From NCBI RefSeq assembly GCF_022637455.1, contig NZ_CP093341.1, forward strand, positions 1 to 64,000: 64,000 nucleotides of DNA, read 5' to 3'. The translations under genes were made by a program, and so were the position numbers. Positions 1 to 64,000 of this stretch are shown one piece after another. The DNA is from Lysobacter sp. S4-A87 (GTDB taxonomy: Bacteria > Pseudomonadota > Gammaproteobacteria > Xanthomonadales > Xanthomonadaceae). Below the pieces are notes generated by a model. The model saw nothing but the letters and a program-made list of their open reading frames with translations. It searched no databases and was not told where the DNA came from. Positions within the stretch are counted from its first letter, which is position 1. Every line of letters begins with the position of its first letter.

Positions 1-1
1 A

Positions 2-1261
2 TACACATTGCATCGCGGCAGTGTCGACGCGGACGGTCCGGACAACTGGTACCTGCGTTCCACGCTCGATTGCAGTGGCGCCAATGCGCCGGTGCCACCG
101 TGTCCAGCCCCGCCGACGCCCGATCCGCCGCCGGACCCGCCACCGGATCCGCCACCGCCACCGCCGCCACCGCCGGACCCGCCGCCGGATCCACCGCCGG
201 TGCCCGACCCGCCGCCCGATCCACCCGACCCGCCGGCGCCACCGCTGCCTCCGCTGCCGCCGCCGATCCCGCAGTTCCGGCCGGAGGTTTCGGTGTACAC
301 CGCACTGGCCCCGACTGCGCTGGAATACGGGCGCTCGCTGCTCGACACCCTGCACGAGCGCGTCGGCGAACAGGAACGGCTGCGCGACCGCGACCTGCCC
401 GAGCAGTACCGCATCGACGGCTTCTGGGGCCGGTTGATCTACATCGACGCAGAGAAGGATGCCGAAGGCGCCGGCATCTACGGCAATGGCCCGCAGTACG
501 ACTACACGCTGACCGCGGTGCAGCTGGGCCTGGACCTGCTGCGCGAAGAGGACGAGGACGGCCCGCGTGACCATGCCGGCCTGTACACGGCGATCGGACA
601 CGCCGAAACCGACGTGAATCACGTGTTCCGGAGCCTGGCCGGCAACGTGTTTGTCGACGGTTACACGCTGGGCGGCTACTGGACCCGCTACAGCGAACGC
701 GAGGCGTACATCGACACAATCCTGCAAGCCACCTGGTACGACGCCACCGCCGAGTCCGTCCGTGGCATCCGCATGGACACCGATGGTTGGGGCATGGCGG
801 CGTCGGTCGAGGGCGGCTATCCGTTCCGGACCCGCAACGAATGGGAGATCGAACCGCAGGCGCAGTTGATCTTCCAGTGGCTCGACCTGGGGGATTCGTC
901 GGATCTTGCGGCGAAGGTGCACTTCGACGACATGGAGTCGCTGGTGGCGCGCCTGAGCGCACGGCTCGCGCGCGACTGGAGCAGCGAAGGCTACGAGTCC
1001 GGGGCGCTCGACCATACCGGCTGGGCGCGGGTGAGCATCTGGCACGAATTCAGGGGCGACCCGGTTACCTCGTTCTCGTCGCGGGTCGGCGACATACCTT
1101 TCGATGCCGACCTGGGCGGAAGCTGGTGGGAGATCGAGCTGGGGTACACCGGCGACCTCGACCGCAACCGCTTCCTCTACACCAACATCGGCTACTCGCA
1201 GGGCTTCGATGACGATCGGCGCGCGTGGGAGGCCAAGCTCGGGTTCCGTTCCAACTGGTGA
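2..1261 (+). CDS. Autotransporter C-terminal part: proline-rich linker plus outer-membrane beta-barrel (5' truncated by window)
   Basis: The reading frame is open at the left edge, so the passenger start lies outside the window. The visible part begins with a short tail containing NWYLRST, typical of the passenger/barrel junction of pertactin-like autotransporters. A linker of about 60 residues made almost only of P and D follows (roughly 130-270 nt), built from repeated PPDPP units. The remaining ~310 residues alternate aromatic and polar residues (GRLIYIDAEK, GLYTAIGHAE, WARVSIWHEF) and end in KLGFRSNW, a barrel with a C-terminal aromatic. The role is secretion and display of the missing passenger at the outer membrane. 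The passenger activity cannot be inferred. Family assignment is firm. Confidence 0.85.
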   Translation, partial: YTLHRGSVDADGPDNWYLRSTLDCSGANAPVPPCPAPPTPDPPPDPPPDPPPPPPPPPDPPPDPPPVPDPPPDPPDPPAPPLPPLPPPIPQFRPEVSVYTALAPTALEYGRSLLDTLHERVGEQERLRDRDLPEQYRIDGFWGRLIYIDAEKDAEGAGIYGNGPQYDYTLTAVQLGLDLLREEDEDGPRDHAGLYTAIGHAETDVNHVFRSLAGNVFVDGYTLGGYWTRYSEREAYIDTILQATWYDATAESVRGIRMDTDGWGMAASVEGGYPFRTRNEWEIEPQAQLIFQWLDLGDSSDLAAKVHFDDMESLVARLSARLARDWSSEGYESGALDHTGWARVSIWHEFRGDPVTSFSSRVGDIPFDADLGGSWWEIELGYTGDLDRNRFLYTNIGYSQGFDDDRRAWEAKLGFRSNW

Positions 1262-1414
1262 TACGACTTCCTTGCGCTCCTTGCACCCCGCCTTCACTGG
1301 ATCTCGCTTCTAGTGGAGGGCGTGGATGCGCGCGCTTCGCCTGCCGGTTGGTCATTCCGGCGCCCGGCGTCCGCATGCGGCACAATCCGGAGGCACCCAT
1401 CGAGAGGCAGGACC

Positions 1415-2056
1415 GTGGACAGGATCCGCAACCTACCCATCACCCGGCGCGACCTGCTCAAGGCGGGCGTGACCTCGGCTTCGGCCATGGCACTGCCCAC
1501 GCTCGCGGCTGAAGCCAGCGCGGTTGCGCCAGCAGCGCCACCGGTGGTGAACACGGTGAAGCTCACCGTGAATGGCAAGGCGCACGAGCTCGGGCTCGAC
1601 ACGCGCACCACCTTGCTCGATGCACTTCGCGAGCACCTGCACCTGACCGGCACGAAGAAGGGGTGCGACCACGGCCAGTGCGGCGCCTGCACGGTCATCG
1701 TCGAGGGGCGGCGCATCAATGCCTGCCTGACGCTCGCGGTGATGCACGAAGGCGACCGCATCACCACGATCGAAGGACTGGGCACGCCCGACAAGCTGCA
1801 TCCGATGCAGGCGGCGTTCGTCAAGCACGACGGCTACCAGTGCGGTTACTGCACGCCGGGGCAGATCTGTTCGGCCGTGGCGATGCTCGAGGAGATCAAG
1901 GACGGCATTCCCAGCCTGGTCAGCGCGGACCTGACAGCGCGACCGCGCCTGGGAACCGAGGAGATCCGCGAGCGCATGAGCGGCAACATCTGCCGGTGCG
2001 GCGCCTACTCCAACATCGTCGATGCCATCACCGATGCGGCGGGGAGGTCGGCATGA
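1415..2056 (+). CDS. paoA: Aldehyde oxidoreductase iron-sulfur subunit (PaoA/YagT-like), Tat-exported
   Basis: This 213-residue protein has an N-terminal twin-arginine signal (TRRDLLKAG at residues ~9-17) followed by an Ala-rich stretch. It then has the two [2Fe-2S] modules of the xanthine-oxidase family: the plant-type cluster ([12 protein letters not shown] with a downstream C) and the alpha-helical cluster ([12 protein letters not shown] and [11 protein letters not shown]). It should pass electrons from the molybdenum centre to FAD in a periplasmic PaoABC-type enzyme. The GTG at 1415 is preferred over in-frame upstream starts because GAGAGG lies about 8 nt before it and the Tat motif then falls in the right place. 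It overlaps the next gene by 4 nt, so translation is probably coupled. Confidence 0.88.
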
Positions 2057-3003
2057 AGGCCTTCGGCTACGAGCGTGCCAGCTCGCCCGCGGAGGCGGCC
2101 GCCACCGTCGCGCGCACGCCTGGTGCGAAGTTCATCGCTGGTGGCACCAATCTGCTCGACCTCATGAAACTCGAGGTCGAGACGCCAAGCCACCTGATCG
2201 ACGTCAACGGCCTGGCGCTGGACAAGATCGAGAAGACACGCGACGGCGGACTGCGCATCGGTGCACTGGTGCGCAATACCGACCTGGCCGCGGACGCCCG
2301 TATACGTCGCGACTACGGCGTGCTCTCGCGCGCGCTGCTGGCGGGTGCGTCCGGCCAGCTGCGCAACAAGGCCACGACGGCCGGAAACCTGCTGCAGCGC
2401 ACGCGCTGCCCGTACTTCTACGACACCAACCAGCCCTGCAACAAGCGCCTGCCGGGCAGCGGCTGCGCGGCGCTGGAAGGCTTCAGCCGCCAGCATGCGG
2501 TGATCGGTGCCAGCCAATCGTGCATCGCCACCCATCCCAGCGACATGGCCGTGGCGATGCGCGTGCTCGATGCAACTGTGGAGACCGTGCGCGCCGATGG
2601 TTCGACGCGCAGCCTGCCGCTCGACGAACTCTACCGCGCCCCCGGCGCCACGCCGCACCTGGAGCACACGCTGGCCGCCGGCGAACTGATCACTGCCGTG
2701 ACGCTGCCCGAACCTGTTGGCGGGACGCAGATCTACCGCAAGGTCCGCGATCGCGCCTCCTATGCCTTCGCCCTGGTGTCGGTGGCGGCGGTCATCCAGC
2801 GCGATGGCACGGGCCGCGTCGCCATGGGCGGCGTCGCGCCACGTCCGTGGCGGGTGGAGGCGGCCGAGGCGGAGCTTCCGCGCGGTGCCAAGGCTGTCAC
2901 CGATCGCATGTTCGCCGGCGCGCGCACCACCGCGCAGAACGAATTCAAGACGCTGCTTGCCCAGCGCACGTTGAGTGCGGTGCTGGTCGAGGCGAAGGGA
3001 TGA
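2053..3003 (+). CDS. paoB: Aldehyde oxidoreductase FAD-binding subunit (PaoB/YagS-like)
   Basis: The 316-residue protein belongs to the molybdopterin dehydrogenase FAD-binding family. The FAD motif is [13 protein letters not shown] near residue 32, and [15 protein letters not shown] matches the second FAD contact. The segment [13 protein letters not shown] ... GCAALEG ... [10 protein letters not shown] carries the extra cysteine loop that in E. coli PaoB binds an additional [4Fe-4S] cluster; the cysteines are visible, the cluster is inferred. It starts with an ATGA overlap onto the iron-sulfur subunit and ends 4 nt before the molybdenum subunit, so the three form one operon. Confidence 0.88.
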
Positions 3004-3007
3004 GGCC

Positions 3008-5206
3008 ATGAAATTCGATACCCCCGCCGGCACCAATCCCATCGACCAGCTCAAGGTCATCGGAAAGCCACTCGATCGCATCGACGGCCCGCGCAAGACC
3101 ACCGGCACGGCCACTTACGCGCACGAATGGCATGACGCGTTTCCAAAGCCGGCCTACGGCTACGTGGTCGGGGCCGGCATCGGCAAGGGCCGCATCGCGT
3201 CGATGGACCTGACTGCCGCCGAGCACGCGCCGGGCGTGCTGGCGATAGTGACTGCCGCCAATGCCGGTCCGCTGGTCAAGGGCGACTTCAACACCGCCAG
3301 GCTCCTGGGTGGTCCGGACATCCAGCACTATCACCAGGCCGTCGCCGTGGTGGTGGCCGAAACCTTCGAGCAGGCACGGGCCGCCGCGCAGCTGGTCCGC
3401 CTGCAGTACGACCGCGGCCGCGGTGCCTACGACCTGCACAAGGCCAAGGCGGGCGCCCAGGTGCCGAAGGAGCCCAGGCCGGACAGTGCGGTGGGCGACT
3501 TCGATGGTGCATTCGCCAAAGCGCCGGTGACGCTCGACGAGACCTACACCACGCCCGACCAGTCGCACGCGATGATGGAGCCGCACGCGTCGATCGCGGC
3601 GTGGGACGGCGACAAGCTGACGGTGTGGACCGCCAACCAGATGATCAACTGGGGCCGTGGCGATGTCGCCAAGACGCTGGGTATCCCGCGCGAGAACGTG
3701 CGCCTGATCTCGCCGTACATCGGTGGCGGTTTCGGCGGCAAGTTGTTCGTCCGCTGCGATGCCGTGCTGGCCGCGCTCGGCGCGCGTGCCTGCGGACGGC
3801 CGGTGAAGATCGCGCTGCCGCGACCGCTGATGGCCAACAACACCACCCATCGCCCGGCCACGATCCAGCGCATCCGCATTGGTGCGGGCCGCGACGGCAG
3901 GATCACCGCGATCGGCCATGAAAGCTGGTCGGGCGACTTGCCTGGAGGCGGCCCCGAGAACGCGATCCAGCAAACGCGGCTGCTGTACGCCGGTGCGAAC
4001 CGGATGACGCGCACGCGCCTGGCCGTGCTCGACCTGCCCGAGGGCAACGCCATGCGCGCGCCCGGCGAGGCGCCCGGCTTGATGGCGCTGGAAATCGCGA
4101 TGGACGAGATGGCCGCCAAGCTCGGCCTGGATCCGATCGAGTTCCGCATCCTCAACGACACCCAGGTCGATCCGGAAGACCCCAAGCGCCCGTTCTCGCA
4201 GCGCCAGCTCAACGAATGCCTGCGCCAGGGTGCGCAGCGCTTCGGCTGGAGCCAGCGCGCCAAGGCGCCAGGTGAGCAGCGCGACGGACGCTGGCTGGTC
4301 GGTATGGGCGTGGCGGCGGGATTCCGCAACAACCTGACGATGAAATCCGCGGCGCGCGTGCGCCTGGACCGCACCGGCCTGGTCACGGTCGAGACCGACA
4401 TGACCGACATCGGCACCGGTACCTACACGATCATCGCGCAGACCGCGGCGGAGATGATGGGCGTGCCGATCGACCGTGTGGTCGTCCGCCTTGGCGATTC
4501 GTCATTCCCGGTCTCGGCTGGCTCCGGCGGTCAGTGGGGCGCCAACAGTTCCACGGCCGGCGTGTATGCGGCCTGCCAGAAGCTGCGCGAGGCGATCGCC
4601 ACGAAGCTGGGGTTCAACGCCGAAGAGGCGACCTTCGCCGATGGCCGCATCCGTGTCGGCGGGCGCGACATTCCGCTGGCCCAGGCGGGCGAGGGCGGGG
4701 ACGTGGTGGCCGAGGACGTGATGGAGTTTGGCGACCTGGGCAAGAAATACCAGCAGTCGACCTTTGCCGCGCACTTCGCCGAAGTCGGCGTCGACATCGC
4801 CACCGGCGAGTCGCGGGTGCGACGCATGCTGGCCGTGTGCGCGGCCGGGCGCATCCTCAATCCGAAGTCGGCGCGCAGCCAGGTGATCGGCGCGATGACG
4901 ATGGGCATCGGCGCGGCACTGTCGGAGGAACTGGTCGTCGACACGCGCCTGGGCTTCTTCGTCAACCACGACCTGGCCGGCTACGAAGTGCCGGTGCATG
5001 CCGACGTGCCGCACCAGGAGGTGATCTTCCTCGACGAGACCGATCCGATGTCCTCGCCGATGAAGGCCAAAGGCGTGGGCGAGCTGGGCATCTGCGGCGT
5101 CAGCGCCGCGATCGCCAATGCCATCCACAACGCCACCGGCATCCGCGTGCGCGAGTATCCGATCACGCTCGACAAGCTGCTGGCGAAGCTGCCGGTGCTG
5201 GCGTAA
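3008..5206 (+). CDS. paoC: Aldehyde oxidoreductase molybdenum-binding subunit (PaoC/YagR-like)
   Basis: This 732-residue catalytic subunit of the xanthine dehydrogenase family carries the glycine-rich IGGGFGGKLF motif, MRAPGEAPG, a substrate-channel region (QWGANSSTAG) and the C-terminal KGVGELGICG, whose glutamate is the conserved catalytic base. In E. coli the PaoABC enzyme oxidises aromatic aldehydes in the periplasm using a molybdopterin cytosine dinucleotide cofactor. The start ATG is 4 nt after the FAD-subunit stop, with TGAGG just upstream. No PaoD/XdhC-type maturation gene follows; a glutathione transferase does. Substrate remains unproven. Confidence 0.9.
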   Translation: MKFDTPAGTNPIDQLKVIGKPLDRIDGPRKTTGTATYAHEWHDAFPKPAYGYVVGAGIGKGRIASMDLTAAEHAPGVLAIVTAANAGPLVKGDFNTARLLGGPDIQHYHQAVAVVVAETFEQARAAAQLVRLQYDRGRGAYDLHKAKAGAQVPKEPRPDSAVGDFDGAFAKAPVTLDETYTTPDQSHAMMEPHASIAAWDGDKLTVWTANQMINWGRGDVAKTLGIPRENVRLISPYIGGGFGGKLFVRCDAVLAALGARACGRPVKIALPRPLMANNTTHRPATIQRIRIGAGRDGRITAIGHESWSGDLPGGGPENAIQQTRLLYAGANRMTRTRLAVLDLPEGNAMRAPGEAPGLMALEIAMDEMAAKLGLDPIEFRILNDTQVDPEDPKRPFSQRQLNECLRQGAQRFGWSQRAKAPGEQRDGRWLVGMGVAAGFRNNLTMKSAARVRLDRTGLVTVETDMTDIGTGTYTIIAQTAAEMMGVPIDRVVVRLGDSSFPVSAGSGGQWGANSSTAGVYAACQKLREAIATKLGFNAEEATFADGRIRVGGRDIPLAQAGEGGDVVAEDVMEFGDLGKKYQQSTFAAHFAEVGVDIATGESRVRRMLAVCAAGRILNPKSARSQVIGAMTMGIGAALSEELVVDTRLGFFVNHDLAGYEVPVHADVPHQEVIFLDETDPMSSPMKAKGVGELGICGVSAAIANAIHNATGIRVREYPITLDKLLAKLPVLA

Positions 5207-5306
5207 GCGAATGGACCGAATGGCGGCGCTGGCGTCGACTGCACGTGTCCGCGCTCGCTAGAATCCGCATCGGCGCCAACGCATTGGCGCGCGATGCGAG
5301 GTCGAA

Positions 5307-5966
5307 ATGAGTCTTGTGCTGTACACGGGAACCCGCAACGCGTCGAGCTGGGCGCTGCGCGCCTGGCTGGCATTGCGCGAGCAGGGGATCGCCTTCGAGG
5401 AGCGGATCGTCGACATCCGCCGGCCGCAGCGGTTCGAGAACCTCGCCCGCATCGCGCAGTTCTCGCCGCCGGCAGCTGTTCCGGTGCTGGTGGACGGCGA
5501 CCACGTGATCTTCGATTCGCTGGCGATCATGGAGTACGCCAGTGAGCTGGGCGCAACGCCCTTGCTGCCCGCCGATATCCAGCAGCGCGCCCGGGCGCGC
5601 TCGCTGCTGGCGTGGGTCCACAGCGGCCTGTCCGGCATCTGCGCACGACTGTCGTTCGAGAGTTCGTTCTACCCGCAGCGACGCGCGATGACGGCCGACG
5701 AAGTCGAACAGTGCGATCGCCTCTGCCGGGTATGGGAGCAGGCGCTGGCCGAAAGCGGCGGCCCGTGGCTGTTCGGCGCATTGTCGCTGGCGGACCTGGC
5801 CTTCGTTCCCGTGGTCCAGCGGATCGTGTCGCATCGACCGGACCTCGATGGATTTCCGCTTGCGCACGACTGGTGCGAGCGCCTGTTGGCGCGGCCGTCG
5901 GTGGTCGAATGGATGGACGAAGCCAGGGCCTTGCCAGTGGTCGTCATGGACGACTACAAGCCCTGA
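5307..5966 (+). CDS. Glutathione S-transferase family protein
   Basis: A 219-residue protein with a thioredoxin-like N-terminal domain (LYTGTRNASSWALRAWLAL; PVLVDGDHVIFDSLAIMEY, with the cis-Pro and the DS glutathione-binding motif) and an all-helical C-terminal domain. The serine in the N-terminal NASSW segment is the likely thiol-activating residue, as in other bacterial serine-type GSTs. The start has GAGG about 8 nt upstream. It lies 100 bp after the aldehyde oxidoreductase operon and could share a detoxification role, but a separate TAGAAT-like -10 near 5259 suggests its own promoter. The stop codon sits inside a short 15-bp tandem repeat. Confidence 0.85.
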   Translation: MSLVLYTGTRNASSWALRAWLALREQGIAFEERIVDIRRPQRFENLARIAQFSPPAAVPVLVDGDHVIFDSLAIMEYASELGATPLLPADIQQRARARSLLAWVHSGLSGICARLSFESSFYPQRRAMTADEVEQCDRLCRVWEQALAESGGPWLFGALSLADLAFVPVVQRIVSHRPDLDGFPLAHDWCERLLARPSVVEWMDEARALPVVVMDDYKP

Positions 5967-6000
5967 ACTTGCATGCCCTGAGCTTGCATGCCCTGAGCTA
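5961..6000. repeat. 15-bp tandem repeat across the GST stop codon
   Basis: The unit CCCTGAGCTTGCATG occurs at 5961-5975 (one mismatch), 5976-5990 and partly at 5991-6000. The first copy contains the TGA stop of the glutathione transferase gene. It looks like recent slippage at a gene end. No function is apparent. Confidence 0.75.
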
Positions 6001-6144
6001 AAACGCAGGTTGGCTTCGCCGCCGAGCCGGCCGCTGCTGCGATGCAGCGACTGCAGCAGCGGATGCAACTGCGCGAAGCCGGCGCCGAAACCACTGGGTC
6101 ACCGCATTCCCGCCAAGCGATTCGACATCTGCCATGGCACGCCC

Positions 6145-6555
6145 CTACCGTGATGTCGCTTTGAGGTTCTCGATGTAACCAATCCCCATGACCTTGAGGA
6201 TCAGGTTCCGCACCGCCTTGCCGGCAGGGTAGAAGAACCCGGCACGGCCGCGGCCGCCGAAGAACAGATAGTTGATGCGATTGAACAGGCCCGACGGCGT
6301 ACTGAGCAGCGTCAGCACGCGGATGGCCTCGGGGCCGTAATAGAGGACGTCCTCGAACTTGACGACCATGCCCTGGTCGATGTCCAGACCGGCGGCGGTG
6401 ATCTCGTCCATCAGCGGGCCCGGCTGGCGGGCATCGACCAGGTGCAGCTGCCCCACCGCATCGCGGATGCGCGCATGGCGGCAGTAAGTGTTGCAGACGG
6501 GGCACTCACCGTCGTAGACCAGCCAGACCTCGCCCTTTTCCCTGGAACTGCTCAT
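6145..6555 (-). CDS. DCC-family thiol-disulfide oxidoreductase (DUF393)
   Basis: The 136-residue protein begins with VWLVYDGECPVCNTYC, the DxxCxxC signature that names the DCC family, and continues with a thioredoxin-like pattern (LHLVDARQPGPLMDEI, GMVVKFEDVLYYGPEAIRVL). Members are predicted to be thiol-disulfide oxidoreductases; few have been studied. There is no signal peptide, so a cytoplasmic location is expected. It is transcribed divergently from an ArsR-type regulator across a 79-bp AT-rich gap containing palindromes, which suggests regulation by that protein. Confidence 0.85.
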   Translation of the reverse strand: MSSSREKGEVWLVYDGECPVCNTYCRHARIRDAVGQLHLVDARQPGPLMDEITAAGLDIDQGMVVKFEDVLYYGPEAIRVLTLLSTPSGLFNRINYLFFGGRGRAGFFYPAGKAVRNLILKVMGIGYIENLKATSR

Positions 6556-6600
6556 GTGCGTCTCCTTCGAGGGGTGGATAACCTTCCAGTTATGCGCTAC

Positions 6601-6634
6601 GTTACTCGTTAATTAACTAAATAGCTAACTAACT
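6601..6634. promoter_or_regulatory. Candidate ArsR operator between DCC gene and arsR
   Basis: The divergent gap contains the perfect palindrome GTTAATTAAC (6608-6617), flanked by GTTA upstream and two further TAAC copies (6624-6634). It is markedly AT-rich against a GC-rich background and directly abuts the regulator start. It resembles an operator for the adjacent regulator, but binding is inferred only. Confidence 0.45.
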
Positions 6635-6961
6635 ATGAAAGTGGATGCGGTCTTCGAGGCGCTGGCATCGACGCCCCGTCGCAAGATCCTCGCGTACCTT
6701 TCGGAGACCTCGATGACCGCAGGGGAGATCGCCGAGCGCTTCGAGATGAGCAAGCCGGCGCTGTCCAAGCACCTGAAGATCCTCGAGAACGCCGGCCTGG
6801 TCCGCGGCGAGAAGAAGGGCCAGTTCGTCCACTACAGCCTGGCCGACCAGAACATGCTGGCGACGCTGCACAGCTTCCTGACCACGTTCTGCCCGGTCGG
6901 CGGTCCGCTCAAGCGCGAGAGCGCGGCGGTGGCCAAGGCCAAGGGCAAGCGATCGACCTGA
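6635..6961 (+). CDS. ArsR-family winged-helix transcriptional regulator
   Basis: A 108-residue regulator. Residues ~8-80 form a winged helix: RRKILAYLSE, the recognition region MTAGEIAERFEMSKPALSKHLKILENAGLV, and the wing VRGEKKGQFVHYSLAD. The recognition helix SKPALSKHLK is characteristic of the ArsR/SdpR subgroup. There is no CxC metal motif in helix alpha3 (one cysteine, in FCPVGG), so metal sensing is doubtful. The C-terminus is basic. It is divergent from the DCC thiol oxidoreductase gene and probably controls that gene and itself. Confidence 0.88.
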   Translation: MKVDAVFEALASTPRRKILAYLSETSMTAGEIAERFEMSKPALSKHLKILENAGLVRGEKKGQFVHYSLADQNMLATLHSFLTTFCPVGGPLKRESAAVAKAKGKRST

Positions 6962-6997
6962 GTGCGCTCGACTCAAAGTCCGCCGCAGCACCATTGT

Positions 6998-7025
6998 CAT
7001 CTGAACGTTTCATCTGAACGTTTCA
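6998..7025. repeat. 13-bp direct tandem repeat
   Basis: TCATCTGAACGTT occurs twice head to tail, followed by a third partial TCATC. It lies between arsR and the small unknown gene. It may be simple slippage or a paired protein-binding site. Confidence 0.6.
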
Positions 7026-7118
7026 TCAACCCGCAATCTGGAATTCACGATTCTTTACTACTGCAGTCGCCACCATGCCGCCTGTTTTTCCGGAAGAGGC
7101 GTCGACAAGGTGTTGACT

Positions 7119-7406
7119 ATGCGGATGGATGTTTTCGTGGTGGGGAAGGACGACGGTTACGTCGTGGCGCCCTGCGGTGCGCCGTTGCCCGACGATGAGA
7201 TGGCGGTGCTGGGCGATCTGCGCTTCGGCTGGACGCTCGACAGCGAGATGGCCGCGCCACGCCTGGACTGGCAGGGCATCGCCAAGGACATCGACGCGCG
7301 CGGCTACAGCATCGTGCCGCAGGGCGATGTCGGTGGATTGCTGGGCGCGCCGCAGCAGGAGCTGAGCGCCTTCTACCCGGAGTACCACCTGCGGTTCGCG
7401 GCCTAG
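7119..7406 (+). CDS. Hypothetical protein, 95 residues
   Basis: I do not recognise this protein. It begins MRMDVFVVGKDDGYVVAP and ends FYPEYHLRFAA, is soluble, acidic and has no membrane segment. The ATG at 7119 is chosen because AAGG lies about 8 nt upstream; a GTG at 7110 is also in frame. Codon use (G/C third positions) matches its neighbours, which supports a real gene. It sits between an ArsR regulator and radA, reading the same way, with gaps on both sides, so it is probably monocistronic. Confidence 0.6.
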   Translation: MRMDVFVVGKDDGYVVAPCGAPLPDDEMAVLGDLRFGWTLDSEMAAPRLDWQGIAKDIDARGYSIVPQGDVGGLLGAPQQELSAFYPEYHLRFAA

Positions 7407-7532
7407 ACCGCGTGCCCTCGAACGCCCGGGCGCCAAGCGCTCGGGCTGGTGTGGAGTGGGGGATCAGGGGCCAGTCTCGCCTGACGCGACGCCGCCCCGT
7501 ACAGTGGCGGCATTGCCCCTCGCGTTGCCGTC

Positions 7533-8939
7533 ATGCCCAAGCCCGCAGCAAAACCCGCCTCCAAGTCCCGCACCGCCTACGTCTGCTCCGAATGCGGGGC
7601 CGATTTCACCAAGTGGCAAGGGCAGTGCGGCGAATGCGGCGGCTGGAACACGCTGAGCGAGTTCGTGGTCGAGCCGGCAGCCAAGGCCGGCGCCAGCGTC
7701 GCCGCAAGCCGCCGCAGCAGCTGGGCCGGACGCGCCGATGCACCGGCAGTCACCGCGCTGAGCGACGTCCGCCATAGCGAGGAAGACCGCGTCAGCACGG
7801 GCATCGGCGAGTTCGATCGCGTCCTGGGCGGCGGACTGGTGCACGGCTCTGTCGTGCTGGTAGGCGGCGATCCGGGGATCGGCAAGTCGACGCTGCTGCT
7901 GCAGGCGATCAGCAAGATGGCCGGGAGCCTGCCGGGGCTGTACGTCACCGGCGAAGAGTCGCTGGCGCAGGTCGCCGGCCGTGCCGCGCGCCTGGGCGTG
8001 TCGGTCGAAGGCGTGCATGCGCTGGCCGAAACCGGAGTCGAGCGCGTGCTCGAGCATGCGGTGAAGATGCGTCCGGGCCTGATCGTCGCCGACTCGGTGC
8101 AGACCTTGTGGACCGAGGAACTCAGTGCCGCGCCCGGCTCGGTCAGCCAGGTGCGCGAGAGCGCCGCGCGACTGGTGCGCTATGCCAAGGAAACCGGAAC
8201 CGCCGTGTTCCTGGTCGGCCACGTCACCAAGGAGGGCGGCATCGCCGGTCCGCGCGTGCTTGAGCACATGGTCGATGCGGTGCTGTATTTCGAGGGCGAG
8301 AGCGGCAGCCGTTTCCGCGTGCTGCGCGCCTTCAAGAACCGCTTCGGCGCGGTGAATGAGCTGGGCGTGTTCGTGATGGGCGACAAAGGCCTGCGCGAAG
8401 TGCCCAATCCTTCGGCGATTTTCTTGTCTGGCAGCCACAGCCCGCAGCCGGGCAGCTGCGTGATGGTCACGCGCGAAGGCACGCGACCGCTTCTGGTCGA
8501 GGTGCAGGCGCTGGTCGATGCTTCGCCGCTGTCGAACCCGCGCCGCGTCGCGGTCGGCATGGAGGGCAATCGCCTGGCGATGCTGCTGGCGGTGCTGCAC
8601 CGCCATGGCGGTGTCGGCGTCGGTGACCAGGACGTGTTCGTCAATGTGGTTGGCGGCATCCGCGTGCAGGAAACCGCGGCCGACCTGCCGGTGCTGTTGG
8701 CCGTGCTGTCGTCGCTGCGCGACCGGCCGCTGGCCGAGCAGACCGTGGCCTTCGGCGAGGTCGGCCTGTCCGGCGAGATCCGGCCGGTGCCCAATGGCGA
8801 GGAGCGCCTGAAGGAGGCCGCCACGCACGGCTTCAAGCGCGCGATCGTGCCCAGGTCGAACGCGCCCAAGAGTGGGCGAGTCGGCGACATGGAAGTGATT
8901 GCGGTGGAGCGACTGGCGGACGCGCTCGAGCAGGCCTGA
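7533..8939 (+). CDS. radA: DNA repair protein RadA
   Basis: The 468-residue protein has the full RadA architecture: an N-terminal C4 zinc finger (CSECGADF ... CGECGGWNTL, residues ~15-40), a RecA-like ATPase with Walker A GGDPGIGKST, the RadA-specific KNRFG motif, and a C-terminal Lon-protease-like domain (VNVVGGIRVQETAADLPVLLA). RadA is a hexameric helicase that drives branch migration during recombination and helps process stalled forks. The length is normal. Two GTAG-type repeats follow the stop codon immediately. Confidence 0.97.
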   Translation: MPKPAAKPASKSRTAYVCSECGADFTKWQGQCGECGGWNTLSEFVVEPAAKAGASVAASRRSSWAGRADAPAVTALSDVRHSEEDRVSTGIGEFDRVLGGGLVHGSVVLVGGDPGIGKSTLLLQAISKMAGSLPGLYVTGEESLAQVAGRAARLGVSVEGVHALAETGVERVLEHAVKMRPGLIVADSVQTLWTEELSAAPGSVSQVRESAARLVRYAKETGTAVFLVGHVTKEGGIAGPRVLEHMVDAVLYFEGESGSRFRVLRAFKNRFGAVNELGVFVMGDKGLREVPNPSAIFLSGSHSPQPGSCVMVTREGTRPLLVEVQALVDASPLSNPRRVAVGMEGNRLAMLLAVLHRHGGVGVGDQDVFVNVVGGIRVQETAADLPVLLAVLSSLRDRPLAEQTVAFGEVGLSGEIRPVPNGEERLKEAATHGFKRAIVPRSNAPKSGRVGDMEVIAVERLADALEQA

Positions 8940-8952
8940 CCCCTCGCGCAGA

Positions 8953-8985
8953 CCCGGGTGCGGCCTTCGGCCTTACCCGGGCTAC
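8953..8985 (-). repeat. GTAG-headed REP-like palindrome, copy 1
   Basis: Core CCCGGGTGCGG ... TTACCCGGGCTAC; the GTAG head reads on the minus strand. It follows the radA stop and forms an inverted pair with the copy at 8996. Confidence 0.85.
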
Positions 8986-8995
8986 GAGGCGATCG

Positions 8996-9024
8996 GTAGC
9001 CCCGGTAAGCAAGGCGCACCCGGG
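8996..9024 (+). repeat. GTAG-headed REP-like palindrome, copy 2
   Basis: GTAGCCCCGGTAAGC ... GCACCCGGG, plus orientation, somewhat diverged. It is the partner of the copy at 8953. Confidence 0.75.
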
Positions 9025-9037
9025 ACCCCCGCGCGCG

Positions 9038-9071
9038 ACCCGGATGTGACCTTTGGCCTTGCCCGGGCTAC
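9038..9071 (-). repeat. GTAG-headed REP-like palindrome, copy 3, overlapping the purU stop
   Basis: ACCCGGATGTGACC ... GCCCGGGCTAC. The GTAG head on the minus strand supplies the TAG stop codon of purU (9068-9070). Confidence 0.8.
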
Positions 9072-9925
9072 ACCGCAAACACGACCGTGCGATGGCCGTT
9101 GAGCAGGATGCGATCGTCCAGCCAGTAGCGCAGTGCCTGCGCCAGCACGCGGCGTTCGATGTCGCGACCGATGCGGATCAGGTCGTTCGGTGTGTCGTGG
9201 TGGCTGACGCGCTGGGTGTCCTGCTCGATGATCGGGCCTTCATCCAGGTCGGCAGTGATGAAGTGCGCCGTGGCGCCGATCAACTTGACCCCTCGCGCGT
9301 GCGCCGCGTGATACGGGCGCGCGCCCTTGAAACCGGGCAGGAACGAGTGGTGGATGTTGATGCAGCGTCCGGCCAGCCGCGTCGCCAGTGTTTCCGACAG
9401 CACCTGCATGTAGCGCGCGAGCACGACGAGCTCGGTGCCGGTGTGCTCGATCAATGCCAGGAGCTCGGCTTCCTGCTCGTGCTTGCGGCCCTTCACGACC
9501 GGAAGGCAGTGGAACGGGATCCCGTCCAGGTCGAGGTATTGATACGTCTCGCGCGGGTGGTTGGACACCACGCCGGTGATTTCCATCGCCAGTTCGCCGA
9601 TGCGCCAGCGGTAGAGCACATCGGCCAGGCAGTGGTCGAACTTCGAGGCCAGCAGCATCACCCGCCGCGGCACATCGCGATCACGCAGCGACCAGCGCAT
9701 GCCGAAGCCGTCGGCCAGGGTTGCGAAGGTGTCGCGCAGCGCGTCGATCGCGCCGGTCTCCAGCGCGAATACCGTGCGCATGAAGAAGCGGTCGGTTTCC
9801 AGGTCGTTGTATTGCTGGGCGTCGAGGATGTTGCCCTCGAAGCGCAGCAGCTGCCCGGTCACGGCGTTGACGATGCCGGGGCGGTCCGGGCAGGAGAGGG
9901 TGAGGACGTAGTGGGAGGAGGGCAT
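9068..9925 (-). CDS. purU: Formyltetrahydrofolate deformylase
   Basis: The 285-residue protein has an N-terminal ACT domain ([22 protein letters not shown]) and a C-terminal formyltransferase-like domain with the catalytic residues in [29 protein letters not shown] and DEGPII (Asn, His, Asp). PurU hydrolyses 10-formyl-THF to formate and THF, feeding formate to purine synthesis and balancing one-carbon pools. Length is normal. It lies 102 bp after emrB on the same strand and may be read from the efflux operon or its own promoter. Its last codon and TAG stop are formed by the head of a REP-like repeat. Confidence 0.95.
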
Positions 9926-10027
9926 CGGGGCATCGCGTGGGGTTCCATGCGATACAACGGCGTTTACGCCTCTCCCTGGCCGCCTTCGCGGCCTGTCCCT
10001 CCCCCACGAGGGGGGAGGGTCGAGCGA

Positions 10028-11623
10028 TCAGTGCCCGCCAGCCGCCGCGCCGCCGCCCATCTTCGCCGCGAACGGCGGCTTGGCGAACCAGACGAACACG
10101 ATCACCAGCAGGAACAGGATTCCCAGCAGGTGGAAGATCTCGTTGAAACCGATCTGCACCGCCTGCTGCGAGATCATCTGGTTCAACGCCACCGCGCCGC
10201 GCTGTGGATCGCCCTGGCCCAGTGCCGTCACCGTCTGCTGCATCGCCGGATCGTAGGCACTGATGCTCTCGGTCAGGCGTGCATGGTGCACGGTACTTCG
10301 CTGGTTCCAGGCCCACGTCGTCAGCGAGGCGGCGAAACTGCCGCCCAGCGTGCGCACGAATGTGGCCAGGCCGGAACCGGCGGCGATCTCGTGCGGCTCC
10401 AGGTCCGACAGCAGGATCGTCAGCACCGGCATGAAGAACAGCGCCACGCCCAGCCCCTGCCACAGTTGCACTTCGGCGACCCGCTCGAAGTTCACGTCGA
10501 GGTTGAACCCGGCACGGATGAAACTGGTGCCGGCCATCACGATGAAGGCGAACGTGGCGAGGATGCGCAGGTCGAACTTCGGCGCGTACTTGCCGACCAG
10601 TGGCGTCAGCAACACCGGCAGGATGCCGATCGGCGCACTGGCATAACCGGCCCAGATCGGCGTGTAGCCGAGGTTGCGCTGCAGCCACAGTGGCACCAGC
10701 AGGCCGACGCTGAAGAACGCCGAGTAGGCCATCACCATCGCCAGCGTGCCGCTGGCGAAGTTGCGGTGGCGGAACAGGCGCAGGTTGACGATCGGGTCCT
10801 TCTCGGTGAGCTCCCAGATCACGAAGACCACCAGGGCAACCGCCGCGACAATTGCCAGCCAGACGATCTTGGTCGAGTTGAACCAGTCTTCGTCGTTGCC
10901 CAGGTCGAGCATGATCTGCAGCGCGCCGACGCCGAGCACCAGCATCGCCAGGCCCATGTAGTCCATCTTCGGCTTTTCGTGGCGTTCCGGCCGGCCCTTG
11001 AGCTGCCTGCCGACCACGATGCTGGAGAAGATGCCGATGGGAATGTTGATGAAGAAGATCCATTCCCAGCTGTAGTTGTCGGTGATCCAGCCACCAAGAA
11101 TTGGCCCGGCGATGGGCGCGACCACGGTCACCATCGCCAGCAGGGCGATGGCCTGTCCGCGTTTGTGCGGTGGATAGATCGAGATCAGCAGCGCCTGCGT
11201 CACCGGGTACATCGGACCGGCGACGAAGCCCTGCAGTGCGCGCGCGGCGACCAGCAGCCCCATGCTGTTGGCCAGGCCGCACAGCAGCGAGGCGATCACG
11301 AATGCCAGCGTCGCCCAGGTGAACAACGTGCGCTCGCCGAAGCGGCGCGTCATGAAGCCGGTCAGTGGCAGCGCGATCGCGTTGCTGACCGCGAACGACG
11401 TGATCACCCACGTCGCCTGGTTGGCACTGGCTCCGAGGTTGCCGGAGATGGTCGGCAGCGAGACGTTGGCGATGGTGGTGTCGAGCACCTGCATGAACGA
11501 CGCCAGCGCAAGGCCAATCGTCGTCAACGCCATGTTGGGTGGGCGGAAGGCCGCCGCCGCGGGGGCGGGCGGCGGCGTTACCGGCAACCCGGCGTTTTCT
11601 TCCTGTTGCGCAATGGTGGACAT
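10028..11623 (-). CDS. emrB: MFS multidrug transporter, DHA2 family (EmrB-like)
   Basis: A 531-residue inner-membrane pump with about 14 hydrophobic segments, as expected for the DHA2 family. Motif A is FMTRRFGERT (loop 2-3), and motif C-like GWITDNYSWEWIFFINIPIG is present. It starts 16 nt after the EmrA-like adaptor gene and ends the marR-OMF-emrA-emrB series. In E. coli, EmrAB with TolC exports hydrophobic uncouplers and antibiotics in exchange for protons. The substrate here is unknown. The C-terminus is glycine- and alanine-rich (GGGAAAGGH). Confidence 0.93.
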   Translation of the reverse strand: MSTIAQQEENAGLPVTPPPAPAAAAFRPPNMALTTIGLALASFMQVLDTTIANVSLPTISGNLGASANQATWVITSFAVSNAIALPLTGFMTRRFGERTLFTWATLAFVIASLLCGLANSMGLLVAARALQGFVAGPMYPVTQALLISIYPPHKRGQAIALLAMVTVVAPIAGPILGGWITDNYSWEWIFFINIPIGIFSSIVVGRQLKGRPERHEKPKMDYMGLAMLVLGVGALQIMLDLGNDEDWFNSTKIVWLAIVAAVALVVFVIWELTEKDPIVNLRLFRHRNFASGTLAMVMAYSAFFSVGLLVPLWLQRNLGYTPIWAGYASAPIGILPVLLTPLVGKYAPKFDLRILATFAFIVMAGTSFIRAGFNLDVNFERVAEVQLWQGLGVALFFMPVLTILLSDLEPHEIAAGSGLATFVRTLGGSFAASLTTWAWNQRSTVHHARLTESISAYDPAMQQTVTALGQGDPQRGAVALNQMISQQAVQIGFNEIFHLLGILFLLVIVFVWFAKPPFAAKMGGGAAAGGH

Positions 11624-11639
11624 GGCGTGCTTGGACCGC

Positions 11640-12833
11640 TCAGTTGTGGGCCGCGGTCGGCAGGTTCTGCTTGATGACCTTGCCGATCAGCGCGTTGGCG
11701 TCGTTGAGCTGCTGCTCATAGGCGGCCGTGGTGAACAGGGTCTTGCCGCCCTTGCGCGCGTCGGCCAGCACAGCGCCGTCCTGGTCGCGCACGGTGACGT
11801 CCACATGCATGCTCAGGCCCAGGCGCAGCGGGTGCTCGGCGAGCTGCTTGGGTTCGATCTCGATGCGTACCGGCACACGCTGCACGATCTTGATCCAGTT
11901 GCCGCTGGCGTTCTGCGCCGGCAGCAGCGAGAACGCACTGCCGGTGCCCATGCCGAGGCTGGCGACCTTGCCGTCGTACTCGACGCCGCTGCCATAGAGG
12001 TCGGCGCGGACCTTCACCGGCTGGCCGATGCGCATGCGCGAGAGCTGGGTTTCCTTGAAGTTGGCTTCGACCCAGATCTGCTCCAGCGGCACGATCGTCA
12101 TCAGCGTCGTACCCGGCTGCACGCGCTGGCCGAGCTGCACCTGGCGCTTGGCGACGTAGCCCGACACCGGCGCGACGATCGCGGTGCGCTGCAGGTTCAG
12201 ATAGGCCTGGCGCAGCTGCGAGGCAGCGGCCTCGACCTGCGGCTGGCTGCTGACCGTGGTCGAGTCGACCAGGGCGCGGTTGCGCGACAGGTTGCCGTTG
12301 ATCGAGCGCAGGCCGGCTTCGAGCACGGCCAGTTCGTTGCGGGCGTGGGCGAGTTCTTCGGCCGACACCGCACCGTTGCCGACCAGGCCTTCGCGACGCT
12401 TGAGGTCGGCGCGTGCGCGCTCGACCGTGGCCTGGCGCGCGGCCAGGTCGGCGGCACCGGCATCGACCGCGCTGTACAGGCCGCGCACCTGGCGGACAGT
12501 GTTGGCGAGGTTGGCGACGGACTGGTCGAAGGCGACGCGCGCATCGTTCGGATCCAGGTGCACCAGCGCCTGGCCGGCGACCACCTTCATGCCGTCGTCG
12601 GCGTCGATGCCGACCACGGTGCCGATGGTCTGCGGCACGATGCTGACGACGTTGCCCTGCGCGTACGCGTCGTCGGTGTCCTCGTGCCAGCGTGCAACCA
12701 GCATGTACCAGGTCGACCACGACAGGCCGGCCACGACCACGACGGCGAGGAGGATCAGCAGCGCACGCTTGCGCTTGCCGTTGGACGGGGGCACTGCGCC
12801 CTTGGGGGCGTTGGGATTGGGTTCGGTGGTCAT
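11640..12833 (-). CDS. emrA: Efflux periplasmic adaptor subunit (EmrA/HlyD family)
   Basis: A 397-residue membrane-fusion protein with one N-terminal transmembrane anchor (ALLILLAVVVVAGLSWSTWYML, broken here only by line length), a lipoyl-like half motif (GNVVSIVPQTIGTVVGIDADDGMKVVAGQALVHLD, residues ~60-95), a long alpha-helical hairpin rich in A/R/L, the second lipoyl half (IVAPVSGYVAKRQVQLGQ) and a beta-barrel (IWVEANFKETQLSRMRIGQP). It joins the EmrB pump to the outer-membrane factor. The start codon overlaps the OMF stop by 4 nt. Confidence 0.92.
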   Translation of the reverse strand: MTTEPNPNAPKGAVPPSNGKRKRALLILLAVVVVAGLSWSTWYMLVARWHEDTDDAYAQGNVVSIVPQTIGTVVGIDADDGMKVVAGQALVHLDPNDARVAFDQSVANLANTVRQVRGLYSAVDAGAADLAARQATVERARADLKRREGLVGNGAVSAEELAHARNELAVLEAGLRSINGNLSRNRALVDSTTVSSQPQVEAAASQLRQAYLNLQRTAIVAPVSGYVAKRQVQLGQRVQPGTTLMTIVPLEQIWVEANFKETQLSRMRIGQPVKVRADLYGSGVEYDGKVASLGMGTGSAFSLLPAQNASGNWIKIVQRVPVRIEIEPKQLAEHPLRLGLSMHVDVTVRDQDGAVLADARKGGKTLFTTAAYEQQLNDANALIGKVIKQNLPTAAHN

Positions 12834-14329
12834 GGCGTGGAGGCCTTGGCGATGTCGTGATTGGTGTCGTTGGTGGTGTCGGGCGCGGTCAGGGCGAGTC
12901 CGCCGCCGAGGGCGCGATCCAGGTCGATCGATGCGGCCAGTCGCTGTGCATGCAGGACGGTCAGGACGCGGTCGGCTTCGAGCAGCGGGCGCTGCGCGGC
13001 AAGCACGTCCAACTGCGTGCCAAGCCCGGCGCGGTAGCGCGAGGTGGCGATGTCCCAGGCGTCCTGCGCTGCATCGCGCGCCTGCGTGGCCGAAACAATC
13101 TGGCCGTCGAGCGAGCGTGCCGCGTGCAGCGCGTCGGCGACTTCGCGCAGCGCGCCGACCAGCGTCTGGTTGTAGGTGGCCACGGCGAGGTCGTAATCGG
13201 CATCGCTGCGCGCAAGCTGGTTGCGCAGGCGGCCACCGTCGAAGATCGGCAGGGTCAGGGCAGGGCCGCCGCCGTAGACCAGGGCGTCGCTGGAGAACAG
13301 GTCGCCGAGGTTGCCGGCGGCCACGCCGGCGATCGCGACCAGGTTGACGGTCGGGTAGAACGCCGCCTTGCTGGCCTTGATGCCCTGCTGCGACGCTTCC
13401 ACGCGCCAGCGCGCAGCGACGACGTCGGGGCGATGGCCGAGCAGTTCGCTCGGCAGCACCGACGGCACGCGCGGCGTGCTCGCGTTGAGCAGGCCGGGCT
13501 GGGCGATGTCGCGACCGCGGTCCGGACCCTTGCCAAGCAGCGCGGCCAGCGCATTGCGGGTGATCTCGATCTCGTGCTCGCTGGCCTGGATCTGTTGCTG
13601 CGCGCTGGCGACGGCGCTCTCGGCCTGACGGATCTGCAACTGGTTGTCGAGGCCGGCGGCGACGCGCTGGCGACCGAGGTCGAGCAGCTGCGATGCACGC
13701 TCATGATCGGACACGGCGACATCGTGCGCGGCGAATGCCTGCGCAAGCGCGACATAGGTGCGGGCGATGCTGGACGACAGCGTCAGGCGCGCGGCCTGCG
13801 CGTCGACTTCGGCGGCACGGGCCTGGCCCACGGCGGCCTGCCAGCGTGCGCGCTCACCGCCCCACAGGTCGAAGGTGTAGCTGAAGCTGAGGTTGAGTAC
13901 CTCGACGCCCTGGTAGCTGCCGCCAATCGGCGCCGGCGCAATCGATTCGGGCAGCTGCACGCCGGAGTACTGAGCGGCGGCGCCGAGCGTGGGCTTGCGC
14001 GCGGAATCGGCGATGCCTGCCTGGGCGATGGCCTGGCGCACGCGCGCATCGGCCGCATCGAGGCTCGGCGTGCCGGCGAGGGCTTCTGCGATCAGCGCAT
14101 TGAGCTGGGCGTCGCCGAGCGAGGTCCACCAGTCCTGTGCAGGAAAGGCAGCATCCGACACGGCGGCTTCGGACAGGCTGCGCTGCGCCTGCAGGCTGTC
14201 GGCATCGAGCGGTGTGCCCTCGGGGGCAAGTCCGCGCGAACTTGCGCAGCCTGCGACGAGGACAGCAACGGCCAGTGCGGCGAGCACGGGCTTCAGCCCG
14301 CGATGCGGGCGGAGTGCGTAGGGAGTCAT
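12830..14329 (-). CDS. Outer-membrane efflux lipoprotein (NodT/OprM-type)
   Basis: The 499-residue protein has a lipoprotein signal ending in VLVAGCASSRG and two OEP repeats, with conserved helical segments such as GLDNQLQIRQAESAVASAQQ and GLGTQLDVLAAQRPLLEADR. It should form the trimeric outer-membrane channel of the tripartite pump. The ATG at 14329 is selected because it puts the signal peptide at the N-terminus and lies 2 nt after the marR stop; the frame stays open further upstream but those residues are only shadow of marR. It overlaps emrA by 4 nt. Confidence 0.92.
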   Translation of the reverse strand: MTPYALRPHRGLKPVLAALAVAVLVAGCASSRGLAPEGTPLDADSLQAQRSLSEAAVSDAAFPAQDWWTSLGDAQLNALIAEALAGTPSLDAADARVRQAIAQAGIADSARKPTLGAAAQYSGVQLPESIAPAPIGGSYQGVEVLNLSFSYTFDLWGGERARWQAAVGQARAAEVDAQAARLTLSSSIARTYVALAQAFAAHDVAVSDHERASQLLDLGRQRVAAGLDNQLQIRQAESAVASAQQQIQASEHEIEITRNALAALLGKGPDRGRDIAQPGLLNASTPRVPSVLPSELLGHRPDVVAARWRVEASQQGIKASKAAFYPTVNLVAIAGVAAGNLGDLFSSDALVYGGGPALTLPIFDGGRLRNQLARSDADYDLAVATYNQTLVGALREVADALHAARSLDGQIVSATQARDAAQDAWDIATSRYRAGLGTQLDVLAAQRPLLEADRVLTVLHAQRLAASIDLDRALGGGLALTAPDTTNDTNHDIAKASTP

Positions 14330-14331
14330 GG

Positions 14332-14787
14332 TCAGGTGTCGGAAAGGGAAAGGTTGTCGCGGACCTGTTCGAGCATCCGCATCAGCAGTTCGCGCTGGGC
14401 ATCGTCCATGCCGTGCATCGCGCGCTCGCGCACGCGCTGACCGCATTGGTTGACGTCCAGCCACATGGCCTGGCCGGCGTCGGTCAGGTGGATGTTGATG
14501 CCACGGCGGTCAGCCGGATCGGCGACGCGGGCGACGATCCCGCGAGCCTCGAGCTTGTCCAGCAGGCGCGTCATCGCGCCGGGGTTGAGCTCGGCGTGGC
14601 GGGCGAGGTCGGTGACGCCGGCGGGGCCGAAGGACAGCAGCTTGAGCGTGATGTACTGGCTGAAGGTCAGCTCGTGGCCGGCCTTGGCCAGCTCATGCTC
14701 CATCCGCCCCCACATGGCATCGCGGACTTGCCTGAACAGCAGTCCCAGCGTGGAACCGCTGCAGGCGGCGAGAGGTAGCGTTTTCAT
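14332..14787 (-). CDS. MarR-family transcriptional regulator
   Basis: The 151-residue protein has a MarR winged-helix: TFSQYITLKLLSFGPAGVTDLARHAELNPGAMTRLLDKLEARGIVAR, followed by the wing VADPADRRGINIHLTDAG. The ATG at 14787 is preferred to one 27 nt upstream because the family usually starts near here. As the first gene of the OMF-emrA-emrB operon, with 2 nt to the next start, it is the expected local repressor, released by pump substrates (typically phenolics or lipophilic compounds; inference). A candidate operator lies about 40 nt upstream. Confidence 0.9.
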   Translation of the reverse strand: MKTLPLAACSGSTLGLLFRQVRDAMWGRMEHELAKAGHELTFSQYITLKLLSFGPAGVTDLARHAELNPGAMTRLLDKLEARGIVARVADPADRRGINIHLTDAGQAMWLDVNQCGQRVRERAMHGMDDAQRELLMRMLEQVRDNLSLSDT

Positions 14788-14821
14788 CGGACGAAATTTT
14801 CTTCGCCCGGGCAATAGTTGT

Positions 14822-14841
14822 CAATGCAAATATTGTTGCAG
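14822..14841. promoter_or_regulatory. Candidate MarR operator
   Basis: Upstream of marR lies the inverted repeat TGCAA-6 nt-TTGCA (14825-14840), overlapping a CAAT/ATTG pair at 14822-14835, in a locally AT-rich gap. Position and symmetry suit an autoregulatory MarR site. Binding is inferred. Confidence 0.45.
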
Positions 14842-14876
14842 CAATGGAACGACGGGTTGCGTCAGCTGAACAGGGT

Positions 14877-15668
14877 TCAGGCAGGGCGGCCGAGGACCAG
14901 TTCGAGGACGAACTTGCTGCCGAAGAAGGCAAGAACCAGCAGTCCCATCGCCGCCAGCGTCCAGCGCACCGCGGTGCCGCCGCGCCAGCCGTAGCGCCAG
15001 CGGCCCAGCAGCAGGCCACCGAAGGCCAGCCACGACAGCACGCTCAGGACAGTCTTGTGGACCAGGTGCTGGGCGAACAGGCTCTCGACGAACAGCACGC
15101 CGGTCAGCAGGGTCGCCGTGAGCAGCACGAAGCCGACCGCGATGGTGCGGAACAGCAGCGTCTCCAGTTCGACCAGCGGCGGCAGGGCGCGCAGCCAATG
15201 ATGGAACTCGCGGCGACGCAGGGCCCGTTCCTGCAGCCACAGCATCACCGCCAGCAGCGCGGCGATGGCCAGGGTGGCGTAGGCGAGCAGGGCGAACCAG
15301 GCGTGCAGCTGCAGGCGCCAGTCGAGGCGTTCGGCGATGACGTGGCCGTGGTGCTGGTAGCCGAACAGGGTCAATGCGGCCAGCGGAAAGACAATCACGC
15401 CCAGCGCGGCCATGCGCCCGCCGCCGCCCACCAGCGCGGTCAGCGCCGCCATGCCCAGCCCCACCAGCGACAAGGCCGCATAGAAATGCAGGTCGGCACC
15501 GCCGGCCTGGTGCCAGGCAAGCAGATGGGCGAGGCCGTGCAGCAGCACGCCGGCCCAGGCAGGCAGCAGCCACAACCGCGACTTCCGCGGCGGCTGCTGG
15601 CGCACCCCGGTGACGAGCAGGGCGGTGGCCAGCAGATACAGGGCGATGGCGATGAGAACGATTGTCAT
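14877..15668 (-). CDS. ypjD: Cytochrome c assembly-type inner-membrane protein (YpjD/CcsA-like)
   Basis: A 263-residue protein with about eight hydrophobic helices. The region HAWFALLAYATLAIAALLAVML followed by FVLLTATLLTGVLF and HKTVLSVLSWLAF matches the CcsA/CcmC haem-handling fold with conserved histidines (for example HAW and HLVHKTVLS). E. coli YpjD has the same family and the same divergent position next to ffh. Function of this subfamily is not established; a role in haem or cytochrome handling is inferred from family. Confidence 0.85.
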   Translation of the reverse strand: MTIVLIAIALYLLATALLVTGVRQQPPRKSRLWLLPAWAGVLLHGLAHLLAWHQAGGADLHFYAALSLVGLGMAALTALVGGGGRMAALGVIVFPLAALTLFGYQHHGHVIAERLDWRLQLHAWFALLAYATLAIAALLAVMLWLQERALRRREFHHWLRALPPLVELETLLFRTIAVGFVLLTATLLTGVLFVESLFAQHLVHKTVLSVLSWLAFGGLLLGRWRYGWRGGTAVRWTLAAMGLLVLAFFGSKFVLELVLGRPA

Positions 15669-15742
15669 CGCCGAAGTGTCGCATAGCCGCGAGACGAACC
15701 GCAGTGACCGGGTGCACCGGTACTGGCTTCGGGATGGGGAGC

Positions 15743-15748
15743 TATACT
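15743..15748 (+). promoter_or_regulatory. Candidate -10 element of ffh
   Basis: TATACT stands out in a GC-rich divergent gap, 55 nt upstream of the ffh start. No good -35 match is visible. Confidence 0.4.
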
Positions 15749-15802
15749 TCGCGCCCCGCTTTGATCCATTCCGCGTCCGCGCGACCCGCAGGTATCCCCC
15801 GC

Positions 15803-17170
15803 ATGTTCGAATCCCTGACCCAACGTCTCTCCGGCACCATCGAGCGCCTTCGCGGCCGCGGCCGGCTGACCGAGGAGAACATCCGCGAGTCGCTGCGCGA
15901 AGTCCGCATCGCCCTGCTCGAGGCCGATGTCGCCCTGCCGGTCGTGCAGGCCCTGATCGAGCGCATCAAGGTGCGCGCGGTCGGCCAGGAAGTGCTCAAG
16001 TCGCTGACCCCCGGCCAGGCGCTGATCAAGATCGTCCGCGACGAAATGTCGGCGGTGATGGGCTCGGCCGCGTCCGACCTCAACCTCAACGTGCCGGCAC
16101 CGGCCGTGATCCTGATGGCCGGCCTGCAGGGCGCGGGCAAGACCACGACCGTGGCCAAGCTCGCCAAGCACCTGAAGGAAAAGCGCAAGAAGAAGGTGAT
16201 GGTGGTGTCGGCCGACGTCTACCGTCCGGCCGCGATCGAGCAGCTCAGGACGCTGGCGCAGCAGGTCGACGTGCTGTTCTTCCCGTCCAGCGCCGACCAG
16301 CAACCCGAAGCGATCGTCAGGGCTGCCATCGACGACGCGCGCAAGTCCTACGTCGACGTGCTGCTGGTCGACACCGCCGGCCGCACCAGCATCGACGAAG
16401 CGATGATGGCCGAGATCAAGGCGCTGCACGCCGCGGTCAAGCCGGTCGAGACGCTGTTCGTGGTCGACTCCATGACCGGCCAGGACGCCGCGGTCACCGC
16501 CAAGCATTTCGGTGAAGCGCTGCCGCTGACCGGCGTGGTGCTGACCAAGACCGACGGTGACGCCCGCGGCGGCGCCGCGCTGTCGGTGCGCTACATCACC
16601 CAGCGCCCGATCAAGTTCATCGGCACCGGCGAGAAGCCCGATGGCCTCGACGTGTTCCACCCCGACCGCATCGCCAGCCGCATCCTCGACATGGGCGACG
16701 TGCTGTCGCTGGTCGAGCAGGTCGAGCAGCAGGTCGACAAGGACAAGGCGCAGAAGCTCGCCGAGAAGGTCGCCAAGGGCAAGAAGTTCGACCTCAACGA
16801 CATGAGGGACCAGCTCGAGCAGATGCAGAACATGGGCGGCCTGCACGGCCTCATGGACAAGCTGCCGGGCATGGGCCAGATCCCCGACTCGGTGAAGAGC
16901 CAGGTCACCGGCAAGGAAGTGCCGCGGATGGTGGCCATCATCAATTCGATGACCAGGAAGGAGCGCCGCAACCCGGCGTTGCTGAACGGCTCGCGTCGCG
17001 CGCGCATCGCCAAGGGCGCCGGCCTGACCCCGGCCGACGTCAACAAGCTGATGAAGCAGTATCAGCAGATGGAAAAGATGATGAGCAAGCTGTCCGGCGG
17101 CGGCATGAAGGGCCTGATGCGGGGCATGAAGGGCATGATGGGCGCCCGCGGCGGCATGCCGTTCAGGTAA
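15803..17170 (+). CDS. ffh: Signal recognition particle protein Ffh
   Basis: The 455-residue protein carries the N domain ([22 protein letters not shown]), the SRP GTPase G domain with G1 [29 protein letters not shown] and [10 protein letters not shown], and the methionine-rich M domain ending in [16 protein letters not shown]. With 4.5S RNA it targets membrane proteins co-translationally to FtsY. The ATG at 15803 gives the standard N-terminus; an earlier in-frame start at 15662 would add 47 unrelated residues. It opens the row ffh, rpsP, rimM, trmD, rplS. Confidence 0.97.
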
Positions 17171-17220
17171 GCCGGGCCTGCTGGGCGGGGCCAGGGCTTT
17201 CCTGACCCGGATCAATGGCT

Positions 17221-17226
17221 TATACT
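17221..17226 (+). promoter_or_regulatory. Candidate -10 element of the rpsP operon
   Basis: TATACT lies 54 nt before rpsP, just after the ffh gene, suggesting an independent start for rpsP-rimM-trmD. The -35 region is weak. Confidence 0.4.
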
Positions 17227-17279
17227 TTTTGGCTTACCTCGCCATTCCGGCGACTGGGCAACACAGGAACTACCGAACC

Positions 17280-17537
17280 ATGGTCAAGATTCGTCTCGCA
17301 CGCGGCGGCGCCAAGAAGCGTCCGTTCTACCACGTCATCGTCACCGACAGCCGCAACGCCCGTGACGGCCGCAACATCGAGCGCGTTGGCTTCTACAACC
17401 CGGTCGCCCAGGGCGCCGAGAAGCGCGTCGAGCTCAACGTCGAGCGCATCGCTCACTGGGTTGGCAACGGCGCGCAGCTGACCGACAAGGTCGCCGTGCT
17501 GTACAAGGAAGCGGCCAAGGCCGCGACCGCAGCCTGA
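17280..17537 (+). CDS. rpsP: 30S ribosomal protein S16
   Basis: 85 residues starting [20 protein letters not shown] and containing [11 protein letters not shown], diagnostic for bS16. S16 binds 16S rRNA early in 30S assembly. The ATG at 17280 gives the universal N-terminus. The C-terminus ends in an alanine-rich tail (EAAKAATAA). It is followed 46 nt later by rimM, in the classical order. Confidence 0.98.
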
Positions 17538-17583
17538 TTTGCCGGCCGCGCCTGACCGCGCGGCCGCTGCTTCCAGCACCTGC

Positions 17584-18114
17584 ATGACTGGCTCCTCCGA
17601 GGAGCGCCCAGGGCGCCGCATCCTGCTAGGCAGGGTGTCCGGCGCCTTTGGCATTCGTGGCGAAGCAAAGCTCGAGTCGTGGACCGAGCCGCGCAGCGCG
17701 ATCTTCAACTACGAGCCGTGGATCCTGCGCGACCCGCAGGGCAATGAGCGCGAGTTGCGCGGCGTACGTGGCAAGCAAAGCGGCAAGTTCACCGTCGCCA
17801 ACTTCCCCGACGTCACCGACCGCGACGCCATCGAGGCGATGCGCGGCACCGAGATCTATGTTCCGCGTTCGGCGCTTCCGCCGCCGAGCGAGGGCGAGTA
17901 CTACTGGGTCGACCTGGAAGGCCTGCGCGTGGTCACCGTCGACGGTGTTTCGCTGGGCGTGGTCTCGCACCTGTTCGCCACCGGCGCCAACGACGTCCTG
18001 GTTGCACGCGACGACGAGCGCGAGCGGATGATTCCGTTCGTGACGCCGCAGTACGTGACCAGAGTCGACTTCGAGAACGGCCTGGTCACGGTCGACTGGG
18101 ACCCCGAGTTCTAG
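17584..18114 (+). CDS. rimM: Ribosome maturation factor RimM
   Basis: 176 residues with the N-terminal RimM barrel ([24 protein letters not shown]) and the PRC-barrel domain ([41 protein letters not shown]). RimM helps 30S head assembly by acting with S19, and its place next to rpsP and trmD is conserved. ATG 17584 is chosen over an in-frame TTG at 17539 because it gives the usual length. Confidence 0.96.
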
Positions 18115-18126
18115 GTTCCACCTGCC

Positions 18127-18966
18127 ATGCGCATCGACGTCATCAGCCTGTTCCCGGAGTTCGTCGCCCAGTGCGCCGCCTTTGGCGTGGTCGGGCGTGC
18201 GGGCGAGCGCGGGCTGCTGTCGCTGCATGGCTGGAACCCGCGCGATTACGCCGAAGGCAATTACCGCCGGGTCGACGACCGGCCCTGCGGCGGCGGTCCC
18301 GGCATGGTCATGCTGATCGATCCGCTGCGGGCGAGCCTGCAGGCGGCACGCGCGGCCGATCCGGCGCCGGTGAAAGTCGTTTATCTCAGCCCCCAGGGCG
18401 TGCCCCTGACCCAGGCCAAGGTCCGCGAGCTGGCCGGCCGTGAGCGCCTGATCCTGCTGTGCGGGCGCTACGAAGGCATCGACGAGCGCCTGATCCAGGC
18501 CGAGGTCGACGAAGAGATTTCCATTGGCGACTACGTGCTGTCCGGCGGCGAGCTGGCCGCGGCGGTGGTCGTCGATGCGGTCGCACGGCTGCGCGAAGGC
18601 GTGCTGGGCGATGCCGAGTCGGCCGTCCAGGACAGCTTCGAGGACGGGCTGCTGGACTGCCCGCACTACAGCCGGCCGATCGAGCACGAGCTGGGCGCGG
18701 TTCCCGAGGTGCTGCTGTCGGGCAACCATGCCCATATCGCCGCCTGGCGGCGGATGCAGGCGCTGGGCCGGACCTGGCAACGGCGGCCGGACCTGCTCGA
18801 CGAGGCCAGCCTGTCCAAGGCCGACCGCAAGCTGCTGGCGGCCTACCGGGCCGGGCTGGCAGTCGATGACGGGGGCAACGCGGCCACCACGCCAGCCGGG
18901 GCGGCCCCGGAACCGGACCACGGCCAGGGCCAAGTCCTAGCCACACAAGGAAAAAAGCCGCTATAA
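18127..18966 (+). CDS. trmD: tRNA (guanine-N1)-methyltransferase
   Basis: 279 residues. The N-terminus [12 protein letters not shown], the deep-knot SAM-binding segment [14 protein letters not shown] and [14 protein letters not shown], and [14 protein letters not shown] identify TrmD, which makes m1G37 next to the anticodon and prevents frameshifting. It lies 12 nt after rimM. The C-terminus is about 25 residues longer than in E. coli and ends in a low-complexity tail ([18 protein letters not shown]). Its TAA stop overlaps the TATAAT of the putative rplS promoter. Confidence 0.97.
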
Positions 18967-18976
18967 TCCGCGGCTT
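18955..18976 (+). promoter_or_regulatory. Candidate rplS promoter -10 inside a small hairpin at the trmD stop
   Basis: TATAAT (18962-18967) is a perfect -10, overlaps the trmD stop codon and lies in the loop between AAGCCGC (18955-18961) and GCGGCTT (18970-18976). It could allow rplS to be transcribed separately from trmD. The hairpin may also attenuate read-through. Both roles are inferred. Confidence 0.5.
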
Positions 18977-19048
18977 CCATTAGCTCCACCCATGCCAGAC
19001 GCGGGTCCACGTGCACTCGCGCTAAAACGACTCAAACAGGCCAAAGCC

Positions 19049-19429
19049 ATGAACAATCCGTCGATCCACACGCTTCTCCAGAATTTCGAAGCCGAGCAGA
19101 TCAAGCGTCAGCTGCCCGACTTCAGCCAGGGCGACACCGTCGTCGTCAACGTCAACGTCAAGGAAGGCACGCGTGAGCGCGTCCAGGCCTACGAAGGCGT
19201 GGTCATCGCGATCAAGAACGCCGGCCTGAACTCGTCGTTCACCGTGCGCAAGATCTCGCACGGCTTCGGCGTCGAGCGCGTCTTCCAGACCCACAGCGCC
19301 ACGATCGCTTCGGTCGACGTGAAGCGCCGCGGCAAGGTCCGCGCCGGCAAGCTGTACTACCTGCGTGGCCTGAAGGGCAAGAAGGCTCGCATCAAGGAAG
19401 ATCTCGCGGCTTACGCCAAGTCCGAGTAA
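19049..19429 (+). CDS. rplS: 50S ribosomal protein L19
   Basis: 126 residues: [58 protein letters not shown] and [17 protein letters not shown] are all bL19 signatures. L19 sits at the 30S-50S interface. ATG 19049 gives the standard start. A strong terminator follows. Confidence 0.98.
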
Positions 19430-19456
19430 TCCTGCGCAGGCCCCAGGCCTGCTGCG

Positions 19457-19494
19457 AAATGCAAACGGCCGCCCTTGGGCGGCCGTTTGCATTT
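19457..19494 (+). terminator. Strong terminator after rplS
   Basis: An 18-bp perfect stem (arms 19457-19474 and 19477-19494) with a TT loop; the GC core GGCCGCCC/GGGCGGCC is flanked by A- and T-containing ends. It ends the ribosomal operon. Confidence 0.9.
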
Positions 19495-19538
19495 GTGCGC
19501 CACCAATTGGGCGTAACCTCGCAATCGCAGCCGTTCCG

Positions 19539-19706
19539 GTGCCGCGACGGAGCCGAGATTTGGCGAGCCTGCTTCGCCAATGCGAATTCCGCTTCTACGA
19601 GGAGCTGTGCGACTTCCTCGCGCCCGAGCGCAGGAAACGCAGCTTCGTGCACGCCTTCGATGGCACGCCGACGGTGAAGGACCGGATCGGTTCCGGTACG
19701 CGTGTG
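19539..19706 (+). pseudogene. Truncated remnant of a Mut7-C ubiquitin-domain protein
   Basis: The frame reads CEFRFYEELCDFLAPERR then SFVHAFDGTPTVKDRIGS. This closely matches, from memory of the family, the N-terminal ubiquitin-like domain of Mut7-C RNase-type proteins (pattern FRFY.ELNDFLP..RR ... F.g.psVKD.IE). Where the family continues with a GVPHTEV-like segment and the Mut7-C nuclease domain, this frame runs into a GTAG-headed repeat at 19707 and then antisense of the MATE gene. About 40 recognisable residues remain, so it is judged a broken gene left beside the rplS terminator. Confidence 0.6.
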
Positions 19707-19736
19707 CCCCGGGTGCGCTTCGCTTACCCGGGCTAC
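19707..19736 (-). repeat. GTAG-headed REP-like palindrome, copy 4
   Basis: CCCCGGGTGCGCTTC ... TTACCCGGGCTAC. It marks the point where homology of the Mut7-C-like remnant stops and lies 6 bp from the MATE gene's stop. Confidence 0.85.
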
Positions 19737-19742
19737 GTCCGG

Positions 19743-21242
19743 TCAGGGCTTTCTGGCGTCTTCGGCCAGGGTCAGGCCGGTGGCGACGTCCTCGTCGGTC
19801 TCCGCGCTCGGGTCAGCCACGGGTGAGGGCGGCGTCGCCGGAACTTCGGCAGGCACGGCGACTTCGTGCGGATCCGGCGGGAGCATGCGCGCCTTGCGCC
19901 AGTTGCCCCAGCGGTAGTACGACAGCGCCATCAGCATCGAACAGAACGCACTGACCGGGAAACTCCACCAGATCGCGTCCTCTCCCAGCGTCGGTTGCAG
20001 CAGGTTCGCAAACGGAACGCGGATGCCCCACAGCGCCAGCGCCAGGATCAGCAGCGGAGGAATGACCGCGCCCGTGGAGCGCACTACGCCCGACACGACG
20101 AACGTCACGCCGAAGAACAGGAACGACCACACCGAGATGTGGTTGAGATGGCGCGCGACCGCGAGTGCGCTGCTGCCTTCGGGCAGGAACAGCGCCAGGG
20201 TCCAGCGGTCGAGCAGGATCAGCGGGGCAATGATGGCGCCGGTGAGCAGGAAGTTGAACAGCACGCCGGCCTTCGCGGTGGCCGATACCCGGTCCCAGCG
20301 GTTCGCGCCGACGTTCTGCGCGGCCATCGACGAGCACGCCGCGCCGATGGCCATGGCCGGCATCTGCACGTAGGTCCACAGCTGCAGCGCCGCGCCGTAG
20401 GCGGCCGTGGTGTCGGTACCGTAGTGGTTGACCATGGTGATCATCGCGATCATCGCCAGCGAGATCAGCACCATCTGCAGGCCCATCGGCACGCCCTTGA
20501 CCACCAGCGAGCGCAGGATGGTCAGGTCGATCCTGAACATGTGCGCTTCCTGCCGTCCCAGCCAGAGCGGGTGGCGCTTGTGGCGCAGGTACAGCAGCAA
20601 CGCGATCAGGGTCATGCCTTGCGCCAGCAGCGTCGACCAGGCCGAGCCGGCGATGCCGAGCTTCGGGAACGGGCCCAGGCCGAAGATCAGCAGCGGATTG
20701 AAGACGATGTCGAGCAGCACCGACACCAGCAGGAAGCGGAATGGCGTACGCGAATCGCCGGCACCGCGCAGCGCCGCCGAGATGAAGGCGAACGTGTACA
20801 GGATCGGCATCGCCAGGAAGATCACCTGCAGGTAATCCTCGGCAAACTGCAGCGAGCCCAGTGGCGTGCCCATCGCCGCCAGCAGGTGGCGCGACAGCCA
20901 CCAGCCCAGCGCTGCGATCACCACCGACAGGCCAACGAAGAAGGTCGCGCTGGTGCCCATCACGCGCCGTGCCTGGGTGATGTCGCGCGCGCCGATCGCC
21001 TGGGCGATCAGGATGGTCGCTGCCATGCCGAAGCCGAACACCGACCCGATCAGGAAGAACATGATGTTGTTGGCATTGGCCGTGGCCGTCAGCGCTTCTT
21101 CGCCGAGGAAGCGTCCGACCCAGACCGCGTTGACCGAGCCGTTGAGGGACTGCGCGACGTTGCCAGCCAGGATCGGCAGTGCGAAGGCGAGGAGGTTGCG
21201 GCCGATCGGGCCTTCGGTGAGGTTGTGCTGTCTGGGCGGCAT
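19743..21242 (-). CDS. MATE-family efflux transporter
   Basis: The 499-residue protein has twelve hydrophobic segments and the MATE pattern: LTEGPIGRNLLAFALPILAG at the N-terminus, VNAVWVGRFLGEEALTA (TM2), ALRGAGDSRTPFRFL (end of TM6) and GAACSSMAAQNVGANRWDR. These pumps export cationic drugs or metabolites driven by Na+ or H+. The ATG at 21242 starts the family N-terminus. The cytoplasmic C-terminus is a 45-residue acidic, proline-rich tail. It is divergent from the HslR-like gene. Confidence 0.92.
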   Translation of the reverse strand: MPPRQHNLTEGPIGRNLLAFALPILAGNVAQSLNGSVNAVWVGRFLGEEALTATANANNIMFFLIGSVFGFGMAATILIAQAIGARDITQARRVMGTSATFFVGLSVVIAALGWWLSRHLLAAMGTPLGSLQFAEDYLQVIFLAMPILYTFAFISAALRGAGDSRTPFRFLLVSVLLDIVFNPLLIFGLGPFPKLGIAGSAWSTLLAQGMTLIALLLYLRHKRHPLWLGRQEAHMFRIDLTILRSLVVKGVPMGLQMVLISLAMIAMITMVNHYGTDTTAAYGAALQLWTYVQMPAMAIGAACSSMAAQNVGANRWDRVSATAKAGVLFNFLLTGAIIAPLILLDRWTLALFLPEGSSALAVARHLNHISVWSFLFFGVTFVVSGVVRSTGAVIPPLLILALALWGIRVPFANLLQPTLGEDAIWWSFPVSAFCSMLMALSYYRWGNWRKARMLPPDPHEVAVPAEVPATPPSPVADPSAETDEDVATGLTLAEDARKP

Positions 21243-21382
21243 CACGGAGCCTGCGAAGGGAAGGGCGGCAAGGTAGCATTCCGTTCGCGAAGAGGCTGCA
21301 TGCCTTTGTGCAGGCGCGCCGGCGGCCCTGATTCGGCGATAATGCGGTGGCCGATGCAATGGCCGTCAGGCTGGAAAACGCA

Positions 21383-21790
21383 GTGACAGAACAACCGGTA
21401 CCGATGCAGGCAGTGCGGCTGGACGTGTGGCTGTGGGCCGCGCGCTTCTACAAGACCCGCAGCCTGGCAAAGCAGGCGGTGGAGACCGGCAAGGTCGATG
21501 TCGGCGGCCAGCGCGCGAAAGCTTCGCGGGTGGTGCGCGTGGGTGACGAGCTGCGCGTGGCGCGCGGTGAGGAAACCTTCGAGATCGGCGTGCTTGCGCT
21601 CAGCGACACGCGCGGGCCTGCCAGCGCCGCACAGACCCTGTATTCGGAGACCGAAGCGTCGCGGCTCGCACGCGAGCAGCTGCGTGCCCAGCGCGTGGCC
21701 GAGCGCAACGGCTATCGGGCACCGGAGAGCAAGCCGGACAAGCGTGCACGCAGATTGATTCGTGCGTTGGGTGATATCGACGCGCTATAG
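21383..21790 (+). CDS. hslR: RNA-binding S4 domain protein (HslR/Hsp15-like)
   Basis: The S4 domain reads VRLDVWLWAARFYKTRSLAKQAVETGKVDVGGQ and continues VRVGDELRVARG, followed by a basic C-terminus (KPDKRARRLIRAL). Hsp15 binds free 50S subunits that still carry a nascent chain and helps recycle them. I use the GTG at 21383 because GGAAA lies 5 nt upstream and the resulting 135 residues match the family (133 in E. coli); ATG 21359 is an alternative. Confidence 0.88.
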   Translation: MTEQPVPMQAVRLDVWLWAARFYKTRSLAKQAVETGKVDVGGQRAKASRVVRVGDELRVARGEETFEIGVLALSDTRGPASAAQTLYSETEASRLAREQLRAQRVAERNGYRAPESKPDKRARRLIRALGDIDAL

Positions 21791-21818
21791 GCTTTCTGGG
21801 CTCTCGTCTGCCTTACGG

Positions 21819-21932
21819 CGTCGTCCGCCGAGCCGGGGATTGCTCCGCCCCTTCGTCGGACATCCTGTCCGAAGGCGGGGCGTGGGCCATCCATGGCCCA
21901 CTGCTGCGTAATCCCCGGCCCGGCGGACGACG
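21819..21932. repeat. Nested inverted-repeat element (closing stem plus two internal hairpins)
   Basis: Outer arms of 23 nt (21819-21841 and 21910-21932) pair with a single mismatch. Inside are two further hairpins: TCGGACA/TGTCCGA (21856-21862, 21866-21872), extended by CCGCCCC/GGCGGGG, and GTGGGCCAT-CC-ATGGCCCAC (21882-21901). The whole folds into a three-way junction of about 114 nt. It could be a non-autonomous mobile element or a structured RNA or terminator region. No coding capacity. Confidence 0.7.
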
Positions 21933-21969
21933 CTTCGGCAATTCGTTGCATGGTCTTCGGCATAGGCCC

Positions 21970-21995
21970 GTCATGCCGGCATTCGCCGGGATGAC
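21970..21995. repeat. Small GTCAT-type hairpin repeat
   Basis: GTCATGCCGGC-ATTC-GCCGGGATGAC forms an 11-bp stem with one mismatch. The GTCAT...ATGAC ends resemble a widespread proteobacterial intergenic hairpin repeat. Confidence 0.6.
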
Positions 21996-22050
21996 ATGTG
22001 GCACCGGCCTAGCACACGAAGTTCCCGTCACCCCCGCAGACGAGGGGCAC

Positions 22051-22081
22051 AAAAAAAGGGCGCCCTTTGGCGCCCTTTTTT
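22051..22081. terminator. Bidirectional terminator between hslR and permease 1
   Basis: A-run, stem AAAGGGCGCC / GGCGCCCTTT, then T-run (22051-22081), symmetrical so that it can stop both converging transcripts. Confidence 0.85.
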
Positions 22082-22098
22082 CACATCAGCCCTTCTGG

Positions 22099-23526
22099 TC
22101 AGCCCTTCTTGAGCTTGCTGTGCTTGTAGCCGTACAGGAAATAGATCAGGAACCCGACCGCCGTCCACACCACCATCAGGAACCAGTTGTGCGCGGTCAT
22201 CGTCGACAGCAGTGCCAGGCAGCTGAGGATGCCGGCGATGCACACGCCCCACGCGAACGGGATGCGGAACGGACGCGGCAGGTCGGGCTGCGTGCGGCGC
22301 AGGATCAGCACGCCACCGCAGACCGCAGCGAAAGCGATCAGCGTGCCCATCGACGTCAGCTCGCCGAGCACGTCGAGCGGGAACAGCGCCGCCAGGATCG
22401 CAATACCGATGCCGGTGATCACCGTGTTGATGTGCGGCGTGCGGTACTCGGGGTGGATCTTCGTGAACAGCGGCGGCAGCAGGCCGTCGCGGGCCATGAT
22501 CATGAAGATGCGCGGCTGGCCGATGATCATCACCAGCACCACCGACGACAGGCCGATCAAAGCGCCGATCTCGACCACCACGCGCAGCCAGCCCAGTTCC
22601 GGATGCGCCGCAACCGCGGTGACCACCGGCTCGTCGGTGCCGAGCTGGGCGAACGGCACCAGGCCGGTCATGACCGCGGCCATGGCGATGTAGAGCACCG
22701 TGCAGATCGCCAGCGACAGCAGCATGCCGATCGGCAGGTCGCGCTGCGGCTTGTGCGATTCCTGCGCCGCCACCGACACCGCCTCGAAGCCGATGTAGGC
22801 GAAGAACACCAGCGCCGCACCGCGCAGGACGCCTTCGAAGCCGTACTTGCCCGGGCCTTCGTTGGCCGGAATGAAGGGGTGCCAGTTGGCCGGGTCGATG
22901 TACTTCCAGCCGGCGAAGATCACCAGCAGGATCAGGCCGGTCTTGAGGACGACCATCGCCATGTTCATCGCCGACGACTTGCGGATGCCGACGTAGCACA
23001 GCCAGGTCAGCAGCAGCACGATGCAGGCCGCGGGCAGGTTGGCGATCGCGCCGGTCGGCTTGAGCTGCGCATCCAGCGGCGCGCTGACCAGCGCTTGTGG
23101 CAGGTGTATGCCGAAGTGATCGAGCAGGCTGAGGAAGTAGCCGGTCCAGCTGACCGCCACGGCCGAGGCCGAGACGCCGTACTCGAGTACCAGCATCCAG
23201 CCGATGAACCACGCCGCCAGTTCGCCCAGCGTCGCGTAGGTGTAGGTGTAGGCGCTGCCGGAGACCGGCACCATCGCCGCGAACTCGGCGTAGGCCAGTG
23301 CGCAGAACGTGCAGCAGATCGCCGCCAGCACGAACGACAGCATGATCGCCGGGCCGGCATGGTCAGCCGCGGCCTGACCGGTGATGACGAAGATGCCGCC
23401 GCCGATGACCGCGCCGATGCCCAGGGCGGTCAGGCCCCACGGGCCAAGCGTGCGATGCAGTTCCAGGCCCTGCGCATCGGCATGGCTGGCATGGGGGTGT
23501 TTGGTCGCCCAGAGTTGTCCGAACAT
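22099..23526 (-). CDS. APC-family amino acid permease 1 (cationic amino acid transporter type)
   Basis: 475 residues with about 12 transmembrane helices. The APC signature starts with LGPWGLTALGIGAVIGGGIFVITG (unwound TM1), then GPAIMLSFVLAAICCTFCALAYAEFAAMVPVSGSAY, and FFAYIGFEAVSVAAQESHKPQRDLP (TM6). The pattern is close to the YfnA/CAT group that imports or exchanges amino acids. The C-terminus is basic (YKHSKLKKG). It is a paralogue of the next gene upstream, 101 nt away on the same strand. Substrate unknown; branched-chain or cationic amino acids are possible. Confidence 0.9.
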   Translation of the reverse strand: MFGQLWATKHPHASHADAQGLELHRTLGPWGLTALGIGAVIGGGIFVITGQAAADHAGPAIMLSFVLAAICCTFCALAYAEFAAMVPVSGSAYTYTYATLGELAAWFIGWMLVLEYGVSASAVAVSWTGYFLSLLDHFGIHLPQALVSAPLDAQLKPTGAIANLPAACIVLLLTWLCYVGIRKSSAMNMAMVVLKTGLILLVIFAGWKYIDPANWHPFIPANEGPGKYGFEGVLRGAALVFFAYIGFEAVSVAAQESHKPQRDLPIGMLLSLAICTVLYIAMAAVMTGLVPFAQLGTDEPVVTAVAAHPELGWLRVVVEIGALIGLSSVVLVMIIGQPRIFMIMARDGLLPPLFTKIHPEYRTPHINTVITGIGIAILAALFPLDVLGELTSMGTLIAFAAVCGGVLILRRTQPDLPRPFRIPFAWGVCIAGILSCLALLSTMTAHNWFLMVVWTAVGFLIYFLYGYKHSKLKKG

Positions 23527-23581
23527 CTATTGCTTCCCAGGTCCGGCGAGGCCGGCATCGGTTGGTGCGGCTTTGAACGAA

Positions 23582-23610
23582 CAAGGCCGGCGGGGTTGCC
23601 GCCGGCCTTG
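23582..23610 (-). terminator. Hairpin terminator after permease 2
   Basis: CAAGGCCGGCGG / CCGCCGGCCTTG, a 12-bp stem with a 5-nt loop in the gap between the two permease genes. The trailing T-run is poor, so it may attenuate more than terminate. Confidence 0.65.
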
Positions 23611-23627
23611 GCTTGGACCTCAGCAGA

Positions 23628-25100
23628 TCAACGCTGGGCCTTGCGAACCTTGCTGTTGCGGTATCCGTAGAAGAAGTAGATCGCCATGCCGATCGCGGTC
23701 CAGCCGGTCATCAGGTGCCAATGCTCCGAGAACGGCTGCCAGAACAGGTAAAGGCAGGCGGCCGCGCCGAGCGGGCAGATGATCGCTGCAGCCGGCACGC
23801 GGAACGGGCGCGGCAGGTCCGGACGGCTCTTGCGCAGCACCAGCACGCCGATGGAGACGGTGGCGAAGGCGAGCAGGGTGCCCATCGAGACCAGTTCGCC
23901 AAGCAGGCCGATCGGCAGGAAGCCGGCCAGCAGGCAGGCGAACACGCCCACAATGATCGTGCCCATGTACGGCGTCTGGTACTTCGGGTGCACCTTGGCA
24001 AAGATCGGCGGCATCAGGCCGTCCTTCGCCATCGAGTAGAAGATGCGCGGCTGGCCCATCAGCATCACCAGGATCACCGAGCTCAGGCCGGCGATGGCGC
24101 CGATCTCGACGATCATCTTCAGCCAGCCCAGTGCCGGGTAGGCTTCAAGCGCGGTCGCGACCGGCTTGGGCGTGCTCAGCATGTGGTACGGCAGCAGGCC
24201 GGTCAGCACCAGGGCGACGATGATGTAGATGATCGTGCAGATGACCAGCGAGCCGAGGATGCCGATCGGCATGTCGCGCTGCGGGTTCTTGGCTTCGCCG
24301 GCCGCGGTCGAGACCGCATCGAAGCCGATGTAGGCGAAGAACACCACCGCGGCACCGCGGATCACGCCCGACATGCCGTACTTGCCCGGACCTTCGTTTT
24401 CCGGGATGAACGGCACCCAGTTGTCCGGGTTGATGTAGCTGGCGGCGAAGGCCACGAACATCACGATGACGACGACCTTGATCGCCACGATCACCGAGTT
24501 GACCGCTGCCGACTGGGTGATGCCGACGTAGCACAGGCCACTGAGCGCGGCGACGATGAACACTGCCGGCAAATTGATCAGGCCTCCGGTGTAGACGATG
24601 CTGCCATCGACGACGTTGAGCGGGGCGGCTGCCAGCGAGGCCGGCAAGGCCATGTGGAAGTATTCGAGGAAGCTGTTGAGGTAGCCCGACCAGCCGACCG
24701 CAACGGTCGACGCGGCGAACATGTACTCGAGCACCAGGTTCCAGCCGATGAACCAGGCGACGAACTCGCCCAGGGTGGCGTAGGAGTAGGAGTAGGCGCT
24801 GCCGGAGACCGGCATCATCGCGGCGAACTCGGCGTAGCACAGGCCGGCGAGGGCGCAGGCGAAGCCGGCGATGATGAAGCTCAGGACGATCGCGGGGCCG
24901 GCGTGCTCGGCGGCGGCATGGCCGGACAGCACGAAGATGCCGGCGCCGATCACGGCACCTATTCCCAGCATCACCAGTTGCGTTGCAGTCAATGACCGCT
25001 TGAGGACTGCCTCGCCTTCCAGGCTGCCTTCGACGGGCTCACCGGCATCGACGTGCCCGGCGGGCGCCACCGGCTTGGTGATGAAGAGGTTTTTGAGCAT
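23628..25100 (-). CDS. APC-family amino acid permease 2
   Basis: 490 residues starting MLKNLFITKPVAPAGH; the ATG at 25100 gives the usual short cytoplasmic head. Core motifs are the same as its neighbour: LVMLGIGAVIGAGIFVLSG, YAEFAAMMPVSGSAYSY, FFAYIGFDAVSTAAGEAKNP and MGQPRIFYSMAKDGLMPP. The two genes look like a tandem duplication that has diverged. The hairpin between them suggests that permease 1 may be expressed less or separately. Substrate unknown. Confidence 0.9.
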   Translation of the reverse strand: MLKNLFITKPVAPAGHVDAGEPVEGSLEGEAVLKRSLTATQLVMLGIGAVIGAGIFVLSGHAAAEHAGPAIVLSFIIAGFACALAGLCYAEFAAMMPVSGSAYSYSYATLGEFVAWFIGWNLVLEYMFAASTVAVGWSGYLNSFLEYFHMALPASLAAAPLNVVDGSIVYTGGLINLPAVFIVAALSGLCYVGITQSAAVNSVIVAIKVVVIVMFVAFAASYINPDNWVPFIPENEGPGKYGMSGVIRGAAVVFFAYIGFDAVSTAAGEAKNPQRDMPIGILGSLVICTIIYIIVALVLTGLLPYHMLSTPKPVATALEAYPALGWLKMIVEIGAIAGLSSVILVMLMGQPRIFYSMAKDGLMPPIFAKVHPKYQTPYMGTIIVGVFACLLAGFLPIGLLGELVSMGTLLAFATVSIGVLVLRKSRPDLPRPFRVPAAAIICPLGAAACLYLFWQPFSEHWHLMTGWTAIGMAIYFFYGYRNSKVRKAQR

Positions 25101-25285
25101 CTGATTCCCCTGAAATGTGATCTGCCACCCATTCAGGCGGCGAGTGAAACGTATGGGCCGTGGGGGGCGGGCTACCTTAACCCACGCGGGAAAGGAGCGG
25201 CAAGCGTGAAACGTCATGCCCCTACGGTACGCGGACGATGCCGCAAGGCCATGGGTTGCCACGGCCGGGCGGCGCCGGGACTTGC

Positions 25286-26308
25286 TCAGAACACCAGGTT
25301 CACTGCGACCTGGGGCGACACGATCGCCGCACTGTTGCGGCCGTCCAGCGACACCAGCGCGCCGAAGATCACGCCGGCGTTGTCGGACCAGTGGTACTCC
25401 GCCGCCGGAGCGACTGACAGGCGCCATGACGAGGGCAGGGTGACGTCGACCGCGCCCAGCTCGTCTTGACCGCGGACGCGGGTGGTGTCCTCGTACTCGT
25501 AGACCACGTCCGAAGCCAGCACCCAGTGACTGTTGATGCTGTACTCGGCACCGACATTGGCCACCATCCCGTCGCCCAGTTCGGCGTTGCCCTTGAAGCC
25601 GGCATGCGTGCCGTAGCTGCTCTGTCCATGCAGGCCCGCATCGGCGCCGGGCAGCCGCCAGGCGATGCCGGCGCGTCCACGCAGATTGCTGCGCGCGAGG
25701 AAGTACGCCTGGCTGTCGAGCGCCAGCGTGGTCGAATCCGTGCCACTGCCGGTGGGGCCGGGTACGCGCTGCAGTTCGAGCCGGTCATGCTGGCCGGTGC
25801 TGACGTTCTGGCGGGCCGATATGGTCAGCTTCGGCTGGTGCCTGCCAGTGCCGTGTGCGAGCAGCCAGGACGCCGACAGCCGGGTGTCGCCCGTCGCAAG
25901 ATGGCGCTCCGAGCGCAGTCCCTGTGCGTAGGCGGCGTTGAGGGTAATGCCCAGCGTCAGCCTGTCGGTGGCTCCGTACTGGATGGGGACAGCGATCTGC
26001 CAGTCGTCCGCGGCGCGATCGATGTCGCGGCGGTGGCCATCGGTGTCGTAATGGGCCACCGTCTGTGTATTGATCAGATAGGGCTCGATGTTGAGCAGGC
26101 CCTTGGGCAGCGGGGGCGCGGAACTCACCAGCGGGCCGGTGAAGCGGACCTGCCCGGCGTCTTCCGGTGTCTGCGCCTGGGCCGCGGTGGTGGCGAGTGC
26201 CATCAGGGCGAACAGGATGGGCAGGATGGGCGCGGGCCGTTGCTGGCCATGACGGGGCTGCATTCGAACTGCGTGGTGTGCCTGGGGCTGCGACGTTGAC
26301 TCTTCCAT
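25286..26308 (-). CDS. Outer-membrane beta-barrel protein, transporter-like
   Basis: 340 residues: a signal sequence (ILPILFALMALATTAAQAQ), then alternating amphipathic strands (LNIEPYLINTQTVAHYD, LTLGITLNAAYAQG, TRLSASWLLAHGTGR) ending in QVAVNLVF, a C-terminal phenylalanine expected for Bam-dependent barrels. It resembles the loosely defined transporter/MetA-pathway phenol-degradation OMP family, but I cannot name a substrate. ATG 26308 has GGAG 6 nt upstream; an upstream GTG at 26359 is less likely. It stands alone between permease 2 and a NUDIX gene. Confidence 0.7.
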   Translation of the reverse strand: MEESTSQPQAHHAVRMQPRHGQQRPAPILPILFALMALATTAAQAQTPEDAGQVRFTGPLVSSAPPLPKGLLNIEPYLINTQTVAHYDTDGHRRDIDRAADDWQIAVPIQYGATDRLTLGITLNAAYAQGLRSERHLATGDTRLSASWLLAHGTGRHQPKLTISARQNVSTGQHDRLELQRVPGPTGSGTDSTTLALDSQAYFLARSNLRGRAGIAWRLPGADAGLHGQSSYGTHAGFKGNAELGDGMVANVGAEYSINSHWVLASDVVYEYEDTTRVRGQDELGAVDVTLPSSWRLSVAPAAEYHWSDNAGVIFGALVSLDGRNSAAIVSPQVAVNLVF

Positions 26309-26525
26309 GATGGCTCCGGTGTCCGTTGATGCGGAGCCTGTCGATCGCTGCCCGATCACGGAATAAGAAAAGCCTCAAATCACTGGTGGAAAAATTCTCG
26401 AATCACGCCAGATTCCGCGTTCAAGAACTGCGGCAAGCCGCCTCAGTGGCGACTAAAATGGCTGCTTTCCTTATCCGGGCAGATCCTTGAACAACGAACG
26501 CACCGCCAGCGAGCACGAGAACTCA

Positions 26526-27068
26526 ATGGATTCGCTGCGCACGGCACTGGCTGCGTATGCCCGGCAATGGCCGCAGGAGGCTGAAAGCGCACAGGACTTC
26601 GCCGGATTCCTCGCCTCGGCCGACACCGTGTTCGAAAGGATCCACCTGGTCGGGCACTTCACCGCCTCGTCGTGGCTGGTCGACCGCAGCGGGACCCGCG
26701 TCCTGCTCACGCACCACCGCAAGCTCGAGCGCTGGCTGCAGCTGGGCGGCCACGCCGACGGCGACCGCGACCTGGCTCGCGTGGCGCTGCGGGAAGCGGA
26801 GGAGGAATCGGGACTGACCGGCCTGGATGTGGAGCCGGAGATGTTCGACCTCGACCGCCACTGGATCCCCGAGCGGCGCGACGTGCCGGGCCATTGGCAT
26901 TACGACGTGCGCTATGTCGTGCACGCCCGCCAGTCCGAGGACTACATCGTCAGCGACGAATCCCACGACCTGGCGTGGCGCCCGATCGACGAGATCCTCG
27001 CCCACCCGGGCAGCGACGAGTCGATGCGCCGCATGGCGCTCAAGTGGCAGGCGCGCACGGCTCGCTGA
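26526..27068 (+). CDS. NUDIX hydrolase
   Basis: 180 residues. The Nudix region reads WLQLGGHADGDRDLARVALREAEEESGL. The REAEEESG helix is intact, while the first glutamate of the classical box (G-x5-E) is replaced, as in the subgroup that has GGHxDGxxD. C-terminal HYDVRYVVHA and AWRPIDEIL are typical. These enzymes cleave nucleoside diphosphates linked to another moiety; the substrate cannot be predicted. ATG 26526 is chosen over an in-frame TTG at 26487. A TAAAAT near 26454 may be its -10. Confidence 0.85.
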   Translation: MDSLRTALAAYARQWPQEAESAQDFAGFLASADTVFERIHLVGHFTASSWLVDRSGTRVLLTHHRKLERWLQLGGHADGDRDLARVALREAEEESGLTGLDVEPEMFDLDRHWIPERRDVPGHWHYDVRYVVHARQSEDYIVSDESHDLAWRPIDEILAHPGSDESMRRMALKWQARTAR

Positions 27069-27093
27069 TCCTTCGGCACGGCACTGCCCCGGA

Positions 27094-27117
27094 CGCAGGA
27101 GCCAGGCGGCTCCTGCG
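27094..27117. terminator. Hairpin between converging NUDIX and serA genes
   Basis: GCAGGAGCC-AGGC-GGCTCCTGC in the 59-bp convergent gap. The position suits termination of both genes although T-runs are short. Confidence 0.5.
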
Positions 27118-27127
27118 CATTCGCGGC

Positions 27128-28366
27128 TCAATACAGGATGCGCACCCGCAGCGTTCCCGGAATGCGTGCCAGCTCGTCGCGGACCAGCGCCGCCTGGGCC
27201 TGCGTCGCGGTGACATCGATCACCACGTAGCCGACCTTGGGATGCGTGCGCAGGAACTGGCCGTCGATGTTGACGCCCAGCCGCGAGAACACGTCGTTGA
27301 CCTGCGACAGCACGCCCGGCACGTTGCGGTGGATATGCAGCAGTCGCAGGCTGCCGGTGTGTTCGGGCAGGGTCACTTCCGGGAAATTGACCGCCGACAG
27401 GGTCGAACCGTTGTCGCTGTAGCGGATCAGCTTGGCCGCCACTTCCAGGCCGATGTTGTCCTGGGCTTCGAGCGTGCTGCCGCCGATGTGCGGGGTCAGG
27501 ATGACGTTGTCGAGGCCGACCAGCGGCGACACGAACGCATCGGCATTGCCCTGCGGCTCGACCGGAAACACGTCGACCGCGGCGCCGCCGACCTTGCCCG
27601 AGGCCAGGCCCGCGGCAAGCGCATCGATGTCGACCACGGTGCCGCGCGAGGCGTTGATCAGGTGCGCGCCCTTCTTCATGCGCTCGACCTGCGCGGCGCC
27701 GAACATGCCCTGCGTCGCGGCTGTCTCCGGCACGTGCAGGGTGACGATGTCGCTGCGCGCCAGCAGATCGTCGAGGCCGGCCGCGGCACGGGCATTGCCC
27801 AGCGACAGCTTGGTTTCGATGTCGTGGAAGATCACCTGCATGCCCAGTGCTTCGGCGATCACGCCGACCTGGGTGCCGATGTGGCCGTAACCGACGATGC
27901 CCAGGGTCTTGCCGCGCACCTCGTGGCTGCCGGCGGCCGACTTCGACCAGCCGCCGCGGTGGCATTGCGCGTTCTTCTGCGGGATGCCGCGCATCAGCAT
28001 GATCGCCTCGGCCACGACCAGCTCGGCGACGCTGCGGGTATTGGAGTAGGGCGCATTGAAGACCGGGATGCCGGCCAGTTCGGCGCTGTCGAGGTCGACC
28101 TGGTTGGTGCCGATGCAGAAGCAGCCGATCGCGATCAGGCGGCGTGCGTGCGAAAGCACGTCGGCGTCCAGGTGCGTGCGCGAGCGGATGCCGATGATGT
28201 GCGCGGCGGCGATTTCCTGGCGCAGCAGTTCCGGCGGCAGCGATTTGTCGTACGTCTGGATCTGCGAGTAGCCGGCGTTGCGGAAACTCTCCACCGCGGT
28301 CGGGGAGACCCCTTCCAGCAGCAGCACACGGATGTCGGACTTCGGGTACGAGGTCTGCAGGCTCAC
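27128..28366 (-). CDS. serA: D-3-phosphoglycerate dehydrogenase
   Basis: 412 residues. The NAD-binding motif is GIVGYGHIGTQVGVIAEALG, the catalytic Arg lies in INASRGTVVDIDAL, and the Glu/His relay is in VEPQG and NVILTPHIGGST. A C-terminal ACT domain (LLHIHRNVPGVLSQVNDVFSRLGVNI) gives serine feedback as in E. coli SerA; length matches (410). It catalyses the first step of serine synthesis and in E. coli also reduces 2-oxoglutarate to D-2-hydroxyglutarate. It is divergent, across 154 bp, from a D-2-hydroxyglutarate dehydrogenase-like gene, which fits that side reaction. Confidence 0.96.
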   Translation of the reverse strand: MSLQTSYPKSDIRVLLLEGVSPTAVESFRNAGYSQIQTYDKSLPPELLRQEIAAAHIIGIRSRTHLDADVLSHARRLIAIGCFCIGTNQVDLDSAELAGIPVFNAPYSNTRSVAELVVAEAIMLMRGIPQKNAQCHRGGWSKSAAGSHEVRGKTLGIVGYGHIGTQVGVIAEALGMQVIFHDIETKLSLGNARAAAGLDDLLARSDIVTLHVPETAATQGMFGAAQVERMKKGAHLINASRGTVVDIDALAAGLASGKVGGAAVDVFPVEPQGNADAFVSPLVGLDNVILTPHIGGSTLEAQDNIGLEVAAKLIRYSDNGSTLSAVNFPEVTLPEHTGSLRLLHIHRNVPGVLSQVNDVFSRLGVNIDGQFLRTHPKVGYVVIDVTATQAQAALVRDELARIPGTLRVRILY

Positions 28367-28520
28367 GACGGGTCGGGGTGTGGTGTGGGCGTTTGACTAT
28401 GTCAGAAATCGCCCCTGTTTGCTGCGCTGCATCACTGGCGCCGGAATGCCGCTGCTGGCACGCTACCAGCTCCTCCCCGGCACGCAGGGGAGGCGCACAC
28501 TTCAACCGACTGGCCCCCTG

Positions 28521-29921
28521 ATGACCGACTCGCTGATGACCGCCTCGCTAAAGCGCCTCGCCACCCGGGCCCCCGGCCTGCGCCTGAGCACCGAGCCGGG
28601 TGACCTGGAGCACTACGGTCGCGACTGGACCCGGCGCTGGACCCCGGCGCCGCTGGCGGTGGCGTTGCCGTCGTCGGTCGAAGAGGTGCAGATGATCCTG
28701 CTGTGGGCCAACGAGGAGCGCATTGCGGTGGTGCCTTCCGGCGGTCGCACCGGTCTGTCGGGCGGCGCGGTCGCGGCCAATGGCGAGCTGGTGCTGAGCC
28801 TGGAACGGATGAACCGCGTGCTCGACTTCAATGCCGTCGACCGCACCCTGACCGTGCAGGCCGGCATTCCCCTGGAGGCCGTGCACAACGCCGCCCGCGA
28901 ACACGGCCTGGCCTACCCGGTGGACTTCGGCGCGCGCGGTTCGTGCTCGATCGGCGGCAACGTCGCCACCAACGCCGGCGGCATCCGCGTGATCCGTTAC
29001 GGCAACACCCGCGAATGGATCGCCGGGCTGGCCGTGGTGACGGGCAAGGGCGACCTGCTCGAGCTCAATCGCGCGCTGATCAAGAACTCGAGCGGCTACG
29101 ACCTGCGCCAGTTGATGATCGGCTCGGAAGGAACGCTCGGCATCGTCGTCGAGGCGACCTTGCGATTGACCGATCCGCCGCCGCCGACGAACGTCATGCT
29201 GCTGGCGTTGCCGTCGTTCGAAATGCTGATGAAGGTGTTCGCTGCATTCCGCGAACGGCTGGCACTGGAGGCGTTCGAATTCTTCACCGATCGCGCGCTG
29301 CACCACGTGCTCGCGCATGGCGGGCAGAAGCCGTTCGACGAAGTGCATCCGTTCTACGTGATCACCGAGTTCGCCGTCGGCGACGAGCAGCGCGAGGCGG
29401 CGGCCATGGCCGCATTCGAGTACTGCCTGGAACAGGGGCTGGTCAGCGATGGCGTGATCAGCCAGAGCGACGCCCAGGCGACGCAGTTGTGGCGCCTGCG
29501 CGAGGGCATTACCGAAAGCCTGGCGCGCTGGCGGCCGTACAAGAACGACGTCTCCGTGCGGATCTCGGCGATGCCCGATTTCCTCGCCCAGACACAGGCG
29601 TTGCTGGGGCGTGAGTACCCGCAGTTCGATGTGGTCTGGTTCGGCCATATCGGCGACGGCAACCTGCACATCAACGTGCTCAAGCCCGAGGGCATGGCAG
29701 ACGATGAGTTCGTCGGCCATTGCGAGCAGGTCACCAAGCTGCTGGCGCAATCGCTGGAGCGCCATGGCGGCAGCATCTCCGCCGAGCACGGCATCGGCCT
29801 GGTCAAGAAGCCCTACCTGCTGGGCACGCGCAGCGAAGCCGAAGTGGAGGTCATGCGCGGTATTCGCAGGGTGCTGGACCCCAACGGTGTGCTCAATCCG
29901 GGCAAGTTGTTCGACCCATGA
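28521..29921 (+). CDS. FAD-linked oxidase, likely D-2-hydroxyglutarate dehydrogenase (GlcD/D2HGDH family)
   Basis: 466 residues of the VAO-type flavoprotein family: FAD motif VVPSGGRTGLSGGAV, then DFGARGSCSIGGNVATNAGGIRVIRYGN split over the pyrophosphate loop, and GSEGTLGIV. The C-terminal domain has the WFGHIGDGNLHINV metal/substrate motif and HGGSISAEHGIG. The family includes glycolate oxidase GlcD, D-lactate dehydrogenase and D2HGDH. The divergent position next to serA favours D2HGDH, which recycles the D-2-hydroxyglutarate made by SerA. ATG 28521 starts just after a GC-rich leader. Confidence 0.85.
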   Translation: MTDSLMTASLKRLATRAPGLRLSTEPGDLEHYGRDWTRRWTPAPLAVALPSSVEEVQMILLWANEERIAVVPSGGRTGLSGGAVAANGELVLSLERMNRVLDFNAVDRTLTVQAGIPLEAVHNAAREHGLAYPVDFGARGSCSIGGNVATNAGGIRVIRYGNTREWIAGLAVVTGKGDLLELNRALIKNSSGYDLRQLMIGSEGTLGIVVEATLRLTDPPPPTNVMLLALPSFEMLMKVFAAFRERLALEAFEFFTDRALHHVLAHGGQKPFDEVHPFYVITEFAVGDEQREAAAMAAFEYCLEQGLVSDGVISQSDAQATQLWRLREGITESLARWRPYKNDVSVRISAMPDFLAQTQALLGREYPQFDVVWFGHIGDGNLHINVLKPEGMADDEFVGHCEQVTKLLAQSLERHGGSISAEHGIGLVKKPYLLGTRSEAEVEVMRGIRRVLDPNGVLNPGKLFDP

Positions 29922-30059
29922 CCGCTGACGGCGGGTCGGCTGCCCGCCGATCGTGAATATCCGTTATCGCGGCGCGAACGGGCTGTGCTTCAAACGGAGT
30001 AACACCCGGTAATCTTTGCCGGTCCCTGATCCGTGATCGCTGATCCCCTGGAGCCGTCG

Positions 30060-30362
30060 ATGAAATCCCCCGCCGTCCTGCTTTCCATTGCGCTGCTCGG
30101 TGCGACGCCGGCCGCGTTTGCCTCCAGCTTTGCTGGCACCTCCGCCGGCGGAAGTTCGGCGTCCAGCGCCAGTTCGGATTCCTCGTCGGGCAACGACAAG
30201 GTGGTGCTGGCCGCACGCGACGACGCCGCCAGCTTCGTCGCCAGCGACGGCGCGATCCGTGGCGCCCAGCTCGAGGCGGCGCTGCGCCATCTGCGCGAGA
30301 ACGTGCCGCAGGCACGCCAGGCCAGCGACATCGAACTGGCAAAGGCCATCCTCGCGCTGTGA
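30060..30362 (+). CDS. DUF2388 secreted small protein
   Basis: 100 residues with a signal peptide (MKSPAVLLSIALLGATPAAFA), a Ser/Gly-rich stretch, then KVVLAARDDAASFVASDGAIRGAQLEAALRHLR and ending ELAKAILAL. This conserved part is what I recall for the DUF2388 family, often found in Pseudomonas as small clustered genes. Function unknown; periplasmic. ATG 30060 has GGAG 7 nt upstream. Its stop overlaps the next start by 4 nt, so the two proteins are likely made together. Confidence 0.75.
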   Translation: MKSPAVLLSIALLGATPAAFASSFAGTSAGGSSASSASSDSSSGNDKVVLAARDDAASFVASDGAIRGAQLEAALRHLRENVPQARQASDIELAKAILAL

Positions 30363-32227
30363 ACGCCGGCTGCGGCCGGGGCCAGCTCGTCCGGAACAAG
30401 TTCGTCCGGATGGCGGCCTGGCCCCTGCTGATGCTGGCGCTGTGGGTCGGGCAGGCCCAGGCCGCGCTGCGGGTGCAGCTCGACGAACGTGACCTTGGCG
30501 CGTCCGACGTCGCCGCCACCCGCCATCTGATCGAGCAGGCGCGCATGCACCTGCCCGATGCCATGCAGGCAGCGCTCGAATCGCCGATCCGGCTGCACTG
30601 GAGCGAAACCCTCGACGCCGGAGTCAGCGGGCACGCGGGTCGCAATGAAATCCTGCTCGACCGCACCGTGCTGACGGCAATGGCAGCGGGCGACGCCGGT
30701 GCGCAGCAACGCGCGCTGGCGACGCTGCTGCACGAGCTCGCGCATCTGTACGACCGCGTCGCGCCCGGCGGATCGATGTCGCGCGATCCGCGCCTGCTCG
30801 ACCTGGCCGGCTGGCAGGTCCGCGCGACTCGTACCGGCACGCGCCTGGCCGGCCGGCGCGAGAACCGCTTCGTCGACCGCAGCCCGGACCGCTACGAGCT
30901 GAGCAAGCCTGTCGAGTTCGTCGCGGTCAACCTCGAGTACTTCCTGCTCGATGGCAGCTATGCCTGCCGTCGTCCCGCGCTGCATCGATACTTCTCGGCG
31001 CGGCTCGGGCCACCGCCGGCGGCGATGGGCGAGGGCGCCGAGCGGTGTGCACGCGACTTCGTCTATGTCGATGCCGGCGACGGCGGAGCGCAGGCGCTGG
31101 CTGCGCTGGATCCGCAGCGCGTCTACGCGGTCGACTATCTCCTGGCCGACAGCAACGACCAGGTGATGAGCCGCTGGGGGCACAGCATGTTGCGACTGGT
31201 GGTGTGCGCTCCCGGGCGCGCACCGGGGCCGGATTGCCGCCTCGACCTGTCGTACCACCTGGTGCTGTCGTTCCGCGCGTTCGTCGGCGACGTCCAGCTG
31301 TCGAGCTGGCGCGGCCTGACCGGCCGCTATCCCTCGCGCCTGTTCGTGCTGCCGCTGACCCAGGTCGTCGACGAATACACCAAGGTCGAGCTGCGCGGCC
31401 TGCGCTCGACGCCGCTGCGGCTTGCGCCTGAGGAGATCGCCGGCCTGCTGGAGCGGGCGGCGCAGCTGCACTGGAGCTACGACGGCCGCTATTACTTCCT
31501 CAGCAACAACTGCGCGGTGGAAACCTACAAGCTGCTGCACGACGGCGTGCCGCGCCTGGCCACGGCCGATCTCGGCAGCATCACGCCGACCGGCGTGCTG
31601 CATCGACTGGAGCGCGCCGGCATTGCCGACCCCGGCGTGTTCGACGATCCGGCCGAAGCATTGCGCCTGGGCTACCGCTTCGAGTCGTTGCGCCCGCACT
31701 TCCAGCAGCTGTTCGAAGTAGCGCGCCTGCAGCTGGAGCTGCCACAGACGCGCGTTGAAGACTGGATGTCGCTCGATCCCGCACAGCGCCGGCCGTGGAT
31801 CGTGCACACCGATCTTCGCAGCGGTGCTGCGTTGCTGTTGCTTGAACAGGCGGCCCAGCGCCGGCAGCGATTGCAGGTGCAGGAAGCGCTGAAGCGCAAG
31901 TACCTTGGCTCGAACGCTCGACCGGCGGAAGTGGCCGTACTGCAGCGCCTGCTGCAGGAGGGCGCCTACCTTGGTCGTCCGGCGCAGTTGCTCGAAGGAA
32001 CCGGTTATGGCCTGCCGCAGGCGCAGGAGCGTGCGGAGCTTGCCATTGAGAGTGAGCAGCGCCGTGCGCAGTTGAGGCAGTTGCGGGTAGACGTGGAAAC
32101 GGGCGCGCGCGAATTGATGGCGCCGACGCAGCGGCAATTGCTCGATGGCATCGCGGCCAACAGCGATCTGCTGGGGCAGCGCCTGCGCGCCCTGCACGCG
32201 GCCGAGGGCGGCATGCGTTTGCCTTGA
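30359..32227 (+). CDS. DUF4105 / Lnb-type N-terminal periplasmic domain protein
   Basis: 622 residues with an N-terminal signal (MAAWPLLMLALWVGQAQA after a short basic head). An early HELAHLYDRV (HExxH) lies in a segment like a zinc-metallopeptidase. The core YAVDYLLADSNDQVMSRWGHSMLRLVV, YPSRLFVLPLTQVVDEY and RYYFLSNNCAVETYKLL contains the His and Cys of the DUF4105/Lnb-N fold, related to the NlpC/P60-like lipoprotein acyltransferase Lnb. The C-terminal ~150 residues are helical and Q/R/L-rich. GTG 30359 is translationally coupled to the DUF2388 gene; ATG 30410 is an alternative. A lipoprotein- or envelope-modifying role is inferred. Confidence 0.75.
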   Translation: MNAGCGRGQLVRNKFVRMAAWPLLMLALWVGQAQAALRVQLDERDLGASDVAATRHLIEQARMHLPDAMQAALESPIRLHWSETLDAGVSGHAGRNEILLDRTVLTAMAAGDAGAQQRALATLLHELAHLYDRVAPGGSMSRDPRLLDLAGWQVRATRTGTRLAGRRENRFVDRSPDRYELSKPVEFVAVNLEYFLLDGSYACRRPALHRYFSARLGPPPAAMGEGAERCARDFVYVDAGDGGAQALAALDPQRVYAVDYLLADSNDQVMSRWGHSMLRLVVCAPGRAPGPDCRLDLSYHLVLSFRAFVGDVQLSSWRGLTGRYPSRLFVLPLTQVVDEYTKVELRGLRSTPLRLAPEEIAGLLERAAQLHWSYDGRYYFLSNNCAVETYKLLHDGVPRLATADLGSITPTGVLHRLERAGIADPGVFDDPAEALRLGYRFESLRPHFQQLFEVARLQLELPQTRVEDWMSLDPAQRRPWIVHTDLRSGAALLLLEQAAQRRQRLQVQEALKRKYLGSNARPAEVAVLQRLLQEGAYLGRPAQLLEGTGYGLPQAQERAELAIESEQRRAQLRQLRVDVETGARELMAPTQRQLLDGIAANSDLLGQRLRALHAAEGGMRLP

Positions 32228-32238
32228 TGCGCTGATGC

Positions 32239-32267
32239 TCCCGGGTGCGCTGCGCTTACCCGGGCTA
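32239..32267 (-). repeat. GTAG-headed REP-like palindrome, copy 5
   Basis: CCCGGGTGCGCTGCG ... TTACCCGGGCTAC, 11 bp after the DUF4105 stop; inverted relative to the next copy. Confidence 0.85.
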
Positions 32268-32276
32268 CCCACCAAA

Positions 32277-32309
32277 CGTAGCCCGGGTAAGGCCAACGGT
32301 CGCACCCGG
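32277..32309 (+). repeat. GTAG-headed REP-like palindrome, copy 6
   Basis: GTAGCCCGGGTAAGG ... CGCACCCGGG. With the following copy it forms a direct tandem of period 59 bp, including the spacer CCGTCACGCCACCCG. Confidence 0.87.
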
Positions 32310-32335
32310 GGCCCGTCACGCCACCCGGAAGAAGC

Positions 32336-32368
32336 GTAGCCCGGGTAAGGCCAACGGCCGCACCCGGG
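32336..32368 (+). repeat. GTAG-headed REP-like palindrome, copy 7
   Basis: Nearly identical to copy 6, and followed by the same CCGTCACGCCACCCG spacer up to the efpL stop. Confidence 0.87.
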
Positions 32369-32385
32369 ACCCGTCACGCCACCCG

Positions 32386-32952
32386 TCAGTCCGCGCGACC
32401 GGCAAATTCGCCCGTGGTGGTGTTGACCAGCACCCGCTCGCCGTTGCCGATGTACTCCGGAACCATGATCTCGATGCCGGTCGACAGCTTGGCCGGCTTC
32501 GGACGCTTGGTCGCGGTGCCGCCCTTGAGTTCCGGCGGCGTCTCGATCACTTCGATCGCCACGCTCTGCGGCAGCTGCAGCGCCACCGGTGCGTCGTCGA
32601 TGATCTGCACGTAGCAGCCGCTGAGGTCGGCCACGATGTAGCCGGCCAGGTCGCCGACGACATCCGCGTCGAGCGTGTACGGCGTGTAGTCCTCGTCGTC
32701 CAGGAACACGAACGCCTCGCCGTCCTTGTACGAAAACGTCGCCTGGCGACGGCTGAGCTCGACTTCCTTCACTTCATCGTCGCCGCCCATGCTGACATCG
32801 AGCTTGGTGCCGCCCGGCACGCTGTACATGGTGAAGCGGAACTTGACGTTGCCGCCGCGACCCTGCGGAGAGCTGCGCTCGATGTCGCGGATCTGGTAGA
32901 CCGCGTTGTTGTACTCGACAACGTTACCCTTCTTTACGTCGTAGGCTTTCAT
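32386..32952 (-). CDS. efpL: Elongation factor P-like protein EfpL (YeiP)
   Basis: 188 residues with KOW/EF-P N-terminal domain ([23 protein letters not shown]), the loop SPQGRGGN where canonical EF-P carries the modified Lys/Arg, and the C-terminal OB folds ending GEFAGRAD, as in E. coli YeiP (YMGRAD). [12 protein letters not shown] and [19 protein letters not shown] are family signatures. EfpL relieves ribosome stalling at proline-rich and other difficult motifs without needing post-translational modification. No canonical efp gene is nearby. The window's autotransporters have long proline runs that could be clients (inference). Confidence 0.92.
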
Positions 32953-33017
32953 GCTGGACCTTTGCTGTGTCTTTCAGGCGCGGCGGGCCATCCGCCGGGC
33001 GCCGGTGTCTTGGGGAT

Positions 33018-33788
33018 TTACTTCGGCGCCAGGCGCGTTGCACCGTCGAGGCGGATGGTTTCGCCGTTGAGGTAGGTGTTGCGCAGGATGTAGGCCACCA
33101 GGTCGGCGAACTCTTCCGGCTTGCCCAGGCGCGACGGGAACGGAATGGACGCGGCCAGCGACTGCTGCACCGAGTCGGGCATGCCGTCGACCATCGGCGT
33201 CCAGAAGATACCCGGGGCGACGGTCATCACGCGGATGCCGAAGCGCGACAACTCACGCGCCATCGGCAGGGTCATGCCGACCACGCCACCCTTCGATGCC
33301 GAATACGCGGCCTGGCCGATCTGGCCTTCATAGGCAGCCACCGACGCGGTGTTGACGATCACGCCGCGCTCGCCGTCGATGCCGGCTTCGTTGTGCTGCA
33401 TCAGTGCGGCGGCGGCCTTGGCGACGTTGAAGCTGCCGACCAGGTTGACCATCACCGTGCCCTGGAACTGCGCCAGCGGCATCGCGCCTTCCTTGCCCAG
33501 CACGCGACCGGCGCCGAGGATGCCGGCGCAGTTGATGGTGGCGTTGAGGCCGCCGAGGAATTCATTGGCGGTGGCGACATTGGCGGCGACGTCGGCTTCG
33601 CTGGTGACGTCGGTCTTGAAGTAGCGGGCCTTTTCGGCGCCCAGCGCGGACACGGCGGCAGCGCCCTTGTCGTCGTTGACATCGAACAGGGCGACCTTGG
33701 CGCCATGGGCGACCAGGTGCTGGGCGACGGCAAGGCCGAGGCCGGAAACGCCGCCGGTGACGATGGCGCGGACAGTATCGAGTTGCAT
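33018..33788 (-). CDS. SDR-family 3-hydroxyacyl-CoA dehydrogenase (HSD10-like)
   Basis: 256 residues. Rossmann motif TGGVSGLG (residues 12-19), FDVNDDKGAAAV for NAD selection, NCAG, catalytic Ser in NTASVAAYEG and Tyr/Lys in YSASKGG. The sequence pattern (TVMVNLVGSFNVAKAAAALM, FPSRLGKPEEFADLV) is that of short-chain 3-hydroxyacyl-CoA dehydrogenases similar to human HSD17B10, which acts in isoleucine breakdown on 2-methyl-3-hydroxybutyryl-CoA. Its position 3' of the liu genes fits branched-chain amino acid catabolism. Substrate is inferred. Confidence 0.87.
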   Translation of the reverse strand: MQLDTVRAIVTGGVSGLGLAVAQHLVAHGAKVALFDVNDDKGAAAVSALGAEKARYFKTDVTSEADVAANVATANEFLGGLNATINCAGILGAGRVLGKEGAMPLAQFQGTVMVNLVGSFNVAKAAAALMQHNEAGIDGERGVIVNTASVAAYEGQIGQAAYSASKGGVVGMTLPMARELSRFGIRVMTVAPGIFWTPMVDGMPDSVQQSLAASIPFPSRLGKPEEFADLVAYILRNTYLNGETIRLDGATRLAPK

Positions 33789-33877
33789 GGGCTGGTCCAG
33801 GAACGCGGAAAGGCGGGATTTTACCGGACTTGTGGGGGAGGGTGCCCCGAAGGGGAGGGAGAGGGCGCTCCTCGCCG

Positions 33878-36457
33878 CTAGCCCTTCCCCATCGACGCCG
33901 TCCGATACACCAGCCTCAGTTCATCGGGCATCAACCCCGGCGCGAACAGGAAGCCCTGGCCGATGGTGACCCCGAGCTTCAGCAGGAACTCGCGGTGCTG
34001 TTCGGTCTCCACGCCCTCGGCGACCAGTCCCAGGCCCAGGCTGCGGGCTATGCCGGCCACGGCCTGGCAGACCGCGACGTCGGACTGGTTGTCCGGCACG
34101 CCCTGGACGAACAGCTGGCTCAGCTTGAGGCCATGAATGGGCAGTCGTCGCAGGTAGTTGAGGGCGCTGTAGCCCTCGCCGAAGTCGTCGATCGTCAGGA
34201 TCACGCCCATGTCGCGCAGCGCCGCGAAGGTGCGCAAGGTATCGGGGGCGTCCTCGATCAGCACGCGCTCGGTGAACTCCAGCTCCAGCGCATCGCCGGG
34301 CAGGCCGTACTCCGACAGGGCGGCATTGACGCTGCTGGCCAGATCTTCGCCGAGGAATTGCCGGTACGAGACGTTCACCGCGACGCGCGGCACCGCCAGT
34401 CCGCCTTCCTGCCATTCGCGCAGCTGCCGGCAGGCTTCCTGCAGGACCCAGTCGCCGATGCCGACGATGTCGCCGGTGGTTTCGGCGTGGTCGATGAAAC
34501 GGTCCGGCCGGATCTCGCCGAGCGAATGATTGCGCCAGCGGATCAACGCCTCCGCCGCGACCATCTCGCCGGTGGTGAGGTCGACCTGTGGCTGGTAGAC
34601 GAGGTGGAACTCCTCGTTGTTGACCGCGCGCCGCAGGTGGGTTTCCAGCTGCAGGCGGTGCAGCTGCTGCTCGGCGAGTTCCGGCGTGAAGGCCTGCCAG
34701 CCGTTGCGGCCACGGCGCTTGCTGTCGTACATCGCCACGTCGGCGCTCTGGATCAGCTGCTGCGAGCGCACGCCATCGAGCGGGGCCTGGGCGATGCCGA
34801 TGCTGGCGGTGATGCTGAACTCCTCGCCGTCGAGGCGGAAGCTGTCGCCGAAGATCTCCAGGATCGCGTCGGCCAGGCGCTCGGGACGCGAGGGGTCGCT
34901 GCCGGTGTCGCAGATGACCAGGAACTCGTCGCCACCGAAGCGCGCGATCAATCCTTCGATGCCGATCGCGCGCTGGATGCGACGGCCGGCGGAAGCCAGC
35001 AGGCGATCGCCTGCAGCATGGCCAAGCACATCGTTGACGACCTTGAAGCGATCCAGGTCGACATAGAGCACGGCCAGTGTGTCGCGCAGCGGATCGTCGA
35101 GCCGCGCTTCCAGTTCGGCCAGCACCGCGTCGCGGTTGAGCAGGCCAGTGAGCGGATCGCTGCGTGCCTGCACGCGCAGGGTTTCCTCATCGTGCTTGCG
35201 CTCGGTGATGTCCTGCAGCGTGCCGGTCAGGCGCGAGTTGAGCGGGTCGGCGGCATCGGCCTCGCCGATCACGCGCAGCCAGAAGCCGCGTCCGTCGGCG
35301 CGGTTGCCCTGGACTTCCAGTTCGAGCTTGCGTCCGAACGAGATCGCCTGGCCCAGTGCGGCACGCAGGCGTTCGCGATCGTGCGGGCGCAGGCAGGCGA
35401 GCATGCCTTCGATGGTGACGGGGGCCGGGCGATGGCCAAGGATCCGCTGCGCTTCGTCGGTCAGGTAAAGACGGTCCGGGCCGACTTCCCATTCCCATCC
35501 CCCGATGTGCGCCATCGCCTGGGCGCGGTCGAACAGGGTGCTGTCGCGCTTGAGCGTGGTGATGTCGGAGAACAGCGACAGCACCTGGTGTGGCTTGTCG
35601 CCACCGGGTGGGAACTGCGGCACGGCGGTGACCGTCAGCCACATCAGCTGCTGCTTTGCGCGATGGAACAGGCCGAGCACGGTGCTCTCGCTGATCCGCC
35701 CGGTCTTCAGTGCGCGGTGCGAGGGATACAGGTCGGGGGGCAACTGGCGGCCGCGCTCGTCGACCACCATCCAGTTGTCCTCGCGCAATGCATCGTTGAC
35801 CGCTTCGCCTTCGCCGACGCCGAGGATCTTCATCGCCGCGACGTTGGTGAAGACGATCTGCAGGTCGGCGTCCTGGATCAGGATGCCGCGATCCATCGCT
35901 TCCATGAGCTCGCGATAGCGCAGTTGCCCGGTCAGCCGGCTGCTGAGGTCGCGCGCCACCGCCACCATTGCCTTGCGGCCGTCGTATTCCAGTGGCCCGG
36001 TGTGGACCTCCACCGGAAAGCGCGTGCCGTCGCTGCGCATGTTGGTGACCTCGACCATGTAGCTGCCGCCACGGTTGAGCGTCTCCAGCACGGGGGCCAT
36101 GTGGTCCTTTGGCAGGTCGGGGTTGATCGTTTCGATCGGCTGGCCGACCAGTTCCTCGCGTGGCCGTCGATACGATTCGAAACCGGCGCGATTGAGATCG
36201 AGCACAGTGCCGTCATAGGCGATGATGCTGACCGGATCAGGCAAGGCGTCGAACAGCGCGCGATAGCGCTGCCTTTCGGCATCGGCTTCGGCGGAGGCTT
36301 CAAGCAGCGCCTGGCGCGCCTGTTGCAGCAGTGTCCTGGTGGCTTCGGGTAGATCGCGGTCGCGGTTGAGCGCGTCGTCGATGGCTGCCAGCGTGGCCGC
36401 CGCATCGGCCGTTGCCGGCGATGTCGAGGGCCTGGCCGCTGGCGCCTTGGACGTCAT
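33878..36457 (-). CDS. PAS-GGDEF-EAL cyclic-di-GMP signalling protein
   Basis: 859 residues. After a helical N-terminus come three PAS-type sensors (about 70-180, 185-290 and 305-430; for example FDALPDPVSIIAYDGTVLDLN), a GGDEF domain with intact FGGDEFLVI and no visible RxxD inhibitory site, and an EAL domain with AAEALIRWR, NVSYRQF, ELEFTERVL, TIDDFGEGYSALNYL, K in GLKLSQLF and AEGVETEQH. All main phosphodiesterase residues are present, so it may be bifunctional. No membrane segments, so a cytoplasmic sensor. Its ATG overlaps the liuE stop by 4 nt, an unusual coupling of c-di-GMP turnover to leucine catabolism. Confidence 0.9.
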   Translation of the reverse strand: MTSKAPAARPSTSPATADAAATLAAIDDALNRDRDLPEATRTLLQQARQALLEASAEADAERQRYRALFDALPDPVSIIAYDGTVLDLNRAGFESYRRPREELVGQPIETINPDLPKDHMAPVLETLNRGGSYMVEVTNMRSDGTRFPVEVHTGPLEYDGRKAMVAVARDLSSRLTGQLRYRELMEAMDRGILIQDADLQIVFTNVAAMKILGVGEGEAVNDALREDNWMVVDERGRQLPPDLYPSHRALKTGRISESTVLGLFHRAKQQLMWLTVTAVPQFPPGGDKPHQVLSLFSDITTLKRDSTLFDRAQAMAHIGGWEWEVGPDRLYLTDEAQRILGHRPAPVTIEGMLACLRPHDRERLRAALGQAISFGRKLELEVQGNRADGRGFWLRVIGEADAADPLNSRLTGTLQDITERKHDEETLRVQARSDPLTGLLNRDAVLAELEARLDDPLRDTLAVLYVDLDRFKVVNDVLGHAAGDRLLASAGRRIQRAIGIEGLIARFGGDEFLVICDTGSDPSRPERLADAILEIFGDSFRLDGEEFSITASIGIAQAPLDGVRSQQLIQSADVAMYDSKRRGRNGWQAFTPELAEQQLHRLQLETHLRRAVNNEEFHLVYQPQVDLTTGEMVAAEALIRWRNHSLGEIRPDRFIDHAETTGDIVGIGDWVLQEACRQLREWQEGGLAVPRVAVNVSYRQFLGEDLASSVNAALSEYGLPGDALELEFTERVLIEDAPDTLRTFAALRDMGVILTIDDFGEGYSALNYLRRLPIHGLKLSQLFVQGVPDNQSDVAVCQAVAGIARSLGLGLVAEGVETEQHREFLLKLGVTIGQGFLFAPGLMPDELRLVYRTASMGKG

Positions 36458-37347
36458 GAGGCCGCGAGTGCCTTGCCGACCCGGCTGCCTGTCTCGCGTC
36501 CGAGCAGGGCGGCGAGCCAGCGGCCGGTTTCGGCCAGCGCCGGCAGGTCCACGCCGGTCTCGATGCCCAGGCCGTGCAGCATGTAGACGACATCCTCGGT
36601 CGCGACGTTGCCGCTGGCGCCCTTCGCATAAGGGCAGCCGCCGGTTCCGGACACGGCCGAATCGACCACCGCCACGCCTTCCTCGAGGCAGGCGAGGATG
36701 TTGGCCAACGCCTGGCCGTAGGTGTCGTGGAAGTGCACGGCCAGCGCGCCAATGGGCACTTCCTGCGCCACCGCCAGCAGCATCGCCCGCGCCTTGCCGG
36801 GCGTACCGATGCCGATCGTGTCGCCCAGCGAGACTTCGTAACAGCCCATCTCATGCAGCGCCCGCGCCACGCGCACCACGTCGGCCAGCGGAACTTCGCC
36901 CTGATAGGGGCAGCCGAGCACGGTGGAGACGTAACCGCGCACGGCAACACCATCGGCACGCGCACGTTCCATCACAGGGAGGAAGCGCTGCAGCGATTCA
37001 TCGATGCCGGCGTTGATGTTGCGGCGATTGAATTCCTCGGAGGCGGCCGTGAACACGGCGATCTCGTCGACGCCGGCGCTGCGCGCACGGGCGTAGCCCT
37101 GTTCGTTCGGCACCAGCACCAGATAGCGCACGCCGGGGCGGCGATGGATGCCGGCCAGCACCTCGGCCGCGTCGGCCAGCTGCGGCACCCACTTGGGGCT
37201 GACGAAGCTGGTGGCTTCGATACTGCGCAGCCCCGTCGCCGAGAGCCGATCGATCAGTTCGATCTTGTCGGCGGTGGCGACATTGGTTTTCTCGTTCTGC
37301 AGGCCGTCGCGCGGCCCGACTTCAACGATGCGGACCGAGCGCTTCAT
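36454..37347 (-). CDS. liuE: Hydroxymethylglutaryl-CoA lyase
   Basis: 297 residues of the HMGL/DRE-TIM family: VEVGPRDGLQNEK (metal/substrate Asp, Arg), SFVSPKWVPQLAD, LGDTIGIGTPGKA, HFHDTYGQALAN (metal His) and the catalytic GCPYAKGASGNVATED cysteine loop near the C-terminus. It splits HMG-CoA into acetoacetate and acetyl-CoA, the last step of leucine breakdown. Its stop overlaps the downstream GGDEF-EAL gene, and its start overlaps liuD by 4 nt, giving a tightly coupled liuD-liuE-signalling unit. Confidence 0.95.
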   Translation of the reverse strand: MKRSVRIVEVGPRDGLQNEKTNVATADKIELIDRLSATGLRSIEATSFVSPKWVPQLADAAEVLAGIHRRPGVRYLVLVPNEQGYARARSAGVDEIAVFTAASEEFNRRNINAGIDESLQRFLPVMERARADGVAVRGYVSTVLGCPYQGEVPLADVVRVARALHEMGCYEVSLGDTIGIGTPGKARAMLLAVAQEVPIGALAVHFHDTYGQALANILACLEEGVAVVDSAVSGTGGCPYAKGASGNVATEDVVYMLHGLGIETGVDLPALAETGRWLAALLGRETGSRVGKALAAS

Positions 37348-39404
37348 GACGCCAGCGCCACCAGCACGGCGTCGGCCTCGACGAAGTCGCCGGCGGCCGC
37401 ACGCACTTCGGCGACGGTGCCGGCGCGTGGCGCCTTCAGGCTCAACTCCATCTTCATCGCCTCGATCACCATCAGCTCCTGTCCGGCTTCGACCTCGTCG
37501 CCAGGTGCGGCCTTGACCAGCACCACCCGGCCGGGCATCGGCGCGAGCAACTGGTTGCCGGCGCCCACGCCACTGCTGCGTTCCGGACGATACATCGGCA
37601 CCGCCTGAAGGCGGAGTCGACGTCCGCCGTCATGGACGACGATCCGCTGTCCGCCACCGTCCCGCGGCATGTCCGTGGAGGCCGCATCCATAGCCAACGT
37701 AAAGCGGCGGCCGCGTCCGTCAATGCGCAGGCTGAGGGCGTCGCCGGCCTCGCTGCGGGCGCCTTCGACGGTATGAATCCGGTCGGCGTGCTCGATCCGG
37801 TAGCTGCCATTGCTGCCCTGGGCATGCAGCTCCAGGCGTTGCTCGCCCTGCAGGAAGGCCAGGCTGCGGCGGCTGCCGTGGCCCAGGCGCCAGCCGTCGG
37901 CGATCGCCCATGGCGAGGACGGGTCGGCGGAGACGCCGGCGCGCTCCAGGCTGCTGCGCTCCTGGGCCAGCAGCTGCGCGGTGGCGGCGGCCAGCAGCAG
38001 GTCCTGGTCGGCGCCGTCGCTGGCTGCCTGGGTGCCTGCCTGGCTGCCGGCCTGCACGAATTCGTCCAGGTGGCGGTCGAGGTAGCCGGTGTCGATGCGG
38101 CCTTCGACGACGACCGGGTGGCGCACCAGTCGTTCGAGGAACTCGATGTTGGACTTCGGCCCGGCGATGTCGCACTTGGCCAGCGCGGCCCGCAGGCGGG
38201 CGAGGGCGGCCGGACGGTCGGTGTCGTAAACGATGAGCTTGGCGATCATCGGGTCGTAGAAGATCGTGACGGTGTCGCCCTCGATCACGCCCGAGTCGAT
38301 GCGCACATGGTCATCGGCCGCGGGCAGTCGCAGGCGTTCGAGGCGACCGGAGCCGGGCAAAAAACCGGCGTCGGGATCTTCGGCGTACAGGCGCACTTCG
38401 ATGGCGTGGCCGCGCTGGGCGATCTGGTCCTGCGCCAGTGGCAGTGCATCGCCGGCAGCGACGCGCAGTTGCCATTCGACCAGGTCCAGTCCGGTGACGA
38501 ACTCGGTGACCGGATGCTCGACCTGCAGGCGGGTATTGATCTCCATGAAATAGAAATCGCCGTCCTGGCCGACGATGAACTCGACGGTGCCGGCGTTGAC
38601 GTAGTCGATCGCGCGCGCGGCCAGCACCGCGGCCGCGCCCATGGCTTCGCGCAACTGCGGCGAGAGGAACGGCGAGGGCGATTCTTCCAGCACCTTCTGG
38701 TAGCGGCGCTGCGCCGAGCATTCGCGCTCGTTGAGGTGGATGGCGTGGCCGTGGCTGTCGCCGAAGACCTGGATCTCGATATGGCGCGGGCGCTCGACGT
38801 AGCGCTCCAGCAGCACGCGATCGCGACCGAACGCGTTGCGCGCCTCGCGCTGGCAGCTTTCGAGGTTGGCGGCAAACTCCGCGCTGTTGCGGACGATGCG
38901 CATACCCTTGCCGCCGCCGCCGTGCGCGGCCTTGATCATCAGCGGGTATCCGATCGCATCGGCCTCGCGCTGGAGCAGCTCGGGCGACTGGTCTTCGCCG
39001 GTATAGCCGGGAACGACGGGAACACCGGCCGCCTGCATCAGTTCCTTGGCGCCGGCCTTGCTGCCCATCTTGCGCATCGACGCCGCGCGCGGGCCGATGA
39101 AGGCGAGCCCGGCGGCTTCAACCGCGTCGGCGAAGTCGGCGTTTTCGCTGAGGAAGCCGTAGCCGGGATGGATCGCCTGCGCGCCCGACTTCAGCGCGAC
39201 TTCGAGGATCGCATCACCGCGCAGATAGCTCTCGGCCGGACGCGGCCCGCCAATGGGCCACGCTTCATCGGCCAGGCGCACATGCTGCGCGTCCGCATCG
39301 GCCTGCGAGTACACCGCGACGGTGGCGATGCCGAGGCGACGACAGGTACGGATCACGCGGCAGGCAATCTCGCCACGGTTGGCAATCAGGATCTTGTCGA
39401 ACAT
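37344..39404 (-). CDS. liuD: Methylcrotonyl-CoA carboxylase biotin-containing alpha subunit
   Basis: 686 residues: biotin carboxylase (MFDKILIANRGEIACRVIRT; ATP-grasp GGGGKGMRIV; ERECSAQRRYQKVLEESP; FMEINTRLQVEHPVTE) and a C-terminal biotinyl domain with the VIEAMKMEL lysine. The beta subunit is liuB at 44640. ATG 39404 starts the standard N-terminus. Its ribosome binding site, GGGGAGGG read on the minus strand about 8 nt upstream, lies inside a G-rich repeat at 39411-39450, which borders the DUF559 cassette. Methylcrotonyl rather than propionyl/acetyl specificity is inferred from the liu neighbours. Confidence 0.92.
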   Translation of the reverse strand: MFDKILIANRGEIACRVIRTCRRLGIATVAVYSQADADAQHVRLADEAWPIGGPRPAESYLRGDAILEVALKSGAQAIHPGYGFLSENADFADAVEAAGLAFIGPRAASMRKMGSKAGAKELMQAAGVPVVPGYTGEDQSPELLQREADAIGYPLMIKAAHGGGGKGMRIVRNSAEFAANLESCQREARNAFGRDRVLLERYVERPRHIEIQVFGDSHGHAIHLNERECSAQRRYQKVLEESPSPFLSPQLREAMGAAAVLAARAIDYVNAGTVEFIVGQDGDFYFMEINTRLQVEHPVTEFVTGLDLVEWQLRVAAGDALPLAQDQIAQRGHAIEVRLYAEDPDAGFLPGSGRLERLRLPAADDHVRIDSGVIEGDTVTIFYDPMIAKLIVYDTDRPAALARLRAALAKCDIAGPKSNIEFLERLVRHPVVVEGRIDTGYLDRHLDEFVQAGSQAGTQAASDGADQDLLLAAATAQLLAQERSSLERAGVSADPSSPWAIADGWRLGHGSRRSLAFLQGEQRLELHAQGSNGSYRIEHADRIHTVEGARSEAGDALSLRIDGRGRRFTLAMDAASTDMPRDGGGQRIVVHDGGRRLRLQAVPMYRPERSSGVGAGNQLLAPMPGRVVLVKAAPGDEVEAGQELMVIEAMKMELSLKAPRAGTVAEVRAAAGDFVEADAVLVALAS

Positions 39405-39410
39405 GTTCTT

Positions 39411-39450
39411 AGCCCTCCCCTTCAAGGGGAGGGTTGGGAGGGGATGGGTT
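39411..39450. repeat. G-rich repeat family B, copy 1 (liuD leader)
   Basis: CCCTCCCCTTCAAGGGGAGG followed by GTTGGGAGGGGATGGGTT. On the minus strand it provides the liuD Shine-Dalgarno sequence. Confidence 0.8.
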
Positions 39451-39496
39451 GAGTCGCGTGTGCGTTTCGCCAATCACTTCAAACACTCCTGTTTTA

Positions 39497-39534
39497 AGCC
39501 CTCCCTTTCAGGGGAGGGTTGGGAGGGGATGGGT
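39497..39534. repeat. G-rich repeat family B, copy 2 (overlaps the DUF559 3' end)
   Basis: Same orientation as copy 1 (CCCTCCCTTTCAGGGGAGG, then GTTGGGAGGGGATGGGTT). The final codons and stop of the nuclease gene read through it (THPLPTLP). Confidence 0.8.
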
Positions 39535-39894
39535 TTCCAGCCGCCGCAGCGCATCCAGAATCACCTCGACGAGCCCCTCGATATTCTCGAATACTTCGTT
39601 GTTCCAGAATCTCAGTACCACGAATCCCGCGCGTTCCAGCCGCTGTGTTCGGTCCAGGTCGTAGGCGGCCTGATCCGCGTGCTGGCCGCCGTCGAGTTCG
39701 ATCACCAGCTTCCGCTCCAGGCAGGCGAAATCGAGTATGAAGCCGCCGAACGGATGCTGCCTCCTGAACTTGCAGCCCTGCAGTTGTCGATTCCTCAGAT
39801 GTCGCCAGAGATGGCGCTCCGCATCCGTGGAGTCGTTTCGCAACTTGCGCGGACGTTGCTCGCGGGTGATCTTCTTGTTTGTTTGTCCTTTCAT
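39508..39894 (-). CDS. DUF559 endonuclease-domain protein (Vsr-like fold)
   Basis: 128 residues. The core reads AERHLWRHLRNRQLQGCKFRRQHPFGGFILDFACLERKLVIELDGGQHADQ (split here over the PD-(D/E)xK-like region): FILDFAC, LVIELDGGQH and VVLRFWNNEVFENIEGL are DUF559 signatures. ATG 39894 has GGAGGAG just upstream. Family members resemble very-short-patch repair nucleases, but their role is unknown. It sits between liuC and liuD, bracketed by inverted copies of repeat family B, as a probable inserted cassette. Confidence 0.85.
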   Translation of the reverse strand: MKGQTNKKITREQRPRKLRNDSTDAERHLWRHLRNRQLQGCKFRRQHPFGGFILDFACLERKLVIELDGGQHADQAAYDLDRTQRLERAGFVVLRFWNNEVFENIEGLVEVILDALRRLETHPLPTLP

Positions 39895-39929
39895 GGGGCT
39901 CCTCCTTGAGCCTTGCTTGATGGGCATCC

Positions 39930-39971
39930 AACCCATCCCCTCCCATCCCTCCCCTTGAAGGGGAGGGCTTT
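39930..39971. repeat. G-rich repeat family B, copy 3 (inverted)
   Basis: AACCCATCCCCTCCCATCCC then TCCCCTTGAAGGGGAGGGCT, in inverted orientation to copies 1 and 2. It abuts the liuC stop codon and closes the DUF559 cassette. Confidence 0.8.
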
Positions 39972-40752
39972 ACAGCGCCCAGCGCGGCTTGCGCTTTTCC
40001 AGGAACGCGCCCAGGCCTTCCTGGCCTTCGCTCGATACTCGCAGACCGGCGATGAGCGCGGCATTGTCGGCGTCGAGGCGATCGCGGTCGCGTTCGCCGG
40101 TGACGCGGCGGACCAGGGTCTTGGCCGTGGCCGAGGCCACGGGGCCGGCCTTCAGCAGCAGGTCGACCTGTCGCTGCACCGCCTGGTCGAGCTCGCCGGC
40201 CGGGACGACCTGGTGGACCAGGCCGATCTGCAGGGCGACGTCGGCAGCAAAGATCTCGGCGGTGGCGAACCAGCGCCGCGCCTGGCGCGATCCGATGGCT
40301 TCGATCACGTAGGGGGAGATCACCGCCGGCAGCAGGCCCAGCTTGCTCTCGGTCAGGCCGAACTTGGCCTCGGGCGTCGCGATGGCGATGTCGCAGCAGG
40401 CCACCAGGCCGACGCCGCCGCCGAACGCGGCACCGTGCACGCGGGCGATGGTGGGCTTGGGCAACTCGTCGAGGGTGCGCATCAGGCGGGCGAGGGCGAG
40501 CGCATCGGCACGGTTTTCGGCTTCGCCGGCCGCGGCCATGCCGCGCATCCAGTTGAGGTCGGCCCCGGCCGAGAAAGAAGCGCCTTCACCCTCCAGCACG
40601 ACCACCCGTACGCTGTCGTCGGACGCCACCGCTTCCAGCGCACCCGTCAGCGCGGCGATCACCATCGCGTCGAAGGCGTTGTGCAGGTCGGGTCGGTTCA
40701 GGCGCAGGCGGGCGACGGCCCCTTCGCGCACGTTCAGCAGGGGATGGGTCAT
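39970..40752 (-). CDS. liuC: Enoyl-CoA hydratase, likely 3-methylglutaconyl-CoA hydratase
   Basis: 260 residues of the crotonase fold: FSAGADLNWM (oxyanion hole), ARVHGAAFGGGVGLVACCDIAIA, FGLTESKLGLLPAVISPYV. The KLGLLP segment with its glutamate fits the methylglutaconyl-CoA hydratase group (LiuC), which adds water to yield HMG-CoA. ATG 40752 is used; the frame continues upstream but antisense to feoA. It precedes liuD in transcription order, separated by the DUF559 cassette. Its C-terminus EKRKPRWAL is common in this family. Confidence 0.92.
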   Translation of the reverse strand: MTHPLLNVREGAVARLRLNRPDLHNAFDAMVIAALTGALEAVASDDSVRVVVLEGEGASFSAGADLNWMRGMAAAGEAENRADALALARLMRTLDELPKPTIARVHGAAFGGGVGLVACCDIAIATPEAKFGLTESKLGLLPAVISPYVIEAIGSRQARRWFATAEIFAADVALQIGLVHQVVPAGELDQAVQRQVDLLLKAGPVASATAKTLVRRVTGERDRDRLDADNAALIAGLRVSSEGQEGLGAFLEKRKPRWAL

Positions 40753-40832
40753 CGGCCTGGGCTTGTTGGACTGTGGCGAATCATAGCCGGTGGCCCGCTG
40801 GACCCGTGCGTTCGCGGGCGGTGGTGTAGAAT

Positions 40833-40847
40833 TGAGAACAATTCCCA
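40833..40847 (+). promoter_or_regulatory. Fur-box-like site upstream of feoA
   Basis: TGAGAAC-A-ATTCCCA has the 7-1-7 form of a Fur site (consensus TGATAAT-n-ATTATCA), with 10-11 matching positions, in an AT-rich patch 50 nt before feoA. Iron repression is expected for feo. Binding is inferred. Confidence 0.55.
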
Positions 40848-40896
40848 TTTGGCGCCTTGGCCCGTTTCTGTCTCCGGGCCGGCTTGCAGGTGAAAC

Positions 40897-41205
40897 TTGA
40901 AGCTGTCCGAATTGCCACGCCGTACTGCCGCCACCGTCGATAGCGTCGAGGACCACTCGCCGAACGATTCGATCGCACGTCGCCTGCGCGAGCTCGGATT
41001 CGTCCACGGCGAACGCGTGGAGGTCATGGCGGCCGGTCCGGTCTCGGCCGAGCCGCTGCTGGTGCAGATCGGCTTCACCCGTTTCGCCCTGCGTCGCAGC
41101 GAAGCCGCGCGTGTGCGCGTGCAGGCTGAGGGCACGGGGACTGGAGGCACGCAGACTGGAGGCAAGCACATCAACGGCTTCGACCCGGAAGGAGACCCGG
41201 CATGA
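40897..41205 (+). CDS. feoA: Ferrous iron transport protein A
   Basis: 102 residues with the SH3-like FeoA fold: MKLSELPRRTAATVDSV, RRLRELGFVHGERVEVMAAGP, EPLLVQIGFTRFALRRSEAARV. The start is TTG at 40897. The C-terminal ~25 residues are a Gly/Thr-rich tail not needed for the fold. FeoA is a small cytosolic partner of FeoB. Its stop overlaps the feoB ATG by 4 nt. Confidence 0.93.
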   Translation: MKLSELPRRTAATVDSVEDHSPNDSIARRLRELGFVHGERVEVMAAGPVSAEPLLVQIGFTRFALRRSEAARVRVQAEGTGTGGTQTGGKHINGFDPEGDPA

Positions 41206-43073
41206 GTGCGGCCGAGGCCATACGCGTCGCCCTGGTCGGCAATCCGAACTGCGGCAAGACGGCACTGTTCAACCAGCTGACCGGTAGCCGGCAGAAAGTA
41301 GCCAATTACGCCGGCGTGACGGTCGAGCGCAAGGAAGGCCGCTTCCATGCGCCGTCCGGACGCCACTACGCCGTGCTCGACCTGCCCGGCGCCTACAGCC
41401 TGCACGCGGCCAGCCTCGACGAGGCGGTAACGCGCGACCTGTGCCGCGGCTTCTATCCGGGCGAGCCCGCGCCTGACGTGCTGGTGTGCGTGGTCGATGC
41501 GACCAACCTGCGCCTGCACCTGCGCTTCGCCCTGGAAGTGCGCGAGCTGGGCCGGCCGATGGTGGTGGCGGTCAACATGATGGATGCGGCCAAGCGTCGC
41601 GGCATCGACATCGACCTGGCCGTGCTCGAGCGCGAACTGGGCGTGCCGGTGGTGCCGACCGTGGCCGTGCGCAGCGGCGGCGCGCGCGAGCTGGTGGCAA
41701 TGCTCGACAGCGTTGCCGACAAGCTGCACGAGCCGCGCGCGCACCTGCCGGCCAACCTGTCCGACAACGCCGATGCGCTGCACGCCGAGACCCGGCGCCT
41801 GCTCGAGCTGGCAGTGGCCATGCCGCGCCGCACCGCCGAGATCGACGACGCGCTCGACCGCTGGCTGCTGCACCCGGTGCTGGGCCTGCTGTCGCTGGCG
41901 GTGGTGATGTTCCTGATCTTCCAGGCGGTCTATGCCTGGGCGACGCCGCTGATGGACCTGATCGAACTGGGCACCGGCGCCTTCGGCGACATGGTCGGCG
42001 CGATGCTGCCCGACGGGCCGCTGCGCAGCCTGCTGGTCGACGGCATCATCGCTGGCCTGGGCAGCGTGATCGTGTTCCTGCCGCAGATCCTGATCCTGTT
42101 CGCCTTCATCCTCGCGCTGGAGGAGTCGGGCTACCTGCCGCGTGCAGCTTTCCTGCTCGACCGGATGATGGCCTCGGCGGGCCTGTCGGGCCGCTCGTTC
42201 ATTCCCCTGCTGTCGAGCTTCGCCTGCGCCGTGCCCGGCATCATGGCCACGCGCTCCATCCAGGACCCGCGCGACCGTCTTGCGACGATCCTGGTGTCGC
42301 CGCTGATGACCTGCTCGGCGCGACTGCCGGTGTATGCGCTGCTGATCGGCGCCTTCATTCCGCAGAAGCAGGTGCTGGGTGTCCTCAACCAGCAGGGCCT
42401 GGTGCTGTTTGGCCTGTATGCGGCCGGCATCCTCAGCGCGCTGGCGGTGTCGTGGGTGATGAAGAAGTGGCGCCGCGACAAGAGCGAGCACGCGCTGCTG
42501 CTGGAGCTGCCGTCGTACCGCATCCCGCACCCGCGTGACCTGCTGATCGGCCTGTGGGAGCGCGCCTGGATCTTCCTGCGTCGCGTCGGCGGCATCATCC
42601 TGGCGCTGACCATCCTGTTGTGGTTCCTGCTGTCGTTCCCTGGCGCGCCCGCGGGCGCCACCGGTCCGGCCATCGACTACAGCTTCGCCGGCCGCATCGG
42701 CCACGCGATGACGGCGGTGTTCGCGCCGCTGGGGTTCAACTGGCAGATCTGCATCGCCCTGATCCCGGGCATGGCCGCGCGCGAAGTGGTGGTGTCGTCG
42801 CTTGCCACGGTCTATGCGCTGTCGGCCGCCAATGACGATGCCGCCACGCAGGCACTGACGCCTTTGATCAGCGACGGCTGGTCGCTGGCCACGGCGCTGT
42901 CGTTGCTGGTGTGGTTCATCTATGCGCCGCAGTGCATCTCGACGCTGGCCACGATCAAGCGCGAGACCAATTCGTGGAAGCAGGTGGCGATCAGCACCGG
43001 TTACCTGTTCGGCTTGGCCTACCTGGCCTCGATGCTGACCTACCAGATCGCCGTGGCGCTGGGGGCAGGGTGA
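41202..43073 (+). CDS. feoB: Ferrous iron transporter FeoB
   Basis: 623 residues: an N-terminal G domain (ALVGNPNCGKTALFNQLTGS, G2/G3 with DLPGAYSL, G4 VNMMD) and a membrane domain with two Gate-like halves (IPLLSSFACAVPGIMATRSI with the conserved Cys, and CIALIPGMAAREVVVSSLAT). FeoB imports Fe2+ across the inner membrane. It is on the short side for FeoB (E. coli 773), lacking much of the C-terminal soluble part, as common in Xanthomonadaceae. Followed 2 nt later by a small Cys-tailed protein. Confidence 0.96.
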   Translation: MSAAEAIRVALVGNPNCGKTALFNQLTGSRQKVANYAGVTVERKEGRFHAPSGRHYAVLDLPGAYSLHAASLDEAVTRDLCRGFYPGEPAPDVLVCVVDATNLRLHLRFALEVRELGRPMVVAVNMMDAAKRRGIDIDLAVLERELGVPVVPTVAVRSGGARELVAMLDSVADKLHEPRAHLPANLSDNADALHAETRRLLELAVAMPRRTAEIDDALDRWLLHPVLGLLSLAVVMFLIFQAVYAWATPLMDLIELGTGAFGDMVGAMLPDGPLRSLLVDGIIAGLGSVIVFLPQILILFAFILALEESGYLPRAAFLLDRMMASAGLSGRSFIPLLSSFACAVPGIMATRSIQDPRDRLATILVSPLMTCSARLPVYALLIGAFIPQKQVLGVLNQQGLVLFGLYAAGILSALAVSWVMKKWRRDKSEHALLLELPSYRIPHPRDLLIGLWERAWIFLRRVGGIILALTILLWFLLSFPGAPAGATGPAIDYSFAGRIGHAMTAVFAPLGFNWQICIALIPGMAAREVVVSSLATVYALSAANDDAATQALTPLISDGWSLATALSLLVWFIYAPQCISTLATIKRETNSWKQVAISTGYLFGLAYLASMLTYQIAVALGAG

Positions 43074-43075
43074 GC

Positions 43076-43330
43076 ATGGACGCCGGCCTGCTCGCGCAGT
43101 ACCTGGTCATCGCCGTGGCGGTGGTGATCAGTGCGGGCTTCGTGGCGCGGCGCCAGTTTCCCAACGCGGTGCGCCGGTTGCGCATCGCGCTCGCGGTACC
43201 GATGGTGCGTGACGGTCGCCCTGCCTGGTTGCGCGCGCTGGGGCGTCGCGTCGCGCCGCCGGCAAGCCTGGGCGACGCCAGCTGTGGCGGCTGCGACAAC
43301 TGCGGCCCCACGCCGCCGCGCCAGCATTAA
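43076..43330 (+). CDS. DUF6587-type small membrane protein of the feo operon
   Basis: 84 residues: one N-terminal transmembrane helix (LLAQYLVIAVAVVISAGFVA), a basic middle (RRLRIALAVPMVRDG) and a C-terminal CGGCDNCG cluster. I recall such proteins after feoB in Xanthomonadaceae (DUF6587). The membrane anchor and the CxxCxxC could bind iron or an Fe-S cluster, functionally replacing FeoC; this is inference. The start lies 2 nt after the feoB stop. Confidence 0.82.
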   Translation: MDAGLLAQYLVIAVAVVISAGFVARRQFPNAVRRLRIALAVPMVRDGRPAWLRALGRRVAPPASLGDASCGGCDNCGPTPPRQH

Positions 43331-43342
43331 GCGTCGCAGCCC

Positions 43343-43377
43343 GTAGCCGTGGCCCGGGTAAGCGAAGCGCACTCGGG
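43343..43377 (+). repeat. GTAG-headed REP-like palindrome, copy 8
   Basis: GTAGCCGTGGCCCGGGTAAG ... GCGCACTCGGG, with a few inserted bases after the head; inverted partner of the copy at 43408. Confidence 0.78.
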
Positions 43378-43407
43378 ATCAACGCGTGTCGGGGCCATGG
43401 CCTCTCG

Positions 43408-43437
43408 CCCCGGGTGCGCTTCGCTTACCCGGGCTAC
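43408..43437 (-). repeat. GTAG-headed REP-like palindrome, copy 9
   Basis: CCCCGGGTGCGCTTC ... TTACCCGGGCTAC. With copy 8 it fills the convergent gap between the feo operon and the zinc-ribbon gene. Confidence 0.87.
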
Positions 43438-43488
43438 GGACTAACGATCCCAGCGTGGTGGACGACGTTCCGCGGAAACGCAACCGCC

Positions 43489-43860
43489 TCAGTGGCGGCC
43501 GCGCCCGCGTCCGGCCCGATAGCCCTTGAACTCCACCGCTTCGACTTCCAGGGTGAAGGAGCGCTCTTCGCCAGCGAAGAGCGCCCCGACCCCCATGACC
43601 TGGCGATCGATTTCGACGCCTTCGTCATTGCGGATGGTCAACACCACCGAATACTCCAGCGCGTTGTCGCCCGGTGGCGGCTTGATCGTTCCTTCCACGC
43701 GCAGCGGCACCGACCGCTGTTTGGCGGACTCCACTGCATCGGGGTCGAAGCGCAGGTGGTGCCGGCACGAAGGACAGACGGTGGCGCTGTCCAGGATCTT
43801 CGTCTTGCAGTGCGGGCAGATGCGCGTCGCGCCGGGTGTACCGGGGCGAACGGCACTCAT
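43489..43860 (-). CDS. Zinc-ribbon protein of unknown function
   Basis: 123 residues. A zinc ribbon ICPHCKTKILDSATVCPSCRHHL (C-x2-C ... C-x2-C; more than twenty residues, key cysteines at ~15, 18, 29, 32) precedes a beta-rich domain (LRVEGTIKPPPGDNALEYSV, RSFTLEVEAVEF) and a GRGRGRH tail. The domain might be immunoglobulin-like. It overlaps the bactofilin stop by 4 nt and is thus co-translated with it, suggesting an accessory role in the bactofilin system. The family has no clear name to me. Confidence 0.75.
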   Translation of the reverse strand: MSAVRPGTPGATRICPHCKTKILDSATVCPSCRHHLRFDPDAVESAKQRSVPLRVEGTIKPPPGDNALEYSVVLTIRNDEGVEIDRQVMGVGALFAGEERSFTLEVEAVEFKGYRAGRGRGRH

Positions 43861-44441
43861 GCTGCGGTGCTCGCCTCCGCCTTGCTGAAGTCGGCCTTGT
43901 CAGCCTTGTCGGCCTTGCCGTTGGCCTTGGCCGACTCCTTCTCGTCCCAGCCGAACTCGACCTGGCCGCGCATGCGCGCACCGGCCGCGACCGTGACCGT
44001 GCCGGCCTTGACGTCACCGACCACCACGCCGCCTTCGAGCAGCTCCACGCGCGTAGCCGATTCGATGTTGCCTTCCAGCTCGCCGGCAATCACGACCTTG
44101 CGCGCACGCACGCCGCCGGTGACCTTGGCGCCGACTTCGACCGTCAGGTCGCCTTCGACCTGCACGTCGCCCTTGAAGCGTCCGGCAATGCGGATGTGGC
44201 CCGCGCCCTGGATCTTGCCTTCGATGGACAGGTCGGCGGCGATCAGCGACTCCTTGCCCTCGCGCTCGACCGGACGCGGCGCCGGCGCTGCGGCCGGCTT
44301 GGGCGCGGCGGTGGAGCCGAAGGAAATTTCATTGCGCGCATCGGGCTCTTTGGCCAGTGCGGATTCGGATTGACCCGGCTGGGTCGGCGGCAGGCTTTCG
44401 CGCTTGGGGGTGGACGACGGAGGGGAATTGAAGATCGCCAT
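43857..44441 (-). CDS. Bactofilin family cytoskeletal protein
   Basis: 194 residues. The central region (~65-165) is the right-handed beta-helix of bactofilins (DUF583): SLIAADLSIEGKIQGAGHIR, IAGRFKGDVQVEGDLTV, KVTGGVRARKVVIAGELEGN, GVVVGDVKAGTVTVAAGARM. The N-terminal ~60 residues are disordered and P/A-rich; the C-terminal tail is lysine- and alanine-rich (ADKADKADFSK). Bactofilins polymerise without nucleotide and position cell-wall or motility proteins. Confidence 0.92.
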   Translation of the reverse strand: MAIFNSPPSSTPKRESLPPTQPGQSESALAKEPDARNEISFGSTAAPKPAAAPAPRPVEREGKESLIAADLSIEGKIQGAGHIRIAGRFKGDVQVEGDLTVEVGAKVTGGVRARKVVIAGELEGNIESATRVELLEGGVVVGDVKAGTVTVAAGARMRGQVEFGWDEKESAKANGKADKADKADFSKAEASTAA

Positions 44442-44639
44442 GGCACGGACTTCCTAATGTTGGGCAAGACACATTGAGCAGAGATGGAGTGCAACCAGCC
44501 GAGGCTACTGGCCGTCCTCCATCATCGGTGTGACGCGCCTCACCCAATCATCACCGGGCATGATCCGTTTATCTGACGATCACCTGCCTGAATTGGCCTG
44601 TGCCCCGCTGACGCGCGAAAATCAACGCATCCGCCTTGC

Positions 44640-46250
<1,611 letters not shown>

Positions 46251-46342
46251 CGATGCAAGGGGTGCGAAGGATGCGGCATCAGACCACAAAGGTCGGCAGA
46301 CGGCCAACGCCCCCGGGTTCCCGCGGCGAGGGAACGACGGGC

Positions 46343-46373
46343 AAAAAGAAAGGCCCGCTTGCGCGGGCCTCTC
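46343..46373 (-). terminator. Terminator after alanine-rich lipoprotein 1
   Basis: AGGCCCGC-TTGC-GCGGGCCT stem followed on the minus strand by TTTCTTTTTGC. Confidence 0.88.
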
Positions 46374-46397
46374 GAAATCGATGCAAACAGGCGTTGC

Positions 46398-46754
46398 TTA
46401 CTTCTTCACTTCTTCCGCGGCCTTGTCGGCCTTGTCGGCAACCTTCTCCGCAGCGTCGGCCGTGGCCTGGGCGGCATCAGCGGTTGCAGCGGCGGCGCCG
46501 GCGGCGGCGTTGGACGCAGCGGCAGCGGTCGAGTCGGCAGCCTGTTCCACTGCGGCACCCGCCTGGGCGGCAGCGGCGTCGGTGGCGGCGGCAGCGGCTT
46601 CAGCGCTTTCGGTCGCGGCGGTGGAAGCGGCGTCCGCGGCCTGCGAAGCGGCGGTGGCGGCTTCGGCAGCTTCAGTCTGCGCGGTATCGGTCTTCTGGCA
46701 GGCCGACAGGGCCAGGACGGCGGCGGCCAGGGCTACATAGAGCTTGGTGTTCAT
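46398..46754 (-). CDS. Alanine-rich lipoprotein 1
   Basis: 118 residues. MNTKLYVALAAAVLALSAC is a lipoprotein signal with lipobox LSAC. The rest is low-complexity: A with regularly spaced T, E, D, Q and S in heptad-like order (AAEAATAASQAADAASTAA), ending AADKADKAAEEVKK. It is predicted to be a long amphipathic or coiled-coil helix anchored by lipid, reminiscent of Lpp or entericidin-type envelope lipoproteins, but without identifiable homology. It has its own terminator and is a paralogue of the gene at 47032. Confidence 0.75.
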   Translation of the reverse strand: MNTKLYVALAAAVLALSACQKTDTAQTEAAEAATAASQAADAASTAATESAEAAAAATDAAAAQAGAAVEQAADSTAAAASNAAAGAAAATADAAQATADAAEKVADKADKAAEEVKK

Positions 46755-46959
46755 GAGTCTCTCCGTTGGGTTGTCCGAGAAGTGCCAGGTAAAAAAATCA
46801 CCATCAACAAGATCAGGCAACGCCGGCGCTCACTGCGATCCGGCCGGGCCAGTCCGATCGTTCACTGACCGGGTGTGGAGCTTACTGCGAACGGCGTTAA
46901 TTGGAACCACGCCGCTTGGACCTTCCGGGCCCGGGCACTGCATCCGGAACCCTACTACG

Positions 46960-46991
46960 GAAAAAGCCGCCGGGAATCCCGGCGGCCTTTC
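46960..46991 (-). terminator. Terminator after alanine-rich lipoprotein 2
   Basis: GCCGCCGGG-AAT-CCCGGCGGC followed on the minus strand by a T-run (complement of AAAAA at 46961-46965). Confidence 0.88.
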
Positions 46992-47031
46992 CTGTGAGAG
47001 CAACACCTGGGCAGTTGCCTGCCCAAAGTGA

Positions 47032-47400
47032 TTACTTCTTCACTTCTTCCTTGGCAGCGTCAGCAGCCTGGGTAGCAGCGTCAGCAGCCTGGGTGGCGGC
47101 GTCAGCAGCCTGGCCAGCGGCGTCAGCAGCAGCGTCGGCAGCGGCCGGAGCGGTTGCAGCAGCGGTGGCGTCAGCCGAAGCAGCGGCGGCGTCAGCAGCC
47201 TGAGCAGCGGTGTCAGCAGCGGCCTGGGCAGCGTCAGCAGCAGCGGCGTCGCCGGTGGCAGCAGCGGTGTCGGCAGCAGCAGCGGCTTCGGTCGAAGCAG
47301 CGGCGGCGTCCGTGGCGGCTTCGTCAGCCTGCTTCTGGTTCGAGCAAGCAGCCAGGGCCAGGCCCATAGCCAGGGCGATCAGCGCCTTGTTGAAAGTCAT
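47032..47400 (-). CDS. Alanine-rich lipoprotein 2
   Basis: 122 residues. MTFNKALIALAMGLALAAC is a lipoprotein signal (lipobox LAAC). The mature part is over half alanine with repeats of AADAATQ and AADAA; the DNA shows imperfect 15-18 bp tandem units (GCAGCGTCAGCAGCCTGG). It ends ADAAKEEVKK, like its neighbour. Expected to be a helical envelope lipoprotein. The short AT-rich leader (47401-47521) likely contains its promoter, and the separate terminator implies strong monocistronic expression. Confidence 0.75.
   Translation of the reverse strand: MTFNKALIALAMGLALAACSNQKQADEAATDAAAASTEAAAAADTAAATGDAAAADAAQAAADTAAQAADAAAASADATAAATAPAAADAAADAAGQAADAATQAADAATQAADAAKEEVKK
47050..47225. repeat. Coding tandem repeat in alanine-rich lipoprotein 2
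   Basis: Imperfect repeats of about 15-18 bp based on GCGTCAGCAGCCTGG recur along the gene, encoding AADAATQ-type blocks. Such arrays can vary in length between strains. Confidence 0.65.
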
Positions 47401-47521
47401 GGTTTATATCCTCGTCGTTAGTTAGGCAACGCGCAGTTGCGCGTCTATAACATGATGACAAGCCGGTGACGCGTGTCAAGCGGCTTGTCCGGTTTTTTTT
47501 AAGTAATACGTTTTTAACGTC

Positions 47522-48697
47522 TTATAGCACTTCTACAGCAATCGCCGTGGCTTCGCCACCGCCAATGCACAGGGAAGCCACGCCACGCTTGACGCCGCGT
47601 GCACGCAGGGCATGCACCAGGGTCACCACCAGGCGGGCGCCGCTGGCACCGATCGGGTGCCCCAGTGCGACCGCGCCACCGTTGACGTTCAGCTTTTCGT
47701 GGGGGATTCCCAGGTCCTTCATCGGCGCCATGGCCACGCAGGCGAACGCCTCGTTGACCTCGAACAGGTCGACATCGCCGACCTTCCAGCCGGCCTTCTC
47801 GAGCACGTTTGAAATCGCTTTCACCGGGGCGGTGGTGAACCATTCCGGTGCCTGGGCATGACCGGCGTGGGCGACGATGCGGGCCAGCGGCTTGAGGCCG
47901 CGCCTGGTTGCTTCCTCGGCGCTCATCAGCACGGTGGCGGCGGCGCCGTCGGAAATCTTCGACGACGAAGCGGCGGTCAGCACGCCTTCCTTGCCGAAGG
48001 CTGCGCGCAGGGTCGGGATCTTGGCCAGGTCGATCTTGCCCGGCTCTTCGTCGCCGTCGATGACGACATCGCCCTTGCGACCCTTGACCGTGACCGGAAC
48101 GATTTCGCCCTTGAACGCGCCGCCGCTGACGGCGGCCTGCGCGCGACGTGCGCTTTCGGTCGAGAAGGCATCGAGCGAATCGCGATCGAAGCCGTACTTC
48201 TCGCACACCATGTCACCGAACACGCCCATGGCCTTGCCGTCGTACGGGCTGGTCAGGCCGTCGAATGCCATGTGGTCGAGGAACTCGGCGCTGCCGTAGC
48301 GGATGCCGGTGCGCGAGTTGTTGAGCAGGTGCGGGGCGTTGGTCATCGACTCCATGCCGCCGGCGACGACGACGTTGGCAGAGCCGGCCTTGATCAGGTC
48401 GGTGGCGAGCATGATCGCCTTCATGCCCGAGCCGCAGACCTTGTTGATCGTGGTGGCGCCAGCCGAGGTCGGCAGGCCCGCGGCGAGCGCGGCCTGGCGC
48501 GCCGGTGCCTGGCCCAGGCCGGCCGGCAGGACGCAGCCCATGATCACTTCGTCGACCTGGTCGGCGGCGACATTGGCGTGCTCGAGCGCGCCGGTGATGG
48601 CAGCCGTGCCCAGCACGGGCGTGGGTACGCCGGTGAACTGACCGAGGAAGGAACCGATGGCGGTGCGCTTGGCACCGACGATGACGACGTCACTCAT
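47522..48697 (-). CDS. Acetyl-CoA C-acyltransferase (thiolase)
   Basis: 391 residues with the thiolase motifs: active Cys in NKVCGSGMKAIMLA, NVNGGAVALGHPIGASGARLV (His) and SLCIGGGEATAIAVE (second Cys). It condenses or cleaves acetoacetyl-CoA, or in isoleucine breakdown cleaves 2-methylacetoacetyl-CoA. Its place next to liu genes suggests that it handles the acetoacetate/acetyl-CoA end of leucine or isoleucine degradation. Length and motifs fit an acetyl-CoA acetyltransferase (AtoB/PhaA type). Confidence 0.92.
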   Translation of the reverse strand: MSDVVIVGAKRTAIGSFLGQFTGVPTPVLGTAAITGALEHANVAADQVDEVIMGCVLPAGLGQAPARQAALAAGLPTSAGATTINKVCGSGMKAIMLATDLIKAGSANVVVAGGMESMTNAPHLLNNSRTGIRYGSAEFLDHMAFDGLTSPYDGKAMGVFGDMVCEKYGFDRDSLDAFSTESARRAQAAVSGGAFKGEIVPVTVKGRKGDVVIDGDEEPGKIDLAKIPTLRAAFGKEGVLTAASSSKISDGAAATVLMSAEEATRRGLKPLARIVAHAGHAQAPEWFTTAPVKAISNVLEKAGWKVGDVDLFEVNEAFACVAMAPMKDLGIPHEKLNVNGGAVALGHPIGASGARLVVTLVHALRARGVKRGVASLCIGGGEATAIAVEVL

Positions 48698-49043
48698 GGG
48701 GAACTCCGGGACAAAACGGGCCGGCGCTCGGCCGGAACTTCCGGATTATGCGATGCGATGCTGCAACGCCGCAAACCGCCCCCGGGTGCGTTCCCGGCGC
48801 GCCGGTTCAGGGTGCCGCCACCGCCGTTCAGCCCCCGCGGGTGCGGAAATCCGGTGGCCCGGGAACCGCAGGTTGCGCGCCTGTCCGGGGGCACGCACGG
48901 GGCGGGCGGCAACCAGGCGGCGACCCGACGGCGCACGGGGGCGCCGCAACCGCCCAATTGTGGCCCCCTACGATTGGATCGATACTCCGACCGGATGCGC
49001 AGGATTCGCACTACGCGAAGGCGCGCCATCGATCGAGGGCGAC
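48698..49043. other. 346-bp intergenic region without a gene
   Basis: It lies between the divergent thiolase and subtilase autotransporter genes. It is GC-rich, with no repeat of the GTAG family, no clear terminator and no ORF supported by codon use. Promoters for both genes should lie here. The last part, from about 48957, is less GC-rich (ATTGTGGCC, TACGATTGGATCGATA) and is the likely promoter of the autotransporter. Confidence 0.6.
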
Positions 49044-51899
49044 ATGCGCGGCCGGCAAGCGGGACCTGTCGTTGCGATGCGCAGCTTTGTGCTGTGGCCG
49101 GTGCTGTTGTCGGCGCTGTTCGGCCTGGTGGCCTGCGGCGGAGGCGGTGGTGGCGGTGGCGGCAACATGCGCCCGGATCCGCCGCCGAGCTCCGCTCCTC
49201 CGACTCCCGCGCCGCCGCCACCGCCGGCCGCGCCGCCGCCGCCGGTGGTGTTCGCGCCGAACCCGGAATACAGCCGGCATCTGTCGATCACCAACACCAG
49301 CGCGGCACACCAGGCTGGCTTCAACGGCGCTGGCGTTCGCATCGGCGTGCTCGACAGTGGCGTCATGCGCAATCACCCCGCGCTGGCGCCGCGGGTGCTG
49401 GCCAACCTCAACTACGTCGCGTCTCCGCCGAACAACCTTCTCGTCGACGATGCCCATGGCCATGGCACGGCGGTGTCGCAGATCATGGCGGGCAGGTCGT
49501 TTGGTGCATGGCCCGGCGGCATCGCTCCGGGTGCGGAGATCGTGTCGGCCCGCATCCTCAACGACACCGATCCGCCCGACGGTGGCGACGAGCAGGTCAC
49601 TGGCGAGCTCGGTCTCAGGGCGATCCACCAGGAGTTGATCAACCGTGGCGTGAGGGTGATGAACAACTCGTGGGGTGGTCTGACCTGGACCAACCCTGCC
49701 GTCACCAACGTGGTTGCCGACGAGTACCGCGCCTTCGTCGGCAATGGCCTGGTGGTGTTTGCCGCCGGCAATGATTCCCAGCCCAATCCGTCGAGCATCG
49801 CCTCGTTGCCGAGCCAGGCCGGGCCCGGCGGCAGCCTGCCGGCTGCCGACCTGGAGCGCGGCTGGCTTGCGGTTGCCGCACTGGACACCGCGTCGATGCA
49901 ACTGGCCAGTTACTCCAATGCCTGTGGCGTGGCCATGCGCTATTGCCTGTTGGCGCCGGGCGATGTCGTGGTTACCGGCACCGGCGATGGCCCGACCTCG
50001 CCGACCTACTGGCGGTGGACCGGAACCTCGCTGGCGGCACCGCAGGTGGCCGGCGCCGCCGCGCTGGTTTGGCAGGCGTTCCCGTACTTCAACAACGACC
50101 TGGTGCGGCAGACATTGCTGGGCACGGCGACCGACATGGGCGCTGTGGGCGTCGATGCAACCACCGGATACGGCTTGCTCAATGTCGGCAGAGCGGTGCA
50201 GGGACCGGGCAGGTTCGACTGGGGCGACGTGACGGTGTCGTTCGACGGCGGCACGTCCACCTGGAGCAACCAGATCAGTGGCGCCGGCGGACTGACCAAG
50301 CTCGGCAGTGGCACGCTGGTGCTCGCATCGGGCGCCAACCTCTACAGCGGCCAGACACGGATCCTGGGCGGAACCCTGCGAGCCAACAACGATGGCCTGC
50401 CTGGTCCGGTGGTCGTAGGCAGTGGAGCGACGCTGGAGAAAGACCCGTCACCGCAATTGACCGTCCGCGGCAGCCTCGCCAACTCCGGCACGGTGAAGTT
50501 GTCGGCCGACGGCGGCATCGTCGTGCAGGGTGAGTACCGCCAGAACGCGGGCGCGCGGCTTGCCGTGTATGTCGGCAACGTGTTGCGTGCCGACACGGCG
50601 GTCCTGCAGGGCGGCGACCTGCAGGTGCTCGGTGTCCGCTCGGGCTACGTGCGTCAGTCCCGCGAGAATGTGCTGGTGACCAGCAGCGGGTTGACCGGAA
50701 CCTTTACCAGCCTGAGTGCGGGTGCGGGCGTGCTGCTGGAAGCCGTGCTCGGCTACGACGCCAGGAATGCCTGGCTGGACATCAACCGTTTGTCGGTCAC
50801 GGCCGCCGCGCAAAGCATGGGGCTCAGCGCGACGGCGGTGTCCAGTTCGCAACGGGTGGAGGGTGCATTCGATGCCATCGACAGCGGCCAGCTCGCAAGC
50901 GGCGACAGTGGTGCGGATTTCCTCACCGGCGCCGGCCTGATCCAGCGCATGCCCGATGCCGCGGCCGCGGAGCAGACACTGTCCAGTCTTTCCGGCGAGC
51001 TGCACGGCGCCGACACGGCATTCGCGCTGATGGCGATCGAGGGCAATCGTCGCGCGCTTGAGTCCCGCGTGGACACGCTGCAGTTGGCGCCGGCGTCCGG
51101 GGCATGGGTCGAAGGGCTGTCGGCGCAGCGTGCGGTGTCGCATTTCGATGCCGATGCCTACGGCTGGACGCTTGGCCAGGATCGCCGCTTCGGCGAGCGC
51201 CTGACCCTGGGCACGGCACTGGCACAGACCGAAGGCCACACCGACCACGACCTGCGCTACGACAGCGCCCGCAATCGCCTGGTCGAAGGCCAGTTCTATG
51301 CCGCTTACGACCTGGGCCGCGCCTACCTCATGGGCAGCCTTGCGCTCGGCAGGATGCAGAGCTGGACCCGGCGCGACGTTTTGCTGGGAGCGCAATCGTT
51401 TCTCGTCGATGCCGACTATGCCCACCGTTACGCAACCGCAGGCGCGCAGGTGGGCCTGCCACTGGCCGTCGGCGCAGGCCGGATCGTGCCGTACGTCGGT
51501 GTGCAGGCATTGCAGTTGCAGCGCGATGGTTTCAGCGAACCCGGTGCAGCCGGCTTCGGCTTGAGCACGTCGGACTCGACGACGAAATTGAGCCAGGGGC
51601 TGCTTGGCGCGCGAGTCGCCTGGGACTGGCTGTCCGGTTCGACCTTGTGGAGCCTGCAGGGGCGCGTCGAGTGGCAGCGCCTGCTGTCCGGATCGGGTGG
51701 CGACATCCAGGCACGCTTCTCTGCGCTGGACGTCTGGTCGCCGATCAGGAGCGAGGCGCCCGGCGATGCGCGGGTGCTGGGATTCGGCCTGGGCGCGCGG
51801 CTTCGCCATGCCGGCCGGATCGGCCTGGACATCGACGCGCGACATGACCAGGACGGCCTGTGGGCAAGCGGCATGCTGACCTGGTCGGTGGGGTACTGA
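49044..51899 (+). CDS. Subtilisin-family (S8) autotransporter lipoprotein 1
   Basis: 951 residues. A signal with lipobox LVAC (Cys ~31) is followed by a poly-Gly run and a proline-rich linker, then the S8 protease: Asp ~104 in GVLDSGV, His ~140 in GHGTAV, Ser ~329 in GTSLAAPQ. Next comes a beta-helix segment with one PATR repeat (GAGGLTKLGSGTLVLASGAN) and a C-terminal barrel (~270 residues) ending LTWSVGY. ATG 49044 has GAGGG 6 nt upstream. It should be an outer-membrane-displayed protease, possibly predatory or nutritional (inference). Tandem paralogue of the next gene. Confidence 0.93.
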   Translation: MRGRQAGPVVAMRSFVLWPVLLSALFGLVACGGGGGGGGGNMRPDPPPSSAPPTPAPPPPPAAPPPPVVFAPNPEYSRHLSITNTSAAHQAGFNGAGVRIGVLDSGVMRNHPALAPRVLANLNYVASPPNNLLVDDAHGHGTAVSQIMAGRSFGAWPGGIAPGAEIVSARILNDTDPPDGGDEQVTGELGLRAIHQELINRGVRVMNNSWGGLTWTNPAVTNVVADEYRAFVGNGLVVFAAGNDSQPNPSSIASLPSQAGPGGSLPAADLERGWLAVAALDTASMQLASYSNACGVAMRYCLLAPGDVVVTGTGDGPTSPTYWRWTGTSLAAPQVAGAAALVWQAFPYFNNDLVRQTLLGTATDMGAVGVDATTGYGLLNVGRAVQGPGRFDWGDVTVSFDGGTSTWSNQISGAGGLTKLGSGTLVLASGANLYSGQTRILGGTLRANNDGLPGPVVVGSGATLEKDPSPQLTVRGSLANSGTVKLSADGGIVVQGEYRQNAGARLAVYVGNVLRADTAVLQGGDLQVLGVRSGYVRQSRENVLVTSSGLTGTFTSLSAGAGVLLEAVLGYDARNAWLDINRLSVTAAAQSMGLSATAVSSSQRVEGAFDAIDSGQLASGDSGADFLTGAGLIQRMPDAAAAEQTLSSLSGELHGADTAFALMAIEGNRRALESRVDTLQLAPASGAWVEGLSAQRAVSHFDADAYGWTLGQDRRFGERLTLGTALAQTEGHTDHDLRYDSARNRLVEGQFYAAYDLGRAYLMGSLALGRMQSWTRRDVLLGAQSFLVDADYAHRYATAGAQVGLPLAVGAGRIVPYVGVQALQLQRDGFSEPGAAGFGLSTSDSTTKLSQGLLGARVAWDWLSGSTLWSLQGRVEWQRLLSGSGGDIQARFSALDVWSPIRSEAPGDARVLGFGLGARLRHAGRIGLDIDARHDQDGLWASGMLTWSVGY

Positions 51900-52017
51900 T
51901 CCCGGGTCGGAACTGCGAACGGTGCAGGTGCATGGCCGGCAAGCTCATGGTTCAATGATTTCGAGACGGCGCATTGGTCCCGCTGGGGAGCGGAGATGCG
52001 CTGACCGGGGAAACAAC

Positions 52018-54798
52018 ATGCGTCGTAAGGAAATGGCACGTGGGCCGCTGGCCCACGCAGTGATGCTGGGTCTGTGTGTAATGGGGTTGGCCGCGTGCGG
52101 TGGCGGCGGTGGCGGCAATGTCCGCAGCGATCCCGCGCCTGCTGCTCCGCCGCCGGCACCACCAAGCCCGCCGAGCCCGCCGCCGAAGCCGCAACCGCCC
52201 ATCGGCGTGCACCTGACGCATACCGGCGTGAGCTACGCGCACAACCAGGGCATCACGGGCCAGGGTGTGACGATCGGCCTGATCGACAGCGGTATCCGCC
52301 GCGATCACCCTGCGCTGAACGGTCGCGTCATCGAGAACCTCGTCTACCTGGATCCGCGCACGAACGACCTGAGCGTCGACGACAAGATCGGCCACGGCAC
52401 CTGGGTGGCGCAGATCGCCGGCGGCAAACCGGTCGGGAACTGGCCTGGCGGTGTCGCGCCCGATGCGAAGTTCGTCTCGGCGCGGATCATCTCCGATGCG
52501 CCTCCCAAGGACGACGGCTCCGGACAGGGCAACGAAGTCAGCAGCGCCGATGGACTCGACTTCATTCACCAGGACCTGATCGACGCCGGCGCGAAGATCA
52601 TGAACAACTCCTGGGGCGGGCTGTACTGGAATGGCGACAATGTCACCACCAGTTTCATCAACGCCTACAAACCCTTCATCCTCGACTGGGGTGGCCTGGT
52701 GGTGTTTTCCACCGGCAACGAATCCAGGTCGCAGCCGTCCGACACGGCGTCGCTGCCCAGCCAGGGTGCGGGGGCCGAAATCCTCGAGCGCGGCTGGATC
52801 GCGGCGGCGGCGCTGGACAGCAACAACCAGGAGCAGCTGGCCAGTTACTCCAACGCCTGCGGCATCGCCATGAACTACTGCCTGGTGGCCCCGGGCGATG
52901 TGATCGTGACCGGCGAAGACGATGCCGTGGGCGATCCCAGCTACTGGATCGTGCGGGGCACCTCGTTCGCCGCGCCGCAGATCTCGGGCGCGGCCGCGCT
53001 GGTGTGGCAGAAGTTCCCGTACTTCAACAATGACCTGGTCAGGCAGACGCTGCTGGGCACCGCCGTCGACAAGGGCGCGCCCGGCGTCGATCCGGTATTC
53101 GGCCGCGGCATGCTCAACCTGCGCATGGCGATGGACGGTCCCTACCGCTTCGACTGGGGCGACGTCCGCGTGTCATTCGATGGCACCACGTCGACCTGGG
53201 CGAACCCGATCATGGGTGCCGGCGGCCTGATCAAGGAAGGCACCGGCAAGCTGGTGCTGACCGGTTCCAACACCTACACCGGACGGACCCAGGTCCTGGG
53301 CGGCGAACTGCAGGTCACCTACGAGATCACCTCGCCGGTGACCATTGGTCCCAACGGGACGCTGTCCGGTTACGCACGCGTGGGGCCCACGGACAACGCA
53401 GGTACGTTGCGCGTCGACAACGTGCTGCGCGTGGTGGGCGACTATCAGCAGGCATCGACGGCGCGCATGGACCTGATGCTGGGTTCGTGGCTCTACGTCG
53501 AAGGCACCGCCTCGCTGGACGGCGAACTGCGTGTCGTGGGCAGCCGTCCCGGCTACGTCACCAGCAGCCATTCGACGTTCCTTTCGGCGCGCAATGTGGC
53601 TGGACAGTTCTCCGGCCTCAGCACGGGTCCCGGGGTGCTGCTCCAGGCCACCATCGGATACAGCAGCACCGATGTCTGGCTCGACGTCACCCGCCTGGAG
53701 GTCACCACGGCCGCACAGGCGATGGGGTTGCAGGCGGCCGCGCTGGCCAGCGCCGAGCGCGTGGAAGGCGCATTCGACGAGATAGACAGGGCGGGCGAGG
53801 TGGCAGGCGACGATTTCGTTGCCGGCGCCGCATCCCTGCAGCACGCGCAGACACCGGCGATCGTCCAGCAGTCGCTGTCGAGCCTGTCCGGCGAGCTCCA
53901 TGGCGCCGACACCTCCTTTGCGCTGATGGCCATCGAAGGCAACCGGCGCGCACTCGAGTCGCGCGTGGACGCACTGCAGGCGGCGCCGGTCGCGGGCGGC
54001 TGGGCCGATGGATTGCGGGCGCAACGGGCGATGTCGCAGTTCGAGGTCGACGCCAATGGCTGGATGATGGGGCGTGACGTCCGCTACGGCGATCGCCTGG
54101 TCGTGGGTGCGGCACTGGCCGAAACCGAAGGCTACGCGCACCACGCCGTGCGCTACGACCGCGAGCACAACCGCCAGGCAGAAGCGCAGCTTTATGCCGC
54201 CTACGACCTGGGCGATGGCTACCTGCTGGGAAGCCTCGCCGTCGGCCGCATGCAGCGCTGGTTGCAACGCGATGTGCTGCTGGGCGCGGACTCGTTCCGC
54301 GTCGAAACCGACTATGCGCATCGCTACGCAACCGTCGGCCTCCAGGCTGGCCTGCCGGTGGCCATCGGCCGCGGGCGCATCACGCCGTATGCCGGCGTGC
54401 AGTCGTTGCAGCTCGATCGCGACGGATTCAGCGAGCAGGGAGCCGCCGGGTTCGGGCTCAGCACCACCGCATCGACGGCGAAACTGAGCCAGGCGTTGCT
54501 CGGCGCACGGTTCGGCTACGACTGGTCGGTTGGCTCGTCGTTGTGGATCCTGCAGGGCCGGGCCGAATGGCAGCGGCTGCTGTCGCAGTCGGGCGGTGAC
54601 ATCCAGGCGCGCTTCACCGCACTGGATGTGTGGTCGCCGATCCTGGGCGAGTCACTCGACCGCGACGTCGGTGTGGTGGGTCTCAGCCTCGGCACGCAAC
54701 TGCGCCACGCCGGTCGCATCGCTTTCGATGTCGACGCCCAGAGCCTGGACGGCCAGACCTGGACGCGCACGATGGCGACGTGGTCGATGGGCTGGTAA
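52018..54798 (+). CDS. Subtilisin-family (S8) autotransporter lipoprotein 2
   Basis: 926 residues in the same order as its neighbour: lipobox GLAAC, poly-Gly, proline-rich linker (APPPAPPSPPSPPPKPQPP), S8 domain with Asp ~90 (GLIDSGI), His ~126 (GHGTWV), Ser ~316 (GTSFAAPQ), PATR repeat (GAGGLIKEGTGKLVLTGSN), and an autotransporter barrel ending ATWSMGW. All catalytic residues are intact. It is separated from gene 1 by 118 bp. ATG 52018 has GGGGA 7 nt upstream. The barrels are more alike than the proteases (QSLSSLSGELHGADTSFALM in both), showing tandem duplication and divergence. Confidence 0.93.
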   Translation: MRRKEMARGPLAHAVMLGLCVMGLAACGGGGGGNVRSDPAPAAPPPAPPSPPSPPPKPQPPIGVHLTHTGVSYAHNQGITGQGVTIGLIDSGIRRDHPALNGRVIENLVYLDPRTNDLSVDDKIGHGTWVAQIAGGKPVGNWPGGVAPDAKFVSARIISDAPPKDDGSGQGNEVSSADGLDFIHQDLIDAGAKIMNNSWGGLYWNGDNVTTSFINAYKPFILDWGGLVVFSTGNESRSQPSDTASLPSQGAGAEILERGWIAAAALDSNNQEQLASYSNACGIAMNYCLVAPGDVIVTGEDDAVGDPSYWIVRGTSFAAPQISGAAALVWQKFPYFNNDLVRQTLLGTAVDKGAPGVDPVFGRGMLNLRMAMDGPYRFDWGDVRVSFDGTTSTWANPIMGAGGLIKEGTGKLVLTGSNTYTGRTQVLGGELQVTYEITSPVTIGPNGTLSGYARVGPTDNAGTLRVDNVLRVVGDYQQASTARMDLMLGSWLYVEGTASLDGELRVVGSRPGYVTSSHSTFLSARNVAGQFSGLSTGPGVLLQATIGYSSTDVWLDVTRLEVTTAAQAMGLQAAALASAERVEGAFDEIDRAGEVAGDDFVAGAASLQHAQTPAIVQQSLSSLSGELHGADTSFALMAIEGNRRALESRVDALQAAPVAGGWADGLRAQRAMSQFEVDANGWMMGRDVRYGDRLVVGAALAETEGYAHHAVRYDREHNRQAEAQLYAAYDLGDGYLLGSLAVGRMQRWLQRDVLLGADSFRVETDYAHRYATVGLQAGLPVAIGRGRITPYAGVQSLQLDRDGFSEQGAAGFGLSTTASTAKLSQALLGARFGYDWSVGSSLWILQGRAEWQRLLSQSGGDIQARFTALDVWSPILGESLDRDVGVVGLSLGTQLRHAGRIAFDVDAQSLDGQTWTRTMATWSMGW

Positions 54799-54814
54799 GC
54801 GGATGAAGCGACTG

Positions 54815-54841
54815 CGCCTTCCCCGGATGGCGGGGAAGGCG
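54815..54841. terminator. Bidirectional hairpin between autotransporter 2 and liuA
   Basis: CGCCTTCCCC / GGGGAAGGCG with a 7-nt loop in the 48-bp convergent gap. Confidence 0.7.
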
Positions 54842-54846
54842 TTGGT

Positions 54847-56004
54847 TCAGTGCTTGTCGTTGAACAGCTCGCGGCCGATCAGCATGCGGCGGATCTCGTT
54901 GGTGCCGGCGCCGATCGCATAGAGCTTGGCGTCGCGCAGGATCCGGCCGGTCGCGAACTCGTTGATGTAGCCGTTGCCGCCCAGCGCCTGGATGCCTTCC
55001 AGCGCGACCTGCACCGCCGCCTCGGAGGCGTGAAGCAGGCACGAGGCCGCATCGACGCGGCTGCTGTGGCCGCTGTCGAAGTCGCGCGCGACCTGGTAGG
55101 CGAAGGCGCGGCTCGACTGCAGCGAGGTGTACATGTCGGCGATCTTGCCCTGCATCAGGCCGAACGTACCGATGGCGGCGCTGAACTGCTTGCGCTCGCG
55201 CACGTAGGGCAGGGCGATGTCGAGTGCGGCCTGCATCAGGCCGAGCGGACCGCCGGTCAGCACCAGTCGCTCGGTGTTGAGGCCGCGCATGAGCACCTTG
55301 ACGCCCTTGTGGACTTCGCCGAGGACGTTCTCGGCCGGGATCTCGCAATCCTCGAACACAAGTTCGCAGGTGTTGGAGCCGCGCATGCCGAGCTTGTCGA
55401 GCTTCTGCGCGGTCGAGAAACCCTTCATGCCCTTCTCGACGATGAAGGCGGTCATGCACTGGCTGCCCGCTTCCTTGCCTGCGGTGCGCATGTAGACGAT
55501 CAGCACGTCGGCCTCGGGGCCGTTGGTGATCCACATCTTGTTGCCGTTGGCGACCCAGACGTCGCCCTTGCGCTCTGCGCGGCAGATCATCGAGCCGACC
55601 ACGTCGGAGCCGGCGCCCGGCTCGCTCATCGCCAGCGCGCCCTTCCACTCGCCGCTGCACAGCTTGGGCAGGTACTTGTTGCGCTGCTCCTCGTTGCCGT
55701 TGGCGTAGAGGTTGCTCACGCACAGGTTGGAATGCGCGCCGTAGCTCAGGCCGACCGAACCGGAAGCGCGGGAGATCTCCTCCATCGCCACCAGGTGGGC
55801 GAGGTAACCCATGTCGCTGCCGCCATACTCGCCGGGCACGGTCATGCCGAGCAGGCCCAGTTCACCGAGCTTGGGCCACAGGTCCTGCGGGAACCAGTTG
55901 TCCTCGTCGATGCTGGCGGCGCGCGGTGCGATCTCGGCGTCGGCGAAGCGGCGGACTGCATCGCGCAGTGCGTCGAGATCGTCACCCAGTGAAAAGCTGC
56001 GCAT
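54847..56004 (-). CDS. liuA: Isovaleryl-CoA dehydrogenase
   Basis: 385 residues of the acyl-CoA dehydrogenase family: [74 protein letters not shown], the catalytic glutamate region near [12 protein letters not shown] and the final [15 protein letters not shown]. The early position of YGAHSNLC and the sequence overall match isovaleryl-CoA dehydrogenases (LiuA), the first oxidation step after transamination and decarboxylation of leucine. It is not adjacent to liuB-liuE but lies next to leucine dehydrogenase in the same orientation. Confidence 0.93.
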
Positions 56005-56102
56005 GTGAGGCCTCTTGGTGGATCAGCGGCCGCCTGTCACGCGGCTTGTGGGTGCGGTAGTTGTGGATGATATCGACTTCATCCGATGCCGGTCATCCAG
56101 AC

Positions 56103-56134
56103 GTAGCCCGGGTAAGGCCAAGGCCGCACCCGGG
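56103..56134 (+). repeat. GTAG-headed REP-like palindrome, copy 10
   Basis: GTAGCCCGGGTAAGGCC ... GCACCCGGG, in the 264-bp gap between leucine dehydrogenase and liuA; inverted to copy 11. Confidence 0.87.
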
Positions 56135-56178
56135 GGCCGCGTCCGCGCAGGAAGTTGCCGCGATCCGATGCGTGTTTC

Positions 56179-56211
56179 CCCGGGTGCGGCCTTTGGCCTT
56201 GCCCGGGCTAC
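56179..56211 (-). repeat. GTAG-headed REP-like palindrome, copy 11
   Basis: CCCGGGTGCGGCC ... TTGCCCGGGCTAC, partner of copy 10; separated from it by 44 bp. Confidence 0.87.
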
Positions 56212-56216
56212 GAAAG

Positions 56217-56241
56217 GAAACGCCCGGCGGTGCCGGGCGTT
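56217..56241 (-). terminator. Terminator after leucine dehydrogenase
   Basis: ACGCCCGGC-GGT-GCCGGGCGT hairpin; the minus-strand transcript continues into TTTCCTTTC. Confidence 0.72.
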
Positions 56242-56268
56242 CTTTGTTGCGTTGCTGCAGACAGGTAA

Positions 56269-57372
56269 TCAGTGCCCGCCGCGGATACGGCCCTGGAAGC
56301 GCGGTGCGCTGCGGCCCAGCGGCAGCTTCAGCTTGCCGATCGCGCTGATGCGCTCTTCGGCCAGGCGGTCGGCGGCACGGTAGGTCGGGATCGCGTCACG
56401 CTCGGCGATCTCGAAGATGCGCGCGAGGTTGTGGTAGATCGTGCGCATCATGCGCATGGCGCGTTCGCGGTTGTAGCCGTCGAGTTCCAGCGCCACGTTC
56501 ATCACGCCGCCGGCATTCACCGCATAGTCCGGTGCGTACAGGATGCCGCGCTTGGACACTTCGTCGCCGATGGCGTTGTTGGCCAGCTGGTTGTTGGCGG
56601 CGCCGCAGATGACCTTCATCTTCAGGCGCGGCAGGGTGTTCTCGTTGACGGTGCCACCGAGCGCGCACGGCGAGTAGACATCGGCCGGCACGTCGTAGAT
56701 CTCGTCCAGGCCGACGGCTTCGGCGCCGTACTCGGACACGGCCTTGTCGACCAGGGTCTTGTTGATGTCGGTGCAGTAGATCTTCGCGCCGCGCTCCTTG
56801 AGCAGCTTCACGAACTCCATGCCGACATGGCCCAGGCCCTGCACGGCGTAGGAGTACTTGCCCACTTCCTCGTCGCCGAAGCGCTTGTTCAGCGTCGCCA
56901 TCAGGCCCTGCAGGGTGCCGTAGGCGGTGAACGGCGACGGGTCGCCGGAACCGCCGTGGACCTGGTGCACGCCGGTGACGTACTCGGTCTCGCGGTAGAC
57001 GTATTCCATGTCGTTGACGTCGATGCCGACGTCCTCGGCGGTGATGTAACGGCCGCCCAGCGCTTCGACGAACTGGCCGAAGGCGCGGAACAGCGCTTCG
57101 GACTTGTCGGCCGCCGGGTCGCCGATGATCACGGCCTTGCCGCCGCCGATGTTCAGGCCGGCGACCGCGTTCTTGTAGGTCATGCCGCGCGACAGGCGCA
57201 GCACGTCATTGAGCGCATCCTGCTCGGTCTTGTACGGCCACATGCGGGTGCCACCCAGGGCCGGACCGAGCACGGTGTTGTGGATCGCGATGATGGCCTT
57301 CAGGCCCGCGTCCTTGTTGTGGCAAAACACGACCTGCTCGTGGCCGAAAGTGTCCAGAGTTTCGAAAATCAT
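56269..57372 (-). CDS. ldh: Leucine dehydrogenase (Glu/Leu/Phe/Val dehydrogenase)
   Basis: 367 residues. GPALGGTRMWPY and GMTYKNAVAGLNIGGGKAVI carry the substrate and catalytic lysines, TAEDVGIDVNDM the catalytic aspartate, and GLGHVGMEFVKLLKERGAKI the NAD-binding fold. It oxidatively deaminates leucine, valine and isoleucine to the branched 2-oxo acids, the entry step to the liu pathway in this window. The C-terminus is arginine-rich (RFQGRIRGGH). The 200-bp upstream region to the next gene is AT-richer and probably contains its promoter. Confidence 0.95.
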   Translation of the reverse strand: MIFETLDTFGHEQVVFCHNKDAGLKAIIAIHNTVLGPALGGTRMWPYKTEQDALNDVLRLSRGMTYKNAVAGLNIGGGKAVIIGDPAADKSEALFRAFGQFVEALGGRYITAEDVGIDVNDMEYVYRETEYVTGVHQVHGGSGDPSPFTAYGTLQGLMATLNKRFGDEEVGKYSYAVQGLGHVGMEFVKLLKERGAKIYCTDINKTLVDKAVSEYGAEAVGLDEIYDVPADVYSPCALGGTVNENTLPRLKMKVICGAANNQLANNAIGDEVSKRGILYAPDYAVNAGGVMNVALELDGYNRERAMRMMRTIYHNLARIFEIAERDAIPTYRAADRLAEERISAIGKLKLPLGRSAPRFQGRIRGGH

Positions 57373-57572
57373 CGGGTGCTCCGCTGCTGGCGTCAGGATT
57401 CGCGCGTCGCGCTAAACGCCAACTGTGATGTGTAAGTAGTTGAATCGAAAAGGATTCGCCTCCGTAGCAGGGGGCAACCCCTCGCCACAGGCGCGACAGT
57501 CTAATCCAATCGACGGATACGCATACGTACGCGACACGACCGGCAAAATGGGGTTGTCGCCGTGATGCCTGT

Positions 57573-58838
57573 TCAGAAATTGCGGTAGGGCGCCTGCCGC
57601 AGCCACAGGGTGGCCAGCCACTTCTCACCGCGCTCGACCGGCAGGCCGGCATGCAGTGAATCCACGTCGGGCGAGCCGTCGGGGTGGAGGTTGTCGAAGA
57701 CCACTGCGCGGCCGGGGCGCGGGGCGACCTTGAGGCCCGAGACCGGGAAATGCGTTTCACCGCCTGCCTCGACCTCATTGAGATAGACGCAGATGGTGCG
57801 CAGGCGATTGCCGGCCTGCGGGCGGTCGCGTTCGATCGAGCCGGGCGGCCGATAGTCGCGGTGCGGGCGGTACTCCTGGCCCGGTTCGTAGCGCAGCACG
57901 GTCAGGTGCTCGGCGTGTGACAGCGGCACGCCGGCGGCACTGGCCATGCGCAGTTGCACGCAGCGCAGCGCCATGTCTTCCAGGATCGGGTCGAGGGCCG
58001 CGTCGCTGCTGGTGCGGATCTGCAGGGGGACCGGCAGACCGGTTTCCGGATCGACCGTCTGCGACCGCTGCAACCGCACTTCGGCGGTGGCCACCAGCAG
58101 CCGGCATTCGTCGGCGCTGAGCAGGCCATCCAGGGTCGACACGCGCGGGCGCAGCGACTGCCGCTTCAACGCGACCGGCGACAGCACTTCTTCCAGTGAC
58201 AGCGAGCCGGGCGTCGTGCCTTCCGGGCGGTACTCGGGCACGGCGATTTCGGGCATCGCACCGATGCCGACGGCCGACAGCTGCGCCCAGATGTCGCGCG
58301 CCGCGAAGGGTTGGCGTGCGCAGCCTTCGCCACGCGCAAGGCGCTCCGCGAGCAAGCGCGCGGCGACGGCGTCGCCGTGGCCGGCGGCCAGTTCCAGCAT
58401 CTGGATGCAGCGGGTCTGGTCGGCATCGCCGGGCTTGCGGCCGAAGTGGATCGCGACAGCCCGCAGTGCCGGCGGATAGTTGGCGCGTACTGCCCGCAAC
58501 AGTCGCTCGTTGATGCGTCCGTCGCGCGGCAGGGCGAAGCCGCCCAGTGCCACCAGCGCAAGGAAGTAACTGGCGATCGGACTGCCCGCGTGCTCGGCGC
58601 GCAACAGCCAGGCGCTGGCGAGTTCGGCATCGGCCTCGCAACCCACGCCGTACAGCAGCATGCGCGCGCATTCGATCTGCGCATTGGCCAACCCGGCCTC
58701 GGCGGCGCGGCGGTGCAGGGCGAACGCCTCTTCGAGCTCATGCCTGAGCACCAGCGCCGTCGCAAGCTGGTAAAGCGCTTGCGGCGAACCGTGGTGGGCC
58801 TGGCGGCGCAGCTCTAGGAGGACGGTGTCTTCTGACAT
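57573..58838 (-). CDS. Sel1-repeat / 2-oxoglutarate-Fe(II) oxygenase (prolyl 4-hydroxylase-like)
   Basis: 421 residues. The N-terminal half (~10-170) has Sel1/TPR-like repeats (ALYQLATALVLRHELEEAFALHRRAAEAGLANAQIECARML and following units). The C-terminal half is a P4H-type oxygenase: RTSSDAAL, YRPHRDYRPPG (HxD), GGETHFP, SLHAGLPV (distal His) and GEKWLATLWLR (2-oxoglutarate-binding Lys). It should hydroxylate proline or another residue in a protein; the repeats may select the client. ATG 58838 is preferred; ATG 58871 is an alternative. It is divergent from icmF. Confidence 0.88.
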   Translation of the reverse strand: MSEDTVLLELRRQAHHGSPQALYQLATALVLRHELEEAFALHRRAAEAGLANAQIECARMLLYGVGCEADAELASAWLLRAEHAGSPIASYFLALVALGGFALPRDGRINERLLRAVRANYPPALRAVAIHFGRKPGDADQTRCIQMLELAAGHGDAVAARLLAERLARGEGCARQPFAARDIWAQLSAVGIGAMPEIAVPEYRPEGTTPGSLSLEEVLSPVALKRQSLRPRVSTLDGLLSADECRLLVATAEVRLQRSQTVDPETGLPVPLQIRTSSDAALDPILEDMALRCVQLRMASAAGVPLSHAEHLTVLRYEPGQEYRPHRDYRPPGSIERDRPQAGNRLRTICVYLNEVEAGGETHFPVSGLKVAPRPGRAVVFDNLHPDGSPDVDSLHAGLPVERGEKWLATLWLRQAPYRNF

Positions 58839-58967
58839 GGTGGCGATGGCTTGGGGCTTGAGTGTAGCCATAACCGGTTGGGCGGCGCAGGGGTGTCTGG
58901 GGGATCACGGGGGATGCGGGGCGGGACGGCCAATGCCCGGGCGTGGGGGCCTGAATGTCCGACGCGC

Positions 58968-58973
58968 TACAAT
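58968..58973 (+). promoter_or_regulatory. Candidate -10 of icmF
   Basis: TACAAT, 33 nt before the chosen start codon, argues against translation from the earlier ATG at 58955. Confidence 0.4.
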
Positions 58974-59005
58974 CCGCATTCGATCGTTTCCGTATTGAGC
59001 GCGTC

Positions 59006-62000
59006 ATGAGCACCCCTGCCAGCCCCCTCCCCGAAACCGCCGTCGAGAGCAGCCCGCTGCGTTTCGTCACCGCCGCCAGCCTGTTCGACGGCCACGACGC
59101 CGCCATCAACATCATGCGCAGGCTGATCCAGGGGCAGGGCGCCGAGGTCATCCACCTGGGCCATAACCGCTCGGTCGAGGACGTCGTCCGCGCCGCGCTG
59201 CAGGAAGACGCCGACGGCATCGCCCTGTCGTCCTACCAGGGCGGCCACGTCGAATACTTCAAGTACATGGTCGACATGCTCGCCGAGCGTGGCGCCTCGC
59301 ACATCCGCGTGTTCGGCGGCGGCGGCGGCACTATCACGCCGGAAGAAATCCGCGAGCTGCAGGGCTACGGCGTGGAGCGCATCTACCACCCCAACGACGG
59401 CATGCACATGGGCCTGGTGGCGATGATCGAGGACGTGATCCGTCGCGCCAACGATGCCCGCAAGGGCGCCAAGACGCCCGAGCACGCGCCCGACAAGGAC
59501 GATGAAATCAGCATCGGCCACATGCTCTCGGCGATCGAGGAAGGCCTGCTCGACGAATCCCAGCTCTCGCACCTGCGCAAGCAGTGGCAGCTGGCCGGCG
59601 GCAAGACCCCGGTCATCGGCATCACCGGCACCGGCGGCGCCGGCAAGTCGTCGGTGACCGACGAGCTGCTCAACCGTTTCCTCGCCAGCTTCCCCGAGAT
59701 GCGCATCGCCGTGATCTCGGTCGATCCGACCCGTCGCCGTACCGGTGGCGCGCTGCTGGGCGACCGCATCCGCATGAACTCGCTGCGCTCCAAGCGCGTG
59801 TACATGCGCTCGATGGCCACGCGCCGCCAGCACGCGGCGACCAACACCGTGCTCAAGGACTGCATCGGCTTCCTCAAGGGTCTGGGCTACGACCTGGTGA
59901 TCGTCGAGACCGCCGGCATCGGCCAGTCCGACTCGGAGATCGTCGACCTGGTCGACTTCCCGATGTACGTGATGACCAGCGACTTCGGCGCGCCGAGCCA
60001 GCTGGAGAAGATCGACATGCTCGACTTCGCCGAACTCGTCGTGCTCAACAAGTTCGACAAGCGCGGCGCCGAGGATGCCCTGCGCGACGTGCGCAAGCAG
60101 TGGAAGCGGAATCGGGTGGCCTTCCAGACCAAGGACGAGGACGTCCCGGTCTACCCGACCATCGCCAGCCAGTTCAACGACCCCGGCATCAGCTGGATGT
60201 TCGCCAACCTGTGCCGCCTGCTGCGCGACAAGCTGTCGCTGCCTGCAGACAAGTGGACGCCGCAGATCGACACCTCGCTGAAGGAACCGCGCGCGACCGT
60301 GCTGATCCCGGGTGCGCGCGTGCGCTACCTGGCCGAGATCGCCGAACAAGGCCGCGGCATCAACGCGCAGATCGAGACGCAGGCGGAAGTGGCCGATCGC
60401 GCGCAGAGCTACTGGCAGTCGCTGCACGACCTGGGTGACGAAAGCCTGCCCAAGGCGCTGGACCTGTTCGCCGCCGAGGCCCTCACCGACGGTGGCGACA
60501 AGACCCTGCTGACGCTGCGCCAGCGCTACAACGACGCCGTCCAGACCCTCACCTCCGACGCCCTCAAGCTGCTGCGCGGCTGGCCGGCGCGCCTGAAGTC
60601 GATCACCGACGAGGTCAACGAGTACCAGGTCCGCGACAAGACCATCCGCGTCGAGAACTACCGCGAGTCGCTCAGCCACCAGAAGATCCCGAAGATCGCC
60701 GCGCCCACGTACAAGAGCTGGGGCGAGCTGCTGACCTTCCTGCAGAAGGAGAACCTGCCGGGCTACTACCCCTACACCGGCGGCGTCTACCCGTACCGCC
60801 GCACCGGCGAAGACCCGATCCGCATGTTCGCCGGTGAAGGCACGCCCGAGCGCACCAACCGCCGCTTCCACTACCTGTCGGTCGGCCAGCCGGCCGCGCG
60901 CCTGTCCACCGCCTTCGACAGCGTCACGCTGTACGGCGAAGACCCGGCCGTGCGCCCGGACATCTACGGCAAGATCGGCAACTCCGGCGTCAACATCGCC
61001 ACCCTGGACGACATGAAGAAGCTGTACTCCGGCTTCGACCTGTGCGCGCCCAGCACCTCGGTGTCGATGACGATCAACGGCCCGGCGCCGATCATCCTAG
61101 CGATGTTCATGAACACCGCCATCGACCAGCAGGTCGAGAAGTACCTGCGCGCCGACCAGGCGCGCTGGGACGAAGCGCACGACAAGATCGAGGCGATGTT
61201 CGAAGGGCGCCAGCGCCCGACCTACAGCGGCATGCTGCCGGAGACCAACGACGGCCTCGGCCTGGGCCTGCTGGGTGTCACCGGCGACCAGGTCGTCGAC
61301 GCCGAGACCTACGAGAAGATCAAGGCGCACACCCTGGCGACCGTGCGCGGCACCGTCCAGGCCGACATCCTCAAGGAAGACCAGGCGCAGAACACCTGCA
61401 TCTTCAGCACCGAGTTCGCCCTGCGCATGATGGGCGACATCCAGCAGTTCTTCGTCGACCGCAGCGTTCGCAACTTCTACTCGGTGTCGATCTCCGGCTA
61501 CCACATCGCCGAGGCCGGCGCGAACCCGATCAGCCAGCTCGCCTTCACCCTGAGCAACGGCTTCACGATCGTCGAGTACTACCTCGCGCGCGGCATGAAG
61601 ATCGACGACTTCGCGCCGAACCTGTCGTTCTTCTTCTCCAACGGCATGGACCCGGAATACACCGTCATCGGCCGCGTCGCCCGTCGCATCTGGGCACGCG
61701 CGATGCGCGAGCGCTACGGCGCCAGCAGCCGCAGCCAGATGATGAAGTACCACATCCAGACCAGCGGCCGCTCCCTGCACGCGCAGGAGATCCAGTTCAA
61801 CGACATCCGCACCACGCTGCAGGCGCTGTATGCGCTGTTCGACAACTGCAACAGCCTGCACACCAACGCCTACGACGAAGCGATCACCACGCCGACCGAG
61901 GAAAGCGTGCGCCGCGCCGTGGCGATCCAGATGATCATCAACAAGGAACTGGGCCTCAACTTCAACGAGAACCCCTGGCAGGGCAGCTTCATCGTCGACA

Positions 62001-62449
62001 AGCTCACCGACATCGTCGAGGAAGCCGTCTACAAGGAGTTCGAGGCGATCAGCGAGCGCGGCGGCGTGCTCGGCGCGATGGACACCATGTACCAGCGCGG
62101 CAAGATCCAGGAAGAGAGTCTGTACTACGAGCACAAGAAGCACGACGGTTCACTGCCGCTGATCGGCGTGAACACCTTCCTGCCGAAGGACCACGGCGGC
62201 GACATCGTCACCGAGATCGAGCTGATCCGCAGCACGGAAGGCGAGAAGGGGCAGCAGATCCAGAACGTGGCCGGGTACCAGGGCAACCGGAACGGCTATG
62301 CGGCTGAGGGGCTCAAGTCGCTACAGGCAACGGCGCGGGAGCGGCGGAATGTGTTTGCCAGCCTGATGGAGGCGGTCAAGACGCATAGCTTGGGGCAGAT
62401 TAGTCATGCGCTTTATGACGTGGGCGGGGAATATCGTCGCAACATGTGA
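59006..62449 (+). CDS. icmF: Fused isobutyryl-CoA mutase (IcmF), adenosylcobalamin dependent
   Basis: 1147 residues: an N-terminal B12-binding domain ([16 protein letters not shown]; the FDGHD histidine ligates cobalt), a MeaB-like G-protein chaperone ([38 protein letters not shown]), and the mutase substrate domain ([47 protein letters not shown]). This order is specific for IcmF, which interconverts isobutyryl- and n-butyryl-CoA. It could feed valine carbon into butyrate metabolism. ATG 59006 is used because a -10-like TACAAT lies between the two possible starts. Confidence 0.95.
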
Positions 62450-62453
62450 TTGA

Positions 62454-62487
62454 GAGAAGGCCCGCGAAAGCGGGCCTTCTTCTCTTC
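62454..62487 (+). terminator. Terminator after icmF
   Basis: GAGAAGGCCCGC-GAAA-GCGGGCCTTCTTCTC hairpin with a GAAA tetraloop and a pyrimidine-rich tail. Confidence 0.88.
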
Positions 62488-62495
62488 TCCGGAAC

Positions 62496-63374
62496 ATGAC
62501 AGATAGACGGTCGCATGGTGGATATAACCGCGACCCGGGGACTGGAATGAAAGGACTCAAGCCTGTAACTCGCCGCCATGACGACGCGCTTGCGCGCGTC
62601 AGTTGGGATCAGTTCGAAGTCCTCGTTGCTGGCTACTATCGAAGTCAGGGGTACCAGGTCGAGCACGTGGGGACTGGAGGGACAGGACGGGATTCGGATG
62701 GTGGAATCGACCTGAAGCTCAGGCGCGACGACGGCTGCATCCTCGTCCAATGCAAGCGCTGGACGGCGATGAAGGTTCCGCACAACGCGGTGCACGAGTT
62801 GCTGGGGATCATGGTCAATCAGGGCGCGACCGGCGCCATTCTTATCACCAGTGGCGAGTTCACGAAGGCTGCGATCGAGGCAGCGTCGCGGCAGCGGAAC
62901 TTCAAGCTGATCGACGGCCATGAGCTTCGCGTCATGCTCGGGCCGGTGCCGGACTCGGCGCTGGACTCATTGGCGCGGTTGCGCGGCCCTGCGACGAAAC
63001 TGGCAGGCAAGGCCATGTCGGATTTGGGGCTGGCCGTGGTTGCCAAACTGGTGTTGTTCGGACTGTTTCTGATTCTACTGATTCTGGTGGCTCAGCACAT
63101 GCAGAGCGTCATCCGTTCACTGTCGCCATCCGTGGCTCCTCGCCCGACGACGGAGACGCCAGTATCAGCGCAACCTTCTCCGGCAACTTCGCCTGCGGTG
63201 CCGGCCACCTTGGATACGTGTCACGAAGTGATCGACAAGCCCTCCGGCACGTATATCGATCATTGTGCCAGTGGCAAGCAGATCGTGCAGCCGACGCCTG
63301 AGCGGCTTCGTGAGCAGCGGCGCAGGGCGGATGAGGCAATCAAGGTCATCGCGGAGAGTACTCCGGAGCTTTGA
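62496..63374 (+). CDS. Membrane-anchored Mrr-like restriction endonuclease-domain protein
   Basis: 292 residues. The N-terminal part (~30-150) is a Mrr-cat (PF04471-type) nuclease: WDQFEVLVAGYYRSQGYQVEH, GRDSDGGIDLKL and ILVQCKRW give the D...QxK active site. A single transmembrane helix follows (VVAKLVLFGLFLILLILVAQHM), then a ~110-residue P/T/S-rich periplasmic or cytoplasmic tail with CHEVIDKPSGTYIDHCAS, a possible disulfide. ATG 62496 is used; ATG 62547 is an alternative. Such solitary Mrr-like proteins are often anti-phage or cell-stress nucleases. No modification gene is near. Confidence 0.82.
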   Translation: MTDRRSHGGYNRDPGTGMKGLKPVTRRHDDALARVSWDQFEVLVAGYYRSQGYQVEHVGTGGTGRDSDGGIDLKLRRDDGCILVQCKRWTAMKVPHNAVHELLGIMVNQGATGAILITSGEFTKAAIEAASRQRNFKLIDGHELRVMLGPVPDSALDSLARLRGPATKLAGKAMSDLGLAVVAKLVLFGLFLILLILVAQHMQSVIRSLSPSVAPRPTTETPVSAQPSPATSPAVPATLDTCHEVIDKPSGTYIDHCASGKQIVQPTPERLREQRRRADEAIKVIAESTPEL

Positions 63375-63414
63375 GGCCATTGCTCCGACGGCCCTCACCC
63401 CAACCCCTCTCCCG

Positions 63415-63609
63415 CTAGCGGATTCTGAATTCACCAGGTGTCTGGTTGCTGTCCTTCTCTCTGGTGGCTCGCTGGATCACAAAGGTTGCAAGTCCGGCGA
63501 CCGTTGCGAGAGCCCATTTCCGCCATTCTGGCGCGACGAAGTTCTGGATGGGGAGCGAGGCGAGCAGGACGATGGCGCCGATCAACGTGGCTTGAACGAG
63601 TCGTTTCAT
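63415..63609 (-). CDS. Small hypothetical membrane protein
   Basis: 64 residues with two hydrophobic helices (VQATLIGAIVLLASLPIQNFV; WALATVAGLATFVIQRATR) and a basic tail. Start MKRL is typical. No family is recognised. It runs antisense-convergent to the Mrr-like gene and downstream of the terminator of the OmpA-like gene. Its lower GC than neighbours and small size make it uncertain. Confidence 0.5.
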   Translation of the reverse strand: MKRLVQATLIGAIVLLASLPIQNFVAPEWRKWALATVAGLATFVIQRATREKDSNQTPGEFRIR

Positions 63610-63690
63610 CCGAACGGACGCTAGCGATGCGCGCAGCGCAGCTCCATAGGAAACGCCTCAGGGGATGCGGGAATCTCCAGTGACGCGCAA

Positions 63691-63721
63691 GAAAAAACCG
63701 CCCGCTTTTGGGCGGGCGGTT
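63691..63721 (-). terminator. Terminator after the OmpA-family gene
   Basis: AACCGCCCGC / GCGGGCGGTT stem, with TTTTTTC following on the minus strand. Confidence 0.9.
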
Positions 63722-63768
63722 CCTCGGGTCATGTAGTGCGGGTTTCAGATCGCCTGGATGGCGCTGAT

Positions 63769-63797
63769 CCCGGGTGCGCGTTGCTTACCCGGGCTAC
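63769..63797 (-). repeat. GTAG-headed REP-like palindrome, copy 12
   Basis: CCCGGGTGCGCGTTG ... TTACCCGGGCTAC, 3 bp after the OmpA-like stop codon. Confidence 0.87.
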
Positions 63798-63800
63798 GGG

Positions 63801-64000
63801 TTACTTCGCGCCTTCTTGTTGGCCTTTGTCGACCACGAGCTTCACTACTACCTTGCGGGCGTTGGCGTTGCTGCCTGAACCGGCGTCGGCGGCGACGCCC
63901 ATGCCGTCCGGGGCGCGGACGCGGCCCGGCATCAGGCCGGCCTGCTGTTGCAGGTAGTTCGACACGGCGGCGCCGCGCATCGTGCTCAGGCGCTGGTTGG
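63801..64000 (-). CDS. OmpA-family protein, C-terminal end (truncated by window)
   Basis: The frame enters from the right edge as NQRLSTMRGAAVSNYLQQQ and ends NARKVVVKLVVDKGQQEGAK with a TAA at 63801-63803. N-x-x-LS-x-x-R-A-x-x-V-x-x-YL is the classical OmpA C-terminal (peptidoglycan-binding) helix, and the final strand suits that fold. The insertion between them (GLMPGRVRAPDGMGVAADAGSGSNA) is typical of the longer loop in OmpA-like proteins. The rest lies beyond the window. Confidence 0.75.
   Translation of the reverse strand, partial: NQRLSTMRGAAVSNYLQQQAGLMPGRVRAPDGMGVAADAGSGSNANARKVVVKLVVDKGQQEGAK

Follow-up and report, generated by a model that had tools for sequence, protein, structure and literature searches.

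A DUF559 nuclease gene between inverted REP-like repeats at a fixed operon junction has the marks of a homing-type cassette

Bacterial genomes commonly contain palindromic repeats between their genes, and terminal inverted repeats around a gene, together with gene-less inverted pairs, are familiar from MITEs and TIR-bounded insertion sequences. In the REPtron, as the available portion of the source describes it, the gene for a RAYT transposase is flanked by REPs of the GTAG class and further REPs are dispersed; RAYT transposases are tied to this class, and a CGTC class is apparently without a dedicated transposase (PMC3733652). Homing enzymes of the EDxHD type have also been described, including I-Bth0305I with its extended DNA-binding regions (PMC3943268), a DUF559 gene has been placed in the EDxHD homing family (PMC9403480), and a Vsr-like role in mismatch repair has been proposed for VsrA, a DUF559 protein of Caulobacter (PMC12907096), in each case according to the accessible part of the paper. 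Within the openly accessible part of the literature we found no description of DUF559 genes paired with flanking repeats, and among the matches listed for the repeat sequence in the text of papers there were none about these repeats by title.

The stretch analysed here (the window) covers 64,000 nucleotides of the Lysobacter sp. S4-A87 genome, in which a DUF559 nuclease gene lies inside the liuC–liuD junction (Table 1). The initial annotation of this DNA placed the gene between inverted repeats of about 40 bp, and this was borne out: the two outer copies, 1 and 3, are 41 nt each, are 98% complementary at a spacing of 477 nt, and are joined by a third copy in direct orientation. Its readings of a nuclease stop codon within a repeat, a liuC stop abutting one and a liuD Shine-Dalgarno sequence supplied by another can all be seen in the sequence. 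Each of the three copies has a G-run tail behind a hairpin whose folding energy as DNA is -8.3 to -10.6 kcal/mol (z -2.1 to -2.5), and all three contain a four-G-run motif. The window has seven motifs of this kind, and repeats of this class account for four of them, at the three copies and at the solo type-D repeat. A 16-nt core pattern, allowing up to three mismatches, matched the window eight times, six of these at the three repeat copies, against a shuffle expectation of 0.52, and a pattern for the repeat tail matched three times against 0.31 expected. The open reading frame of the nuclease was listed from 39936, but translation more likely starts at 39892-39894, an ATG preceded by AAGGAGG, where a sequence M-x-G-Q-T-N is common to several homologues. 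Comparison with the relative G149 indicates that an old liuD leader (GGAGTG...) persists upstream of copy 1, between the two direct copies, from which it seems that copy 1 took over as the liuD ribosome-binding site in the window.

Table 1 Features of the nuclease locus and a further solo repeat in the window
Feature	Positions	Strand	Basis and remarks
liuD-like gene (methylcrotonyl-CoA carboxylase alpha subunit)	37344..39404	-	Pfam Biotin_carb_N, BT_MCC_alpha; operon neighbour downstream of nuclease; ATG at 39402-39404
GGGGAGGG, likely liuD Shine-Dalgarno, within left repeat	39413..39420	-	sequence reading; 8 nt from ATG
Repeat copy 1: hairpin CCCTCCCCTTCAAGGGGAGGG and G-run tail, tail toward nuclease	39411..39451	+	repeat comparison, folding
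Leader relic of former liuD (AGGAGTGTTTGAAGTG), severed from liuD by copy 1	39475..39490	-	by-eye comparison with G149 empty allele (L037)
Repeat copy 2, direct, 86% to copy 1	39494..39535	+	repeat comparison; holds nuclease stop codon (39508-39510)
DUF559 nuclease gene, 128 aa from likelier start	39508..39894	-	Pfam, alignments, predicted fold
AAGGAGG, likely nuclease Shine-Dalgarno	39901..39907	-	sequence reading
Repeat copy 3, inverted relative to copies 1 and 2	39929..39969	-	repeat comparison; abuts liuC stop (39970-39972)
liuC-like gene (enoyl-CoA hydratase/isomerase)	39970..40752	-	Pfam ECH_1; operon neighbour upstream of nuclease
Solo repeat tail, type D, unlike resident type-A cassette	63392..63413	-	1 of 23 type-D copies in genome

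The nuclease matches DUF559 (PF04480) with an E-value of 5e-42 and 142.5 bits against a curated cut-off of 20.6, its only other Pfam match, to MTES_1575, being sub-threshold. Residues D69, E80, D82 and H86 (numbered from 39936) are invariant in two alignments, and Q85 is invariant in the first. When a predicted model (mean pLDDT 76.6; 65 residues at 90 or above) was searched with Foldseek, NGO0050 (3hrl) ranked first and the catalytic domain of I-Bth0305I second (E 3.7e-4), Vsr giving an E-value of 0.14; phmmer matched 3hrl only. The predicted fold is Vsr/EDxHD-like and matches that of the homing endonuclease I-Bth0305I, in keeping with the homing-type nuclease proposed at the outset, since the nearest characterised fold is that of a homing endonuclease. 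Pfam and NCBIfam gave no transposase domain in the nuclease, and an HUH/tyrosine transposase of the IS200/IS605 type was absent by Pfam, the nearest folds being 3hrl and I-Bth0305I. There was no strong PADLOC match to anti-phage defence (best E 0.0021, to part of Hhe), and a reading as a defence system was set aside on these weak matches; a known RNA family was also rejected, both of its two matches falling under the gathering score. DUF559 records numbered four in a phage search and 44 in a plasmid search, and 37 contigs of a viral collection (L276-L312) encode DUF559 relatives.

The arrangement seen in the window recurs widely. Our family set comprised 149 genomes, 82 of them with DUF559 among the matches listed, and association was measured in a sample of 130 loci with 131 DUF559 genes, a part of all matches, as an inverted repeat of score at least 18 joining the 250-bp flanks of the gene. 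Inverted, hairpin-forming, G-rich flanking repeats were found at 89 of the 131 genes, as against one of 805 control intervals from the same loci, and a comparison with other genes (at least 600 bp away, in loci of at least 5 kb) gave 64/100 for DUF559 and 5/260 for controls (p 1e-38), so that chance repeats and general repeat richness are excluded by both kinds of control. In a wider set of named genomes (the best 80 among the matches listed, minus six with short flanks), whose record titles include Chloroflexi, Nitrospirae, Gastranaerophilales, Deltaproteobacteria and Rickettsiales, 51 of 74 DUF559 genes had a flanking inverted repeat, compared with one of 354 controls. Other repeat-bordered DUF559 genes, which the initial annotation had looked to as a check, are therefore frequent in both sets. 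No inverted repeat reached the threshold at 42 of the family genes, some of which have one-sided copies, or at 23 genes of the wider set. Judged from the left arm, the tail points toward the gene in 72 of the 89 cases and away from it in two, with 15 unclear.

The flanking repeats share a common plan, a C-run/G-run hairpin with a G-run tail, and differ in sequence; we sorted them into types by patterns of our own. On a tree of the 131 nucleases, many of whose forks lack resolution because the alignment is short, these types require 27 label changes, compared with 69.7 when shuffled, and none of 200 shuffles was as low, which indicates that repeat type is one that follows nuclease clade. The 12 type-A nuclease genes form a single clade (support 100/97) that spans many genera, and one genome may carry several nucleases with different repeats, as does G125 with types A, D and E. 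At one locus (L156) two DUF559 genes that are 97% identical lie in tandem, each with type-G repeats, and at another (L012) three similar units, each about 96 bp long and with one repeat, stand head to tail 5' of the nuclease.

Grouping DUF559 loci by homology of their flanks gave 36 groups, of which 21 were singletons. The largest occupied sucD–nadE (31 genes, several repeat types) and hppD–hmgA (28 genes, all type D); others were liuC–liuD (11 loci in the group, type A), a junction between an AMP-ligase and a 3beta-HSD-like gene (nine genes, eight of type B), a second type-B site (five genes) and aconitase–prpF (five genes). Neighbouring domains were assigned by Pfam at all of these except the second type-B site, and where the names given to junction neighbours go beyond domain matches they are our presumption. 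Neighbours and nuclease are co-directional at five sites (one representative each). Eleven of the 12 type-A loci fall into one group and the twelfth lies at the same junction, so the clade occupies liuC–liuD in 12/12 genomes, and 61 of 63 nuclease pairs at least 70% identical have both flanks in common. Site and clade are not in one-to-one correspondence: nucleases of several repeat types sit at sucD–nadE, and type-B genes are found at two sites. Free transposition of the cassette is excluded by the 61 common flanks and by the grouping of loci by site. The mobile unit first envisaged is accordingly kept in part: horizontal spread is upheld (see below), and free hopping is not, because the genes of one clade occupy fixed junctions across genera, and the unit behaves like a site-fixed, homing-type cassette with dispersed REP-like repeats.

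Filled and empty versions of these sites were compared at two junctions. For liuC–liuD we surveyed 38 junctions, drawn from the genus of the window, chosen genomes and the type-A loci, of which 14 were filled, 21 unfilled and three unreadable. All 14 filled junctions have repeats and none of the 21 unfilled ones matched any repeat pattern scanned, as expected if, as had been claimed, nuclease and ends form one unit. Within the genus, three of 12 junctions are filled (those of G150 and G151 in addition to the window's species), one has a short spacer, seven hold one other gene, presumably glyoxalase-like from its sequence, and one holds another, presumably cupin-like. The situation that the initial annotation named as contrary to its reading, a nuclease present at the site in all relatives and without repeats, is thus not the one observed. 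Its suggestion that the edge of the cassette carries a ribosome-binding site holds for the window and in part for other alleles: the distance from the end of GGGGAGGG to the start of liuD is 8-9 nt in five of the 14 filled alleles and 15-16 nt in two, and in seven the motif is farther away or absent. By eye, no target-site duplication was noticed at the filled junctions, whose spacers have diverged, and the diverged spacer in the empty allele of G149 blurs the exact border of the cassette. In G149 (L037), liuD seems to begin with TTG behind GGAG; most relatives have ATG. Stretches of 400 kb from G006 and G058 are not syntenic and so are uninformative on empty sites.

At hppD–hmgA, five of 20 further chosen genomes are filled and 15 are without the gene (L405, L406 and L407 were judged by eye). 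Eight of these 15 still show traces, either a solo repeat or a remnant of the nuclease, whereas seven show neither (L413, one of the seven, being poorly readable); one (L404) retains an apparent piece of the DUF559 C-terminus with one repeat, as in a decaying cassette. In the window genome itself this junction (L407; G000:C1 near 3115012) holds a solo type-D repeat where many relatives have a type-D cassette, and the solo repeat is likely to be the scar of a lost type-D nuclease, a loss that would explain the 23 type-D copies in this genome.

The history of the nuclease differs from that of its neighbours. Tree tests covered 11 of 12 rows for liuC–liuD (L014 dropped) and 28/28 for hppD–hmgA, and at both junctions the tree obtained from the flanking proteins is rejected by the nuclease data (AU p 3e-4 and 6e-39, respectively); the reverse test also rejects, and with five long branches dropped (23 rows) the AU p is 7e-29. 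The congeners at L151 and L160 are 88-100% identical upstream of the nuclease and 75-96% identical downstream of it; within the nuclease identity is 57-85%, and it rises to 95% at the right repeat. Nineteen pairs from the same site, which are non-independent, have at least 88% identity in both flanks; nuclease identity drops by at least 15 points in ten of them and is within five points or above in seven. Relaxed, faster evolution of the nuclease in place of replacement is excluded by dS for 11 of 18 pairs, in which nuclease dS is 0.72-1.96 against a flank dS of 0.07-0.58, with dN below dS in each (values of dS near saturation being rough). The dS contrast is small in five of the 18 pairs and reversed in L154/L160 and L118/L125, as after recent transfer. 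These comparisons indicate that the nuclease is exchanged horizontally at fixed sites, independently of its flanks; they do not separate homing from a transfer brought about by ordinary recombination within the conserved neighbours.

Repeats of the same types are also found away from nucleases. The window genome (3.89 Mb) has one DUF559 match, and the full repeat pattern, with up to three mismatches, occurs there at five places. The cassette accounts for two of these; of the other three, two are intergenic singles and one, at 733474, is a gene-less, tails-inward inverted pair. The highest number of type-D copies in a genome of the family, with up to one mismatch allowed, is 165. At least five type-D copies were present in 55 of the 82 genomes with DUF559 among the matches listed, compared with two of the 67 without, and at least one copy in 67 and nine, respectively; on the same basis the mean number was higher in genomes with DUF559 in 12 of 13 mixed genera, a result equalled in 0/10,000 within-genus permutations. 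Type A is present in 20/149 genomes, namely in 12/12 with a type-A nuclease, each of which by our own count has two or more further copies outside the cassette, and in 8/137 others. These results indicate that high numbers of dispersed copies are found mainly in genomes with a DUF559 gene. Six of the eight type-A genomes without an identified type-A nuclease have an unfilled liuC–liuD junction (G021, G065, G099, G105, G129 and G148; read without G024 and G063).

The forms taken by the dispersed copies vary. Among 75 copy clusters in 67 stretches, some from very close species, 44 are single, 11 are tails-inward and two tails-outward pairs, and the rest are tandem or mixed, which refutes the inverted pair as the sole dispersed form. 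Intergenic tandem copies show equal periods, and the same intergenic spot holds different repeat families in different species, including, by eye and among those listed, REPs of the GTAG and CGTC types. The pyrG–kdsA interval (L415-L426) is such a repeat hot spot, with single A repeats, A pairs, F-D pairs or CGTC-type repeats depending on the congener. Two tandem arrays, L375 2245-2663 (period 139-140 bp) and L355 10464-11002 (269 bp), have one type-D repeat per unit, the unit of the latter also containing CGTC-type repeats by eye.

We consider the locus to be a homing-type nuclease cassette with cognate REP-like ends, parallel to the pairing of RAYT and REPs, and give this reading a probability of about 0.6. 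The comparisons above show, at the level of sequence, a unit, cognacy between nuclease and repeat, fixed sites, exchange and decay, and a link between copy number and the presence of a nuclease; cleavage and mobilisation of repeats would be the putative activities behind them. The DUF559 nuclease would bind the hairpin/G-tail repeat and may cut within or next to it, or else at the unoccupied operon junction, upon which repair from a filled copy would carry nuclease and ends across, that is, by homing. In trans, by analogy with what is thought for RAYTs and REPs, it might copy or maintain short repeats elsewhere. The sequences show that the unit is acquired, exchanged between species and lost at a small number of fixed operon junctions, where it may be tolerated because it is placed downstream of a stop codon, between genes that run in the same direction, and because the outer edge of some alleles, including that in the window, would provide a purine-rich ribosome-binding site. 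As judged from sequence, the cassette looks selfish and homing-type, and looks to be seeding short repeats around the genome as well. Several observations count against this explanation: the 42 of 131 family genes and 23 of 74 genes of the wider set without an inverted repeat at the threshold, the type-D copies in nine of 67 genomes without DUF559, the 23 type-D copies of the window genome, which has no type-D nuclease, the type-A doublets at pyrG–kdsA in G105, G148 and G129, genomes without the liuC–liuD cassette, and the imperfect match of site and clade; the diverged spacers, among which no target-site duplication was noticed, and the overlap with ordinary recombination weigh on it as well.

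That the enzyme is instead a domesticated, vertically inherited host gene, which maintains repeats as a RAYT might and is neither selfish nor homing, would account for fixed sites across genera, for dN below dS and for dispersed repeats that track the nuclease, but we regard it as unlikely given the rejection of the flank trees, the 11 of 18 close pairs in which nuclease dS lies well over that of the flanks, the patchy presence in three of 12 congeners, and the remnants and solo repeats left at the site. Remnants and swaps at the site likewise weigh against an element that benefits its host, in which the hairpins would be terminators or RNA stabilisers, the nuclease would serve in Vsr-like repair or defence, and the repeats would reflect regulation; VsrA of Caulobacter is tied to the DNA damage response (PMC12907096, in its accessible part) and the repeat offers a possible Shine-Dalgarno sequence, yet inverted pairs with tails inward surround the gene in 72 of 89 cases, PADLOC matches are weak only, and we hold this account to be very improbable. 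A free-standing homing endonuclease might also have settled in intergenic hot spots whose repeats belong to another system, as bystanders or recombination borders. The predicted EDxHD-like fold and the other repeat families found at the same spots elsewhere are in its favour, but it fits poorly with a repeat type that follows nuclease clade, with the 21/21 unfilled liuC–liuD junctions that are free of repeats and with a copy number that depends on the presence of a nuclease, and by eye the window copies have neither the GTAG nor the CGTC tag (as given in the available portion of PMC3733652); we find it improbable.

A wider form of the preferred reading, the homing-type cassette with cognate ends, is that DUF559 (Vsr/EDxHD-like) nucleases of many bacterial phyla home into fixed operon junctions with hairpin/G-tail ends of their own and spread repeats in trans genome-wide, which would constitute a RAYT-independent class of REP system; we advance this tentatively, as a proposition that falls somewhat short of even odds. 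If true, a great many of the palindromic repeats found between genes would have a dedicated enzyme. A nuclease partner with matched repeats would explain the C/G-run hairpins, whose family here ranges from Xanthomonadaceae to Chloroflexi, would point to a function for DUF559, a widespread family, and would join two fields, those of homing endonucleases and of REP elements. The model is directly testable, with a small nuclease, known repeats and empty sites, and natural allele swaps.

Among known systems, MITEs and TIR-bounded elements resemble the cassette in having terminal inverted repeats around a gene as well as gene-less inverted pairs, and differ from it in that here no transposase domain was found and the sites are fixed; by eye, no target duplication was noticed among the diverged spacers. 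Vsr-type repair endonucleases, including VsrA, share the DUF559 domain and a related fold, although the proposed role of VsrA is in mismatch repair and the accessible part of its description mentions no repeat-bounded cassette (PMC12907096). With EDxHD homing endonucleases such as I-Bth0305I the cassette has in common a predicted fold, a fixed site, patchiness, flank-independent transfer and decay; unlike I-Bth0305I, for which extended DNA-binding regions are described in the available part of the paper (PMC3943268), the DUF559 gene encodes about 128 aa, is free-standing between operon genes and is bounded by cognate repeats also found elsewhere in the genome. The REPtron differs in its enzyme, an HUH tyrosine enzyme there and a DUF559 (PD-(D/E)XK/EDxHD-like) enzyme here, in its repeats, which combine a C/G-run hairpin with a G-run tail and, in the three window copies, lack GTAG, and in that the DUF559 gene is laterally swapped at its site. 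As in the REPtron, however, a small nuclease gene stands between inverted palindromic repeats, and related repeats are dispersed between genes as singles, inverted pairs and tandem groups.
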